Assembly (NCBI GenBank): GCA_963971535.1
Contig: OZ020587.1
Location: forward strand, 160,407,856 to 160,471,855
Direction: 5' to 3'
From: Notolepis coatsorum
Taxonomy: Eukaryota > Chordata > Actinopteri > Aulopiformes > Paralepididae
Length of the DNA stretch: 64,000 nt
Shown here: piece by piece, positions 1 to 64,000 of the stretch
Position numbering within the stretch: position 1 is the first letter of the stretch
How the letters are laid out: every line of letters begins with the position of its first letter
Notes under the pieces: generated by a model
Databases searched by the model: none
The model's input: the letters and a program-made list of their open reading frames with translations, nothing else
What the model was told of the DNA's origin: nothing
Program-made: the position numbers and the translations under genes

Positions 1-975
1 TTTGGCCTGCATGGGGCGCCATCTACCTTTCAGAGGCTGATGGACAGAGTACTACGGCCCCATCGGGATTATGCAGCCGCATATCTCGATGACATTATCA
101 TTCACTCATCAGATTGGGACACCCACCTCCAAAAGGTGAGAGCGGTGTTGGGTGCCCTCCGGGAGGCGGGTCTCACCGCCAACCCAAAGAAATGCAGGCT
201 GGGACTAGAAGAGGCAGAGTACCTGGGGTTCACAATAGGCCGGGGCAATGTAAAACCGCAGAAGAGGAAAATTGATGCGATAAGGGAGTGGCCTCGCCCC
301 TTAACCAAGAAGCAGGTCAGGACATTTAATGGGCTAGCGAGCTATTATAGGAGGTTTATCCCTAACTTCGCTGCTCGCGCTGCTCCCCTCACAGATCTGA
401 CCCAGGCGCGGCGGCCGTTCACGGTGAAGTGGACACCGGAGGCGGAGGCGCCGTTCGAGGACCTCAAGACTGCCCTCTGTTCGGGACCGGTGCTGGTCTC
501 CCCGAACTTCGACAAGGAGATGACGGTACAGACAGATGCATCAGAGGTGGGACTGGGAGCGGTCCTCTCCCAGCAACTGGAGGGTGAGGAACATCCATTC
601 TTATATGTGAGCAGGAAGCTGCTGCCACACGAGCGCAACTATTCTGCTGTGGAGCGCGAAGGACTGGCAATTAAGTGGGCACTGGAGACGCTCCGTTATT
701 ATCTGCTGGGGAGGCGCTTCACGCTGGTGACGGATCACGCCCCCCTCGTCTGGATGGCCAAGACAAAGGGAACCAATGCCAGGGTGACTCAATGGTTTCT
801 GGAGTTGCAATCGTTTAACTTTTCTGTCATTCACAGGTCCGGGGTGGCGCATGGCAACGCAGACGCCCTCTCCAGGAAGGATGCCTGTTGGGCGTCGGAT
901 GCTCTTCCCCGACGGTCGGAGCTGGAGGGGGGGTACTGTAGCAAACCCCAAGCCACCCCTGGGCTTGGTGATTGA
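1..975 (+). CDS. Gypsy-type pol, C-terminal part (RT-RNase H), cut by window edge
   Basis: The frame is open from base 1, so the window starts inside the reverse transcriptase palm. Counting from the ATG at 40, the RT active site YLDD is at residues 15-18, followed by the RT thumb (FNGLASYYRRFIPNF). An RNase H domain follows with D166 (QTDASEVGLGAV), E206, D232 (VTDHAPLVW) and D275 (NADALSRK). No integrase follows: within about 40 codons of RNase H the frame enters a polypurine tract and then an LTR, and it stops at 973-975 inside the LTR. Either the element has integrase upstream of RT, as in Gmr1-like Gypsy elements of fish (known from the family), or integrase has been deleted; the missing upstream part would decide. 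No stop or frameshift is seen in the visible part. Confidence 0.85.
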   Translation, partial: FGLHGAPSTFQRLMDRVLRPHRDYAAAYLDDIIIHSSDWDTHLQKVRAVLGALREAGLTANPKKCRLGLEEAEYLGFTIGRGNVKPQKRKIDAIREWPRPLTKKQVRTFNGLASYYRRFIPNFAARAAPLTDLTQARRPFTVKWTPEAEAPFEDLKTALCSGPVLVSPNFDKEMTVQTDASEVGLGAVLSQQLEGEEHPFLYVSRKLLPHERNYSAVEREGLAIKWALETLRYYLLGRRFTLVTDHAPLVWMAKTKGTNARVTQWFLELQSFNFSVIHRSGVAHGNADALSRKDACWASDALPRRSELEGGYCSKPQATPGLGD

Positions 976-1303
976 TGGGCGCTACGTGGCGACCCAATGG
1001 CTGGGCGCTGCCCATGTTTGGGCGTCCGCTTCCGGACGCACCTGTCACTAGAGAGCCATCAGAAGTGATTAGGTGATTAGCGAATCACGGCGCGGTGCGC
1101 CTGTTGGGGAGGGGGGACTTAATGGAGCCGAGGAGCCTCCTCTCAGTCCCCCGTAGCAGCGCAAGGCAAAAGGCCACAGAGCGGAGACGCCGCCCGGCCG
1201 ACAGATTACCGCCAGCAAGCAATTATTATTTGAATAGAAAATAAAGAGCATGATTTTGGGAACTGCAACCTGTCTGTGTGTTGTTTATTCTGCCACCCCT
1301 ACA
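937..1303 (+). repeat. 3' LTR of the Gypsy element at the window start
   Basis: A purine tract (about 922-933) directly precedes TGTAGC at 937, and the segment ends with CCCTACA at 1303, giving TGTAG/CTACA inverted ends. A poly(A) signal AATAAA lies at 1240-1245, where R/U5 would be expected. About 367 bp. The 5' partner LTR and the target duplication are outside the window, so the right boundary rests on the inverted ends only. Confidence 0.65.
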
Positions 1304-1431
1304 CCTGGAATTGCCACAGTATAGCACCTTTCATACAAGAATTGCAGCTCAAAGTGCTTCACAGCAGTAAAAAGACAGGCACAAAATGAGCACATAAAGT
1401 GCAGACATAGGAAAATCTCATTTATATATAA
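1304..1431 (-). repeat. L2-like LINE/SINE 3' tail, reverse orientation
   Basis: Read on the minus strand, 1310-1370 gives GAAGCACTTTGAGCTGCA, then ATGAAAGGTGCTATAC, the tail shared by many fish L2-type LINEs and their SINEs. The same tail occurs in direct orientation at 30085-30150. Confidence 0.55.
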
Positions 1432-1812
1432 AGGGCTGTGAAAATTAATGCTTTAACTCTGGAGATTCATTTAAATTCTTTAAAGCGTTAAAAAAATGTA
1501 ATCTAGATTAATCTATGGAGTGAAAAATGTTCAATATAATATAAGAAAGCGGTCTAGCTGAGTCAATGTTGATGGTTTTGTTGAACATTTGTATTTCACA
1601 GGAGAGAAACTGTACTCAAAGAAAGCTATTAAAATAGTCTTTGAATCTAAATATACTTTCTTTGTGTTGGTTTTACATTAATTCCATGATTTTACTCAAG
1701 TAAATATCTGTTACAAGCTTCGGTCTTAAGTAGAAAAGTGCGATTTTTAATCTAGATTAATCTAGAAAATTGTGAGATTAATTAGTTAATTCTTTTTAAT
1801 CTATTGACAGCA
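1432..1812. mobile_element. Degraded non-autonomous hAT-like element
   Basis: The ends GGGCTGTG and TTGACAGC are imperfect inverted repeats, and the interior carries the repeated motif AATCTAGATTAATCTAG seen again in the hAT at 10529-11169. No ORF. I could not find a clean 8-bp target duplication, so superfamily assignment rests on similarity to the other copy. Confidence 0.4.
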
Positions 1813-1919
1813 CAATATTATATATATATATCCACATCTGTCTGTACATACCTGCATATAATCCTTTTTACGTATCAGTAGATACCATATCTATATCTGT
1901 ACATATCCCTTACCTACTC

Positions 1920-2945
1920 TTAAACTCTCAAACTTGGATGACTCACAACTTCCTCAAATTGAACAGTGACAAGACTGAACTTCTCATTATTGGCACCAAA
2001 ACCACCCTCACCAGATCCGGACCCATCACACTCACCATCAACGACTCCACTATCACCCCCTCCCCCCTAGTCCGAAACCTTGGTGTGCTCCTTGACTCCA
2101 CCCTCTCATTTGACCCCCACGTCCGCTCCATCGTAAAAATATCCTACTTTCACCTCCGCAACATTGCAAAAATCCGTCACTGCCTCTCCCCCCCTGCTGC
2201 TGAATCCCTCATTCACGCCTTCATCTCCTCCCGCCTGGACTACTGCAACTCCCTCCTCACTGGTATCACCTCCCGCTCCCTCCATAAACTGCAAATGGTC
2301 CAAAATTCAGCCGCCCGCCTCCTCACTAACACCCGGTCCCGTGAACACATCACTCCTGTCCTCCACTCTCTCCACTGGCTCCCGATCAAACACAGCATAA
2401 ACTTTAAAACACTACTCCTCACCTTCAAAGCCCTCCACAGCCTGCCCCCCCCCCTACCTGACTGATCTCCTTCTTCCCTACCGCCCCACCCGTTCCCTCC
2501 GGTCCTCCTCCACTGCCTCCCTCACTGTCCCGACATCCAACCTTAAAAACTTTGGAGATCGGGCCTTCTCTCGTACTGCACCCCGACTCTGGAACTCCCT
2601 CCCCCAGTCCATCAGAGACTCCCCTACACTCTCCACCTTCAAAGCTCGCCTCAAAACCCACCTGTTCTCCCTTGCCTTCAACCCCCCCCCCACCCATAAA
2701 CCCCCCCCCCCCCTCCAACCTGATTGATGTCTGTCTCCAGTCTTTTTGTGCTATCATGCTGTCTTCCCTGTTCCCCCCATGGTCTCATGTTCCTTTTGTT
2801 TTTGTTTCTTTGTTGTTTCTTTGTTTTTGTTTCTTTGTTTCTTTGCTTTTGTTTCTTTGTTTTTACTTTTGCTCCCGACTATTGTCAGCGACTTCGGGTT
2901 ATTGAGAAGCGCTATATAAATTAAATTAATTATTATTATTATTAC
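1920..2945 (+). pseudogene. 5'-truncated L2/Rex1-like LINE, C-terminal part of RT ORF
   Basis: The frame from 1938 to 2465 encodes the region after the RT catalytic core of a jockey-superfamily LINE: LNSDKTELLIIG, RLDYCNSLLTGI, LQMVQNSAARLLT, HSLHWLPI. It breaks in a C-run near 2445-2455; the homologous reading continues in another frame to about 2690 (motif FGDRAFSRTAPRLWNSLP), so at least one frameshift is present. After a CT/T-rich 3' UTR the copy ends with AAGCGCTATATAAATT and a (TTA)n tail at 2928-2945. No endonuclease or catalytic RT residues remain. Dead copy. Confidence 0.8.
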
Positions 2946-3164
2946 TAGTTAGTTACGCTGCTTTGTATATTACTATTGCACTTATTTTCATTGTACTGTA
3001 CTTGTACAGTTTTTTTATGTTACAATTCAGTATATATTCTGAATGTATTTATGTTGCATTAAAAAACAGTCTACTCTCTATTGCCTGGTGTTCTTTGAAT
3101 TGTATGTGACATGTGCACCAGAAGGTTCTGTGAGACTGTTAAGATCTTTATTGTCATCAGAACA
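2946..3164. other. Intron 4 of gorasp2-like gene: no further feature seen
   Basis: AT-rich sequence between the LINE relic and the 41-bp repeat array. I looked for exon 5 of the GRASP gene on the minus strand here and in 1-2945 and did not find it; it probably lies beyond the left edge. Confidence 0.5.
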
Positions 3165-4033
3165 CATACACTATGATGTAATAAGTACCTCCTTCATGAC
3201 TATCAGCTCCTATGATGTAATAAGTACCTCGCTCATGACCGTATCAGCTCCTATGATGTAATAAGTACCTCGTTCATGATCGTATCAGCTGCTATGATGT
3301 AATGAAGTACCTGTTCATGAGGCTGCTATGATGTAATAAGTACCTCGTTCATGACCGTATCAGCTCCTATGATGTAATAAGTACCTCGTTCATGACCGTA
3401 TCAGCTCCTATGATGTCATAAGTACCTCGTTCATGACCGTATCAGCTCCTATGATGTAATAAGTACCTCGCTCATGACCGTATCAGCTCCTATGATGTAA
3501 TAAGTACCTCGTTCATGATCGTATCAGCTGCTATGATGTAATGAAGTACCTGTTCATGAGGCTGCTATGATGTAATAAGTACCTCGTTCATGACCGTATC
3601 AGCTCCTATGATGTAATAAGTACCTCGTTCATGACCGTATCAGCTCCTATGATGTCATAAGTACCTCGTTCATGACCGTATCAGCTGCTATGATGTAATA
3701 AGTACCTCGTTCGTGACCGTATCAGCTGCTATGATGTAATAAGTACCTCGTTCATGATCGTATCAGCTGCTATGATGTAATAAGTACCTCGTTCATGACC
3801 GTATCAGCTCCTATGATGTAATAAGTACCTCGTTCATGACCGTATCAGCTCCTATGATGTAATAAGTACCTCGTTCATGACCGTATCAGCTCCTATGATG
3901 TAATAAGTACCTCGTTCATGACCGTATCAGCTCCTATGATGTAATAAGTACCTCGTTCATGACCGTATCAGCTCCTATGATGTAATAAGTACCTCGTTCA
4001 TGACCGTATCAGCTCCTATGATGTAATAAGTAC
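3165..4033 (-). repeat. 41-bp minisatellite built from exon 4 end plus 5' splice site
   Basis: About 21 tandem 41-bp units (for example starts at 3811, 3852, 3893, 3934, 3975, 4016). On the minus strand each unit is the last 33 nt of gorasp2 exon 4 (11 codons, [11 protein letters not shown]) followed by the first 8 nt of intron 4 (GTACTTAT). The authentic exon 4 is the last unit, abutting the array at 4034. Each unit therefore carries a copy of the donor GAG/GTACTT. Two units are shortened to 34 bp with donor CAG/GTACTT (around 3300-3330 and 3540-3570); they are 239 bp apart, marking a 239-bp block (five 41-bp units plus one 34-bp unit) that was duplicated as a whole. Confidence 0.95.
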
Positions 4034-4120
4034 CTCGTTCATGACCGTATCAGCTCCTATGATGTAGTCCGTGTGAGGTCTCAGACCGGCGAGGGCTGCA
4101 GGTGAGTTTGGCTCTACTTC
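4034..4120 (-). CDS. gorasp2: gorasp2-like exon 4 (87 nt)
   Basis: Acceptor TTTGTCTCCAG at 4121-4131 (minus strand); the exon encodes [19 protein letters not shown] followed by [10 protein letters not shown], the beginning of the second PDZ-like repeat, 29 codons, phase 0 at both ends. The donor GAG/GTACTTAT is the first of about 22 identical or near-identical donors because the exon end is repeated in the adjoining array. Reading past the authentic donor meets an in-frame TAG after five codons (GTA CTT ATT ACA TCA TAG), so use of any distal donor would truncate the protein. Confidence 0.9.
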
Positions 4121-7100
4121 CTGGAGACAAACCACAGGGACATGACGTACGACATGGCAGGCTGCGGCATCACAGTGTCTTCATAGCTAATGGCTATGAG
4201 TCACGTTGGTCAAACGTTCAAACGGTTATTTTTCGTCATGGGAACAAGAGGAAAGATGCCTCTTTATAGATCTACAACGGAATCGAGATGCAGGGTTTTC
4301 CCTTGACGTCCAGAGAGGTTTGATTGACTGATTGATTGATTGATTTGATTGATTGATTGATTGAAAATTGTATGAACAGATTGCAGAATGGGTACAATAC
4401 AGTATGGCTCAATTCACACAATTGTTAAGAGGATGCAGACCAGAGAAAGACTTTCGTCTTGTTTACATCAGGGTCCCCCATTTTCAATTCATCATAAAGG
4501 AGACCATTATCCCACTGAGGTGGGTTTTGCATGATCATTAGGGATTCTAGTCTCTCTAGAAATACACGAAGACCTTTAGGAATACATAAGGCAATTGGAA
4601 TTACATTTAGCAACCCCAAATAATGGACAGGTTCCCTGGCTTACGCGACTATGCCGATTAAAACCATTCTGCCACTTGGCTGAGTATTCTGATAAGGCAG
4701 CTAATGCAGAGAGAGAATTGTGATTGGCTAGTGATCAGTGACTGTGTGTACAGGGGCGTCAGTGGCTCAGGAGGCAGAGCAGTCGTCTGGTAATCCGGAG
4801 GTTCCCAGTTCGATTCCCGGGCAGCGTGTCGAAGTGTCCTTGAGCAAGACACTTAAGACACCGATGAGCAGGCTGGCACCGGTCGGTGTGTGAATGTGTG
4901 AGTGAATGGGTAGAATGTGAGGAACAAATTGTAAAGCGCTTTGGATAAAAGCTGTTATATAAATTTGTATGTGTAGCAGCTAGGAGGGATATGAGGACTG
5001 TGTGTATGTGTAACTATGAGAGATATGAGGACAGTGTGTATGTGTAACTAGGAGGGATATGAGGACAGTGTGTATGTGTAACTAGGAGGGATATGAGGAC
5101 TGTGTGTAATGTGTAACTAGGAGGGATATGAGGACAGTGTGTATGTGTAACTAGGAGGGATATGAGGACTGTGTGTAATGTGTAACTAGGAGGGATATGA
5201 GGACTGTGTGTAATGTGTAACTAGGAGGGATATGAGGACTGTGTGTGTGTGTAACTAGGAGGGATATGAGGACTGTGTGTATGTGTAACTAGGAGGGATA
5301 TGAGGAATGTGTGTAACTAGGAGGGATATGAGGACAGTGTGTATGTGTAACTAGGAGGGATATGAGGACTGTGTGTATGTGTAACTAGGAGGGATATGAG
5401 GACTGTGTGTGTGTAACTAGGAGGGATATGAGGACTGTGTGTAACTAGGAGGGATATGAGGACTGTGTATGTGTAACTAGGAGGGATGTGAGGACTGTGT
5501 GTATGTGTAACTAGGAGGGATATGAGGACTGCGTGTATGTGTAACTAGGGGGGATATGAGGACTGTGTGTAACTAACTAGGAGGGACATGAGGACTGTGT
5601 GTATGTGTAACTAGGAGGGATATGAGGACTGTGTGTAATGTGTAACTAGGAGGGATATGAGGACTGTGTGTATGTGTAACTAGGAGGGATATGAGGACTG
5701 TGTGTATGTGTAACTAGGAGGGATATGAGGACTGTGTGTGTGTAACTAGGAGGGATGTGAGGACTGTGTGTGTGTAACTAGGAGGGATATGAGGACTGTG
5801 TGTATGTAACTAGGAGGGATGTGAGGACTGTGTGTATGTGTAACTAGGAGGGATATGAGGACTGTGTGTATGTAACTAGGAGGGATGTGAGGACTGTGTG
5901 TATGTGTAACTAGGAGGGATGTGAGGACTGTGTGTATGTGTAACTAGGAGGGATATGAGGACTGCATGCATGTGTAACTAGGGGGGATATGAGGACTGTG
6001 TCTATGTGTAACTAGGAGGGATATGAGGACTGTGTGTATGTGTAACTAGGAGGGATATGAGGACTGTGTGTATGTGTAACGAGGAGGGATGAGGACTGTG
6101 TATGTGTAACTAAGAGGGATATGAGGACTGTGTGTAATGTGTAACTAGGGGGATATGAGGACTGTGTGTATGTGTAACTAGGAGGGATATGAGGACTGTG
6201 TGTAATGTGTAACTAGGGGGGATATGAGGACTGTGTGTAATGTGTAACTAGGGGGGATATGAGGACTGCGACTGCGTGTATGTGTAACTAGGATGGATAT
6301 GAGGACTGTATGTGTAACTAGGAGGGATATGAGGACTGTATGTGTAACTAGGAGGGATATGAGGACCACTTTGACAAACTAGGATGGCTTAGAGTAGACA
6401 ACAGAGTACAGCAACTTGCAATGGGCCTGGTCTACAAGATACACTACACGACCAAGGTACCCATGTTGTACATGTCAAAATACTTCCCAAAGGTCAGTGA
6501 ATACCACAATCACAACACCAGAGGGAGCTCCACAAATCATGTTAAACCCAGATTCGGCTCAAACAAGGGACTAAACACGTTTCACAATTATGCCACATCA
6601 ATGTGGAACGCCCTACCCAAAGCTGTAAAGGAATGTGAATCACTACCCACTTTCAAAACCACTCTCAAAGAACACCTACGGGAGACTGCAATTCGAAACT
6701 GGCCCCTGTAAATGTCCTAACCCAACCCCCTCCAATGTACAGTAAATGCATCATGGTGGTGTAGTGGTTAACACTGTCGCCTCACAGCAAGAAGGTCCAG
6801 GGTTCGATTCCCACTTGGGGACCAGGTTTCCATGATGCCAGGTACTCAGGTGGGGTATCTCCCAGGCCTTTCTGTGTGGAGTTTGCATGTTCTCCCCGTG
6901 CTCGTAAGGGTTTCCCCCCGATAAGATAAACCCAATGGAAAAACATGCACAACAGATCGCTAACGCTGTGGCGTCCTTGACGAAGACGGACAGGAGCACT
7001 TGGATTGGTCCCCGGGGCGCGGCTCACGTTGACGCCCTATCTGCTCCCGGCTGCCCATGGGGGGAAGGACAACGGGATGGGAAAAGTGCAGAGACATTTC

Positions 7101-10100
7101 ATCGGCGACTCAGTGCATGTGTGTGTGTGTTCCTGTGGGTCGCCCATCTCGCGTGTGTGTGTTGAAACTGCATGACAAATAAAGACTTCTAGTCTAACAA
7201 TTATTATTATTATGACCAAGTATGGTTGTCAATATTCCAATGTACAGTTTTGCTTGTACAGTTGTACAGTGTCCCCCCCCCCCCCCCACCTACGCAACCT
7301 CCTCCAATGTACAGTTTCTACATCAAATGTATATACTCTCTTTTCTGGACTCTTTTTGTATCACAAACAGTACTGTATTTGCAAATCTGGTATGTCATAA
7401 ATGTATAGATGTAGCAGTACTGTCTATCTGTATGTCGTGTATCTGTCATATATGAATATGATGAATTGAAAATGGGGGACCCTGATGTAAACAAGACGAA
7501 AGTCTTCTCTGGTCTGCATCCCCTTAACAATTGTATGTATTGAGCCGTACTGTATTGTACCCATTCTGCAATCTGTTAAATAAAGTTTTCTTTTTTATCT
7601 ACTTTTTCTCCCGTTTTATATTTTTTTCTCCCATCCCAATTTCGTATTGTCCAATTCTCCCCTCCCCTGTCTCGAACTCTGTTAGGCCATGCCTCCCACA
7701 AGCCGGCTGCAATGTGAACCAAGCCTTGCATCACGTGTCCCCTCCGGTACACGAGGAGGCAGCTGTCGCATCTTTTCACCTGCACAGCGCGATCTCTCAG
7801 CTGCGAGGGTCTGCGTGGGAGGGACACGCCGCCCCCGTTGCTTCCTGATTCTACTGCGCAGGCGCACCAACCGACCTGTAGGAGTCGCTGTCCACAACGT
7901 CCGATCCCCACCTACCAGCTTCCCACCCCTAACACTGCCAATTGCGTTAGTATGAACGACCAGCCAAGCTGGTAGCAATGCTGAGACCTGGGCTCGAACC
8001 CAGCATCTCCTGCGTTCGTGGCGAGCGCCTTGCCCACTGCGCCACTTAGCCGCCCTGTTAATAAAGTTTTCAATCAATCAATCAATCATGTGTAGCTAGG
8101 AGGGATACCGCCGCACTACCAAAATGGTTAACCCCTTTCACCGCGACAATACACAGAACAAGGTTAACCCTTTCACTGCCACACGACAGCCACCGTCGGT
8201 TGTATAATAGTAAAGGGTTAACCTTCTGTCGCGTGGCAGTGAAAGGGTTAACAATTGTGTGTATTGTACTGTGTACTGTACCCATTCTGCAATCTGTTAA
8301 TAAAACATTTTTCAATCAATCTATCAATTTTCAATCAATCAATCAATCGATCAGACAGCCCTGTTGTCCACTCACCAGGATGTGCCAGACGTTCTCGTTG
8401 GCTCCCTGGAAGCTGCAGAAGCGGATGCTGACCCCCAGGAGCCCCGGTCCTCCTCCCCACATGTTGCTGGGCGTCACGCTGGTGTCCCGCAGCTCCAGCG
8501 TCTTGCTGCTGTAGACCAGCATCCGCACGGGCTTCTCCACGTTCACCTTCAGCAGGTCCTTCAGAGTGTCGTTGTCTTTGTTCTATAGCAGACGCGGGTG
8601 GCAATTGTTACAATTGGGTAGGGCTGACCTCTATTAGTCGATTAGTCCAGTGGTTCCCAAAGTCGGGGTCGCGACCCAAAGGTGGGCCGCGAGCAGCCAC
8701 GGGAGGGCCGCGAGATGATTTCCAAATCACCAAATCACTGAAATTAGAAGCAGGCCAAGACAGTGTTTCTAGTTGTATTCTAAAATTCTATTCTATTGTA
8801 TTCTAAAATGTGACTATATGGTTTTATATTAACTTAATAAATAAACAAAAACTAAAAATCTAATTATTTCAACGAACATTTCAAACTAAATAACAGATTA
8901 TGCACATAAAACGCTGAAAACAACCGAAGCAACAATAGTATTTTAATGAGGCTATTATTATTATCATTATTATTTTGCAACAAGTTAGCCCTTTCATAAA
9001 TAGCACATATAAATGAATAACTGGCTTGAACTAACTTAATAGGATTGAAGTGATATTTGGCTTAAAAAATCGGTCGCCTGGCAAAAAAATAAATAAAAAA
9101 AGCCTGACGATGTGCATTGGGCCGCGGCTCTCTGACGCCTTATTTTCTGGGTCCCGGCCTGAAAAGTTTGGGAACCCCTGGATTAGTCGACTAATCGGTC
9201 GAAAGGAGCCGTAGTCGACTGCCAACCTCTTAGTCGAATACAAAAAAAAATAAGAAATGATTATAATATATATATATATTTTTGTATCATTCTTTCCAAA
9301 AGAAAAGAGGCCTAGAAGCATCATGGCTAACACTAATGGCACGCATACCAGAGGCTAACTGCCTACGAAAACAGGCACAGAGGCACTGAAAGAGGATTTC
9401 ACCCATCTAATGAACACACTAGACTAGACAAATATCAAGATGTATCCATCAGTGGACCAATTGCATGCTTTCGCAGAGGACAAGAAGCCTTCAGTCGACT
9501 CCTTCAGACATTAAGCACCCCCACAGCCCAAATGGAATGATACCAAAAAAAAAATTATATTAAAATTATTTTTAATTTTTTTAGTTAGTCGACTAACGGC
9601 AAATTTTGGCCAATCATAGTCGACCATCCAAATCCTTAGTTGGGCACAGCCCTACAATTGGGGATGTCCGATATTATCGGCCGATATTGGCATTCAAATG
9701 TAATATCGGAAATTACCGGTTTTCAAATTTTTATTTATATATATATATTTTTTAACATTTATTTAAACTTTATTTACCCAGGCGAGCAAGTAAGAACAAA
9801 TTCTTATTTTATTTATTGTCAAAAGTATGCATAATGTTGTGTTAATTCCACGACAAGAGATATGTAATGTTAATTACCTGAAATTATTCAGAAACCCCAC
9901 ATATATATCGGTATCGGTTGATATCGGTATCGGAAATTAAGAGTTGGACAATATCGGTATATCGGTAAAAAGAAAAGCCAATATCGAACATCCCTAGTTA
10001 CAATGAGTGTGATCACAGGCACAGGACACACACGCGCATTGTTTAGATTAGATTACATTCAAATGTATTGTCATCATGCAGCACAAGTACAGTACAACGA

Positions 10101-13100
10101 AAAGAAGTTTGGCATCCAACCAGAGTCCAAGTGTAACAGTAAAGTGCAACAGCAATATACAATGTACAGGTGATTAAACTGGGTATAAAATATATAAATT
10201 AGTAAGTGTTAATCAGATGTATGTACAGAGTTGTAGTATTCATATGTACAGTGATACAGGTATGAAGACACTATGGTAGTAAGTCACACTGACCAGCAGC
10301 ATAAGAGTAAGTAAGGGATAGTATAGATATAGTCTACAGATATGTAAAAAGGATTATATGCAGGTATGTATGGTATACAGCATTATTGTACATACTATCA
10401 TGCAGTTATATGGGTTATATGCAGGTGTATAAGTAGGTATATAGAAGGACCATATGCAGGTGTATTATTCAGACATATATATATATATGCAGTAAATATA
10501 AATATATAAAATGTATAATGGTATATATTAGAGCTGGGCTGTTAACGGCGTTAACGTGCTGCGTTAACGCTATACTAGTATCGCGCGATAATATAATTAA
10601 CGCATTAATCTAAAAAAAGAAAAAAAAAAAAAAAAAGTTCCATTCACACCTGGGAGCTGCCCAGTACAACCACAGTTGACACCATTGGCCACTGAGCAAC
10701 TCCACTGGAGCAGTTGATTCAAGCCATGTCACATAGTTCAAGTTTGAAATGATTCTTTCTGTTTTGCTCCTGAGAGTGCTAGATACTGTACTGGTAATAT
10801 TATTTATTTGTGTTAACTTCTGAATAAAACAACTTATTAAACACAAGTACATCTTATTGAACATTATTTTGATATTTCATTACCAATTATCATAGCAAAA
10901 CAGCTTTTTCAAACAGTCTGTAATGCATTTTGGAAACGGGAGATGGGCTCATGGTGTAATGGGCCACCTGGCCTGAGAAACATAAGGAGGAAAGAAAAAG
11001 TAAGGACTTACTTCTGGTCATTATTTGGGTAGAACACACATATTTTGAATGCCTTCGGCAGGTTTTTTTTTTTTTTTTTGGGCCATTTTAATCTAGATTA
11101 ATCTAGATTAAATCCAGGATTGCAGATAAATTAATCTAGATTAAAAAAATTAATCTATGCCCACCTCTAGTATATATACACTATACAGCACTATTGTACA
11201 TGCTGTATGAGGTAGGTAGTTGTGATTATTAGAGTGTAGGGAAGTTGTAGACAGTGAAAGCAGTGGGTAGGTACAATATTTAGTTCCAAGACACACATTT
11301 TGATTGGACGTGTCATTCTTTGCATGCCTATCACCACAATACAAGGTCCTTAGAAAGATAAGGTCTAGAGACGTTGACAATGTGCCCTTGACAACAATGA
11401 GGAAGTTCTGTACCTAAAGAACAGGGTTTGTTCATGGAACCCTGATCCCAAGGTTTATCTCCATATCAAGTCAGTGACCAAACCCTTGTAATATAGAAGC
11501 TCTGACACTATATAGTCCTGACCAGGGGTGTAAAGTACTTGAGTAATTGTACTTCGTTACAATACTTAAGTACTGTTTTGGGGGATTTGTACTTTACTCT
11601 AGTATTATTAGAGTATTGTATACTTGTACTTTTACTCAATTACATTTCAGAGAAAAAATACTATTTTTACTCCTTACATTTAAAATGCAGACCTGCAAAG
11701 TACAAATCTCACAGGTTCAACTATTTTAATTAGTATATTTGTTTCTCTGGCCGAACTAACGTTAACGTTATTAATCCTGCGGCCACACTTTATTTGAAAA
11801 CAGCCAATCAAATACCCATCAATGGAAATATAACCCGCCCATACCCATGCTGATTGGTCCTTGTGCAAGACTAGAAAGCGGGGATCTTTGATTAAACACC
11901 TGCTATCAGAAGAATAGACAGTCAGTAAAAAAGCTTTTACTTTTTAGTTAAGTACATTAAAAAGTAGAAACTTTTTTACTTTTACTCAAGTGTGTTTTTA
12001 GCCAGATACTCTGACTTTTACTTGAGTAAGATTTTGAGATGGTACCCATACTTTCACTTAAGTATAATTTCTTGGTACTTTTTACACCCCTGGTCCTGAC
12101 ACATTTTACATACATATCTGTAGATACTTAGTACATTGTGCTGTATGATTACAATACATTTTAACACATCCAGCGCCAAAAACGCTGTCCAGCGTTACTG
12201 GCCGCCATGCGTTGTCTGCCAGGATCGCTGTACAGCGTTTTTGAGCTCAATATTTGATTTTTTCGTGATGGCATTCATAATTCATATACCCACCCCCGGT
12301 CCTGCAGCTGGACCTTAGATGTGACTGCAACGATGGCTCAATACCGCCACCTGGTGGATGGTCGGGCGAGTTACACTCGCAAACAGGATGTGCCATCAGT
12401 GCATCTATGAAAATCATCCGGCAGTCACATCTCGTTACGGGACTCCCGACAGACACTATGTACATAATGGATCGCTTTCTCAACTTAATAATCGATTTCG
12501 GCGTTTATTGCGCCATACAAACCGGAAATGGACCTAGGCGATCGGCGTCGTATAATTGAGATCTTTCACCGCCAGTCTCATTGGCTCATTGGTAAGAGGA
12601 ATATAACGTTATTTTCAACCCGATTGTGCATTTCCTTGTTTGCAAACCATCTGATCAATATATCCACCCAACCTACATAAAGCAGTTACTGATGATCGGG
12701 GAATTATAAACAACCCCCCCCCCCCCCCTCCCCTCCCCATCATATGTATATACTCTGTCAGGATCTATGGGTAACAGTACTGTATATTTGAATACCGTTT
12801 ATGTCACAAATGTATCAGTACTAAATACCTGTATGTCCCTATGCCATAAATGTCATGTATGTTGTGTATGTCATAAATGTCAATATGAATTGAAAATGGG
12901 GGACCCTGATGTAAACAAGACAAAAGTCTTTCTCTGGTCTGCATCCCCTTAACAATTTTGTGTATTGAGCCGTACTGTATTGTACCCATTCTGCAATCTG
13001 TTAAATAAAGTGTTCATTCATTCCCCCCTTTCCTCCGCGCATGAGGCATAATGTATACCGATCATATACATTCAAGTTTTTTGGTGTAGTGTAGCGTGTA

Positions 13101-15330
13101 TGGGGGGGAAACGGCAATCGATAATCTATATAATGCGTTTGGGCCTATAACTAGCGTTTTTGGAATTACAGCAGAAAAGATTAAAAACATACTTATATTC
13201 TAGAAGGTATTATTAACACAACAATGTATGAATGAAAAAGTATAACGTTCCCACATCCTGAACGATAGATGTTGAATGGGCCATAGTAATGTCAATATAG
13301 CAATAAAATTAAAAAGTTATAGCCCTGCAAAGAAGGTAAACATCTCCATAGGCTTACAGCGCTGGCAGAGAGGGGCATAAAATGGGCATAACCCCCGGCG
13401 GGCAATGTGTTAATCTAATATACAGTAGGAGCTGGTGCGTCTGCCTTACATTGCAGGGAACTTGTTGGCGAATGACCGAAATAAAGCTTTGGTCTCTGTT
13501 TAACCTCATGTTTGAAAGGATAGTGTAAAAGATTATGTTGCATAAAGGTTTAACAGACTTAAGTATGCCATTATAATTCAGGATATTAAAGTATTATACT
13601 ATTATTTGTCACATTTATATTTGTTGTGTAAATGATTTAATTTGAATTAAAATGTCTTGGACATACAAGTATCCAGGACACTTATCCCATTAACTATTGT
13701 TTTGTTGTGACATGAATAAGATAAGTTTCCATACTATTCATAATACACTTATTTATCCATGTGGATATTAAGTGATAGGAATACAAAGATGTATATTTAA
13801 CGTCTTATCCGAAATGAGACATTACTACCCATGATAGGAGCCATCATCTGGAATACTACGCGCACTAATTGTCAAGCTGATATTACTTTTGGTTCTTGAA
13901 GATTTTATCAGAGCCACTGGAAGTTTAATTTCGGATCATTTTGAACTCACCAATCTGGTGTCACAGATGGAAATGATGAAATCGAAGAACGGCTCCAGAC
14001 CGGCACGATGACCGGGAGAGTTCTCCTGCACCTGCAGGTGAGACCACCACACAGTCAATAGCAGTGATTGATTGATTGATTGATTGATTGAAAATGTTAT
14101 TAACAGATTGTAGAATGGGTACAATACAGTACGGCTCAATACACACTTTCGTCTTGTTTACATCAGGGTCCCCCATTTTCAATTCATAATAACATATGAC
14201 ATACATGACATACAGGTAGACAGTACTGTTGCAACTTGTGACTCATCTCTTCACATTGTATTACTTTGACCAGACCGGTTGTTCTGGTATCATCACCACA
14301 AGCCTGTGTCACAGGCACATGGCAGCGGTGGCCTAATGGTTAGAGAAGTGGGTTTGTGACCGGAAGGTCGCCGGTTCGATACCCGGGACTGGCAGGAAAA
14401 ATCTGCTGCTGAAGTGCCCTTGAGCAAGGCACTTAACCCCCAACTGCTCCAGTGGAGTTGCTCAGTGGCCAACGGTGTCAGACTGTGGTTGTACTGGGCA
14501 GCTCCCAGGTGTGAATGGAACTGTGTGAATGTGAAGCAGGGTGTAGCTGAAAAAGAGCATCTGTGCTCAGCGAACCTACCCTGGGTAAATAAAGGTTAAA
14601 CAAACAAACAGTTCAATCGACAAAAATAGTCTGAAAAAGAGAGTATATACATTTGAGGGGGAAGACGGAGCGGTGGGCTTCAAAATAAAAGTTTTGGGAA
14701 ATAAATTTCTCAAAGAAATTCTCTAACCGGTCGCAATAATATCGCTTATCGCGATATTTTCGGGGGCAATTAATCGCCCAGCAAAATGTGTTATCGAGGC
14801 AGGCCTAGATAAGATAATGCAATGCACAAACAGTACTGTATTTGTAGATCTGGTATGTCATAAATGTATAGATGTAGCAGTACTGTATGTCATATGTATG
14901 TCATAATTATGTCCTGATGAATTGAAAATGGGGGACCCTGATGTAAACAAGACGAAAGTCTTTCTCTGGTCTGCATCCCCTTAACAATTGTGTGTATTGA
15001 GCCGTACTGTATTGTACCCATTCTGCAATCTGTTAAATAAAGTTTCAATCAATCAATCAATGTTTGCTGTGACTCGATTTAAAGAGAGCCCCAGCAGTTT
15101 GCTAGCAAACTAGCCAGCTTGCTAACAGTAAAGCTAACACATTTACAGCACCTTCCCCCCCCCCTATGCAGACACACTACAGACCATAATATCAACAGCA
15201 GCACATGCACGACTCTGTGACATGATGCTGCAGCGATACATCATGACGTGATGAACATGTTTCATACTCGCAGGACGTGGTATCCCTCGGATCCGCCACC
15301 GGGCATCTCGACACTCTGAGCTCCCCCCAT
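4034..15330 (-). CDS. gorasp2: Golgi reassembly-stacking protein 2-like gene, first four coding exons
   Basis: CDS is join of 15330-15268, 14031-13951, 8582-8376 and 4120-4034 on the minus strand: 21+27+69+29 = 146 codons, all junctions phase 0 with GT/AG signals. The product starts [13 protein letters not shown], so Gly2 is available for N-myristoylation as in GRASP proteins, and continues with the first PDZ-like repeat ([54 protein letters not shown]) and the start of the second ([16 protein letters not shown]). GRASP55 tethers Golgi cisternae and acts in unconventional secretion (family knowledge). Sequence resembles GRASP55/GORASP2 more than GRASP65. The loop after SNMW reads GGGPG, apparently one residue longer than I expect for the family. 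The second PDZ repeat's remainder and the Pro/Ser-rich tail lie beyond the left edge. Introns are packed with young transposons. Confidence 0.9.
4321..4500 (-). repeat. LINE family A 3' tail, reverse copy, in intron 3
   Basis: Starts with a (GATT)n run at 4321-4365 and continues with the reverse complement of the common LINE tail (CAGATTGCAGAATGGGTACA, then CATCAGGGTCCCCCATTTTC). A 5'-truncated copy of the LINE at 62003-63918. The following 4501-4751 holds nothing I recognise. Confidence 0.85.
4752..4970 (+). mobile_element. tRNA-derived SINE with L2-type tail
   Basis: A tRNA-like head has A box TGGCTCAGGAGG and B box GTTCGATTCCC. It is followed by the block GTCCTTGAGCAAGACACTTA, which resembles the conserved central part of V-SINE-type fish SINEs, and a 3' end AAAGCGCTTTGGATAAAAGC typical of L2-mobilised SINEs. 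The tRNA-like part is promoter sequence of the SINE, not a tRNA gene. Same family as the minus-strand copy at 49425-49663. Confidence 0.8.
4971..6365. repeat. 34-bp minisatellite in gorasp2 intron 3
   Basis: About 40 units of roughly 34 bp with core AACTAGGAGGGATATGAGGA (for example starts 5046 and 5080) and a GT-rich spacer of variable length. Read in the direction of gorasp2 each unit contains TCCTCATATCCCTCCTAG, a pyrimidine run ending in AG that resembles a 3' splice site. The array ends abruptly at a LINE; one orphan unit (CTAGGAGGGATA) lies on the far side of the LINE at about 8095-8107. Confidence 0.95.
6749..7213 (+). mobile_element. tRNA-derived SINE nested in the LINE
   Basis: Starts with a tRNA-like head (A box TAGTGGTTAACAC, B box GGTTCGATTCCC) and the block GTGTGGAGTTTGCATGTTCT common in fish SINEs. 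It ends ACAAATAAAGACTTCT with a (TTA)n tail. Inserted between GTACAGTAAATG and ACCAAGTATGG of the LINE, which are contiguous at 63455-63475. Spurious ORFs here carry no family signature. Confidence 0.8.
7590..8055 (-). mobile_element. tRNA-derived SINE nested in the LINE, reverse, with TSD
   Basis: On the minus strand the head reads AAGTGGCGCAGTGGGCAAGG with B box GGTTCGAGCCC and the element ends in a pyrimidine/purine-rich tail. The LINE tail segment TGTTAAATAAAGTTTT (7574-7589) is repeated as TGTTAATAAAGTTTT (8056-8070) on the other side: a target duplication of about 15 bp, as expected for LINE-mediated insertion. Confidence 0.85.
8163..8252. repeat. Palindromic MITE-like hairpin (TTAACCC type), copy 1
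   Basis: Arms 8163-8189 and 8226-8252 are complementary with one mismatch (GTTAACCCTTTCACTGCC and its complement). A second copy of the same hairpin lies at 33084-33151. No ORF. Confidence 0.75.
8253..8350 (+). repeat. LINE family A 3' tail
   Basis: ACAATTGTGTGTATTG through CCATTCTGCAATCTGTTA and an (ATCA)n tail ending about 8350, only 26 bp from the exon 3 donor of gorasp2. Confidence 0.85.
8376..8582 (-). CDS. gorasp2: gorasp2-like exon 3 (207 nt)
   Basis: Acceptor TCTGCTATAG at 8583-8592 (minus) and donor CTG/GTGAGT at 8375. 69 codons, phase 0 at both ends, beginning [11 protein letters not shown] and ending ANENVWHIL, the larger part of the first PDZ-like repeat of GRASP55. Confidence 0.92.
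8619..9654. mobile_element. Middle nested hAT element
   Basis: Ends TAGGGCTG and CAGCCCTA, interior rich in TTAGTCGACTAA-type motifs; perfect 8-bp duplication CAATTGGG at 8611-8618 and 9655-9662. The left copy of the duplication straddles the boundary of the outer element, which proves this insertion came later. Non-coding. Confidence 0.9.
8648..9180. mobile_element. Innermost nested hAT element
   Basis: Ends CAGTGGTTCCCAAAG and GTTTGGGAACCCCTG (Charlie/Zaphod-type hAT termini), 533 bp, perfect 8-bp duplication GATTAGTC at 8640-8647 and 9181-9188. Non-coding. Confidence 0.92.
10043..10520 (-). repeat. LINE 3'-UTR-type dispersed repeat, family not assigned
   Basis: ATTCAAATGTATTGTCATCA and AAGTACAGTACAACGAAAAG are typical of reverse-oriented fish LINE 3' ends. 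Pieces of it recur at 61905-62003 and, in opposite orientation, at about 1840-1915. It appears to continue to the right of the hAT at 10529-11169, so the hAT is nested in it. Confidence 0.5.
10529..11169. mobile_element. Non-autonomous hAT, 641 bp
   Basis: Ends TAGAGCTGGGC and GCCCACCTCTA, perfect 8-bp duplication GTATATAT at 10521-10528 and 11170-11177. Internal positions 10637-10735 match, in reverse, the middle of the SINE at 14320-14605, so the element captured or was hit by a SINE. A TTAATCTAGATT-type tract precedes the right end. Confidence 0.9.
11523..12092. mobile_element. Non-autonomous hAT, 570 bp (CAGGGGTGTAAAG type)
   Basis: Ends CAGGGGTGTAAAGTA and TACTTTTTACACCCCTG; perfect 8-bp duplication GTCCTGAC at 11515-11522 and 12093-12100. 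Short ORFs inside have no recognisable domain. Confidence 0.93.
12161..13413. mobile_element. Possible piggyBac-like non-autonomous element
   Basis: TTAA at both ends (12161-12164, 13410-13413) followed by imperfect inverted termini CACATCCAGCGCC and GGCGGGCAATGTG (about 9 of 13 matching). Interior non-coding, interrupted by a LINE tail at 12735-13023. TTAA duplication is characteristic of piggyBac, but the termini are weak evidence on their own. Confidence 0.45.
12735..13023 (+). repeat. LINE family A 3' tail, (ATTC)n type
   Basis: From the C-rich 3' UTR and TCATATGTATATACTCTGTC through GAATTGAAAATGGGGGACCC to AAATAAAGTGTTCATTCATTC. Ends in CATT repeats rather than the CAAT repeats of most copies here. 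Confidence 0.9.
13414..13950. other. Intron 2 of gorasp2, no feature recognised
   Basis: AT-rich intronic sequence leading to the exon 2 donor at 13950. No ORF, repeat family or conserved motif seen. Confidence 0.5.
13951..14031 (-). CDS. gorasp2: gorasp2-like exon 2 (81 nt)
   Basis: Acceptor CTCACCTGCAG at 14032-14042 (minus), donor TTG/GTGAGT at 13950. 27 codons, phase 0, beginning [16 protein letters not shown] and ending CDTRL; the GLEPFFDFI stretch is the carboxylate-binding-loop region of the first GRASP PDZ repeat. Confidence 0.92.
14066..14215 (-). repeat. LINE family A 3' tail, reverse
   Basis: (GATT)n at 14067-14090, then the reverse LINE tail to about 14215; an internal stretch between ACACA and CTTTCGTCTT is missing relative to other copies. 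Lies in gorasp2 intron 1. Confidence 0.85.
14320..14605 (+). mobile_element. tRNA-derived SINE in gorasp2 intron 1
   Basis: Head GTGGCCTAATGGTTAGAG (A box) and GGTTCGATACCCGG (B box), then GCCCTTGAGCAAGGCACTTA (V-SINE-like central block) and an end GGGTAAATAAAGGTTAAA. Its middle part also occurs in reverse inside the hAT at 10529-11169. Confidence 0.8.
14815..15062 (+). repeat. LINE family A 3' tail
   Basis: Runs from AAACAGTACTGTATTTG through ATGGGGGACCCTGATG to AAATAAAGTTTCAATCAATC. Intron 1 of gorasp2. Confidence 0.88.
15268..15330 (-). CDS. gorasp2: gorasp2-like exon 1, coding part (63 nt)
   Basis: ATG at 15330-15328 is followed by [20 protein letters not shown], the conserved myristoylated N-terminus of GRASP55; donor CGA/GTATGA at 15267. 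This start is chosen because Gly2 and the motif match the family, although the frame is open a further 43 codons upstream. Confidence 0.9.
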
Positions 15331-15538
15331 GTTGTCGTCTCCCTCCAGTCCTGGGTGTGTCAGGTCGGTGTGGAGCTTGGAGCTCCGCAGCTCAATGCGG
15401 AAGAGACCCTTCGGCGCTAAACCAATCAGAGAGGGTCTCCGCTGTACGCGGCTAGCCAATTAGAGAGCGTCTTCGCAAACATAGGCTACGAAAAAAAACA
15501 CTCAGCTCAGCACGACCACCGTAACACTTCCGGGATTC
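15331..15538 (-). promoter_or_regulatory. Putative gorasp2 5' UTR and promoter with CCAAT boxes
   Basis: GC-rich sequence upstream of the start codon with two CCAAT-type sites (ACCAATCAGAGAGGG at about 15420 and CCAATTAGAGAGCG at about 15455, plus-strand reading). The block AGAGAGCGTCT...GGCTACGAAAAAA is shared with the inverted-repeat element at 26130-26386 and with 29097-29140, so this promoter overlaps or was shaped by a transposon copy. The transcription start cannot be placed from sequence. Confidence 0.4.
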
Positions 15539-16007
15539 TGAAATCAGGGAGGAGATTGCGGGGGGGTCAAATGAATGAATGTGGACGAGAGCCGTGATGT
15601 AAGTGGTTGCCGATACGGCTGTGGGGGTGCTAGAGACATGATCGAATAGACGTTTATGCGCCTCGCTCTCCTGAACACGGCGTGACCCATAACTAATCGA
15701 TCAGAACTAAATCGGCAGAGAAAAAGCCCATTTTAAAGCACCTATTCCGCATGGACATGCGCAGAGTGCCCATGGAGTCTGGACGACGCGAGATGACGCT
15801 CGAATGAATGTGGACTGTTCCATCAGAGGGGGGAGCTTCGATGGTCATGTAAGTGGCTACAGACCGCTGCACTTAAATATAAACATTAGTCTACCTGGAG
15901 ACTCAATGAAGTAATTGTAGATGTCGCCATAAGACGCGTCTGGCCATTTAGTGGGATCATTTTTTCATTATCCTGTTCGGCTGGCCACCGAAGCTCCCCC
16001 CTCTGAT

Positions 16008-17360
16008 TAGGGTGACCACCTGTTCGTCCTGATATTGGGCCGTTTGTCCCGCGTCCCGCAACAACAAAGCAATGTCCTGCAATTCAACGATTTTTTTTTT
16101 TTTTTTTTTAATCTTTCAAAGATTATTATTTAAAAAATGTTTTAAATGTTGTTAATTTAATGCCTCGTTCCAATACCCTCTTATATTTAAAATAAAAGAA
16201 TCGGGCGACGTCACAAACCAATGCATTGCGCAGCCGAGCAATAGTATCCATCTGCAGGACCACAGCACCGACACATTTAGGACCGCGACACTTTGCGGAC
16301 CCACACTCTCCAGACCCTCGCTCCCATTGGCTGATTTGGGTCACGTGACCGTCCCACCCAATGGCTGAGTGGAGAGTGTGGGTCCGCAAAGTGTCACGGT
16401 CCTGAGAGTGTCGGTGCTGTGGTCCTGCAGCAGGATGCATCTCCAGCCGAGGCTGCTGAGCAGCTCACTCGAGTCGCGCTGCCTGTCACCTGTCCAGGCG
16501 AGCCGGTGTTCTGCGAAATTCTACTACTCTGCTGAGAACTGCTGCCGTAGCGCGAATCGCCTATATGTTTGGACAGCTGGGTGACGTCACCCTATAGTTC
16601 ACTCCGAATTCCAACAGGTGTACCGACATTTTATCATCTACAAATACATTCGGCTGCAAAGCCAATTACATGCAAATATTTACATGCATATACAGTTCAA
16701 AAGGTGCAATGAAAAACATATGTTTAAGATATTGTTTAAGATATATCAACAACAAGACTCAACAAGACGTTCGTCAGCAAGGTGGCAGGATATTGTAGTG
16801 TGAACGATTGTGGGTCATGCGAATGCGTGCGCCATGCGTGCCAGCAGGTATAGTAGAATTTCGCAGAACACCGTTTCAGATGATCCCCAAAAGGTAGAAT
16901 GCAGGATCTGCCACTGACAGGAGCTTCACCATCAGACATGGAGGAGAGGGGGACGTCACATATAGTTGTTCAGCAAGTCTGGCCCGACTATTATTGAGAA
17001 CTGAATCAATCAGAGGGTCGGTTTGTTATAATAACAGAATACACGGGGAGTATCGCCGGGACACTGTCCAGAGGGAAGGGGGCAATAGAATCCGGAGGCT
17101 AATATCCCCAAAACCGGAGGTGAGTTTAATAAGATTAATAACAAAATGAGCTATATATAGCCTACCGTCTGCGTCGAATATGATATATAGGCATTTAAAT
17201 AATAAATAAATTTATTTAATTTTAATTAGCAATAAAAAAAATTTGAATACTTTTTTTTTTTGCCACCCTCCCCCCCCCCCCCCCCCCCACGTGTCCCGCA
17301 TTGTCCCGCAAAAGCAGTGCTGCTGTCCTGCGACTGAACCATTTTGACCTGGTCACCCTA
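16008..17360. mobile_element. hAT inside the right arm of the foldback element, 1353 bp
   Basis: Ends TAGGGTGACCACC and CCTGGTCACCCTA; perfect 8-bp duplication CCTCTGAT at 16000-16007 and 17361-17368. Same terminal type as the hAT at 43680-45268. Interior contains a 179-bp palindrome (16252-16430) and a second inverted pair (GTTCTGCGAAATTCTAC at about 16507 and its complement at about 16855). No transposase recognised. Confidence 0.9.
16252..16430. repeat. Palindrome with ~60-bp arms inside the hAT
   Basis: CTGCAGGACCACAGCACCGA at the left end is matched by its reverse complement ending at 16430; arms extend inward through GGACCCACACTCTCC. Central loop near 16316-16371. Probably a nested MITE. 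Confidence 0.8.
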
Positions 17361-17684
17361 CCTCTGATAGAACAGTCCACATTCATTCGAGCGTCATCTC
17401 GCGTCGTCCAGACTCCATGGGCACTCTGCGCATGTCCATGCGGAATAGGTGCTTTAAAATGGGCTTTTTCTCTGCCGATTTAGTTCTGATCGATTAGTTA
17501 TGAGTCACGCCGTGTTCAGGAGAGCGAGGCGCATAAACGTCTATTCGATCATGTCTCTATCACCCCCACAGCCGTATCGGCAACCACTTCCATCACGGCT
17601 CTCGTCCACATCCATTCATTTGACCCCCCGCAATCTCCTCCTTGATTTCAATGTAACGCGGAAGTGTAGTGGTCTATAGGGTCC

Positions 17685-17875
17685 AGCTGCATCCCCGGAG
17701 GTTACCGCTCACGGGCAACTTCCGCCAGCCTCACTACACTTCTGCCGCTGACAGAACACGCGCTGATTGGCGGAAAGTACGGAAGTATCTCGAAGTACGT
17801 CTGACGTATCTCGAAGTACGTCTGACGTTTCTCTACGTTAGCGAACGTTAATTGAACGTCAAAAGCAGATGCAGT
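17685..17875 (+). repeat. Dispersed repeat, inverted partner at 25835-26035
   Basis: About 190 bp from CAGCTGCATCCCCGGAGGTT to ATTGAACGTCAAAAGC is the reverse complement of 25835-26035 with few differences, including a short tandem ATCTCGAAGTACGTCTGACG. Neither copy codes for anything recognised. Confidence 0.75.
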
Positions 17876-18095
17876 TAGTTAGCACGCAGCAAACAACTTT
17901 AACAAAGATGGAGAAATGCAATTACAAGGTAAGCCTTATTATTACCTTGTATTCATAAGATAAGATAAATTCAGCAACATGGGGAGGGGGGAGGGGAGGT
18001 ACAGGTAGTAGAAGACATAGTAGAGGTACAGGTCACATAATTATAGTACAGCATGGGGAGGGGGGAGGGGAGGTACAGGTAGTAGAAGACATAGA

Positions 18096-18397
18096 CAGGG
18101 GTGCAGTCGTGCACACACGCGGTTACACGGCGTGTTATTAGTAGCCACTCAGGGCAGAAGTGCGCGCAATGATAAGTACCCGGCCGTTGTAGAAAGCTAC
18201 CCGGCCGGCGGCCGGCACTTGTCACCTAGACTTTGCATAATAATAAGAACCTACGAGAAGGTGGGGGGCTGCTTGATCTCCATTGTTATGCATAATAATC
18301 ATCTGTTCTGTGCAACTGAGGGAACATGTATGCGCGTGCGCGGGAGCGCGCGTGCACGTGGCGTGTAACCAGTTCCCATATTACGACTGCACCACTG
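18096..18397. mobile_element. Non-autonomous hAT, 302 bp
   Basis: Ends CAGGGGTGCAGTCG and CGACTGCACCACTG; perfect 8-bp duplication GACATAGA at 18088-18095 and 18398-18405. It interrupts the second unit of a 71-bp direct duplication (CATGGGGAGGGGGGAGGGGA at 17979 and 18052). Confidence 0.9.
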
Positions 18398-18584
18398 GAC
18401 ATAGAGGTACAGGTCACATAATTATAGTACAGTCAGTGGAGAAGTAAAAATAGAATAAAAAGGCAGTGTAAACAATATACAATATTATTAACTGTCCCTG
18501 CCCTTTCTCAACCTCAGTTTGATCTGTGGTGATGAGCGGCCAATTTCTTGTGTGCAACAGAAATATTACTTGTCCTATTATTGT

Positions 18585-19713
18585 TGTTGTGGTTTGACAC
18601 CGACCCCAAACGCACGACACAAGAGAGTAGGAATTCAGAGTTGCCAAAAACAAGGGCTTGTTTATTGAGACTAATTAATGAGCACAGAATAGTCAAGTCA
18701 AACAAGACAGGTACACAAGCAAGGGGGAAAATGTTCTGCTGCTCTGCAGCTTCTCCCGTGGTGGTAGTAGGGGGTAGCAGATGCTGACGTCTGAGCCGCT
18801 CTGCAGACTCTCGGCAGAATCTCCGAAGTGTTGCGGGACCGAGAGAGAGAGAGAGGGAGCGAGTCAACAAGGGTGCAGGTGGAACGAGCAGGAGAACAGG
18901 AGAGGTGACTTGTACCCAAATACAAAAGTTATCCAAGTGAACTAATCTTCGTGTAAATACACACAGTGAGCAAAGTTCCAAAACACAATCCCAAGTGAAT
19001 CTCTTTGTGTAAATACACACAGTGAGCACTGTTCCAAAACACAATCCCAAGTGAATATCTTCGGTGCAAAAATAGACACTGAGAGTGAAGTCCAAAAAAC
19101 AATCCAATGTGAATAATATCTTCGGTGTGAACGACACACAGTGGGAGATGTAAAGTCCCAAAAATATTATCCCAGTGAGAACAACAAAAAGGCGATCGCT
19201 GGGTGAGTGACTGGCTGATAAAAAAGGTGGTAATCTTCAGTGTTATAGAAACACACGAAAACGGAATTTGATCAAGACAGTCAGTAAAAAACTCACCCAG
19301 ACGTAGTGCGTAATGAGTGCTGGAACAGCAGCGGAGCGAGCGCGTCGCCACGGGGAAAAGGTGTCCAAGAGGAAGGCTTCTTGGAATATCCTGGAGGTAA
19401 AGCACAGAGAGCAAACAGCAGCAGCAGCAGGAACGGAGAATGCAAACAGAGAAATATCAAAACGATCCAACAAAACTAGAGTGGAGAAACGGGGTATAAA
19501 TAATACGGGATTGATGATTGACAAGCAGTGACAGCTGGGGAATGTGATTGAAAAGCGTGCGGACGGGAGAGAACCAATCAACGGCGTCTCTGACGACGTC
19601 ACTGGGAAGAAGCGTGTGAATGGGGGAATTGAATGATTAACAGAAACAAATAAACAGAGCGAGGTGGTTTAAAGGAACAGAACGAGTGAGTGAGCAAGGA
19701 CAGAAACCTCACA
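18585..19713 (-). repeat. 3' LTR of the chromodomain Gypsy, 1129 bp
   Basis: Begins (minus strand) TGTGAGGTTTCTGTCC after a polypurine tract and ends near CCACAACA. It contains four imperfect ~60-bp tandem units (about 18920-19180; core AATACACACAGTGAGCA). Only its first ~520 nt are present in the opposite LTR. Confidence 0.88.
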
Positions 19714-21703
19714 GTACCCCCCCCTCCACGGGAGCCACCCGGCGACCAGGCCGACCCGGCTCGTCAGGATGGGCACGATGGAAGTCAGTGATCAAGCCGG
19801 GATCCACGATGAGCTGCCGGGAGACCCAGCTACGCTCCTCAGGGCCGTAACCCTCCCAGTCCACCAGGTATTGGAACCCCCGGCCCCGCCGACGAACGCC
19901 CATCAACCGGCGGACCTGCCACTGGGGGTGACCATCCACCAACACGGGAGGCGGCGGATCAGGAGCTGGAGGCATAAGGGGACTGAGGGAGACGGGCTTA
20001 ACCCGGGAGACATGGAACACGGGGTGGATGTGCATGGATGCAGGAAGTTTCAGGCGCAGGGCCGCCGGACTGAGTACCTTCAGGACCTCGAAAGGTCCGA
20101 CGAAACGGGGGTTGAGCTTCTTGGCCGAGGACCGTAGCGGGAGGTCCTTTGCGGAGAGCCACACCCTCTGCCCAGGGCGGTAAGTCGGCGCAGGAACCCG
20201 GCGCCGGTCGGCACCACGACAGGCGCGCTCAGATGTCCGGAGCAGCGCGGTCCTGGTGATCTCCCAAACTCGTCGGCAGCGGTCGAGGTGGACCTGCACG
20301 GAGGGAACTGCCACTTCCGTCTCCTGTGCGGGGAAACGAGGGGGCTGGTAGCCCAGGGAGACCTCAAAGGGGGAGAGGCCGGTGGCGGAACTGACCATTG
20401 AATTGATGGAGTATTCAACCCAGGGAAGGAAACGGCTCCAGGATGCTGGTCTCTCGGCTGCCACACACCGAAGAGCAGACTCCACGCTCTGGTTCATCCT
20501 CTCCGTCTGCCCGTTAGTCTGGGGATGATAACCAGAGGAAAGACTGACCGTTGCCCCCAATCCCTTGCAAAAGGCCCGCCATACCTGGGAGGTGAACTGG
20601 GGCCCCCGGTCAGAGACGATGTCCTGGGGAAACCCATGAAGGCGGAACACGTGGTGCGTCAGGAGGTCCGCCGTCTCGGCCGCCGAGGGAAGCTTGGAGA
20701 GGGCCACGAGGTGAACCCCCTTGCTGAATCGATCCACCACGGTCAGAAGGCAGGTGTTCCCCTGGGAGGAGGGCAGACCAGTGACGAAGTCCAGCGCCAC
20801 ATGTGACCACGGACGGCTCGGAACGGGAAGTGGCTGCAAGAGCCCGGAGGGTGCCTGGTGAGAGGCCTTGCTGCGGGCACAGACCGTGCAGGCCAATACG
20901 AACTCCTTGACGTCGTTCCGCATGGTGGGCCACCAGAAACGACGAGCCAGGAAGGAGAACGTGCGATGGACGCCAGGGTGGCAGGCGAACCGGCTGGTAT
21001 GGCCCCACAGCAGTACCTGGGACCGGACAGAGTCGGGGACGAAGAGACGACTCCTAGGGACGTTGCTAGGAGCACGTTGGAAGCGTAGGGCACGCCTTAC
21101 CACACCCTCGATGCCCAAGGTGATGGCTCCAACCACTCGGGCCTCCGGGAGGATGGGAGTAGGGTCCTCAGAGGGTGGAGCCCCCTTGGAGTGCATCCGG
21201 GACAGGGAGTCGGCCTTAGTGTTGCGAGAACCGGGGCGGAAGGTCAGCGAGAAGTCGAACCGACTGAGGAAACTGGCCCATCTCGCCTGCCGACCGTTGA
21301 GGCGCCTGGAAGCGCGGATGAACGTCAGGTTCTTGTGGTCCGTCCAGATGGTAAAAGGCTCCTCGGCACCCTCTAGCCAATGACGCCACTCCTCCAGCGC
21401 AGCCACGACCGCCAGCAGCTCCCGATTGCCGGTGTCGTAGTTCCTCTCGGCAGGGAGGAAGCGACGCGAGTAGAAGGCGCAAGGATGCACCTTCTGGTCT
21501 GAAAGAGAACGTTGGGATAGGACAGCGCCTAGGCCAGAATCCGAGGCGTCCACCTCCACGATGAACTGTCTCTTGGGGTCAGGGTGGAGCAGGATAGGGG
21601 CGGAAGTGAACCTTCTCTTGAGGGATACGAACGCAGCGCATGCCGCTGGGGACCAGTCGAACGGCAGAGCGGGGGAGGTCAGCTTGGTAAGTGGCTCCGC
21701 CAC
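19709..21703 (-). CDS. Gypsy pol C-terminal part: RNase H, integrase, chromodomain
   Basis: 664 codons open. RNase H: D52 ([14 protein letters not shown]), E95, D122 (TDHKNLTF), D165. Integrase zinc motif H235/H246/C272/C275, catalytic D305, D365 (SDRGPQFTS) and E401 (GQTERMNQ), i.e. a D,D-35-E core. GPY/F-like stretch near 530-540 ([11 protein letters not shown]), then a chromodomain at about 595-645 ([18 protein letters not shown]) that in chromoviruses directs integration to marked chromatin. This stretch itself is intact; an in-frame TAG separates it from the RT upstream (minus-strand codon at about 21760), where the family has a glutamine-type codon. The element can no longer make a complete polyprotein. 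Confidence 0.9.
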
Positions 21704-21757
21704 TTGACTGTAGTTCCGGATGAACCTTCGGTAGAAGTTGGCGAACCCGAGGAAACT

Positions 21758-22128
21758 CTATAACTCCTTCCGAGTGGTGGGTTCTGGCCAATCCTCCACA
21801 GCCTGGATCTTGCGAGGATCCGCTCGGGTCAAGCCCTTCTCGACGATGAAGCCCAGGTAGTCGACGGAGTTGGAGTGGAAACGGCACTTCTCCGCCTTGA
21901 CGAAGAGCCGATTGTGGAGGAGGCGCTCCAGCACACGGCGGACATGCTGGATGTGTTCCTCGAGGGTCCTGGAAAAGATGAGAATGTCGTCCAGGTACAC
22001 CACCACGAACACCTCCAGCATGTCACGAAGGACGTCGTTCATGAGTGCCTGGAATACCGCCGGGGCGTTGGTGAAGCCGAACGGCATTACTAGGTACTCG
22101 TAGTGGCCCCTGGGGGTCTTGAAGGCGG
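21758..22128 (-). pseudogene. Gypsy RT fragment fused to LTR by deletion
   Basis: Contains [16 protein letters not shown], the active site [10 protein letters not shown] and the thumb up to TTRKEL, then a TAG. The frame continues to the right into LTR sequence (22129-22189), which is not RT-derived. At the junction the RT reads GAAGGCGGTC and the LTR reads AAAGGCGATC, so a short microhomology was used. Confidence 0.88.
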
Positions 22129-22648
22129 TCGCTGGGTGAGTGACTGGCTGATAAAAAAGGTGGTAATCTTCAGTGTTATAGAAACACACGAAAACGGAAT
22201 TTGATCAAGACAGTCAGTAAAAAACTCACCCAGACGTAGTGCGTAATGAGTGCTGGAACAGCAGCGGAGCGAGCGCGTCGCCACGGGGAAAAGGTGTCCA
22301 AGAGGAAGGCTTCTTGGAATATCCTGGAGGTAAAGCACAGAGAGCAAACAGCAGCAGCAGCAGGAACGGAGAATGCAAACAGAGAAATATCAAAACGATC
22401 CAACAAAACTAGAGTGGAGAAACGGGGTATAAATAATACGGGATTGATGATTGACAAGCAGTGACAGCTGGGGAATGTGATTGAAAAGCGTGCGGACGGG
22501 AGAGAACCAATCAACGACGTCTCTGACGACGTCACTGGGAAGAAGCGTGTGAATGGGGGAATTGAATGATTAACAGAAACAAATGAAAACAGAGCGAGGT
22601 GGTTTAAAGGAACAGAACGAGTGAGTGAGCAAGGACAGAAACCTCACA
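22129..22648 (-). repeat. Truncated 5' LTR of the chromodomain Gypsy
   Basis: Matches 19195-19713 almost base for base; the remaining ~610 bp of the LTR are missing at the deletion junction. Its outer end CCTCACA abuts the duplication ATTGT. Confidence 0.9.
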
Positions 22649-22818
22649 ATTGTCCCTTATTTGAAGAGATTAATGTACAAGAGCTGTACTGGCCTAACAG
22701 AAATTATGTTTGTGCTTTCTTCTAGATAACGCCTTCAACCATAATTTGGCCATGGGACTGGTTCTCGGCAATGGAAATAAAAAATGTTTTACAAATTGCT
22801 AAAAACACTGTCGACTGA

Positions 22819-23182
22819 TTTCTTCTGCAGTTTATTATTGCATTTACATGTTGAAATAACCATCGCTTAGATCAATAACACTTGTGTTACCTAAAAGCTG
22901 TAAATAGTTATGTAATGCCATTAGATTTGAAACGCATTTTAGCATTACAACCCAATAACTGAACTTTGTTTGTATTTGTTACACCTTATCCTCAGTATTT
23001 TGAGACACTGGGTAACACCATTAACCTCTCATCTAGGGACATCTATGGAACTCAGGTATGGACAAATCCATTATTGGAATACAGGTAGGTACAGAGCAAA
23101 CGCTGTCTGATTGACAGGACTCCCTGGAAGAAGAGATCTTGTATCTCAATGGGACATTCCTGGATAAATAAAGGATAAATAA
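22819..23182. other. No feature recognised
   Basis: AT-rich unique-looking sequence between the candidate mini-gene and the next LINE tail. No ORF or repeat recognised. Confidence 0.4.
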
Positions 23183-25540
23183 ATTGATTGATTGAAAACT
23201 TTATTAACAGATTGCAGAATGGGTACAGTACAGCTCAATACATACAATTGTTAAGGGGATGCAGACCAGAGAAAGACTTTCGTCTTGTTTACATCAGGGT
23301 CCCCCATTTTCAATTCATCATAACATATATGACATACACGACATACAGATAGACAGTACTGCTACATCTATACATTTATGACATACCAGATTTGCAAATA
23401 CAGTATTGTTTGTGATACAAAAAGAGTCCAGAAAAGAGATGTAGCAACCTGGAAAATATGCCTATTATCCAGATGTGCTGACTTGCCTTTTATCTCCCCT
23501 TTGTGCACAAAGACATGTTGACTAGTTTCCATTGATATTCTCACGAACAATGATGCAAGCTCCTCCTTCTTCTATCACTGGAATATGAACAGGATTACTG
23601 GACCACTCTATCAGTCTTTTCCCTGTGTGACTAGTTGGCGACCAGCAGGGGGCGGTGGCAGGCAGAGAGTGTCGGAGAGAGATGGAAGGAGATATATGGA
23701 AGCGGAAGAGGGGAGACGCTCCCTTCTGCTTGGGATGTCGCTGTGAACGGTCGCAGCTGCGACGGGAGGTGCTTTGGAATAGCCCCGTTAAAGAACCCCC
23801 AGAGAGCCCCGCCGGAGCGAGCGACGGGTTATCATAGGAGTATCCGTGATAGTGCGTGAGTAAGAGAGTCTGGAGCTAACGAGACTAACGTCTAACGTTA
23901 TCGGGTTATAGTAGTTACTGTGTGCGGTATAGTAGTATGCTGTTAACGGCTCCGTCTGACTTCAGTAGACTACCGGGCGCGCAGCGCTGAAGAGACCGGT
24001 GGTATAGCCAGCCACGTTGCGCCACAGTATAATCGTGTAACAGGTGGGCTGTCTGAGGACCCAGAGTGTAGCTGCAGTGTTAGTGAGGGCGAGCTTAGAT
24101 ACGCGCGTGGACCTACAACCAGTCTGCCCCGGCTGCCTACAATCAGATCTACACCTGGCTGCCTGCAGTACACGGGAGTTCGTCCCGACCAACAGAGGTC
24201 GCCATCACCCAGCACACGCTCTCAGCCAGCACTGCCTCTCTGCTCCAGCTCCGCCTGCTAGTCCCCTCGCCGAGAGCGTTCGACGCCATCTTGCCTTCCG
24301 GACGACGGTGGCGCGGCGAGGCCGCCATGTTGGTTGAGTACAATTGAGCATCTACGCTCCGGAGCTATTACACAGTACAGTGTGGTGTGGCCGGGTGGCC
24401 CGCGGGCGAAGCTAACGTTGCTAACCACAGTTCTAGGGGTACCCCATAAACAATATATGCCGGCATTAATATAGGACCTGTGTTTGGTATTTGTGGGCCC
24501 ACCTTTTGATTTCTGTTCATTTTCTTTGAGTGTGATAACATGTTTGTGTTTAATGATAATTTCCCATCTAATTAATCCTTTCCCTGTGGGGAAGTTACAG
24601 ACCTGGTGCATTATAAATAAAGCCTAGAGAGGTATTATTCTTGCCGTATAATTAAAGCCTTTTGGAGGTATTATACAGGGTGAAGACCCAGACGTGGGAG
24701 ATGAGTCAAACACATTGAAGTATATTATCCCTGATATTAACCCAGAGGTGGGTGTATAATATACGTGTTTATGAGGTATGGAGTTACCAACGGTACTATA
24801 GTGGGACTTCAGTCCAATTGGTCACTAGTAGTAAATCATTGTAACTGACCAGTCTAAATAACATTAAAGAATTAGATGGGAGCTCTGTGTGCGTGTCTAT
24901 CCATGAGCCGTTTAACAACTCTTTTGGTGTGGGTAACGTTAACATAATTAACCCCTTCCTGTTCCACCTTTTCATTGTAAGGTTTCTAGGGTCATTGAGG
25001 GAGGGTACTGCTTGCGGGGGGAACCCAGGGTATTTATTTACAATTCAGTCACTAGGTGTGGGAGGGCTTAAGGAGCAATTGGGGGAAGTGGGAGCGTGTT
25101 GGAGAGTACTGCTGCAGGGGAGGAAGACCAGAGTACCAGACCAGGTTGGTAAATCCCGGGCCCCAGCCACTCACACTACCAGCCTCCAGTCGACGCTCCA
25201 GGTCCAAAGACGAGGGTGCAGTCAGACGGAGCTCTACTGTGTCCAGCTACCTTGTGACTGCCAGCAACCGTTCCCACGAAGCAGGGATAATCCACCCTGC
25301 TACAGAGAGTATATACATTTGACGTAGAAACTGTACATTGGAGGAGGTTGGGTAGGTGGGGGGGGGGGACTGTACATTGGAGGTGGTTGGGGGGGGGGGG
25401 GGGGGGGGGGTCGGGTAGGAGGGGTGGGTGGGTGGGGGACACTGTACAACTGTACAAGCAAAACTGTACATTGGAATATTGACAAGACCATACTTGGTAA
25501 TTTACTGTACATTGGAGGGGGTTGGGTTACAACACAGGAG
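23183..25540 (-). repeat. LINE family A 3' tail, reverse, split by a solo LTR
   Basis: The pieces 23183-23439 and 25305-25540 are collinear with the reverse copy at 61541-61850 (junction AAGAGAG/TATATACATTTGACG). The interruption is the LTR at 23440-25304. Long G-runs at 25360-25412 correspond to the C-rich LINE 3' UTR. Confidence 0.88.
23440..25304. mobile_element. Solo LTR (about 1.87 kb) with 4-bp target duplication
   Basis: Starts TGTAGCAACC and ends CCCTGCTACA (TGTAGC/GCTACA perfect inverted ends); GAGA is duplicated at 23436-23439 and 25305-25308. A poly(A) signal ATAAATAAAG lies near 24617 on the plus strand. No gag or pol homology and no second LTR. ORFs inside (for example 24887-25327) show no domain. 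Unusually long for a solo LTR; an alternative is a non-coding LTR-type (TRIM/LARD-like) element. Confidence 0.75.
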
Positions 25541-25834
25541 CAGAGTATAAACAGTACAGGAATGAGAAACAGTCTAAATGGGTTTTAACATTTTAATTTA
25601 TTTCATGATCTGTAATACCTGATCGGTACAATATCTACTAACCTGATCAATATATACAAGATATTCCTACCTGATCGATATACGTTCGGTAACTTCGCCC
25701 CCCCCCCCCCCCCCCCCTCTCATGTTGATAACGGAACAATGAACTCTTCAATCTCAATGGGCTCAACCAATCAGAGAGGGGTCTGCAGAAATGGAGCTAC
25801 GAAAAGTAGACCGCACGTCAGCGCAGACGTACTT

Positions 25835-26035
25835 GCTTTTGACGTTCAATTAACGTTCGCTAACGTAGAGAAACGTCAGACGTACTTCGAGATACGTCAG
25901 ACGTACTTAGAGATATTTCCATACTTTCCACCAATCAGCGCGTGTCCTGTCAGCGGCAGAAATGTCGTGTGGCTGGCGGAAGTTGCCCGTGAGCGGTAAT
26001 CTCCGGGGATGCAGCTGGAGGCTACTCCAGCCCAG
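25835..26035 (-). repeat. Inverted partner of the repeat at 17685-17875
   Basis: Reverse complement of 17685-17875 at high identity, from GCTTTTGACGTTCAATTAAC to TCCGGGGATGCAGCTGGA. Immediately upstream lies CCAATCAGAGAGGGGTCTGC, a variant of the motif found in the gorasp2 promoter. Confidence 0.75.
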
Positions 26036-26129
26036 AGCCGTACGGCTCTGCTCCAGCCCAAAGCCTTAGAGAGAGACAATATTATATGGCTCTGCTCCAG
26101 CCCTGCAGCTCTAGGTGAGTGACGCGTTA

Positions 26130-26386
26130 TTTTTTTCCGTAGCCGCATTTCTGGCAACACGCTCTCTGATTGGCCGACGCCTGTTTCTACACTGGTTAAG
26201 CTTAGGCACTCTTTCGAAGTTGGTTAAGGTTTGAGTTTGTCTTAGAGCATGGCGATAGAACGCCAGGTAGTTTGCAGGCTGTTCGACGCGGAAATGGGCA
26301 AAGACACAGCTCGTCACGCGATTGGGCAAACATGTCAGTGGCCAATCAGAGAGCGTCTGCCAGAAATGCGGCTACGAAAAAAAAAA
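26130..26386. mobile_element. MITE with ~45-bp inverted repeats (CCGTAGCCGCATTTCT type)
   Basis: Left arm CGTAGCCGCATTTCTGGCAA to CTCTCTGATTGGCC; right arm GGCCAATCAGAGAGCGTCTG to AGAAATGCGGCTACG. About 257 bp; internal stretch AGAACGCCAGGTAGTTTGCA recurs at 29200-29225 beside the same arm motif. Target duplication not resolved because of flanking T/A runs. Confidence 0.75.
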
Positions 26387-26483
26387 GGCGCAGCGCACTT
26401 CCGGGATTGGAGTACTTCCGGTGTGGTTTGATTGATTGATTGAAAACTTTATTAACAGATTGCAGAATGGGTACAATACACAG

Positions 26484-28369
26484 TGGTGTATATATAGCCA
26501 GTGCTACAGGAAGCGCCTGTACGCTGTTCGGATGCGGGTTGGGGAAAGGCCATGCCGTGGGTTAATGGGGGGCGGTTGTTGTGGGACGAAGACGGAAGTT
26601 TGGCTTGTTCATGTGGGAGGACGGATTTGGAGAGGTGCGCCGAGTGGCGGCGTCTGCGTCCGTCGGACCTGTGCAGCGAAGAAAGGTGTGGGAGTAGTGG
26701 TCGTGGTGGAAGGCGGAAGGTGTAGCTGTGAGAGAGCAGGAACAGCGGAAAACTCACGATTGGTGGCCCCGGCCTGTGAGGGGCTGTCCAGGGTATTGGG
26801 AGGATCGTGATGGAAGTAAATGGTGTGAGATGGGCGAGAAAGGTGGCGATAGGGATAAGAATGGCCATGACAAAGGGAAGGGGCCGGGTGGGGACAGTAT
26901 GGAGTGTAGTGGGGAAGAGAGTGGGGGAGAAGGGTGGAAAGAGGTGGGGAAGAAGAGTAGGGAAAGTGAGGGGAAGGGGAGTAAGAGGAAGAAAGAGAGG
27001 GGAGATAGCTTGAGTGGGTCAGAGGATGAGAGGAAAGGGTTTTGTAGGGTTGAATGTAGTGGTGCGATTTGAGGGAGAAGACGGACTTAGGGATATAGAG
27101 CCGAGACAGCTGTCAAAGCTCATTAAAGCGCAGTTAGGAGAGGTAAGGTACGGAAAGGTGTTGGGGGATGGGAAATTGTTTATAGGGTGTGTAAGTGTAG
27201 TGCAGGTAGAGAGGGCAAGGGAAATGAAGAGCATTGGCAAAGTGAATATCTGTAGAGTAGTGATAGTAGGGGAGAAAAGGGATGGTGGTTGCAAGGGGGT
27301 GATTAGTGGAATTCCAATTAAGGTTAGTGAAGAACAGTTGTTAGGAGATTTGAGGAGTAACGAACGTAATGGGAAAGTTTCGAGTGTAGAAAGGATGAAG
27401 AGAGGTGCAGAGAAGGAGGAGACAGGGACGATAGTTATTCAGTTTGAGGGTGAGGTTAGTCCGAAAGAGGTATTTTTAGGGTATATGGCATATAGGGTTA
27501 GGGAGTTTGTGCCGAAACCGTTGAGGGGATACAGGTGCCAGGAGTTTGGACATATAGCTAAGTTATGTAGGAAGGGGCAGAGATGTGCTAGATGTAGTGG
27601 GGAGCATGAATATGGGGATTGTGACCAGGGGGTGGAGCCGAGGTGTTGTAGTTGTGGTGGGAAGCATAGTGTAGCCTGTAGCGTATTGGGGTTGTGAGGC
27701 GATGAAACTAGAGGTAGTGGTCCAGCAGGTGCGAAGGGAAGGTAGGATTTCATATGCAGAGGCAGCTAGGAAGGTAGGACAGGGAAAGCAAGACAAGGGA
27801 CAGGGGTTTAGAGAAGGGCAGTTGGCAGTAAGGATAGTGCAGGAGGATCAGGGAAAGCAAGATAGGGAACAGGGTTTTAGGAAAGGGCATCTGTCAGTAG
27901 AGGAAGTTCAGGAGGAGAAAGAGAGGGTGTGGGGGGAGGAGTTGGATATGGTGGCCTTTGTGGCAGGAGTAGTGATTACGACAGCGACGGTTAGCAGTAG
28001 GACAGATAGGACCAAGTTGATAGTTCAAGCAGCAGTGGGACACTTGGGGAGGAAGGGGTTGACAGTGAAGGATGTTATGAGGGAGTTACAGAGGGTGGCT
28101 GATCAAGTAGCGTTAGAGAAGGGGGGTGTGAGTGAGCGAGTAGGTCAGTCAGGCCACGGGAGGCGAAGCATGTATCGCGGAGGGGGAATCAGTCAGGAGG
28201 AAGCAGCGTTAGCTGCACGCCATTGGACAATGTGGGGGATGAAGGATTCCAGTAGATGGCGGTAGAGTAGAAGGATAAGAGAATTTGTGAGAAGATCGAA
28301 CAGTTAGGCAGCAATACGCCGAAAGGTGTCTAGTCTGCCGGAAATCACACGAAGAAGAAGAAGAAGAAG
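26484..28369 (+). mobile_element. LINE-type retroposon with ORF1 only, 11-bp TSD, (GAA)n tail
   Basis: Bounded by an 11-bp duplication ACAATACACAG (26473-26483 and 28370-28380) and ending in a GAAGAAGAAGAAGAAGAAG tail. The interior is a broken ORF1 (gag-like) followed within about 100 bp by the 3' end; there is no endonuclease or reverse transcriptase. It is either a HAL1-like ORF1-only element moved by a partner LINE, or a copy reverse-transcribed from an internally deleted RNA. Confidence 0.8.
26728..28265 (+). pseudogene. ORF1 (gag-like, zinc-knuckle) of an I/jockey-type LINE, frameshifted
   Basis: Three overlapping frames make up one ancestral ORF: a Lys/Glu-rich N-terminus (26728-27072, KRKKERGDSLSGSEDERK), the central part (27014-27697; VVVRFEGEDGL...) and the C-terminal part (27702-28265; SYAEAARKV, TKLIVQAAVGHLGRKGLTV). 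Shifts lie near 27045 and 27680. The central part ends in CCHC-type knuckles at residues 172-222 (YRCQEFGHIAKLC, CARCSGEHEYGDC, CCSCGGKHSVAC); the first lacks its leading Cys (Gly instead). Such ORF1 proteins bind the LINE RNA. Codon and base use is G-rich and unlike the surroundings. Confidence 0.8.
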
Positions 28370-28376
28370 ACAATAC

Positions 28377-28422
28377 ACAGTACGGCTCAATACACACAAT
28401 TGTGTGTATTGAGCCGTACTGT
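28377..28422. repeat. 46-bp perfect palindrome at a LINE-LINE junction
   Basis: ACAGTACGGCTCAATACACA is followed, across the centre AATT (28398-28401), by its exact complement. It joins the reverse LINE tail to a short direct piece of the same LINE (TGTGTATTGAGCCGTACTGT). Confidence 0.9.
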
Positions 28423-28622
28423 ACAGCTTGTTTTGTGTGTGTGTGTGTGTGTGATGAACAGCTTGTTGTGTGTGATGAACAGATTGTTGTGTGTGTGATG
28501 AACAGCGTGTTGTGTGTGTGTGATGAACAGCTTGTTGTGTGTGTGATGAACAGCTTGTTGTGTGTGTGTGATGAACAGCTTGTTGTGTGTGTGTGTGAGA
28601 TGCACAGCTTGTTGTGTGTACA
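28423..28622 (+). repeat. GATGAACAGCTTGTTGTG minisatellite
   Basis: About eight units of 21-29 bp, core GATGAACAGCTTGTTG plus variable (GT)n. One further unit lies isolated at 30150-30175, so the array was probably split by the hAT and the L2 tail that now lie between. Confidence 0.88.
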
Positions 28623-28637
28623 GTACAGTATATATAC

Positions 28638-29908
28638 CAGTGGCGGCTGGCCACTAGGGGCGCTCGGGCGCCGCCCCCCCTGGTTAACCCTGGTTAAAAG
28701 AGAAGAATAAGAAATATTTTTTTTGTTTTTGTTTTATAGCCCTATAAATAATATAAACATGTTTAAAATGAATAATATTTACTCATTTTAAGTATGTTTG
28801 TGTTTCCAATGCACAATATAACGTTAATATATCAAATATAAATAATTGTTTTCCTGAACAGGAAGTGACTCACTGTCTGATAGAGAATACGTTCCGTTAC
28901 CGTAGCCGCATTTCTCCTCACCGCATTTCTCTCGGGCTAGACGCAATAGCACTATGAGTGCGCGTGCACGCCATGCACTGTTTCATCGCTGTATCCGTTG
29001 CAGCCAATCAGTGCGTAACGCGCTGTGCGTTGAAATATGATGTATTATGATGGAACACGGGCGCGTTTTGAAGCGGTCTAAGCAAGAGGCGTCTATAATT
29101 TCCGTAGCCGCATTTCTCTGAGACGCTCTCTGATTGGCCGACGTGGCGACGACAGTACTTTTCCTTAGCCGCATTTCTCGGTTTTGCTTAGAAGTGGACG
29201 GTAGAACGCCAGGTAGTTTGCAGGATGTTCGATGCTGTGTGTTGTGATGCAGTCTCAAGTCTGGACAGTGGGCAGTGGATATACATCGACAACAGTCTGG
29301 GGGACAGTCAATGGACATACACTTTATCAAGCCCTCCGGCTGGACCACGTTTCAATTAAACAAAGTGAGTTAATTCTCTCTCTCTCTCTCTTAGCCACTC
29401 AGCTAACGTTAGCCGCTGTTAGCCACTCAGCTAATGCTAAACTAACTAACTAACGCTCTCTCTCTCTGGAGTGGAGTTTCTTTTGGATTGAAAATAAGTG
29501 GATTATGGCTTGTTCAATATCGTCTATGTTTGAATGAATGAATGAATGAAAACTTTATTAACAGATTGCAGAATGGGTACAATACAGTATGGCTCAATAC
29601 ACACAATTGTTAAGGGGATGCAGACCAGAGAAAGACGTTTGTCTTGTTTACATCAGGGTCCCCCGTTTTCGATTCATATCGATAGTTTAATAGCTAGCCT
29701 TGGCTCGTTTAACAATATGCAAAATATGTGTACAGCCCTGTACTCATACTGAAGTTATTCTTGGTATATAATACTACACATACTAGGTCTGATTGTGTAA
29801 CGAATCGATTCCACGTCGCGCTGTGGGTGAGAGAGAAAGAGAGAGGAGAGATAGAGGGGGATACTAATTAATTCCGCCCCCCCGTGAAGAATTCACGAGC
29901 CGCCACTG
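28638..29908. mobile_element. hAT element, 1271 bp, with nested LINE tail
   Basis: Ends CAGTGGCGGCTGG and CACGAGCCGCCACTG; perfect 8-bp duplication ATATATAC at 28630-28637 and 29909-29916. Inside are several copies of CCGTAGCCGCATTTCT (28905, 29103, 29163) shared with the MITE at 26130, and a reverse LINE tail (29530-29685). No transposase seen. Confidence 0.9.
29530..29685 (-). repeat. LINE family A 3' tail, reverse, (AATG)n type
   Basis: Begins with TGAATGAATGAATGAATG and continues to AGGGTCCCCCGTTTTCGATT. Nested in the hAT. Confidence 0.88.
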
Positions 29909-29939
29909 ATATATACAAGTGTCATCACAGTATATACAA

Positions 29940-30150
29940 GTGGGTATCAGGAGGGAAGACTGTCAAGTTTTAAACTGTGAATACCAAACAGAGAAGGTAA
30001 AGACGACTTTAAAGTGTAAACTGTTAAACAGTAATCCAGAACTATTTTATTGCAATGTAAAAAAAAATGATTTTTTTTCTGTTGTGAAGCACTTTGAGCT
30101 GCAGTTTCTGTATGAAAGGTGCTATACAAATAAAGTTTATTATTATTATA
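29940..30150 (+). repeat. L2-like LINE 3' tail
   Basis: GAAGCACTTTGAGCTGCAGT, then ATGAAAGGTGCTATACAAAT and AAAGTTTATTATTATTAT. Direct-orientation counterpart of 1304-1431. Confidence 0.65.
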
Positions 30151-30429
30151 TGATGAACAGCTTGTTGTGTGTATGCCGTCACAGCTGCTTACGAAAGCAA
30201 GGTCGTAAGGTCGTCGTCAACTAAATTAATTCAACTAGGATGTTGTCGACTAATCCAATTGTCGACAAGTCTGTAAAATTGCCCATATTATTGTACTTCT
30301 GTACATAATTGAAAAATACATACGGCTGCATCCTTACAACGTTTTGTAAGCAAGCAACGGTCCTAATATTACACAAGTTTTGCTTTAATGCTGGCAGTCA
30401 TCACCTCCACCAAGGAGGTTATGCTTTAC

Positions 30430-30535
30430 CTCCGTTTGTTTGTCTGTCTAAGGTACCCATGTACATGTTGAAATACTTCCCAAAGGTCAGTGAATACCAC
30501 GACAACAACACCAGAGGGAGCTCCACAAATCATGT
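30430..30535 (+). repeat. LINE family A ORF fragment
   Basis: AAGGTACCCATGTACATGTT to GAGCTCCACAAATCATG matches the C-terminal ORF region (63185-63270). It breaks off at 30535; the matching 3' tail may be 32820-32988 about 2.3 kb further on. Confidence 0.8.
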
Positions 30536-30660
30536 CTGTTACGGACGGTGTCCTTATGTATGTATATAGAGGGAGTAATGTATGTTATCTGTTGTATATA
30601 TAGGCATGTTTTGTTTGTTGTTGTCTTGTCTCCCTCTTGTGTCTACATATCCCCACTCCT

Positions 30661-32141
30661 GGGCCCTGTTCCTCGTACCTGGCTAACTGAGTTAGCCGGA
30701 TAATTTTCAGCATAGCTTGACTTAAGCCAGACATTTCCGTTCCCCGACGTCGCATTGTCTAAGTCGCTATGGCAACAGATCAGAAAGTTTGAACCTGGTC
30801 AAGGGCAGAGTTTAGTTCAGTTAGCTGGATAACCTGCATGGCCACACCCTCGCAAAGAAATGCAGCTCGCTTCCTGAAATAATTCTCACAGTCTAGATCC
30901 CATTATACCATTCTGAATTATGTTTTTGTGCTTCGTTCTTCTATAGGGGGCTTTTGAAATGTAAAATAATATACCTAAGATGCTGATAATAAATCACATT
31001 CAGCCTATAGATTTACTTTGTCCTAAATAATGCACATCATATTTATACGGATACGGCGCTCGGAGTCGCGATACACTGCATACACTGTGGTTATTTTAAT
31101 AACGGCGCATTGCAAATGTGAATCCTGCTGGGATATTTTAAATCTGGCGTTTGGCTCTGATTAGTTTAATATTCTTCGCTGTGAATTTCAAGCATACATT
31201 CAAGCGTCTATGCGTGGATATGAATTATGAGGAATCTGAATCTGTGGATTGTTTAATTGTATCACTGTCACTGTGACAGTCACGCGTTATTGTGATGTTG
31301 TAACTGGGTTTAAAATATGAGGAGATGCGCTGTTTGATGGATTTGATGACGTGACGTGACTTGATAAATTGAATGAGCCTTTGACGTTTTTGATGAATGA
31401 ATTTGAGAAAATGCATTTATCTTTTCAAGCACTGTTATCTGATGATGAACATGAGGTGTCACTGGTATAAACCAAAGGTTAATCAATTCAATGCATGTAT
31501 GGATGATGTCCAAAACAGATTAAAACCTGATTAATAGTGTAACTGCAAGCCTCCCTCCAAGCCTCTCTTTGGGAACCATGTATTTATATAGTACATAATA
31601 CCTAAGCACATTCAGTACAGATATCCTCATAATATAATTTGTATCAATTAGATATACTATTTGGGCTTGTTTTTATCCTTATTCTGAAAGAGTTTAACTA
31701 ATTATTTTCGCTAGCAAGATCTCATTTGATTATTCATTCCATTAAGCCTACTGCCAGCAGGCACATTTAAAGAAATATAATCTGATTGATTGGGGTAATG
31801 AGGGACTTAAAATTTGCCTATAGATTATGCATTTAACTTCTCTGCAAGGCTATTGAGCCGTACTGTATTGTACCCATTCTGCAATCTTGTTAATAAAGTT
31901 TTAAATCAATCAATCAATCAATGGCGTTGGAAAATCAGGATTTCTGCAATCTACACCTGCTGTCTTTTCAGGTGAGGCGGCCGCGTGCAATTATCCTGAG
32001 TATCAAGTCTGGTTCGAATTAACGAGACTGAATCCACCTTCGAGGAACAGGGAAAGCCTGGATTCAAACATCGGGTTAATTGAATCTGGATAATGGGACT
32101 TTTGATCGACTTAGTTGAACCAGGTACGGGGAATAGAGCCC
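30661..32141. mobile_element. Putative cut-and-paste transposon, GGGCCCTGTTCC termini
   Basis: GGGCCCTGTTCCTCGTACCT at the left end and AGGTACGGGGAATAGAGCCC at the right end are inverted repeats of about 22 bp with a few mismatches. Interior non-coding, with a LINE tail (31850-31922) nested. Termini resemble PIF/Harbinger-type fish elements from memory, but no clear target duplication was found. Confidence 0.5.
31850..31922 (+). repeat. LINE family A 3' tail (short)
   Basis: ATTGAGCCGTACTGTATTGT to AATAAAGTTTTAAATCAATC and (AATC)n; about 70 bp, one of the shortest copies. Confidence 0.85.
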
Positions 32142-32819
32142 TGTGTCTCAGTTCCAGCAACAACAACAGCAGCAGCAGCTGAGGCTTGTCAGGCAATCAG
32201 GCTCCACACTCCTTCATATACCCATTTGTGTGCAGTGTTAGTGAGCTCCCTGGTTCGTTTGGTTGTGGTAACTATTATATGCTGTGTCTGTGTGGGAGAG
32301 CTCTTTGATGTGTTTTGGTATAGAGCTGAGGCTCTTAGCTAGTTTTGGTGTGAGAGCTGGTCAAAGCTCTGTGTGAGCTCAGTGTGTGTGAGAGCTGGTG
32401 AAAGCTCTGGTTCATTGTTTGTTAGCATAGGAATTATTGTCAGTGTTGTGTATTTGGTGTAGAGCTGGTACCTGAAGCTCTGGTTTATTGTATTGTATTT
32501 AGGTCATTAGTTTATTGCACATTTCTGTTAACATTTGTTCTCTTGTATCACCCAGCCTATGGTGATTGTTTTTCTTTGTTTATTAATCTTTTGTTTCGCA
32601 CAGGGACATTGAGGACAGGAAGATACCCTGGGTCTACATTTTGCATCACGTAGGTGACCTACTGTTAAAGACACCAGCCTTAGAAGTGAGCACCACCACC
32701 TGTACTTTGGGGCGTCCGCGCCTGTAAGGGGGGGGGGGGGGGGGGGGGGGCTTTTATTTCTTTTTGATATTTAATTTGGTGCTCACTGGTAAGTATATTC
32801 TCTTTTAGAAACTCTGTCT
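32142..32819. other. LTR-like or unclassified repeat sequence with G-run hairpin
   Basis: Contains degenerate repeats of GTGAGAGCTGGT/AAAGCTCTG (32340-32480) and a run of about 23 G at 32728-32750. The G-run lies inside a hairpin formed by AGTGAGCACC (32685-32694) and GGTGCTCACT (32778-32787). With 30536-30660 it might be one interrupted LTR starting TGTTACGGACGG, but I could not find its end. Confidence 0.3.
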
Positions 32820-32988
32820 GTAAATAAACAGTACTGTATATTTGTATGTTATGAATTGAAAATGGGGGACCCTGATGTAAACAAGACAAAAGTCTTTCTC
32901 TGGTCTGCATCCCATTAACAATTGTGTGTATTGAGCCGTACTGTATTGTACCCATTCTGCAATCTGTTAATACAATTTTTAATCAATC
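32820..32988 (+). repeat. LINE family A 3' tail
   Basis: AAACAGTACTGTATATTTG, GAATTGAAAATGGGGGACCC to (AATC)n. Confidence 0.88.
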
Positions 32989-33083
32989 AGTCTGTGAACA
33001 AGATATCTCAAAAAGATACGGCAGGACTGCCAAACCATTCTGCGACCCCATGACCTTTCTCTAGCGCCAACCTCAGGCCAAAC

Positions 33084-33151
33084 TTAACCCCTTCACTACC
33101 ACACCGGTAGTAAAAGGTTAACCTTCTGTAGTGTGGTAGTGAATGGGTTAA
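33084..33151. repeat. Palindromic MITE-like hairpin (TTAACCC type), copy 2
   Basis: Arms TTAACCCCTTCACTACCACA and its near-complement at 33131-33151; the inner motif AAAGGTTAACCTTCTG is shared with 8163-8252. 33152-33529 holds nothing recognised. Confidence 0.7.
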
Positions 33152-33529
33152 AAGGTTCAAATTAGTATCTCTGGAGCCTGTTAGTCGTACAGTCACAAAC
33201 ACCCAGAGATGTGAAGCCTCATAGACAAGTGTGTCATTGATTTAAAAATATTTTTTCCCTACTTCTATGTAATTGTTTATTGTGATGATGACGTCTATTA
33301 TGGAAAATTATATGTTCACCGTTTAACCTTTAGAAATCAGCTTACGATGGAGACGCTCTGACATTCTCTTACTGTATACATTTAGCTCAGGGTTACCCAT
33401 GACTCGGAGACATAGCCAGACATTTTCTAGTACCTTGGAAACTTCTGACATAGCTAGAGAAATAGCCAGACACCGTCTCATGACTGTGCATTTCCACAGG
33501 TTCTCTTTGTTTTTCTTTCCTATATGTAA

Positions 33530-33652
33530 CCTTGTGTGTCTTAAGACTTACAGTATAAGAGTAATTAAACACTCTGGACTCAGTTCTCAAATTGTCTTAC
33601 AGTATAAAGAGTTATTAAACACTCAGTTCTCAGATTGTCTTACAGTATAAAG
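33530..33652 (+). repeat. 42/49-bp minisatellite, left part
   Basis: Units with TCTTACAGTATAAGAGTTAT and ACACTCTGGACTCAGTTCTC; continues at 42755 beyond the BEL element. Confidence 0.9.
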
Positions 33653-35042
33653 TGTTGTGAAGGATCAGATTAAACCGAATATATATATTTATTATATATA
33701 TATATTTAAATAGTATTTGTATATCGTTTGATATCCCCTGTATATTCCTTGTACAATATGCACTGAATATCCCTTTAGTCTACTAAACAGCCCATAATAG
33801 TTTCATTCTACCATTGGACGAGAACCTGGCGCCAGCAGCCATACCCCTAGGTTCAAGTTCAATCGTGCCGCCCAACATGTCGTGGCAAGCCCGGTTCCGC
33901 GTAGGAATACGTCTGGCGAAATACGAATGGTACTATTTGTTCACAGCGCATATATATATGGCGCAAGTAAAGTAGAACTTTCTTTTAGTCCATTAGTTCT
34001 TTACCCTCCAACCGAGTAACAGACGCGAAGCCTCACCCACGACGCACGTGTGGTGCAGTAAGGCCTACTTGGCCTCAGAATAGGCATTGAGATATCGTGT
34101 GGATTAATAGTTGAATTGTCATAGTTTGGCACTATACCGTCGAGTTGGACGTATTCTATTAAGCTAATAATAGTCTATTTATGTATGGTGCATCGTTCGG
34201 TTAGAGTTATAAAGTTATCAGTACCCCCATCGTTCCTGACGTTATCTGGAGTCTTAACCAGGCTGGGCAGACCACTAGTGGTGCTTGCATCCGAGGAGCT
34301 CCGGGCCAGGGCGACTGGACCTGTACATTGGATTACTCTACCCGGACGACGGCGAGCCTTCCACGGCTTGGATTATGCTTTGGGTGCTTTGATTATTCCA
34401 TGGATAACGGCCAACACTTCTGAGTGTTGGAACTACCCCCCGGAGAGGAGTCAAGGTGAGACGGTGCTCTACACCAGTGAGGTCGCCTCACGTCTCTCCG
34501 TTGTGGACCGGCAGCTACCGTCCACCAGAGGGTCCAGCTGTATTCGTCTGCGGACCGAGGTTCTGTGGGCACCGTGTTCAAGACTTTGAATTCTCCCAAG
34601 AAATCGTCGGCCAGATGGGATACCGCCAGCGGCTTCTCTAACCCCCCCCTCCTACTGTCTTACAACCAGCGGGACCCCCCCCCCCTTAGTGTATCCAGCT
34701 ATAATCATTTAAGTACCATCGCTATAGTTTCCTAAAGAACCGGGTTGTATACTTACTCCCTGCGTAACCAGAGATTGGACATTCAATGTTGATTTACCTA
34801 CGAATACTCATTTGCCATACAAGTGCATTTCAAATCATAAGTGTAAACAAGTGAACGTTGTATATACCTTTTGCTATATTAAATATTCGATTTGTACATT
34901 TGTGTGGACTTCGTTTCATCAGGTGGGAAAGTGTTCATCATATTTATATCATGTACTGGATGGCCAGAAGTTAAAGTACAAGAGGTAGTGGTTTAATACC
35001 ATACTTAACAATACAGTCAGGGAATTGTACCCCTCAGTTACA
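33653..35042 (+). repeat. BEL 5' LTR, 1390 bp
   Basis: TGTTGTGAAGGATC to CCTCAGTTACA. The 134-codon frame at 34185-34589 has no known domain and is simply duplicated in the 3' LTR. Confidence 0.95.
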
Positions 35043-35044
35043 AT

Positions 35045-35062
35045 TGGTCCTTCGAGCCGGAG
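35045..35062 (+). other. BEL primer-binding site, tRNA-Tyr type
   Basis: TGGTCCTTCGAGCCGGA is complementary to the 3' end of vertebrate tRNA-Tyr including CCA (tRNA sequence from general knowledge). It starts 2 nt after the LTR end. Confidence 0.8.
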
Positions 35063-35110
35063 GGTAACTAGTGTAATATTAATATAGTGTTATTAATATT
35101 AAAATGGCCT

Positions 35111-38100
35111 ATGATGAACACTCCACGAAACGGTCCTCCTAACGTAGAACGCCCGCGGCGCAGACGACAGACACCTCAGTACTTAGAGGATTACGCTGTC
35201 AGTCAACTACCTAGCCTTCGACAAACGGTAAACGCGGTAAAAGTAGAAAGTAAAATTATGTCTGACCTTAACGACCAGGTGTCCCCGACCACAAAGGCCC
35301 TAGTAGGTCCTAATGTAACTGACCAAGCTCACGGTGGGGACCAGGAGGGAGCTGACATGCCTTTACCCCCCGCCAATACCGAAGAAGTAGTCCCCGACCA
35401 GCCCCGGGAGGAAGACAACCCTACAGAGAGAGAACTCTGCACGGAAGAAGAGGAGGAGAGCGCCGAGGAAATAGAGCTCCAGGACTCCCCAACGAGTACA
35501 CCCAGGAGCGGCTCACCCAGGAGCGGCTCACCTCCACAACCGCCTTCCCCCAGCGAAGCGGAGAGGATGCTACAACAGGCGTTCCTCGTCAGCCTGACAG
35601 CCTCTACCGAACGCGATCGACTTCAGGGTGAACGCGATCGTCTCCAAGCACAGACGCTTAGCGAGCGCGAACAACTCCAAGCGCAACAACGGAGCGAAGA
35701 AGAGCGCATACGCCTGGAGATGAGACGCCTTCAGACGGAAGAGAATATGGCAAGAGACCGGGCCGACGCCCAGCGCGCCGCTGCCGGTGCCCAAAGAGAA
35801 GCAGATCTCACCAAGCGCGAAGTCGAGCGCGACAAGTTACAAGCGCAGCTAATGGAGCAGCTGATCCGCAAGGCAACACCCTCTCCCTCCGCCAGGGGTT
35901 CAAGGAACTCGTCGAGACAACAGTCAAGGGCAGCGTCTCCTAACCGAGCAAGCGACCCTGAACTTGACCAACAGACCGAGCCTATACCCCCCGCAGACCC
36001 CCTTCCCAGACCGGTCCAAGCGAGACCCAGCTACAAGGAAGGAGCGGCATACACTGCGGAGAAGCTAAATAAACGATTACAGGATCTGGAAGACCTGATA
36101 GAGGAAGAAGAGGGAGAGGAGGAGAACCAAGCCCGACGACAGCACAGTACTCCACCGGACCAGGAGGTCCAGTACAGCCCAGGCTATACCCCCGCGGCGC
36201 TGCGCTACAGACCCCCGACTCTATTCACGGGTGAGCACGACGCACGACCAGCCCCGAGGAATAGCACCTGGACCAGCGGGCCATGGTACCCTGTCGGTAC
36301 CAGCCCACAGAGAGGCGCAAGAGGGGACTCGCCTAGGAGGTCTCTCCCCCAACGCTCGCCGATGTATCAGCCATCCACGGCGTCATACATTGCCACGCCG
36401 TCGTTTCCAGACTTCACCTATGAGAGTCGAGCACAGTACACGGAGCTCCGGATGTGCTTAGAGACAATGATGGTGGATGTCGCTGATGAACGCCACAAGT
36501 ATGCAATATTACTGAAGCACCTGAAAGTACCGCGAGCGCACAATATAGCGCTGGCCTATGCCACCTCTACGACCCCATACACAGCGGCCCTGGCGGCGCT
36601 GGACCAGAGATATGGACGTATATGGGATTACGTAATCCAAGAGATAAGGCATATTGATCGCCTACCCCCAGCAACAGACAATCGCTCATTAGACGACCTG
36701 TCAATCAAAGTGCAGTCCCTGGTAGGGATGCTGGGAGCGCAACGGGAAAAGGGCATGCATGAGCTATACGCCAACTCTAACGTCGAGAGGATTTTGGAGA
36801 AGCTGCCACCCGCAAGACAAGAGCGTTTTAGGCGGCAGAGAGACTACCGGGATCCCAACGGCCCCGAACCATCCCTCCTTGATCTAGCCGACTTCCTGGC
36901 GAGAGAAGTCAGCAGCTTACGACTGGATACGTTCGGGCGGAGCACGCCAAGCTCCAGAGAGGGACCCAGGAGAATAAATGATGGAAGAAGATCGGTGACT
37001 GTCATGCACCAATCAGAGTCAGTACCGAGCAGTAAGAGCCACAGTACCCCCTCGAGAAAAGAGAAGTGGAAGATGGTTTGCCCCTACTGTGAGAAAGAAC
37101 ACTGGCTGTCACAATGTGACCTGTTCACAAAGATGAATGCAGAAGAAGTGAGTCAATGGATAAAGTCCAACAGGCGCTGTTACCGATGTGCGCGACCACA
37201 CATGGCAGCCGAATGCCGCCTAAAGAAAAGGTGCAGTCGGTGCGACGGAGCCCATCTAGATATACTACACGACAGTAACAGAAGACGGCCTTCACCTGCA
37301 CCATCGAGCGGCACCAAGGCAAGTGTCATGTACATTGACCCCGCCAGCAGCAGCGGCGCCCAAGTGCTCTTAAAGGTAGTCCGTGTGACATTGAGCTACC
37401 AAGATAAAGTCATGGACACTTACGCCGTCCTTGATGACGGGTCAGAGAAGACCCTTCTGCTCGCGTCCGCTGCGGCCCAGCTGGGACTGCGGGGGAGCGA
37501 GAACGAAATGACGATTCGGACAATAAGAAGAGATTTAAAGACGATAAAGGGCGAGAATGTCTCCTTCACTATCGCAGCAAACGGGCAGCCAGAGCGACGG
37601 TATAGGATTACAAATGCTTTCACCAGCCAAGAAATAGGACTATCGCAGTACACCTACCCTATCGCCAAGTTGATGGATAAATATGTGCACCTGCGACAAC
37701 TACCCATCCCGCTCATAGACGGCGCTACCCCGACCCTGCTGATAGGCTCCGACCATGCAGAACTCATAGTCCCGATTGACCGGGTCCATACAGGACCCCG
37801 AGGCTGTCCTGCGGCAGTCGAGACCCGCCTAGGGTGGACACTACAAGGCCCCCTCGCTAAATCTCTCAACCGAACAGCAGCCACTAGCTGCCTCCACTCC
37901 AGAACGACAGAAGAAGACACCACTCTCCTGCAACATGTCGAGAGGCTATGGACACTAGAGACAATGCCCTTTAAGAACGAAAAGAAAGATATTCGTTCTA
38001 AAGAAGACATTTACGCCATCAACCTACTCGAGCAAGGGACAAAGAGAGTCACAGTCGGCGGAGTGATGAGATACGCAACTCCACTCCTGAGGCGAGAGGG

Positions 38101-41100
38101 AATGCCCACTTTTCACGCAAAGAAAGACGCCACGGAGCGCTATCTATTGAACATGGAGCGGCGCCTAGCCAAAGACCCCGCTCAAGAGAGTGTGTACCGC
38201 GCTGAGATTGAGAAGCTAATCACAGCGGGACACGTGACAAAGATTGACATTAAAGAGGCCGATCAGACGACCGAATCATGGTACGTGCCGCATCACAAGG
38301 TCCACCACAACGGCAAGGATCGCATTGTGTTTAACTGCAGCTACCAGATCGGATCCCAAAATCTGAATAAAGAGCTCTTGCCCGGCCCCACACTCGGCCC
38401 CTCCCTACTAGGCGTGCTACTGCGCTTCCGCCAGGACAAGGTGGCTATCAGCGGGGATATCAAAGGGATGTTCCTGCAGGTGAGACTAGTGGAGGAGGAC
38501 AAGCCCCTGCTGCGGTTCCTATGGAGAGAGAGGATCGGAGATGAGAACCCAGCCATCTACCAGTGGGAAGTACTCCCCTTCGGAACCACATGCAGCCCGT
38601 GCTGTGCTACATTTGCACTACAGAAACACGTCGCAGAGGACCCAGCAGCAGATGAAGAGGTCCGACACAGTGTGAAGAACAGTTTCTACGTGGACAACTG
38701 TTTACAAAGCGTTTCGACTCAAGAAGAAGCCGAGGCTCTCCTAATCAAGCTACGCGCCTCCCTGATCAAAGGCGGCTTTGATCTCAGGCAGTGGGCCAGC
38801 AGTGACCCGCACGTATTGCGCAGCCTCTCCCCCGCGGACAAGGCTGCCAGCAGCGAGACCTGGATGGCGACCATCCCAGGAGAAGCCCAAGAAATGACAC
38901 TAGGACTAGTCTGGCGCTTCAAAACAGACTCGCTCCACTATAGACCAGAGCAGGGAAGGTCGACGGCGATACCGACCACCAGACGGAGTGTGTACAGAAC
39001 ACTCGCCAGACAATATGACCCGTTGGGATGTATTCTACCTTACACCACCAGGGCAAAGATGATTGTACGAGCACTATGGGACAAGGACCAGGGCTGGGAC
39101 GACCCCATACCCGCACACCTTGCCTCAACATGGAGAGAGTGGGAGACGGAACTCCGCTCACTCCCAGGCGTCAATATACGCCGCAGCTACTTCCCATCCA
39201 CAGTGAGGCCAGAGACATGCAAGATTGATCTACACGTCTTCAGCGACGCCTCTGAAGTAGCCTATGGATCGGTGGCCTACTTGCGTGCCCAAGAGAAGGG
39301 AGGAAAGATACACACTGCTTTCATCCTGGCTCGCTCAAGAATAGCCCCACAAAAGCAACAATCTATCCCGCGTCTAGAGCTCTGCGCAGCCCTAGCAGGA
39401 GCGCATCTAGCCACGTTAATCCAACATGAACTCACCATTCCGGTGCACAGAACAATCTTGTGGTCAGATTCCACGACAGTACTCACATGGATCAAGTCTG
39501 ATTCATGCAGATACAAAGTCTTCGTGGGAGTCAGAGTCACCGAGATTCAAGAGTTAACAGAAGCAGCGAGCTGGCGGTATGTGGACACCAAACACAACCC
39601 AGCTGACGTCATCACCCGGGGAATGTCTCTGGATGACCTCACCCGTCGCAACATCTACAGTGACGGACCAGAATTCCTCAAGCTCCCCGAAGAAGAGTGG
39701 CCTACGCCCACCCCACGGGAAGCAAGTAACGAGGAGGCTGAGAACAAGAAACCTATGTTCTGTGGACTGAGCACAGTCGCCTCCACAGACCCCAACATAG
39801 ATGACTGCATTACCCTAGAGAGTGCGCAGCAAAAGACATTCCTGTGGCACCACCCAGAGATTCAGTCCACCACTGACATGTCAGCAGCTGACTACGAAGA
39901 AGCAGAACTTCTTCTACTACAACGAGCCCAGAGAGACTCGTTCCCCGATGAGCTAGACTGTCTACAGGGAGGAAAGCCCGTCCCATCAGACAGCAGACTG
40001 CTCCACCTGGCACCCGAGAGTGACGCCCATAATCTCATCAGAGTGGGTGGTCGCCTGCGGAGAGCCCCCGATCTACCGGATGACATTAAGTACCCGATAG
40101 TCTTGAACAGCAGACACAAGGTCACAGAGCTGATCATAAAGAAATACGACGAGGATGTACACCACGCAGGAGCAGAGAGAGTCTTCGCGGAGATCAGACG
40201 TCGCTATTGGATACTTCAAGGAAGAGAAGCGGTGCGACGCTTCCAGCGAACCTGTCTAGACTGCCGAAAGTGGCGCGCGCAGCCCAGCATACCACGGATG
40301 GCTGACATACCTCCCTGTCGCCTCCGACTCGGCGACAAGCCATTCCACTCCACAGGCATGGACTGTTTTGGCCCGTTGTATATAAAGAGAGGAAGAGGAA
40401 CCGAGAAGCGGTGGGGTATTGTATTCAAATGCATGACCACCAGAGCGATACATATCGAGCTCCTTCCGACCATGAGCACAGACTCATTCCTTATGGCCTT
40501 CCGAAGATTCACATCACGGAAAGGAAAACCGTCTACATTGTTGTCTGATCACGGGACAAACTTCAAAGGCGGAGAAAGAGAGCTGAGAGAGAGCTTCCAA
40601 GCTATGGGCCCAGAACTTAAGACCCACCTCGCTCCATCCCAGATTGACTTCCAGTTTAATCCCCCGAACGCACCCCAATTCGGTGGAACCTGGGAACGAG
40701 AAGTACGTTCTATAAAGACAGCCCTGTACGCCGTGCTTGGGGCCCAGACTGTGGCGGAGGAAGTCCTAATGACAGTCCTCACGGAGATCGAGGGAGTATT
40801 GAACTCAAAGCCCCTCGGTTACGTCTCCAGTGATGTAGCAGATGTCGACCCAGTCACCCCCAACACACTCTTAATGGGGCGGCTGGACCCCGCGCTACCC
40901 CAGACAATGTACAGGCCTGAAGAAGCGAACGGCCGAAGAATGTGGAGGTACAGTCAAGTACTAGCTGACAAGTTTTGGAGCAGCTTCCTACTCCACTACC
41001 TACCGTCTCTACAGACCCGCCAGAAGTGGGTAACAGAGAGAGACAATTTGACAGAAGGAACAGTCGTCATGATTATCGACCAGTCACTACCCAGAGCTAT

Positions 41101-41269
41101 GTGGCCGGCTGGCCGCGTAAGCAAAGTGATCACCGGTGCCGATGGCAAGGTCCGAGCAGCTGAAGTACTCGTCCAAGGGCGAACTTACACACGACCCGTG
41201 GCGAGGCTAATAGAACTGCCCCGACTCCCAGACACTATCGATGATGACCATGACCCCATGACTTTGTGA
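35111..41269 (+). CDS. BEL/Pao Gag-Pol polyprotein, intact, 2052 codons
   Basis: The first ATG of the frame is at 35111 (the frame is open from 35087 without an ATG). Gag: Glu/Arg/Gln-rich coiled coil (about 140-260), then a gag core (about 420-600; ALAALDQRYGRIWDYV), CCHC-like knuckles from C657 (CPYCEKEHWLSQC; CYRCARPHMAAEC; CSRCDGAH). Protease with DDG at 775-777 (VLDDGSEKTLLL), the Pao form of the D-[ST]-G site. RT with INNER motifs GDIKGMFLQVRL and active site FYVDN (Y1193-N1196). RNase H with D1379 (FSDASEVAYG), E of PRLELCAAL and D1453 (WSDSTTVLTW). Integrase zinc motif H1684/C1715/C1718 and catalytic D1751, D1813 (SDHGTNFKGG), E1862 (TWERE). A DUF5641-type C-terminus closes the protein (VARLIELPRL). 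No stop or frameshift. The second RT catalytic Asp is Asn here, as in some Pao elements. Confidence 0.95.
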   Translation: MMNTPRNGPPNVERPRRRRQTPQYLEDYAVSQLPSLRQTVNAVKVESKIMSDLNDQVSPTTKALVGPNVTDQAHGGDQEGADMPLPPANTEEVVPDQPREEDNPTERELCTEEEEESAEEIELQDSPTSTPRSGSPRSGSPPQPPSPSEAERMLQQAFLVSLTASTERDRLQGERDRLQAQTLSEREQLQAQQRSEEERIRLEMRRLQTEENMARDRADAQRAAAGAQREADLTKREVERDKLQAQLMEQLIRKATPSPSARGSRNSSRQQSRAASPNRASDPELDQQTEPIPPADPLPRPVQARPSYKEGAAYTAEKLNKRLQDLEDLIEEEEGEEENQARRQHSTPPDQEVQYSPGYTPAALRYRPPTLFTGEHDARPAPRNSTWTSGPWYPVGTSPQRGARGDSPRRSLPQRSPMYQPSTASYIATPSFPDFTYESRAQYTELRMCLETMMVDVADERHKYAILLKHLKVPRAHNIALAYATSTTPYTAALAALDQRYGRIWDYVIQEIRHIDRLPPATDNRSLDDLSIKVQSLVGMLGAQREKGMHELYANSNVERILEKLPPARQERFRRQRDYRDPNGPEPSLLDLADFLAREVSSLRLDTFGRSTPSSREGPRRINDGRRSVTVMHQSESVPSSKSHSTPSRKEKWKMVCPYCEKEHWLSQCDLFTKMNAEEVSQWIKSNRRCYRCARPHMAAECRLKKRCSRCDGAHLDILHDSNRRRPSPAPSSGTKASVMYIDPASSSGAQVLLKVVRVTLSYQDKVMDTYAVLDDGSEKTLLLASAAAQLGLRGSENEMTIRTIRRDLKTIKGENVSFTIAANGQPERRYRITNAFTSQEIGLSQYTYPIAKLMDKYVHLRQLPIPLIDGATPTLLIGSDHAELIVPIDRVHTGPRGCPAAVETRLGWTLQGPLAKSLNRTAATSCLHSRTTEEDTTLLQHVERLWTLETMPFKNEKKDIRSKEDIYAINLLEQGTKRVTVGGVMRYATPLLRREGMPTFHAKKDATERYLLNMERRLAKDPAQESVYRAEIEKLITAGHVTKIDIKEADQTTESWYVPHHKVHHNGKDRIVFNCSYQIGSQNLNKELLPGPTLGPSLLGVLLRFRQDKVAISGDIKGMFLQVRLVEEDKPLLRFLWRERIGDENPAIYQWEVLPFGTTCSPCCATFALQKHVAEDPAADEEVRHSVKNSFYVDNCLQSVSTQEEAEALLIKLRASLIKGGFDLRQWASSDPHVLRSLSPADKAASSETWMATIPGEAQEMTLGLVWRFKTDSLHYRPEQGRSTAIPTTRRSVYRTLARQYDPLGCILPYTTRAKMIVRALWDKDQGWDDPIPAHLASTWREWETELRSLPGVNIRRSYFPSTVRPETCKIDLHVFSDASEVAYGSVAYLRAQEKGGKIHTAFILARSRIAPQKQQSIPRLELCAALAGAHLATLIQHELTIPVHRTILWSDSTTVLTWIKSDSCRYKVFVGVRVTEIQELTEAASWRYVDTKHNPADVITRGMSLDDLTRRNIYSDGPEFLKLPEEEWPTPTPREASNEEAENKKPMFCGLSTVASTDPNIDDCITLESAQQKTFLWHHPEIQSTTDMSAADYEEAELLLLQRAQRDSFPDELDCLQGGKPVPSDSRLLHLAPESDAHNLIRVGGRLRRAPDLPDDIKYPIVLNSRHKVTELIIKKYDEDVHHAGAERVFAEIRRRYWILQGREAVRRFQRTCLDCRKWRAQPSIPRMADIPPCRLRLGDKPFHSTGMDCFGPLYIKRGRGTEKRWGIVFKCMTTRAIHIELLPTMSTDSFLMAFRRFTSRKGKPSTLLSDHGTNFKGGERELRESFQAMGPELKTHLAPSQIDFQFNPPNAPQFGGTWEREVRSIKTALYAVLGAQTVAEEVLMTVLTEIEGVLNSKPLGYVSSDVADVDPVTPNTLLMGRLDPALPQTMYRPEEANGRRMWRYSQVLADKFWSSFLLHYLPSLQTRQKWVTERDNLTEGTVVMIIDQSLPRAMWPAGRVSKVITGADGKVRAAEVLVQGRTYTRPVARLIELPRLPDTIDDDHDPMTL

Positions 41270-41362
41270 GTTGACTGACCCTTACAGCGGACCTTGAGTG
41301 GTAGACAGTGCGGTTAATCTGTCTCTGTTTAGCTAATTAGGTGGGACTAATTAGGGGGCGGC

Positions 41363-42754
41363 TGTTGTGAAGGATCAGATTAAACCGAATATATATATTT
41401 ATTATATATATATATTTAAATAGTATTTGTATATCGTTTGATATCCCCTGTATATTCCTTGTACAATATGCACTGAATATCCCTTTAGTCTACTAAACAG
41501 CCCATAATAGTTTCATTCTACCATTGGACGAGAACCTGGCGCCAGCAGCCATACCCCTAGGTTCAAGTTCAATCGTGCCGCCCAACATGTCGTGGCAAGC
41601 CCGGTTCCGCGTAGGAATACGTCTGGCGAAATACGAATGGTACTATTTGTTCACAGCGCATATATATATGGCGCAAGTAAAGTAGAACTTTCTTTTAGTC
41701 CATTAGTTCTTTACCCTCCAACCGAGTAACAGACGCGAAGCCTCACCCACGACGCACGTGTGGTGCAGTAAGGCCTACTTGGCCTCAGAATAGGCATTGA
41801 GATATCGTGTGGATTAATAGTTGAATTGTCATAGTTTGGCACTATACCGTCGAGTTGGACGTATTCTATTAAGCTAATAATAGTCTATTTATGTATGGTG
41901 CATCGTTCGGTTAGAGTTATAAAGTTATCAGTACCCCCATCGTTCCTGACGTTATCTGGAGTCTTAACCAGGCTGGGCAGACCACTAGTGGTGCTTGCAT
42001 CCGAGGAGCTCCGGGCCAGGGCGACTGGACCTGTACATTGGATTACTCTACCCGGACGACGGCGAGCCTTCCACGGCTTGGATTATGCTTTGGGTGCTTT
42101 GATTATTCCATGGATAACGGCCAACACTTCTGAGTGTTGGAACTACCCCCCGGAGAGGAGTCAAGGTGAGACGGCGCTCTACACCAGTGAGGTCGCCTCA
42201 CGTCTCTCCGTTGTGGACCGGCAGCTACCGTCCACCAGAGGGTCCAGCTGTATTCGTCTGCGGACCGAGGTTCTGTGGGCACCGTGTTCAAGACTTTGAA
42301 TTCTCCCAAGAAATCGTCGGCCAGATGGGATACCGCCAGCGGCTTCTCTAACCCCCCCCTCCTACTGTCTTACAACCAGCGGGACCCCCCCCCCCCCTTA
42401 GTGTATCCAGCTATAATCATTTAAGTACCATCGCTATAGTTTCCTAAAGAACCGGGTTGTATACTTACTCCCTGCGTAACCAGAGATTGGACATTCAATG
42501 TTGATTTACCTACGAATACTCATTTGCCATACAAGTGCATTTCAAATCATAAGTGTAAACAAGTGAACGTTGTATATACCTTTTGCTATATTAAATATTC
42601 GATTTGTACATTTGTGTGGACTTCGTTTCATCAGGTGGGAAAGTGTTCATCATATTTATATCATGTACTGGATGGCCAGAAGTTAAAGTACAAGAGGTAG
42701 TGGTTTAATACCATACTTAACAATACAGTCAGGGAATTGTACCCCTCAGTTACA
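41363..42754 (+). repeat. BEL 3' LTR, 1392 bp
   Basis: Matches the 5' LTR except for one substitution and two extra C in a C-run near 42386-42398. Confidence 0.95.
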
Positions 42755-43660
42755 TAAAGAGTTATTAAACACTCTGGACTCAGTTCTCATGTCTTACAGT
42801 ATAAGAGTTATTAAACAATCTGGACTCACTTCTCAGATTGTCTTACAGTATACGAGTTATTAAACACTCTGGACTCACTTCTCAGATTGTCTTACAGTAT
42901 ACAAGTTATTAAACACTCTGGACTCACTTCTCAGATTGTCTTACAGTATAAGAGTTATTGAACACTCACTTCTCAGATTGTCTTACAGTAAGTTATTAAA
43001 CACTCACTTCTCAGATTGTCTTACAGTATCAGAGTTATTGAACACTCACTTCTCAGATTGTCTTACAGTATAAGAGTTATTAAACACTCACTTCTCAGAT
43101 TGTCTTACAGTATACGAGTTATTAAACACTCTGGACTCACTTCTCAGATTGTCTTACAGTATAAGAGTTATTGAACACTCTTCTCAGATTGTCTTACAGT
43201 ATAAGTTATTAAACACTCACTTCTCAGATTGTCTTACAGTATAAGAGTTATTAAACACTCACTTCTCAGATTGTCTTACAGTATAAGAGTTATTAAACAC
43301 TCACTTCTCAGATTGTCTTACAGTATAAGTTATTAAACACTCACTTCTCAGATTGTCTTACAGTATAAGAGTTATTGAACACTCACTTCTCAGATTGTCT
43401 TACAGTATGAGTTATTAAACACTCACTTCTCAGATTTTCTTACAGTATAAGAGTTATTAAACACTCACTTCTCAGATTGTCTTACAGTGAGTTATTAAAC
43501 ACTCACTTCTCAGATTGTCTTACAGTATAAAGAAGTTATTAAACTCTGGACTCCCTTCTCAGATTGTCTTACAGTATAAAGAGTTATTAAACACTCACTT
43601 CTCAGATTGTCTTACAGTATAAGAGTTATTAAACACTCACTTCTCAGATTGTCTTGTACA
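42755..43660 (+). repeat. 42/49-bp minisatellite, right part
   Basis: About 20 units: GAGTTATTAAACACTCACTT plus CTCAGATTGTCTTACAGTAT; some units carry a 7-bp insert TGGACTC. Units with and without the insert are interspersed, mostly with it near the BEL end. Confidence 0.95.
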
Positions 43661-44067
43661 CTCTGCTTTGAACTGAGACTAGGGTGACCAGGTGTCCCCC
43701 TTTTGGTTGTACTGTCCCACCATTTGACCAAATGTCCCGCGTCCCTCATATTGAGAGGATGTCCCTCTTTTCGAAGCCAAAAAAAAACATGCGTCTAAAA
43801 GCCCCTCCCTACAGACAGTAAACGTAGCAACCCGCCTCTTGTCCACACACATTGCTCTGATTGGTTATAGTACTTTAGCGCGCTGCTTGCCTGCTTGTGA
43901 CGTGACTGAGACTGAGTCGTGACGCTACCTCATATCGCAGATCTGATTGGTTATAGTAATTTAGCGCACTGCTCTGCTTGTGAGAGTTGAACTTGTGACG
44001 CTACCTCATACCGCAAATCTGATTGGTCAAAAAAAACACAACAACATTACAAGCGAACTAGTTCAAG

Positions 44068-45005
44068 ATGGAAAGCAGTAAAAAGAAACGGACCTGCAGT
44101 TACAACCAAGACTGGCAAACGACACATGACTGGGTGAGGCAGATGGCAGTTCAACAAATCATGTTAAACCCAGATTCGGCTCAAACAAGGGACTAAACAC
44201 GTTTTGCAATTATGCCACAACAATGTGGAATGCCCTACCCAAAGCTGTAAAGGAATGTGAATCCCTGCCCACATTCAAAACCGCTCTTAAAGAGCACCTA
44301 CGGGAGGCTGCAATTCGAAACTGGCCACCGTAAATGCCCAAAACCCCCACCACCTCCTAATAGACAGTCTCCTCCCTACCGTATGTATATATTCCCTCCC
44401 CGCCGTATGTATATTTCTCTCCCACCCACCCACCCCCTCCTAATGTACAGTCCCCTCCCCATCATATGTATATACTCTGTCAGGATCTAGGGGTAACAGT
44501 ACTGTATATTTGAATACCGTTTATGTCACAAATGTATCAGTACTAAATACCTATATGTCCCTATGCCATAAATGTCATGTATGTTGTGTATGTCATAAAT
44601 GTCTATATGAAATGAAAATGGGGGACCCTGATGGAAACAAGACAAACGTCTTTCTCAGGTCTGCATCCCCTTGACATTTGTATGTATTGAGCCGTACTGT
44701 ATTGTACCCATTCTGCAATCTGTTAAATAAAGTTTTCATTCATTCATTCATTCAATCCGCAGCAGGCTTTCTGTGTTTTGTGTCATAGTTCGTTTTCAAT
44801 TGCGCATGGAGGAGAATACGACTTGAAGCGCCACAGTGGACGTGAGTCTCACTTGAAAGTGGCTCACCAAAAAGAAACATCCAGATCTATGGATACGTTT
44901 CTTTTTAAACCAAACAATGATAGCCAGACGGACAAGGTCACTGCAGCTGAGATAACAAGTGTCTATCACACAGTACAACACTCCCATTCATACTGTTTTC
45001 CCTAG
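44068..45005 (+). pseudogene. hAT transposase N-terminal (BED/C2H2-like finger) fragment
   Basis: ATG at 44068 opens a basic N-terminus (MESSKKKRTCSYNQDW); after the LINE the reading resumes at about 44756 with AFCVLCHSSFSIAHGGEYD, then LKRHSGRESH, a C-X2-C...H-X4-H-type finger typical of fish hAT transposases, and stops at 45003. The catalytic domain and the hAT dimerisation region are absent. Confidence 0.75.
44153..44753 (+). repeat. LINE family A copy, (ATTC)n tail, inside the hAT transposase
   Basis: Starts in the C-terminal ORF region (ACAAATCATGTTAAACCCAG), carries the 3' UTR and ends TTTTCATTCATTCATTCATT. Confidence 0.92.
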
Positions 45006-45314
45006 TTCTGTGTTAACAGGGAATATCAAACACAAGACATTCCTGTCAAGTGATGACGTTTGAATAATAATTTGTATTTATTTTGATTTAACCTTTAACC
45101 TTTGATTTAAATCTATTCAGTGAAGACCATGGCAGTTATTCTAATAAAAAAAATTACATTATCTATCTGTCCCACTTTGTCCCACCAAAATCTTACGGTT
45201 GTCCCACTTTGTCCCACCAAAATCTTACTGTTGTCCCACTTTTGGACTTTTTGCATCTGGTCACCCTAACTGAGACTCAATAAACTATTTTAGATCCTTT
45301 TGACTGGATCTCAA

Positions 45315-45486
45315 TTTCTCATGCGTTTATCCAAAATTCGATCGGATGTGGCGGACATACAGTTTGGCCCATCAACGTCCTCCTCACAGCAGAAGGATAT
45401 CATTTTGAATGTATTATTTAGACAGTTGATAGGCCAAACTGTATGTCCGCCACATCCGATGGAATTTTGGATAAACGCATGAGAAA
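45315..45486. repeat. Palindromic MITE, ~56-bp arms
   Basis: TTTCTCATGCGTTTATCCAA at the left is mirrored by TTGGATAAACGCATGAGAAA at the right; the arms extend through GGATGTGGCGGACATACAG with a 3-nt difference. No ORF, target duplication unclear. Confidence 0.8.
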
Positions 45487-46079
45487 CAATAACTAGACAC
45501 TAACAATAAGACATTTTCTGTAAATAATTGACTATTTTATCTTACCTCATTTAATATTGATTTCATCTTACTACTACTATTGTTATTGAACAGACACACA
45601 CAAACCCTGCACCTTAATATGCACATACACTATACGCAAGACAATTTCTGTAAATAATTGCCTATTTTATTTCATCTTATCTTATTTTAGATTTCATCTT
45701 ACTACTACTCCTACCATTCATGGATTCATCATTGTTTCTTAATTGTGCAGCGTTGAGTCTGAGCTTGAAACACAAACATTTTATTACTTGCAATGCCCCT
45801 GTATTGTTGTGTATTTGACAAATAAAGAACTTGAAACTATTTAAATTGTAAATAGGCCTTGATGGTAAACAGGAAGTGCTGGGTGACTTGTGTGACTCAT
45901 TTGGCCTCACGGTGGCGCTATTCTCACAAAACTAAAAAAAAACATGGTATGCCGTTGCTAGGTCAACAGCTTTGGCCCCTGTTCAAGGAAACTATAAAAG
46001 GAGGACGGGTCATCGCGATCAGAATACCAGAGTTCTGCTTGGTGCCAGTTCTATTGAAGCCTAAATTAAAATCCTAAAT
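45487..46079. other. Direct repeat, LINE-like tail and a TATA-like site
   Basis: 45506-45590 and 45640-45715 share TTCTGTAAATAATTG and ATTTCATCTTACTACTACT (a ~130-bp spaced direct repeat). 45780-45838 ends TTGACAAATAAAGAACTTGA, a fish LINE-type tail. TATAAAAGGAGG at about 45992 looks like a TATA box, but no gene follows. Confidence 0.4.
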
Positions 46080-46087
46080 ATACAAGC

Positions 46088-46812
46088 TAGGGATGCACGA
46101 TAATTATTGGGTCGATAATTATCGGGCCGATATCGGCAATTATGACATCATCCCGATAAAAGTATTGATAGCTCCGATAAAATAAAATGTTATTTAATTT
46201 TTTACACTTTTTTCTTTTCATGTCAACGTTCACACGCAGGATTTGACTTGATTCAACAACAAAGCAGTCGGGGCAATGGCAAGCCGAAAACGGTCGAAAA
46301 TGTGTTATTTGAAGTTTGGATTTTTTTCTCTCACAACTGAGGTAGGTAGATTACATTTTTAGAGACTAAAGTACCGAAAAAAGGTACCGTTGAGTACCGG
46401 TATCGATTCACAGGTACCGGTACCGTATCGGTTCAAATGTGAACGGTACCCATCCCTACTGACAAAGCACAATACCTGTTGGTTTTTAGTTCACTCATTG
46501 TTCAGGGAAACACATTGTTAATGACATTGACAGATTGTGAATTTTGTGATTGACTCAAATTATATTTATTTGGACAAATAAATATAGTCACTTTATTTGA
46601 AGAGTCAAAACTGTTCTCTTGGCTTTGTTTTGTTCATAGTAGTAACGCTCATGTCATGATAAATCTGGTTAGGTCAAAACTACAGGAATATACATATAAA
46701 AAAAAAATTATAATACAATACATATATATATCGGTTATCGGTATCGGTATCGACCTTGAGGAGCAGAAAGTTATCGATATCGGGGTCAAAAAATCAATAT
46801 CGTGCACCCCTA
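46088..46812. mobile_element. Non-autonomous hAT, 725 bp (TAGGGATGCACGATA type)
   Basis: Ends TAGGGATGCACGATA and AATATCGTGCACCCCTA; perfect 8-bp duplication ATACAAGC at 46080-46087 and 46813-46820. A degraded second hAT end (ACGGTACCCATCCCTA at about 46444-46459) lies inside. Confidence 0.92.
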
Positions 46813-47004
46813 ATACAAGCTATCTGAGGAAATATACATCAACTAATATATCAAACATTAGCTAGTTAACAAGGCAACAAGTTGCAGATGATTCTGACAT
46901 CCGAGGTAATAACCTGTTTAAATGAAGGTTGATCCCATTCAACTCAATGTCGGCCGAACTGAACGTTTTCCACACTTGGCACCAATGTGCGTTCACGGTG
47001 ACGC

Positions 47005-48033
47005 CAGCGTTTCCATTAGAACATATTCGTGCCGGTCTGGGTGTCCTGCAAGATTTCTATCTCCGGATATATTCGAGAAATTCCGGTCAGAGTTTTAAAC
47101 AGCAGTCTGTTATAATCACATTTTTATGAGCTAACGAATTCCGTTATATTGGACATTTGTATTAATTACATCAAGCGAAGAATGAGAAATTGATTTGCAG
47201 AATCAAATTACTATCTATCGCCTCCCAAGTTAGTGCGATACACTAATCCAGCATCAAGCTCCCGCCCCGCAGGCTCCCGCTGCAGCAGCTGTCACACGCA
47301 CCCCCAAATTAATCTCGAGTCGACATCGCTTCACCTCGTTGTATCAGACACGTCACACATATCATAATGTTCAACTTCACACACAGCAAACTGTAGTTGA
47401 TCATCACATTGCCTCGATGCTCTTTGTGGTTCAATCAATAAAGTGTACTTTGTGTACGTTCAATCAATGTTATCTCTCGTACATCATAGAGGCTAGACTA
47501 CTAGACTATAATGTCGTACCTCAGCCAGGAGAATTTAACTTTCCACTCGGGCCGCCGCCTGAACGCTCGACTTTTCTGTTTATTTTCCGCGGGAGCATCG
47601 GCGGTCTCTGACTTCAGAAGACTCATCTTCGTTGTCAATGTCATTATTATTAGACCTGCTTGTGCTTGGTTTCATGAAATATTTGTTAAGTTTAGCTTGT
47701 TTGGCCATCTCTCGCTCTCTCGCTCGTATACCTGTTTGTCGTTATGGTGGCTGGCCAGACAGGCTCAAAAAAAGAAAGAAAAAAAAAGATTCACATCTGA
47801 GCGGCGCCATCCGCGCTTTATCAGAGTGAAGCAACAATGAAACAAATGTAATGATTGTTTCGTTCATCGCATAGGCTATTTAATTTTAGCCTATTTTAAT
47901 ACAATTCAAATAATAAAATTGTGCTTAGAGGAATTATTTTCACCGGACATTATGACCGGAGAGATTTAAATATTCGGACTTCAACATATTTTGCCGGTCA
48001 AATACCGGTAATTAGCGGCTAACGGAAACGCTG
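47005..48033. mobile_element. Non-autonomous hAT, 1029 bp (CAGCGTTTCC type)
   Basis: Ends CAGCGTTTCC and GGAAACGCTG; perfect 8-bp duplication GGTGACGC at 46997-47004 and 48034-48041. Short ORFs (47339-47840) have no recognised domain. Confidence 0.88.
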
Positions 48034-48116
48034 GGTGACGCGACGACCCTTCCTTCTTTTATAGGTTCCTTGCCCCTGTTTATTTTCCTGCCAGCGACTG
48101 TGTGAACAAACACTGC

Positions 48117-49090
48117 AACAGGAAGTACAGAGAGGAGACAGACAGGAAGTACAGAGAGAGGAGACAGACAGGAAGTACAGAGAGAGGAGACAGACAGGAA
48201 GTACAGGGGGAGGAGACATACAGGAAGTACAGAGAGAGGAGACAGACAGGAAGTACAGGGGGAGGACAGACAGGAAGTACAGGGGGAGGAGACAGACAGG
48301 AAGTACAGAGAGGAGACAGACAGGATGTACAGGGGGAGGAGACAGACAGGAAGTACAGATAGGAGACAGACAGGAAGTACAGAGAGAGGAGACAGACAGG
48401 AAGTACAGATAGGAGACAGACAGGAAGTACAGAGAGAGGAGACAGACAGGAAGTACAGAGAGACAGACAGGAAGTACAGAGGGAGAGGAGACAGACAGGA
48501 AGTACAGAGAGAGGAGACAGACAGGAAGTACAGAGGAGACAGACAGGAAGTACAGAGAGAGAGGAGACAGACAGGAAGTACAGAGAGAGGAGACAGACAG
48601 GAAGTACAGAGAGAGGAGACAGACAGGAAGTACATAGAGAGGAGACAGACAGGAAGTACAGAGAGAGGAGACAGACAGGAAGTACAGAGAGGAGACAGAC
48701 AGGAAGTACAGAGAGACAGACAGGAAGTACAGAGAGGAGACAGACAGGAAGTACAGAGGGAGGAGACAGACAGGAAGTACAGATGGAGGAGACAGACAGG
48801 AAGTACAGAGAGAGGAGACAGACAGGAAGTACAGAGGGAGGAGACAGACAGGAAGTACAGAGGGAGGAGACAGATAGGAAGTACAGAGAGAGGAGACAGA
48901 CAGGAAGTACAGAGAGACAAACAGGAAGTACAGAGAGAGGAGACAGACAGGAAGTACAGAGGGAGGAGACAGACAGGAAGTACAGAGACAGGAAGTACAG
49001 AGAGAGGAGACAGACAGGAAGTACAGAGAGACAGACAGGAAGTACAGAGAGACAGCCAGGAAGTACAGAGGGAGGAGACAGACAGGAAGC
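48117..49090. repeat. 26-bp minisatellite (AGGAAGTACAGAGAGAGGAG)
   Basis: Nearly 40 units of 22-28 bp of the form GACAGACAGGAAGTACAGAG plus a purine spacer. Because 26 is not a multiple of 3 all frames stay open on both strands, producing long repetitive ORFs that are not genes. Confidence 0.97.
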
Positions 49091-49424
49091 AGCATCCGCT
49101 CCACTTCATATTTCAACAAATCTCCACAATGGAACAAAACAATTGAATTGGAACAAAAAGTTGGCCAGTTCTTAACAAACTATGACCACTTAATAATGGT
49201 TTCATACAGGCTAGAAACACTGAGAAGCACACGTTTAATATAAATAGTTAAATACACATCGTTGCCGCCATCTCGTTGTCTCTTTTGGACCTGCTCCAGT
49301 CTTGACGCGACAAGATGCATCTCGTGTGTTTTGTCCTTGATCAGGGATGAAGATAACGGATAGAAATTTGATCCACAACCCGCGAGGTTTCATTTAACTA
49401 TCAGCGGTTAATGGAGGGGTTAAA
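49091..49424. other. No feature recognised
   Basis: Sequence between the minisatellite and a SINE; no ORF or repeat family recognised, apart from a stretch near 49360-49400 (AGATAACGGATAGAAAT, GAGGTTTCATTTAACTATCA) repeated at 49675-49745 on the other side of the SINE. The latter may be the SINE's duplicated target or a local duplication. Confidence 0.45.
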
Positions 49425-49663
49425 TGGTGCATTTTTTTATATAGCGCTTTGCAATTTCTTGTTCCTCACATTTTACCCACGCACTCACACACCGACGGCG
49501 GAGGCGACCATGCAAGGTGCCACAACCTGCCCATCGGGAGCAATTAGGGGTTAAGTGTCCTCAAGGACACAGACGCGCTTGCCCGGGGAGGAGTGGGAAT
49601 CGAACCGGGAACCCTCCGGATTACCAGACGACTGCTCTAACCTCCCGAGCCACCGTCGCCCCC
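49425..49663 (-). mobile_element. tRNA-derived SINE, reverse copy
   Basis: On the minus strand: GGTGGCTCGGGAGGTTAGAG (A box), GGTTCGATTCCC (B box), GTGTCCTTGAGGACACTTAA, then an L2-type end. Same family as 4752-4970. Confidence 0.8.
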
Positions 49664-50054
49664 CATGAATGAAGATAAGATAACAGATAGAAATGTTATC
49701 CACAGCAGCCATGAGGTTTCATTGAACTATCAGCGGTTAAAGGGGGAAGAAAAAAAAAATTACAGCAGTTACATCAGTTACCACTGCTGCTGTATTCAGA
49801 TTATTTAAATCTTTTTGCGTTGGACGCCTCCGGGTCGCGTGAATATTAAAGGCAACCAACTTGTGTTCAGCTTTTCGTTCAGCGTTTCTCTGATTGGCCA
49901 CACGGCCAATCAATCAATCCACTAGCACGCGGCCTTGCGGCAAGAGAGACAAGAGAGACAAGAGAGTCGCGGCAGAGAGCCGCGCATGCGCATGAGGCTC
50001 CCCCAGGTCCTTGTGTTTGAGACAGCCATATTAGACACATAGCCATAATTTAAG

Positions 50055-50700
50055 ATAATAGTTTCCACAGCTCCAGTTAACCTAATTTATACCGTAATGA
50101 ATCATTAAAAAATATACCGTTAACTGGAATATGTTGTTTCTTTACACATATGTTGGATTATGTAATTGGGTTGTCATGACAAAACAATAAAAATCGCTAC
50201 TTTACATCAGGGTGAACGCTGAACCGAGTCAAGCCGCGGGAGGCGCACGGAAGCCGGTGAATGAACAACCGCATTGCCCCGCTGGCTCTTCAGCAAGGAG
50301 CCTCCACAGCTCCAGTTAACCTAATTTATACCGTAATGAATCATTAAAAAATATACCGTTAACTGGAATATGTTGTTTCTTTACACATATGTTGGATTAT
50401 GTAATTGGGTTGTCATGACAAAACAATAAAAATCGCTACTTTACATCAGGGTGAACGCTGAACCGAGTCAAGCCGCGGGCGGCGCACGGAAGCCGGTGAA
50501 TGAACAACCGCATTGCCCCGCTGGCTCTTCAGCAAGGAGCCTCCACAGCTCCAGTTAACCTAATTTATACCGTAATGAATCATTAAAAAATATACCGTTA
50601 ACTGGAATATGTTGTTTCTTTACACATATGTTGGATTATGTAATTGGGTTGTCATGACAAAACAATAAAAATCGCTACTTTACATCAGGGTGAACGTTGT
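50055..50700. repeat. 239-bp tandem repeat, about 2.7 copies
   Basis: CTCCAGTTAACCTAATTTAT starts at 50071, 50310 and 50549, exactly 239 bp apart, with copies almost identical. Each copy contains a small inverted pair CCAGTTAAC...GTTAACTGG. Confidence 0.93.
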
Positions 50701-50717
50701 TACACTGCCACCACCCA

Positions 50718-50892
50718 CTTCAATGACAGAGCTCTCATATTTGCGAATGCATAAACTATAACTTAAATTATGGCTATGTGTCTAATATGGCTGTCGCGAA
50801 GTCATTGATAAGTGACAGCCATATTAGACACATAGCCATAATTTAAGACATAGTTTATGCATTCGCAAAATATGAGAGCGCGGTCATTGAAG
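50718..50892. repeat. Palindrome, ~80-bp arms, with a third arm copy upstream
   Basis: CTTCAATGAC...CTCTCATATTTGCG is mirrored to GAGAG...GTCATTGAAG with a short centre near 50797-50812. The arm GACAGCCATATTAGACACAT also occurs at 50026-50065, just left of the 239-bp repeats. Confidence 0.85.
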
Positions 50893-51242
50893 GGCTTATT
50901 ATTGCGAGTCCTAACAGTGTTTATTATTTCATAACTGTATGGGCTTTGTTTATACATGTACAGTGACGAGTGAATCTACCGTTGGTTGTTAAAAACGCGA
51001 AACATAATAATCAGTCAGCAGCGCTCCACTGCTACCGCAGCCCAACACAAGTGCGTTGGAACAGCAGCCCAACACTACAGAAGTTGGTTGCCCGCGCTGC
51101 CGCGCTTGCTCTTTGGATTTCATTTGGGACGTGGGACGGCTGCGCTTGCCTGCGCGTGGGGGCGGGGGGGCGCGGCCAATCAGAGAAAAGCCGAACACAA
51201 GTTGGTTGCCTTTAATATTCACGCCTCCGGGTCAGGCCTACG

Positions 51243-51616
51243 TAGGGTTGGGCACCGAAAACCGGTTCTAATAGGAACCGGTTCCTAACTTCCGGTTCTG
51301 GAAGTAACATATTTGCATTTCGATTCTTAATTTCGATTCTTAAAAAAAATAAAAATAAAAAATTTACTTTGTTAATTAATACCCTAGTTACAGTACAGCA
51401 ACCAAATTAAACTGTATCAAGTCAACTGAAAATGTGAATAGTATGAAAAAAATTTAAATGTTTCAAAAAATAAAAAATTCTCCTGCGAAATAAGCTGTGA
51501 CCTGTTTTGACCTGCACCTCAAAGAATCGGAATCGAGAATCGTTTAGAACAGGAATCGGTATGGAGAATCGGAATCGGAACCGGAATCGTTCAAATCCAA
51601 ACGATGCCCAACCCTA
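51243..51616. mobile_element. Non-autonomous hAT, 374 bp, at the stop codon of the zinc-finger gene
   Basis: Ends TAGGGTTGGGCACC and GATGCCCAACCCTA; flanks GGCCTACG (51235-51242) and GACCTACG (51617-51624) are an 8-bp duplication with one mismatch. The zinc-finger gene's stop codon (51622-51620, minus) lies inside the right copy. Confidence 0.88.
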
Positions 51617-51619
51617 GAC

Positions 51620-52357
51620 CTACGTGCGACCATAGGGCCCATCGTCCCCGATGTGCCGTTTCAAATGGGTCGTCAGGTTCGCTTTTTGATTGAACCCCTT
51701 GTGACACAGTCGGCAGCTGTAGGGCTTGTCCCCCGTGTGACTCCGCATGTGTCTCGTCAGGTTCCCCTTCTTACCGAACCTCTTGTGACACAGCGTGCAA
51801 CCGTAGGGCCTGTCGCCCGTGTGACTCCGCATGTGTATCGTCAGCTTATACTTCTCGCCGAATCGCTTGTGACACAGCGTGCAACCGTAGGGCTTCTCCC
51901 CTGTGTGACTTCGCGTGTGTCTGGCCAAGTCGGAGGTGTTGGTGAACCTCTTGCCACAAACGGTGCACGTCGAGTGGGTCTGAAGGTGCAGTTTCAGGCT
52001 CTCCCTGGGCTCCAAGTGTTTCCCGCACAGGCCACAGTCGCTGGCGTGGACCCTCACGTGGTGCACTAGAGACAGCTTGCTGGGGAAACACTTCCCGCAC
52101 ACTTTGCAACTCCACGTCTCCTCGTGGGACAGGGTCTGGTTCGAAGACGTCGCCTCGCGGGACGACCCCACAGACGACGAGCTCACCGTGGACGCGTTGC
52201 TGCGAGCCAACAAACGCTGTCCGTTGCCTCTCTGCTGCGTCTCCTTTGACGTCCGTGTGTTTAAACCCGACTGAGGAGGTTCACTAGTCGGCTCCTCCTC
52301 CCGCCACCACGCGTTACTGTCATCGGTCTCGGGTCCGGAACAGCCTGACGAGAGGAG
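51620..52357 (-). CDS. Zinc-finger gene exon 3 (six C2H2 fingers)
   Basis: Acceptor AAATAGGTTCAG ending at 52358 (minus). Fingers start CKVCGKCF, CGLCGKHL, CTVCGKRF, CTLCHKRF, CTLCHKRF, CRLCHKGF. Stops at TAG 51622-51620 eight codons after the last finger. Confidence 0.9.
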   Translation of the reverse strand, partial: LLSSGCSGPETDDSNAWWREEEPTSEPPQSGLNTRTSKETQQRGNGQRLLARSNASTVSSSSVGSSREATSSNQTLSHEETWSCKVCGKCFPSKLSLVHHVRVHASDCGLCGKHLEPRESLKLHLQTHSTCTVCGKRFTNTSDLARHTRSHTGEKPYGCTLCHKRFGEKYKLTIHMRSHTGDRPYGCTLCHKRFGKKGNLTRHMRSHTGDKPYSCRLCHKGFNQKANLTTHLKRHIGDDGPYGRT

Positions 52358-55300
52358 CTGAACCTATTTTTGATATAGGTACAGAAGGGAAGAGCTTTAA
52401 TTGCATATTAATCATTTAAAAAAATACGTATGATACTGTATTGTACGTTATATCATATTACATTATATAATCATATTATAATTCATTTGTATATTATATT
52501 GAACTATATTTGCAGTATATACTATTATATTATGGTACTATATTATATTGTCATGTACTATATATCTCATATCACATTATATATGTGCTGTATACACTAT
52601 TATGTACTATTATATACTGCAGGTATACTATACTGTAATGTGTACTATATGTGTGTACTGTAATGTGTACTATATGTATGTACTATGTATGTATGTAAAT
52701 GAAAAAAAAAAACTTAAGTCTTCAGGGGTAGGGCCCGACACAAGCCTAGTGCTTCTCCCTAGCCCTTTTCGGACAATTGGACAATGCTGCAATAGCAGCT
52801 GGTAAAACGTTGGCTGGATTTATGGAATGTGACCGGTGTTATGTGTCCAAAGCCCTGAAATAGAAAATAACTGAACTTAACTGAACTGACATCTCTAGTA
52901 GTTGGTTCAAAATCACCAGCTGGATCGAAGTTACTGGCCGGTCTCGATACACCACCACAGTCCTCCTCTCCAGTAGCGTCTGTTGTCGTCTGTTCAGCTG
53001 TGGTGCTGGCTAGAGGCTCAGCCTGGTGGGTTTGGCTAAACCACGAGGACTGAAGTTTCTCTTCACCGTGTTCACTCTTCACGGGGGCAGGAATGGATGT
53101 GAACGTTATGATATCGGCCTCCTCCTCCTCCAGACCTTGAAGCTGCTCTCCCTCCTGGTCGGTCCAGAGTTCCTCCTGTTCCTCTTTAATCAGTAGGGGC
53201 TCTGGCTCCCCCTCCTGGCCCAGACTGGGGCTCCACTCCTGCTGCTGCTCAGGGGGAAGCTCCTCTTCACCGACAGAGAGCTGTGGGGGGTCTAGAGGGA
53301 GGAATACAAAAATATATGAATAGCCAACATAAAGATACAGTAGATGACTTTCCACCATTAAGTGAGACTCGGCAGCTGAGAGCATAAACACAATAGGATT
53401 GTCTACAACAAGTGAGAGTAAAAGTAAACAGTAGAGACACAGGTGCAGTATAGACATGATGGTACCCTAACTGGCATGATATACGTGACTACGTCAATTA
53501 GAAACTGGCCCGATAAATGTCCAAATCCCCCCACCACCCACCAACCCCCTCCAATGTACAGTTTCTTCGACTTCGGATGTATATATTTCTTTATGATCTT
53601 TTTCTTACACAGTACTGTATATAGTTTAAGTTTCTTTATTAGTTGTCATACAGAAGTACAGAATACTTTTATACAAAATGCTTCTTTCTGTTACGCTCCA
53701 GGGACTGTGCTAGACAAAAATAGATAAGTATAAAATAAGTATAGAAGTCAAGTACGTAGACAAAGCAGAAATGGGATGAGGTACAATTTACAGTAAGGTG
53801 TAATGAGGTATGGGTTGTAGTGCAAATTCTTTAGCAATAAATATAAAGTGTGTTTAGGTGTTGTAAAGTGGGTGCTGCAGTGAGTTGTTTGTTTAAAGTG
53901 AGTGTGTGCGTGTGTATGTGTGTGCTGTGAGTGCATTTGATGGTTGTTACATAGTGTTATTGTTCGTTGAGCATCCTGATGGCCTGGGGATAGAAGCTTC
54001 TTCTGAGTCTCTCTGTGCTTGCCATGAGACTCCGGTATCGCTTGCCTGACCGCAGCAGTTCAAAGAGGCAGTTGTTTGGGTGGCTGGAGTCTTTGATAAT
54101 TCTCTTAGCCTTACCCCTGCACCGCTTGTTGTAAATGTGGAGAGTGGGCAGCCACCCTCCAATTGTGCGTTCGGCTGAACGGGCCACTCTCTGTAGTCTG
54201 CTACGGTCTTGTGCGGTGCTATTCCCAAACCAGGAGGTGATATTGCCAGTCAGGATGCTCTCTATTATATATATGTCTTGTATGTCATAAATGTCTTGAA
54301 TGATGAATTGAAAATGGAGGACCCTGATGTAAACAAGACGAAAGTATTTTTCTGGTCTGCATCCCCTTAGCAGTTGTTTGTATTGAGCCGTACTGTATTG
54401 TACTTGTACCCATTCTGCAATTTGTTAATAAAGTTTTCAATCAATCAATCAAATGTTGTAGTCCATGCAGGTTTTGGTGGTTGAAATTGATTGATTGAAA
54501 ACTTTATTAACAGATTGCAGAATCATGGGTACAAATACAGTACAGCTCAATACAACAACTGCTAAGAGGAAGAAGACCAGAAAAACCAGAAAAATCAATC
54601 AATCAATCAGTATAGACAAGGTACCCTAACTGGGATGATATACGTGATATACGTCAACAAACAGTACTGTATTTGTAGATCTGGTATGTCATAAATGTCT
54701 AGATGTAGCAGTACTGTCAGTGTCTATCTGTATGTTGTGTATGTCATATATATGTTATGATTAATTGAAAATGGGGGACCCTGATGTCAACAAGACGAAA
54801 GTCTTTCTCTGGTCTTCATCCCCTTAACAATTGTGTGTATTGAGCCGTACTGTACTGTACCCATTTTGCAATCTGTTAATAAAGTTTTCAATCAATCAAT
54901 CATACGTTGCAGACCGTGCAGGTGTTGGTGGTTGTTAAGAGTCAGACACACATTAGCTTGGCTACAACATCATGGTAAGCCTGTTTTGATACAGTGAGAG
55001 CAAGTCTACATGTGTCACATTAATATCAATCACAACTTAAGAGCTTGGCCAACTGTTGCCAGGGGGTCAGAATATATAACAGTTATCAGTTATGTACAGT
55101 CTCCTCCCCATCATATGTATATAATCTCTGTTAGGATCTATGGGTAACAGTACTGTATATTTGCATATCGTATATGTCACAAATGTAACACAGTACTGTG
55201 TACCTGTATGTCATGTATGTCCCTATGCCATAAATAAATGTCATCATGATGTCATTATATGTTGTGTATGTCATAAATGTTATGATGAATTGATTGAGGT

Positions 55301-58300
55301 TAGTATAGGGTGGTGATGTTAGGGTTGGGTATTTTGTTGTGGGTTTGTTGTTTTCTTTTCTTTGCTGGGTTCTTGCTGTTAGATATTTAGTATCCCTTCA
55401 TTTAAGAACGACTCAGTATTTAAACAATAGTCTTTTATTGTATCTTCTGCTCGCGTGCTCCAGCACGCCGCTTGCTCTCAGTCTGCAAACTCTGGAGTCC
55501 ACGCACAGCGTCAGCTCCAATGACGTCACCACGTAACAGCGTGGTACGTCCATACACAACATCCCCTCCTTACTAGGACATAAACTCCAAGGTCCCATAC
55601 AGAAATGTGTGTGAATTCAATTACTTTCTTTTTTTCACTTACAGGATACCCTTCAATTCTGTTACCTGTTATCAAAAATAAACAAAGGTTCACCATGAAC
55701 AAAACTCCACCTTTCAATTAGTGAATGCATGTAAGTATCATTGAGCATGAATAATAATACATAATACATAACAATATCTGGCACCCACTCTTTTTTTTTT
55801 TTTTTTTTTTTGTGTGCCAGACAGGCTCATTTCACTTAATGACAAAATCCATCAATCTCTGAGGCATTTTGGTCTGTCTGTGGGGTCTCTCATACCTAGC
55901 CATAGGCGGTGTGGCTTTGGGTGTGGACACCCTAGTGTGAGTCTCTGCTTCGGACTCTGTGTCAGGTGTGTTTTCCTTCTCCTCACCCTCAGTCCATGTT
56001 AATCGAGTCTTGCTGGACGATTGTGGAGCAGGATCCTCTGTGTAGTACCTCTTGACGAACGTAGTGTTCCTGGAATAGGTCGCTCCACTTGGTGATTGGA
56101 CAACCACATTGTTCCCATCTCTACTGATGACCTTGTGTGGTGTCTTGTCAAAGGCTGTTGTAAACTTGTCTGTTTTGTCTTGTTTGAGTAAGACTTGGTC
56201 TCCCACTGACACATCAGAGTATTTTGCTCTGTTCTTGTTGTCAGTGTACAGTTTTGACTTTCCTTTTCTCTCGGCGTCAGTGTCTCTGACCTCCAGGTCT
56301 CTTTGTGGTGTCATGATGTCCGGGAGCTTTCCTCTGATCTTTCTCTTGAACAGGAGCTCTGCAGGACTTTTCCCTGTTGTGGAGTGATCAATAGACAGGT
56401 AGATGGTCACATACTTGCGTAGCTCCTTCTTCCAGTCCAGCCCCTCAGACTGTGCGATGCGAATCCTCTTCATCAGTGAAGCGTTTTGTCTCTCCACCTC
56501 CCCATTGGCTTGTGCCCACTTGGGTGTGGTTTTCACATGCTCAATTCCATTCTCCTGGCAGAATGCTTGAAACTGGGCAGACATATACTGTGGTCCACAG
56601 TCTGACCATATGGAAATCGGTAGTCCATGTCTGCTGAAGATATTCTCCAGGCTGTTAATGACCTTTTCAGCAGTGGTCGACTGCAGGATATCATACTCGT
56701 AGTACCGGCTGTAGTAGTCTATTACAACTAATATCGAGTGTCCTGTCGGTAATGGACCAAGTATGTCAGTGGCTAAGTCCTGCCACGGCCCATCTGGAAG
56801 TGTTGTAGGTCTCAAGGGTTCTGGCACATCAGGCCTCGACACTATTTGGCATCCGTGACATGACCTCACATACTTCTCAGCTGCCTTATCTATACCTGGC
56901 CACCACACTTTACTCCTGAGGTGCTGCTTCGTACCAACAATCCCCAAGTGTCCCTCATGAGCCAACTCCAGGGCTCTGTCTCTGAGTGTGTGTGGCAGTA
57001 CAATGCGTGTCCCTCTCAACACCAACTGTCCAATTATACACAATTCATATGCAATGCGTGCATACACTTGGCATTTGTCAAAACATCCACTTTGTATTGC
57101 ACTTCTCAGGTCACTGAGTTCCTCATCGGTTGCAGAGGCTTCCTCTACCTCCCTGGTAGTCAGTGCTCGTGGCGTAGCGTGTGTGGCTACGAACCGAACG
57201 TATTCCTCCGCTCCGTGCTTGTGGTTCCCGTCTGTCGTGCTTTCTCCCAGTAGTCGCGACAGTGGATCTGCAATGTTGTCCTTTCCAGGTATGTGGATTA
57301 CTCTGAACTCATATGGTTGGAGCCGCAGCACCCACCTCTCAATACGGGCACATGGCTTAGAGGTCGGACTGTATATGGCCTCCAGCGCCTTGTGGTCTGT
57401 TACTAGGTCAAACTTTTTACCATATATGTATGGGTGCAGCCTCTCGCACGCCCAAACTAAGGCGAGAGCTTCTTTTTCAGTTTGTTTCACAATCAGTCAG
57501 GCTCCTACTCACATAACATATTGGCACCATTTCCTGTTGCTGTACTAAGACTGCTCCTATTCCTACTGGTCCTGCGTCTGCTATGACTTTAGTAGGGGCA
57601 TCTTTGTCAAAATATGCTAGAGTGCCGGCCTCAGCTAGCTTTTCTTTCAGCGTTCTAAATGCCTGTTTTTGCTCTGGCCCGAATATGAAAGCTGTGTCTT
57701 TCTTGGTAAGCCTCCGCAGTGGCTCTGATATGCTAGCAAACTGTGGTATAAAACGGCTACTATACCCTGCTAGGCCCAGAAAACTACGGGTCTCAGAGGC
57801 GTTCTCAGGCTCTCGTGCCTCTGCTATTGCTCTCACCCTTTCTGTGGTGGGGCCTATGCCCTTCTGTGAGAGTAACATGCCCATGAAAATCAACTTGTCC
57901 ATGTTAAACTGACACTTTTCTTTGTTTAGAAAGTCCTCTAGTCTCTTCAGAACTGCATGGAGTCGTTTTTCATGAGTCTCCTGATCTGGGGCATGAACAA
58001 TTATGTCATCGGATATATTTTCTACCCCCTCAATGCCCGCTGTAGCAGTGGCTATCTCATGTTGATACTGTTCACTAGCTGATGACACTCCAAATATGAG
58101 TCTCTTGTACCTGTAGGTACCTGTGTGTACTGCAAACGTAGTGATACCCCTGGACTCTGGTGTGAGCTCTAATTGGTGGTATCCCCATTTCAAATCCAGT
58201 TTACTGAAAATGACAGACCCGTTCATTCCCTGTAATAGCTCATCCACTGTGGGTATTGGATATCTCCCTCTGATGATAGCTGCATTAGCTCTTCTCATGT

Positions 58301-61300
58301 CTAGACACATCCTGATGTCGTCCTCATTAGCTTTTGGTGCAATTACAACAGGGTTAACCCACGGTGTAGGTCCCTCAACCTTCTCAATAATGTCCATGTC
58401 TAGCAGCTGATTTACTTTCTTCTCTACTGCTTCCCTCAGGTGAAATGGCACCCTCCTCAGGGGTTGTACCACTGGTGTTACACTCTCATCAATATGCAAA
58501 CTGATTTGCTTTGTGTTCAGTTTACCAACACCTTTAAACAGTTTGGGGTATTGCCTCTGTATTTCAGATTTAGCTTCTGTCACTGCTGCTATGTTTGTGC
58601 CCACCCTCAGTACACCTAACTCAATAGCAGTCTTCCTGCCTAGCAGCGGCTCCCCCCGTCCCTGTATTACAGTGAACTCTGCTTCAGTGTCACACTTTCC
58701 CACCTTAACATGACATTTGAATATACCCAATACTGGAAGAGGCACCTTGGAAGAGTATGTGTACAGCGGTTTGTTAGCTGCCTTGGTAGAAACACACTTA
58801 ATATTTTTACTCTTAAGCATTTTCCATGTGTTCTCATCTACAATGTTACTTGATGCACCTGAATCAATTAACATAAGTAAATCTACTCCCCCAACGTCAA
58901 ATGTGACCCTTTCAGTATTTGAATCATCTTCAACCACAAATGCATAGTCTCTGTTCCCAGTGTTCTGATCCTCAGTTTCAACACATCTCACAGTCTGTCT
59001 TTCTTTACCTTTGGATTTACAGACTTTGGCATAATGTCCTTTTCCATTACACTTTCTGCATGTCTGTCCTCTTGCAGGGCATGCAGAATCGTTGGCCAGA
59101 TGATCCCCGTGTCCACATCTGTAGCACACTTTATCCGATTTGGATTTCTCTTTTCCTTCTCCACGATCTCCACGAGGCGATGGTCTCCACCTTTGGACTT
59201 GGCCCTCTTTCTTGAAGACACGGTTCACCGTCTCTCTCCCCTCAGCGCCGTCACTCATCTTCATCGCCGCCATTTGCAGCTCCACTCTTTCACACTGCGA
59301 CGCTATTTCCAACGCACGTGGCAGCAAAAGTTGTGGTTCCTCCAGTAACTTTCTCCGTACATAGTCCGACGTAGCCCCTTTCGTGACTTTCGGTTTGCAA
59401 GCCTGTGGCTTTTGTGACCGGAGTCACTTGCCCACCTGCCCCGATCACCCAGTAGCGAAACGACCAAGCGTCGTCAAGGGGCTCGCGGTGTGTCAAGAAT
59501 ACATCAGATCTGAATTTCAAAGATACCCAGCGTACAATATGGGTCTAACACAGCTTCACGATGGGGTCTGGAAGCTCGGAGTTGCTAATAAACAGTTTAA
59601 AACATTGTTACTCGAGTGGTATTTACAGACCGAACGTCCATCTCCGCCGTTGGTGTCACAGCGCATGCGCACCATGCCGCGTTCACGTTACTGGGAAGAA
59701 GCGGAAGAACCAGTTTCCGACTGGGAAAAACCATTCACGTCAGCCTCCTAGTGGTAATTCCTACTAGGACATATGGGATTCTTTTATAGACCCCATATCT
59801 CCCACTTCGCGTCACGAATTGCGGAAGTATGGATGTGGGCGTTTCATCCATAGATATATATAGAGTCAAAGCGTGAAGGCTTCCTAGTTGTAGCAAGGAG
59901 ATGTCCTCTGGTTCTTCCGCTTCTTCCCAGTAACGTGAACGCGGCATGGTGCGCATGCGCTGTGACACCAACGGCGGAGATGGACGTTCGGTCTGTAAAT
60001 ACCACTCGTCGAGTAACAATGTTTTAAACTGTTTATTAGCAACTCCGAGCTTCCAGACCCCATCGTGAAGCTGTGTTAGACCCATATTGTACGCTGGGTA
60101 TCTTTGAAATTCAGATCTGATGTATTCTTGACACACCGCGAGCCCCTTGACGACGCTTGGTCGTTTCGCTACTGGGTGATCGGGGCGGGTGGGCAAGTGA
60201 CTCCGGTCACAAAAGCCACAGGCTTGCAAACCGAAAGTCACGAAAGGGGCTAAGTCCGACGTGCCCCTGCTCAGCACCGCATCCCTTATTTGGTTGCTAA
60301 TGTCCGCAGCAAATGCACAGTCTCTAGCAGCCTGACGAAGCCTCGTCACAAACTGCTGTACAGTTTCACCTGGTTTCTGTGATACTTGGTAGAAAGCCTG
60401 GCGCGCAAACGCAGTATTTACCTGCGGCACAAAGTAGTCATTTAGCGCCTTAACAGCCTTAGCATAGTCCGTCGGTCCTCCCCCGTCGGGCAATGTAGCG
60501 AATATATCTTGTACGTCTGTACCTGCATGATGTAAGAGCATGGCCCTTCTTCTCTGTCTCACTGTGGCGTCCACACCGACAGATAGAATCATCCCTTTTC
60601 CGTCAGCGTACAGCTCAAACGCCATTAGCCACCTGGTCCACCTCGGTCCCAGTGTAGCAGGATCGTTGTAGCATTCAAACTTCGGCACGTTGTCCATGTT
60701 CTCTTCTCAACGCCGTGATAACTCTACTCTTCGGAGTTTATCCTCGTCGCCATTGTTAGATATTTAGTATCCCTTCATTTAAGAACGACTCAGTATTTAA
60801 ACAATAGTCTTTTATTGTATCTTCTGCTCGCGTGCACGCCGCTTGCTCTCAGTCTGCAAACTCTGGAGTCCACGCACAGCGTCAGCTCCAATGACGTCAC
60901 CACGTAACAGCGTGGTACGTCCATACACAACACTTGCCTTATCCTTATTGTACACATAAACAGTATTGTATATTTGTAGATCTGGTATGTCATAAATGTC
61001 TAGATGTAGCAGTACTGTCTCTACCTGTATGTCATATGTGTTATGATTAATTGAAAATGGGGGACCCTGATGTAAACAAGACGAAAGTCTTTCTCTGGTC
61101 TGCATCCCCATAACAGTTGTGTGTATTGAGCCGTACTGTATTGTACCCATTCTGCAATCTGTTAAATAAAGTTTTCATTCATTCATTGATCACCTTTTGA
61201 TGTGGCAGACGTGTGTAAGGTCTTGTAGGTGTTCCTCCTCTCCTCCTCCATGATGTGCAGCAGCTGACGCTGGCGGCTGATCTCTCCTCCATACTGTTCT

Positions 61301-61389
61301 ATAGCTCTCTCAAACACCCCGAATATCTCCTCCGCAGCTACGGTCAGTCTCTCGTTGACCAACGATCTCAGCATTTGTATTGTAGACAT
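51620..61389 (-). CDS. C2H2 zinc-finger protein gene, three exons, 444 codons
   Basis: CDS: join of 61389-61194, 53291-52891 and 52357-51620 (196+401+738 nt including TAG); intron phases 1 and 0, GT/AG at each junction. N-terminus MSTIQMLRSLVNERLTVAAE (then EIFGVFERAIEQY) is the conserved first exon of a large teleost zinc-finger family. Exon 2 encodes an acidic linker (LLIKEEQEELWTDQEGEQL). Exon 3 encodes GPETDDSNAWW, PPQSGLN and six fingers at about residues 283-437; fingers 3-6 are joined by TGEKPY-type linkers, fingers 1-3 by shorter atypical ones. Likely a nuclear DNA-binding transcriptional regulator; the target is unknown. Frame intact throughout, so probably functional despite the transposon-filled intron 1. 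I cannot give a gene symbol. Confidence 0.88.
52891..53291 (-). CDS. Zinc-finger gene exon 2 (acidic linker)
   Basis: Acceptor TATTCCTCCCTCTAG ending 53292; donor GAT/GTCAGT at 52890. Encodes PPQLSVGEEELPPEQQQ to FDPAGDFEPTTRD. Starts in phase 1, completing the Asp codon whose first base ends exon 1. Confidence 0.85.
53495..54450 (+). repeat. LINE family A copy split by another LINE's 3' end
   Basis: 53495-53626 (TAGAAACTGGCCC... to CAGTACTGTATATAG) and 54266-54450 (ATGTCTTGTATGTCATAAAT to (AATC)n) are consecutive parts of the family A tail. In intron 1 of the zinc-finger gene. Confidence 0.85.
53627..54265 (-). repeat. Unassigned LINE 3' region nested in the LINE tail
   Basis: Starts TTTAAGTTTCTTTATTAGTT and contains, near 53965-54250, the widespread fish block GAGCATCCTGATGGCCTGGG to GTCAGGATGCTCTCT, known from reverse-oriented LINE 3' ends. 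No intact ORF. Confidence 0.65.
54481..54640 (-). repeat. LINE family A 3' tail, reverse
   Basis: GATTGATTGAAAACTTTATT to GCTAAGAGGAAGAAGACCAG; degraded right part. Confidence 0.8.
54650..54905 (+). repeat. LINE family A 3' tail
   Basis: AACAGTACTGTATTTGTAGA to AATAAAGTTTTCAATCAATC. Confidence 0.88.
55090..55300 (+). repeat. LINE family A 3' UTR piece lacking its end
   Basis: GTACAGTCTCCTCCCCATCA to GTTATGATGAATTGATTG; breaks off before the conserved GGGGGACCCTG block. Confidence 0.8.
55377..55561 (-). repeat. 3' LTR of the K02A2.6-like Gypsy
   Basis: Minus-strand start TGTTGTGTATGGACGTACCA after the purine tract, end AAATATCTAACA. Confidence 0.9.
55832..57490 (-). pseudogene. Gypsy pol: rest of RNase H plus integrase
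   Basis: Continues RNase H (TEKEALALVWACERLHPYIY, VTDHKALEAIY, DNIADPLSRLL), then the integrase zinc motif (HEGHLG...CHGCQ) and catalytic core (TDILGPLP, SDCGPQYMS, NGEVERQN) and a basic C-terminus. The family normally has SDNGPQ; here Asn is Cys. Linked to the upstream frame by a frameshift near 57485. Confidence 0.88.
57477..59362 (-). pseudogene. Gypsy gag C-terminus, protease, RT and start of RNase H
   Basis: Counting from the ATG at 59327: two CCHC knuckles at 68-103 (CYRCGHGDHLANDSAC, CRKCNGKGHYAKVC), aspartic protease DSGAS at 155-159, then RT with CLDMRRAN, FSKLDLKWGYHQLEL and active site ISDDIIVHA (about residue 400), thumb FLGLAGYSSRFIPQF, and RNase H start ADAGPVGIGAVLVQQ where the usual D-A-S reads D-A-G. 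The frame ends at the shift near 57485. Upstream the frame is open to the transposon boundary at 59362. Confidence 0.9.
59372..60252. mobile_element. Long-TIR transposon with 9-bp TSD inside Gypsy gag
   Basis: Two arms of about 343 bp (59372-59713; 59908-60252) are near-perfect inverted repeats (differences include one C/T and a 3-bp CGA/TCG gap near 60006), ends TAGCCCCTTTCGTGAC and complement. AGTCCGACG is duplicated at 59363-59371 and 60253-60261. The 194-bp centre has no ORF. Nine-base duplication plus very long TIRs fits a non-autonomous Mutator-like element. Confidence 0.88.
60262..60697 (-). pseudogene. Gypsy gag N-terminal part
   Basis: ATG at 60697; MDNVPKFECYNDPATLGPRW, PDGGGPTDYAKAVKALNDYF, RLRQAARDCAF: a Ty3/Gypsy gag (retrotransposon gag domain) similar to K02A2.6-like elements. 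The natural frame is interrupted at 60261 by the transposon; the ORF continuing to 59735 reads through transposon arm and is not gag. Confidence 0.85.
60754..60932 (-). repeat. 5' LTR of the K02A2.6-like Gypsy
   Basis: 179 bp, identical to the other LTR apart from the missing TCCAGC hexamer. Confidence 0.9.
60940..61190 (+). repeat. LINE family A 3' tail, (ATTC)n type
   Basis: TACACATAAACAGTATTG to AATAAAGTTTTCATTCATTC; it ends 3 bp from the exon 1 donor of the zinc-finger gene, whose GTGATC donor lies at 61193-61188, so the tail practically forms the start of intron 1. Confidence 0.88.
61194..61389 (-). CDS. Zinc-finger gene exon 1 (N-terminal domain)
   Basis: ATG at 61389; donor AAAAG/GTGATC at 61193, phase 1. 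65 codons. The stretch after ISRQRQLL is shorter than in typical family members. A CTTCTTCTTCTTATTGTAG/AACAAG immediately upstream of the ATG looks like an acceptor, so a 5' UTR exon may precede. Confidence 0.85.
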
Positions 61390-61540
61390 TGTCTTGTTCT
61401 ACAATAAGAAGAAGAAGAGTATATAACAAGAGTCGAAGCAGCTAGCTAAGCTAACGCTAGCAGCACATACACAACTAGCATGCTATGTTGCGCCGCGCAT
61501 GAGTATGACGTCACGGGAAACCAACTCTCTTGAGATGAAT
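61390..61540 (-). promoter_or_regulatory. Putative zinc-finger gene promoter with CRE palindrome
   Basis: TGACGTCA, a perfect cAMP-response element, is at 61506-61513, within a CG-rich stretch (GCGCCGCGCATGAG-type) about 120 bp upstream of the start codon. Transcription start not determinable. Confidence 0.35.
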
Positions 61541-61850
61541 GAATGAATGAATGAAAACTTTATTTAACAGATTGCAGAATGGGTACAATACAGTACGGCT
61601 CAATACATACAATTGTTAAGGGGATGCAGACCTGAGAAAGACGTTTGTCTTGTTTCCATCAGGGTCCCCCATTTTCAATTCATATAGACATATATGACAT
61701 ACATGACATACAGATAGTCAGTACTGCTACATCTATACATTTATGACATACCAGATTTGCAAATACAGTACTGTTTGTGATACAGAAGGAGTCAAGAAAA
61801 GGGAGTATATACATTTGACGTAGAAACTGTACATTGGAGGAGGTTGAGCA
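61541..61850 (-). repeat. LINE family A 3' tail, reverse, (AATG)n type
   Basis: TGAATGAATGAATGAATGAA to GTACATTGGAGGAGGTTG; the most complete reverse tail and the reference for the split copies. Confidence 0.9.
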
Positions 61851-61904
61851 CCTCGTAAATAAGAATTATAAATGAATAATTACATTAAAAATATATTAAA
61901 TTAG

Positions 61905-62003
61905 AAAGACATTTTATTCAAATGTATTGTCATCATACATCACAGATCACACACGTGTACACTAAGTACAGTACAACAAAAAGGGGTTTGGCAACCAACC
62001 AGA
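61905..62003 (-). repeat. LINE 3'-end repeat (same as 10043-10520), partial
   Basis: TTATTCAAATGTATTGTCAT, AGTACAGTACAACAAAAAGG, GGCAACCAACCAGAC; ends where the next LINE begins. Confidence 0.55.
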
Positions 62004-63885
62004 CACATAATAAACCTCTCTATAAAACAGGGACACGTCCCCAAGGACTTCAAAATTGCGAGAGTGACCCCTCTGCACAAAAAGGGCAGCAAATTAGACC
62101 CAGGCAACTACCGTCCTGTTTCTATTCTTACCTCCATCTCGAAAGTCATGGAGAAAATAGTCTACGAACAGGTCGAAAAGTACCTGGCGGAAAAAAATCT
62201 AATCTACGAATTCCAATCTGGCTTCAGAACGTCCCACTCCACTGACACATGCCTCCTCTATTTGAACGACCACATCAAACAAGAGGTGGACACGGGCAAA
62301 TACTGCGGCATGGTCATGCTGGACCTACAAAAGGCCTTCGACACTGTCAATCACTCCATTCTGATTGACAAGCTAAAAGCAATTGGTCTTGATAGCTTAT
62401 CAGTGAGCTGGATGCAATCCTACCTGGAGGGGAGAGAACAGATGGTAGAGGTAAACGCTACTCTATCCCCCCCCCTCACAGTGAGCTGTGGTGTTCCACA
62501 AGGAAGCATACTAGGACCGCTACTCTTCCTAATTTATGCAAATGACATGTCGTCAGCCTGTGACTGCAACTTGTTCCTGTTTGCGGACGACTCAGCCCTG
62601 CTGGTCTCTGACAAGAACAAGTTGCAGGTTGAAAAAACCCTCAGCTCGGAACTAGGAAAAATCTGCATATGGCTTGCTGATAACAAACTATCATTACACA
62701 TGGGCAAAACAGAGTCCATTCTCTTCGGTTCAAATAACAAACTCAGCAAGACCGACGGCTTCTCAGTTGCAGTGGGTGACTATATTGTCACAAGGAAAGA
62801 CGAAATTACCTACCTGGGTTCCATCCTAGAGGCAAATCTTTCCTGTGACAAAATGGCATCCAATGTAATAAAAAAAGTCAACCAACGAACTAGATTCTTG
62901 TACCGGATCTCCTCTCTGGTAAACAAGAATACCCTGAAGACTCTGGCAGGAGCACTCATTCAAGGGTACTACGACTATGCGTGCACCTCATGGTACCAAA
63001 GCACCTCAAAGGTGCTAAAAACAAAATTACAAACATCACAAAACAAACTGGTCAGACTACTACTTGACCTTACCCCCAGAACCCACCTCACCCCTGCCCA
63101 CTTTGACAACCTAGGATGGCTTAGAGTAGACGACAGAGTACAGCAACTTGCAATGGGCCTGGTCTACAAGATACACTATACGACTAAGGTACCCATGCAT
63201 GTCAAAATACTTCCCAAAGGTCAGTGAATACCACGATCACAACACCAGAGGGAGCTCCACAAATCATGTTAAACCCAGATTCGGCTCAAACAAGGGACTA
63301 AACACGTTTCGCAATTATGCCACATCAATGTGGAACGCCCTACCCAAAGCTGTAAAGGAATGTGAATCACTACCCACTTTCAAAAATACTCTAAAAGAAC
63401 ACCTACGGGAGACTGCAATTCGAAACTGGCCCCTACAAATGTCCTAACCCAGTTGTACAGTAAATGACCAAGTATGGCTTTGTCAGTATTCCAATGTACA
63501 GTGTACAGTGTCGTCGTCCCCTACCCAATCCCCCCCCCCCACCTCCAATGTACAGCCCCCCCCCGCCCACCGACCCAACCCCACCCAACCTACCCAACCT
63601 CCTACAATGTACAGTCTCTACGTCAAATGTATATACACTCTTTTTCTTGACACTTTTTGTATCACAAACAGTACTGTATTTGCAAATCTGGTATGTCATA
63701 AATGTATAGATGTAGCAGTACTGTCTATCTGTATGTCGTGTGTGTCATATATGTTATGATGAATTGAAAATGGGGGACCCTGATGTAAACAAGACGAAAG
63801 TCTTTCTCTGGTCTGCATCCCCTTAACAATTGTATGTATTGAGCTGTACTGTACTGTACCCATTCTGCAATCTGTTAATAAACTT

Positions 63886-63917
<32 letters not shown>

Positions 63918-63918
63918 G
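62003..63918 (+). mobile_element. LINE family A, longest copy (RT ORF plus 3' UTR)
   Basis: 5'-truncated copy of a jockey-superfamily LINE (L2/Daphne-like by motif, exact clade not settled). RT ORF to 63225, second frame to about 63447, C-rich 3' UTR, conserved tail ATGGGGGACCCTGATGTAAA, and (AATC)n to 63918. It is the source-type sequence for about 20 shorter copies in this window. Confidence 0.9.
62064..63447 (+). pseudogene. LINE family A reverse transcriptase ORF, truncated and frameshifted
   Basis: From the ATG at 62064: NYRPVSILTSISKVMEK, motif A LDLQKAFDTVNH (D87), motif B SCGVPQGSILGPLL, motif C LFADDSAL (D175-D176), and KTESILFG, so the RT core is complete. The endonuclease is missing at the 5' end (frame open back to about 62005). 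The frame ends at 63225 after a small deletion next to CCCATG (63195; other copies have CCCATGTACATG or CCCATGTTGTACATG) and continues in another frame ([22 protein letters not shown]) to 63447. Confidence 0.9.
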
Positions 63919-63924
63919 GCTCCA

Positions 63925-64000
63925 CAACCGTGGGCACGAAATTGGCCCCCGTAAATGTCCAAACCCCCCCTCCCAATGTACAGGTTCCTCCCCCCCGTAT
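63925..64000 (+). repeat. LINE family A copy running off the window
   Basis: GAAATTGGCCCCCGTAAATG and CCCAATGTACAGG match the start of the 3' UTR at 63420-63560. Confidence 0.7.

What the first reader, a model, noticed from the sequence alone, without database searches (positions are those of the whole stretch)
3165..4120. A minisatellite made of an exon end plus its 5' splice site, repeated ~21 times in gorasp2
Each 41-bp unit is the last 33 nt of exon 4 (11 codons) plus the first 8 nt of intron 4, so a coding exon now runs into an array of about 21 extra copies of its own donor site (GAG/GTACTT, twice CAG/GTACTT). Using the first donor gives the normal protein. Using any later one adds 41 nt per unit and meets an in-frame TAG five codons past the true junction (GTA CTT ATT ACA TCA TAG). 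The array is therefore a built-in series of decoy donors that could tune gorasp2 output through splicing and NMD, with strength depending on copy number. That repeats are exonic/intronic is directly visible; the regulatory effect is inference.
Basis: partly seen in the sequence, partly recalled or inferred. Interest (0 to 1): 0.92.

Follow-up and report, generated by a model that had tools for sequence, protein, structure and literature searches.

The report
Splice-donor minisatellites in both gorasp2 copies
The end of one coding exon of a fish Golgi gene, with its splice signal, has been copied in tandem 21 more times, and a second copy of the gene carries a similar array at the same place; the layout is already known from human clotting factor VII, where only the first signal is normally used.

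Summary
On the minus strand, exon 4 of gorasp2 (4120-4034) is followed by 21 further copies of its own donor: 22 GTACTT sites, each after AG; 16 of 21 units are 41 bp (33 exon nt + 8 intron nt), 9 of 21 are identical to the consensus, and the exon end matches the unit 33/33. All 21 later donors give the same in-frame TAG. The gene is intact where read: exons 1-8 were located, 1-6 in frame.

New here: a second, old gorasp2 paralogue on C7 (dS ~0.86 over 291 nt) also has a donor-spanning array at its exon-4 donor, with a different 30-bp unit and 17 extra donors, and the window gene's exon 6 donor starts a small third one. Against this, the genome is rich in minisatellites (27 arrays in 200 kb sampled), and AGGTAAGT arrays are barely commoner than a reversed-octamer control.

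The layout matches human F7 intron 7, where only the most upstream donor is normally used. I therefore think the decoys are mostly silent and the array largely neutral. The splicing/NMD 'tuner' is possible but unsupported; no RNA or population data were available. The recurrence in both paralogues is the unexplained part.

The parts
15268..15330 (-). gorasp2 exon 1 coding part, 63 nt, donor CGA|GTATGA
   Evidence: joins in frame
13951..14031 (-). gorasp2 exon 2, 81 nt, donor TTG|GTGAGT
8376..8582 (-). gorasp2 exon 3, 207 nt, donor CTG|GTGAGT
   Evidence: PDB GORASP2 151.6 bits
4034..4120 (-). gorasp2 exon 4, 87 nt; its last 33 nt (4066-4034) are the first copy of the repeat's exon part
4028..4033 (-). 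true exon-4 donor GTACTT (after GAG); weak, U1 duplex -5.7 kcal/mol
3171..4033 (-). minisatellite: 21 donor-to-donor units carrying 21 extra donors (first bases 3992 to 3188) and a partial last unit ending TACATCATAG
3201..3678 (-). two 239-bp blocks (3201-3439 and 3440-3678) 100% identical: multi-unit duplication inside the array
3788..4033 (-). six exon-proximal units, each identical to the consensus (exon-side homogeneity)
   Evidence: permutation p 0.0015 given 9 of 21 identical, ignoring the block duplication

Best explanation
A young, actively turning-over minisatellite formed by tandem duplication of the exon-4/intron-4 junction of gorasp2, perhaps through the 10-nt repeat TACATCATAG now found at both ends (inference). 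It works like human F7 intron 7: the spliceosome normally takes the most upstream donor, so the protein is normal and the 21 copies are removed with the intron. They are mostly silent, at most a backup if the first donor is weakened, with a low background of extended transcripts that meet the TAG and would be NMD targets. Its presence is tolerated rather than selected. Shown: anatomy, stop codons, gene structure, signs of turnover, array density. Inferred: which donor is used, and neutrality.
For: Anatomy. The exon-4 protein is conserved to human, so the exon is the source of the unit. Turnover: 239-bp block duplicated at 100%; six exon-proximal units identical. Genome rich in minisatellites: 27 arrays in 200 kb of random C8 sequence, so about 0.0055 expected per donor for a 41-nt unit, or 540-1107 donor-spanning arrays by chance if there are 200,000 donors (assumed). 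Tandem AGGTAAGT: 2683 matches vs 2503 for the pattern read backwards. [quoted passage not shown]
Against: The donor is weak (8.6% of 4071 minus-strand GT sites in the window are at least as strong), the CAG copies bind U1 better (-7.1) than the true one (-5.7), and nothing in sequence or local folding favours the first site. SRSF1 and other factors can favour intron-proximal donors (PMC5585400 passages). Both gorasp2 paralogues having such arrays is more than uniform placement predicts: 2 of 20 non-seed GRASP donors, expected 0.11, P 0.0057.
Confidence: 0.62

Rival explanations
1. One reading: decoy donors compete with the true donor, and extended transcripts end at TAG and are lost by NMD, so copy number sets gorasp2 output.
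For: 21 of 21 downstream donors give the same stop; exons 5-8 downstream place later junctions beyond it; donors equal in strength, the CAG ones stronger; in the C7 paralogue the five adjacent decoys also read into an in-frame TAG.
Against: F7 precedent, only the first donor used. A stop this close to a junction is common in introns (general knowledge), so the TAG is weak evidence. Donor invariance not significant. No RNA data.
Confidence: 0.12
2. The junction is a hotspot or is under selection: donor-spanning arrays formed (or an ancestral one kept turning over) at the exon-4 donor of both old gorasp2 paralogues for a shared, non-chance reason.
For: C7 array at the same donor with a different unit (13 exon + 17 intron nt) and 17 extra donors; small third array at the C8 exon 6 donor; none at the exon-4 donors of the two other GRASP genes; P 0.0057 for 2 of 20 non-seed donors. 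Array density around this gene (12 arrays in the window plus L009-L012, 104 kb) is no higher than in random C8 pieces (27 in 200 kb), so local clustering does not explain it.
Against: Small, partly post hoc sample; the null assumes uniform placement; the exon 6 array keeps AG|GT in only 2 of 6 extra copies; donor arrays hardly enriched genome-wide in the one pattern answered.
Confidence: 0.2
3. Nascent intron gain: duplicated AG|GT proto-splice sites let units be spliced out as introns of whole units or as recursive steps.
For: Every unit holds AG|GT, the feature of tandem-duplication intron gain described in PMC2891723 (passages).
Against: Upstream of AG the tract is poor: pyrimidines 0.44 at GAG|GTA and 0.56 at TAG|GAG versus 0.63-0.75 at three real acceptors of this gene; the array already lies in an intron.
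Confidence: 0.03
4. Assembly artefact.
For: Tandem repeats can be mis-assembled.
Against: Units vary in length and sequence, and the 8 unit hits scored in the genome lie in this one place (which scored one candidate place only). Read data not available.
Confidence: 0.03

Closest known systems
Human coagulation factor VII (F7) intron 7, 37-bp VNTR with repeated 5' splice sites
   Same: First repeat element holds the authentic donor; downstream copies are highly homologous; unit size similar (37 vs 41 bp). Seen in a passage of PMC6627357; further detail recalled from Borensztajn et al. 2006, which is not held.
   Different: 22 donors here (F7 copy numbers not looked up); weak donor (GTACTT); a Golgi gene of what I take to be a fish; present in two paralogues with different units; usage untested here.
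Intron gain by tandem duplication of an AGGT proto-splice site (Drosophila, PMC2891723; potato RdRp, PMC4974935)
   Same: Tandem duplication copies splice-site sequence.
   Different: Here an existing intron's donor is copied many times; no new intron is needed or likely. PMC2891723 seen as passages, PMC4974935 only in a search listing.
Competing 5' splice sites, DOK7 intron 4 (PMC5585400)
   Same: Two nearby donors, one giving a frameshifted product; SRSF1 affects the choice; minigenes with a duplicated donor were tested.
   Different: Two donors 11 nt apart, not a minisatellite. Passages seen.
Intronic minisatellites linked to splicing (C. elegans CeRep25B, PMC4039745)
   Same: A minisatellite enriched near alternative splicing regions.
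   Different: Unit there is a 24-base near-palindrome, not described as an exon end with its donor. Passages seen.

Membership tests
F7-type donor-spanning VNTR | First repeat element spans the exon-intron boundary | tested here: met
   Exon 4 last 33 nt equal the unit, 33/33
F7-type donor-spanning VNTR | Downstream copies carry the same donor | tested here: met
   22 of 22 GTACTT after AG
F7-type donor-spanning VNTR | Copy number varies between individuals | not testable with these tools
   One assembly only; the 239-bp duplicate block suggests recent change
F7-type donor-spanning VNTR | Only the most upstream donor is used | not testable with these tools
   No RNA data
Minisatellite | Head-to-tail units of about 10-100 bp with high identity | tested here: met
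   Period 41, 22.2 copies, 93% matches
Decoy donors feeding NMD | Every alternative donor leads to a premature stop upstream of later junctions | tested here: met
   21 of 21 reach TAG at codon 152; exons 5-8 lie downstream
Decoy donors feeding NMD | Decoys are used and output depends on copy number | not testable with these tools
   No RNA or genotype data
Intron gain by tandem duplication | Duplicated AG|GT with a usable acceptor | tested here: inconclusive
   AG|GT present; pyrimidine content below three real acceptors of this gene

The most novel reading that the evidence does not exclude
Splice donors of gorasp2 repeatedly seed, or keep, minisatellites made of their own junction: the exon-4 donor in both ancient paralogues and the exon-6 donor in one. 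The cause is shared and not chance, so exon-intron junctions can be birthplaces of minisatellites, or donor redundancy at this exon is favoured.
Probability: 0.25. Interest if true: 0.75.

Novelty: new member of a known kind. Interest (0 to 1): 0.48.

Why it matters
It is a natural test of how the spliceosome chooses among 22 near-identical, weak donors that differ chiefly in position, with a second, independent-looking array of stronger donors in the paralogue. It would show whether the first-donor rule described for human F7 holds in another vertebrate and with weak sites. If donor junctions seed minisatellites again and again, that adds a little-noticed source of repeat arrays inside genes.

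Tried and rejected
Chance repeat: rejected. Structure hiding the decoys: not supported; chance of an open 9-nt site 0.012 on average for decoys vs 0.005 for the true donor. Selection for donor sequence within the array: not supported (0.11). Arrays in general carrying donors: not supported; 7 of 27 random C8 arrays hold a GT site at least as strong as -5.7, against 0.25 of random stretches and 0.42 of shuffled units. Genome-wide donor-array enrichment: AGGTAAGT pattern 1044+1639 vs 1042+1461 for the reversed control; these are overlapping match windows led by a few large arrays, so a coarse test. The places listed were capped and all on contig C1, about eight arrays; for three of these I read upstream, and none looked like a coding exon, by eye only. 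A second pattern (AGGTGAGT) did not complete. Literature; none of these searches named gorasp2, so I make no claim that this locus is unreported. CTNS intron-7 VNTR (PMC5628181, passages) rejected as precedent: described as lying in intron 7, not at an exon boundary.

Full report
What is there. The window lies at C8:160407856-160471855 of an unnamed 3.42-Gb genome; I take it for a fish from its genes and repeats (inference). On the minus strand gorasp2 exons 1-4 join in frame to 146 codons. Exon 4 matches human GORASP2, and exon 3 scores 151.6 bits to GORASP2 against 117.7 to GORASP1. Exons 5 and 6 follow outside the window at L010 7184-7054 and 3066-2931 and continue the frame; exon 7 and exon 8 were located by similarity to recalled human probes. 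Later exons were not read. Intron 4 is about 16.8 kb.

The array. Between 4033 and 3171 there are 22 GTACTT donors: the true one and 21 more. Units: 16 of 41 bp, two each of 33 and 42, one of 39; 9 of 21 identical to the consensus. The six units next to the exon are identical (p 0.0015 under permutation, ignoring the block duplication), variation lies further out, and a 239-bp block is present twice at 100% identity. This is the picture of a minisatellite in turnover. The array ends with 10 nt, TACATCATAG, that also begin the exon part of the unit: either the short direct repeat that started it or a cut-off last unit (inference).

Consequences for RNA. Donor 1 gives the normal exon of 87 nt. 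Each of the other 21 gives the same stop at codon 152 after V-L-I-T-S. The donor is weak (-5.7 kcal/mol with U1, against -9.2 and -10.3 for exons 2 and 3, but -4.4 for exon 1); a CAG copy is somewhat stronger (-7.1). Local folding does not favour the true site. Position is the only mark of the first donor that I found.

The paralogue. A Pfam GRASP search gave 8 matches at four loci in the genome. The C7 gene is a second gorasp2 (163.8 vs 130.6 bits); the C29 and C30 genes are GRASP genes that this test hardly places (145.7 vs 142.7 bits, and 130.5 vs 128.8), and I call them gorasp1-like by exclusion. C7 and C8 differ by dS about 0.86 and dN 0.08 over 291 nt of exons 3 and 4, which I read as an old split. 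The C7 exon-4 donor GAG|GTATGT is also followed at once by a minisatellite of its own junction: TGTTATGAATGAG|GTATGTGTTGTGTAGCA, 30 bp, five extra donors, then an insert of about 525 bp whose ends look like inverted repeats of a DNA transposon (by eye), then 12 more donors of the same unit family: 17 extra donors. Unit length and phase differ from C8 (13+17 vs 33+8), so separate origins seem likelier than one inherited array; re-nucleation of an older array is not excluded. In C7 the near units mostly share the exon's AAT codon (4 of 5) and the far ones mostly have AAC (8 of 12), as expected if exon and near units are homogenised together. The C29 and C30 exon-4 donors have no array.

A third case. 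The C8 exon 6 donor GAG|GTACGG starts a 7-copy array of 18-20 bp units, in which 2 of 6 extra copies keep AG|GT.

How surprising. On 20 random 10-kb pieces of C8 I counted 27 minisatellites (period 10-100, at least 4 copies and 100 bp), 135 per Mb, some cut by the ends of the pieces. If arrays fall anywhere, about 0.27-0.55% of donors would be spanned, so one such donor is ordinary here. Of 20 other GRASP donors read (7 on C8, 5 on C7, 4 each on C29 and C30) 2 are spanned, expected 0.11, P 0.0057. Ways of looking differed: the C8 donors were tested for recurrence of the 20 nt around them (where the exon 8 site was set one base off), the others by TRF and by reading the donors. Array density in and near this gene, 12 in 104 kb, is not above the random sample, so local clustering is no excuse; but the sample is small, so I treat the recurrence as a lead. 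The one genome-wide pattern test that was answered showed almost no excess of donor-consensus arrays, 2683 vs 2503.

What it works like. [quoted passage not shown] when that first donor is mutated at +5, exon skipping and downstream cryptic donors appear. The original paper (Borensztajn et al. 2006) is not held. The anatomy is the same, so I file this as a new member of that kind on anatomy, with usage untested.

Verdict. Observation confirmed; mechanism most likely a tolerated donor-spanning minisatellite with mostly silent decoys; parallel arrays in both paralogues are the feature that deserves follow-up. On checking I withdrew a statement that arrays cluster in this gene (one search does not bear it out) and one on the make-up of intron 7; I left the odds as they were.

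Noticed in passing
L036 minus strand (C7:14640441-14643575), sense 187-364 and 890-1265: Second gorasp2 copy has its own donor-spanning array at exon 4: 30-bp unit, 5 + 12 extra donors, split by an insert of about 525 bp with transposon-like ends.
   Followed up: yes
L010:2802-2937: Small 18-20 bp array beginning at the exon 6 donor of the window's gorasp2; 2 of 6 extra copies keep AG|GT.
   Followed up: partly
window 4966-6366: A 34-bp, 42-copy minisatellite in intron 3, not touching an exon.
   Followed up: no
L011:521-939, 6137-6874, 7589-8220 and L012:9156-9904: Intron 7 of gorasp2 holds four arrays of a 21-bp based unit, about 2.5 of 9.2 kb, one ending about 20 nt before exon 8; many of the units printed contain CAGGTGATG, a donor-like motif.
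   Followed up: partly
L013-L032 (random C8 pieces): 27 minisatellite arrays in 200 kb, 9% of the bases, one 6.4-kb array being a third of that: a minisatellite-rich genome.
   Followed up: yes
window 35072-41269: An open reading frame of 2065 aa with retroelement-like sequence; near-identical 154-aa frames at 34125 and 41835 suggest flanking terminal repeats. Element type not tested.
   Followed up: no
window 42824-43655 and 48118-49089: Further minisatellites of 42 bp (19.5 copies) and 26 bp (38 copies), not in the gorasp2 exons or introns found.
   Followed up: no
window 8376-8582: Exon 3 of this gorasp2 copy has one extra codon ([10 protein letters not shown] vs LWGGQGLLG in C7) and scores lower to human GORASP2 than C7 does (151.6 vs 163.8 bits): it may be the faster-evolving copy.
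   Followed up: partly
L038, just after the exon-4 donor (near sense 1012): In the C30 GRASP gene a stretch like TATAATTTGTTTTTGTTGTTGGGG occurs twice shortly after the exon-4 donor (seen by eye); it does not span the donor and TRF did not report it.
   Followed up: no
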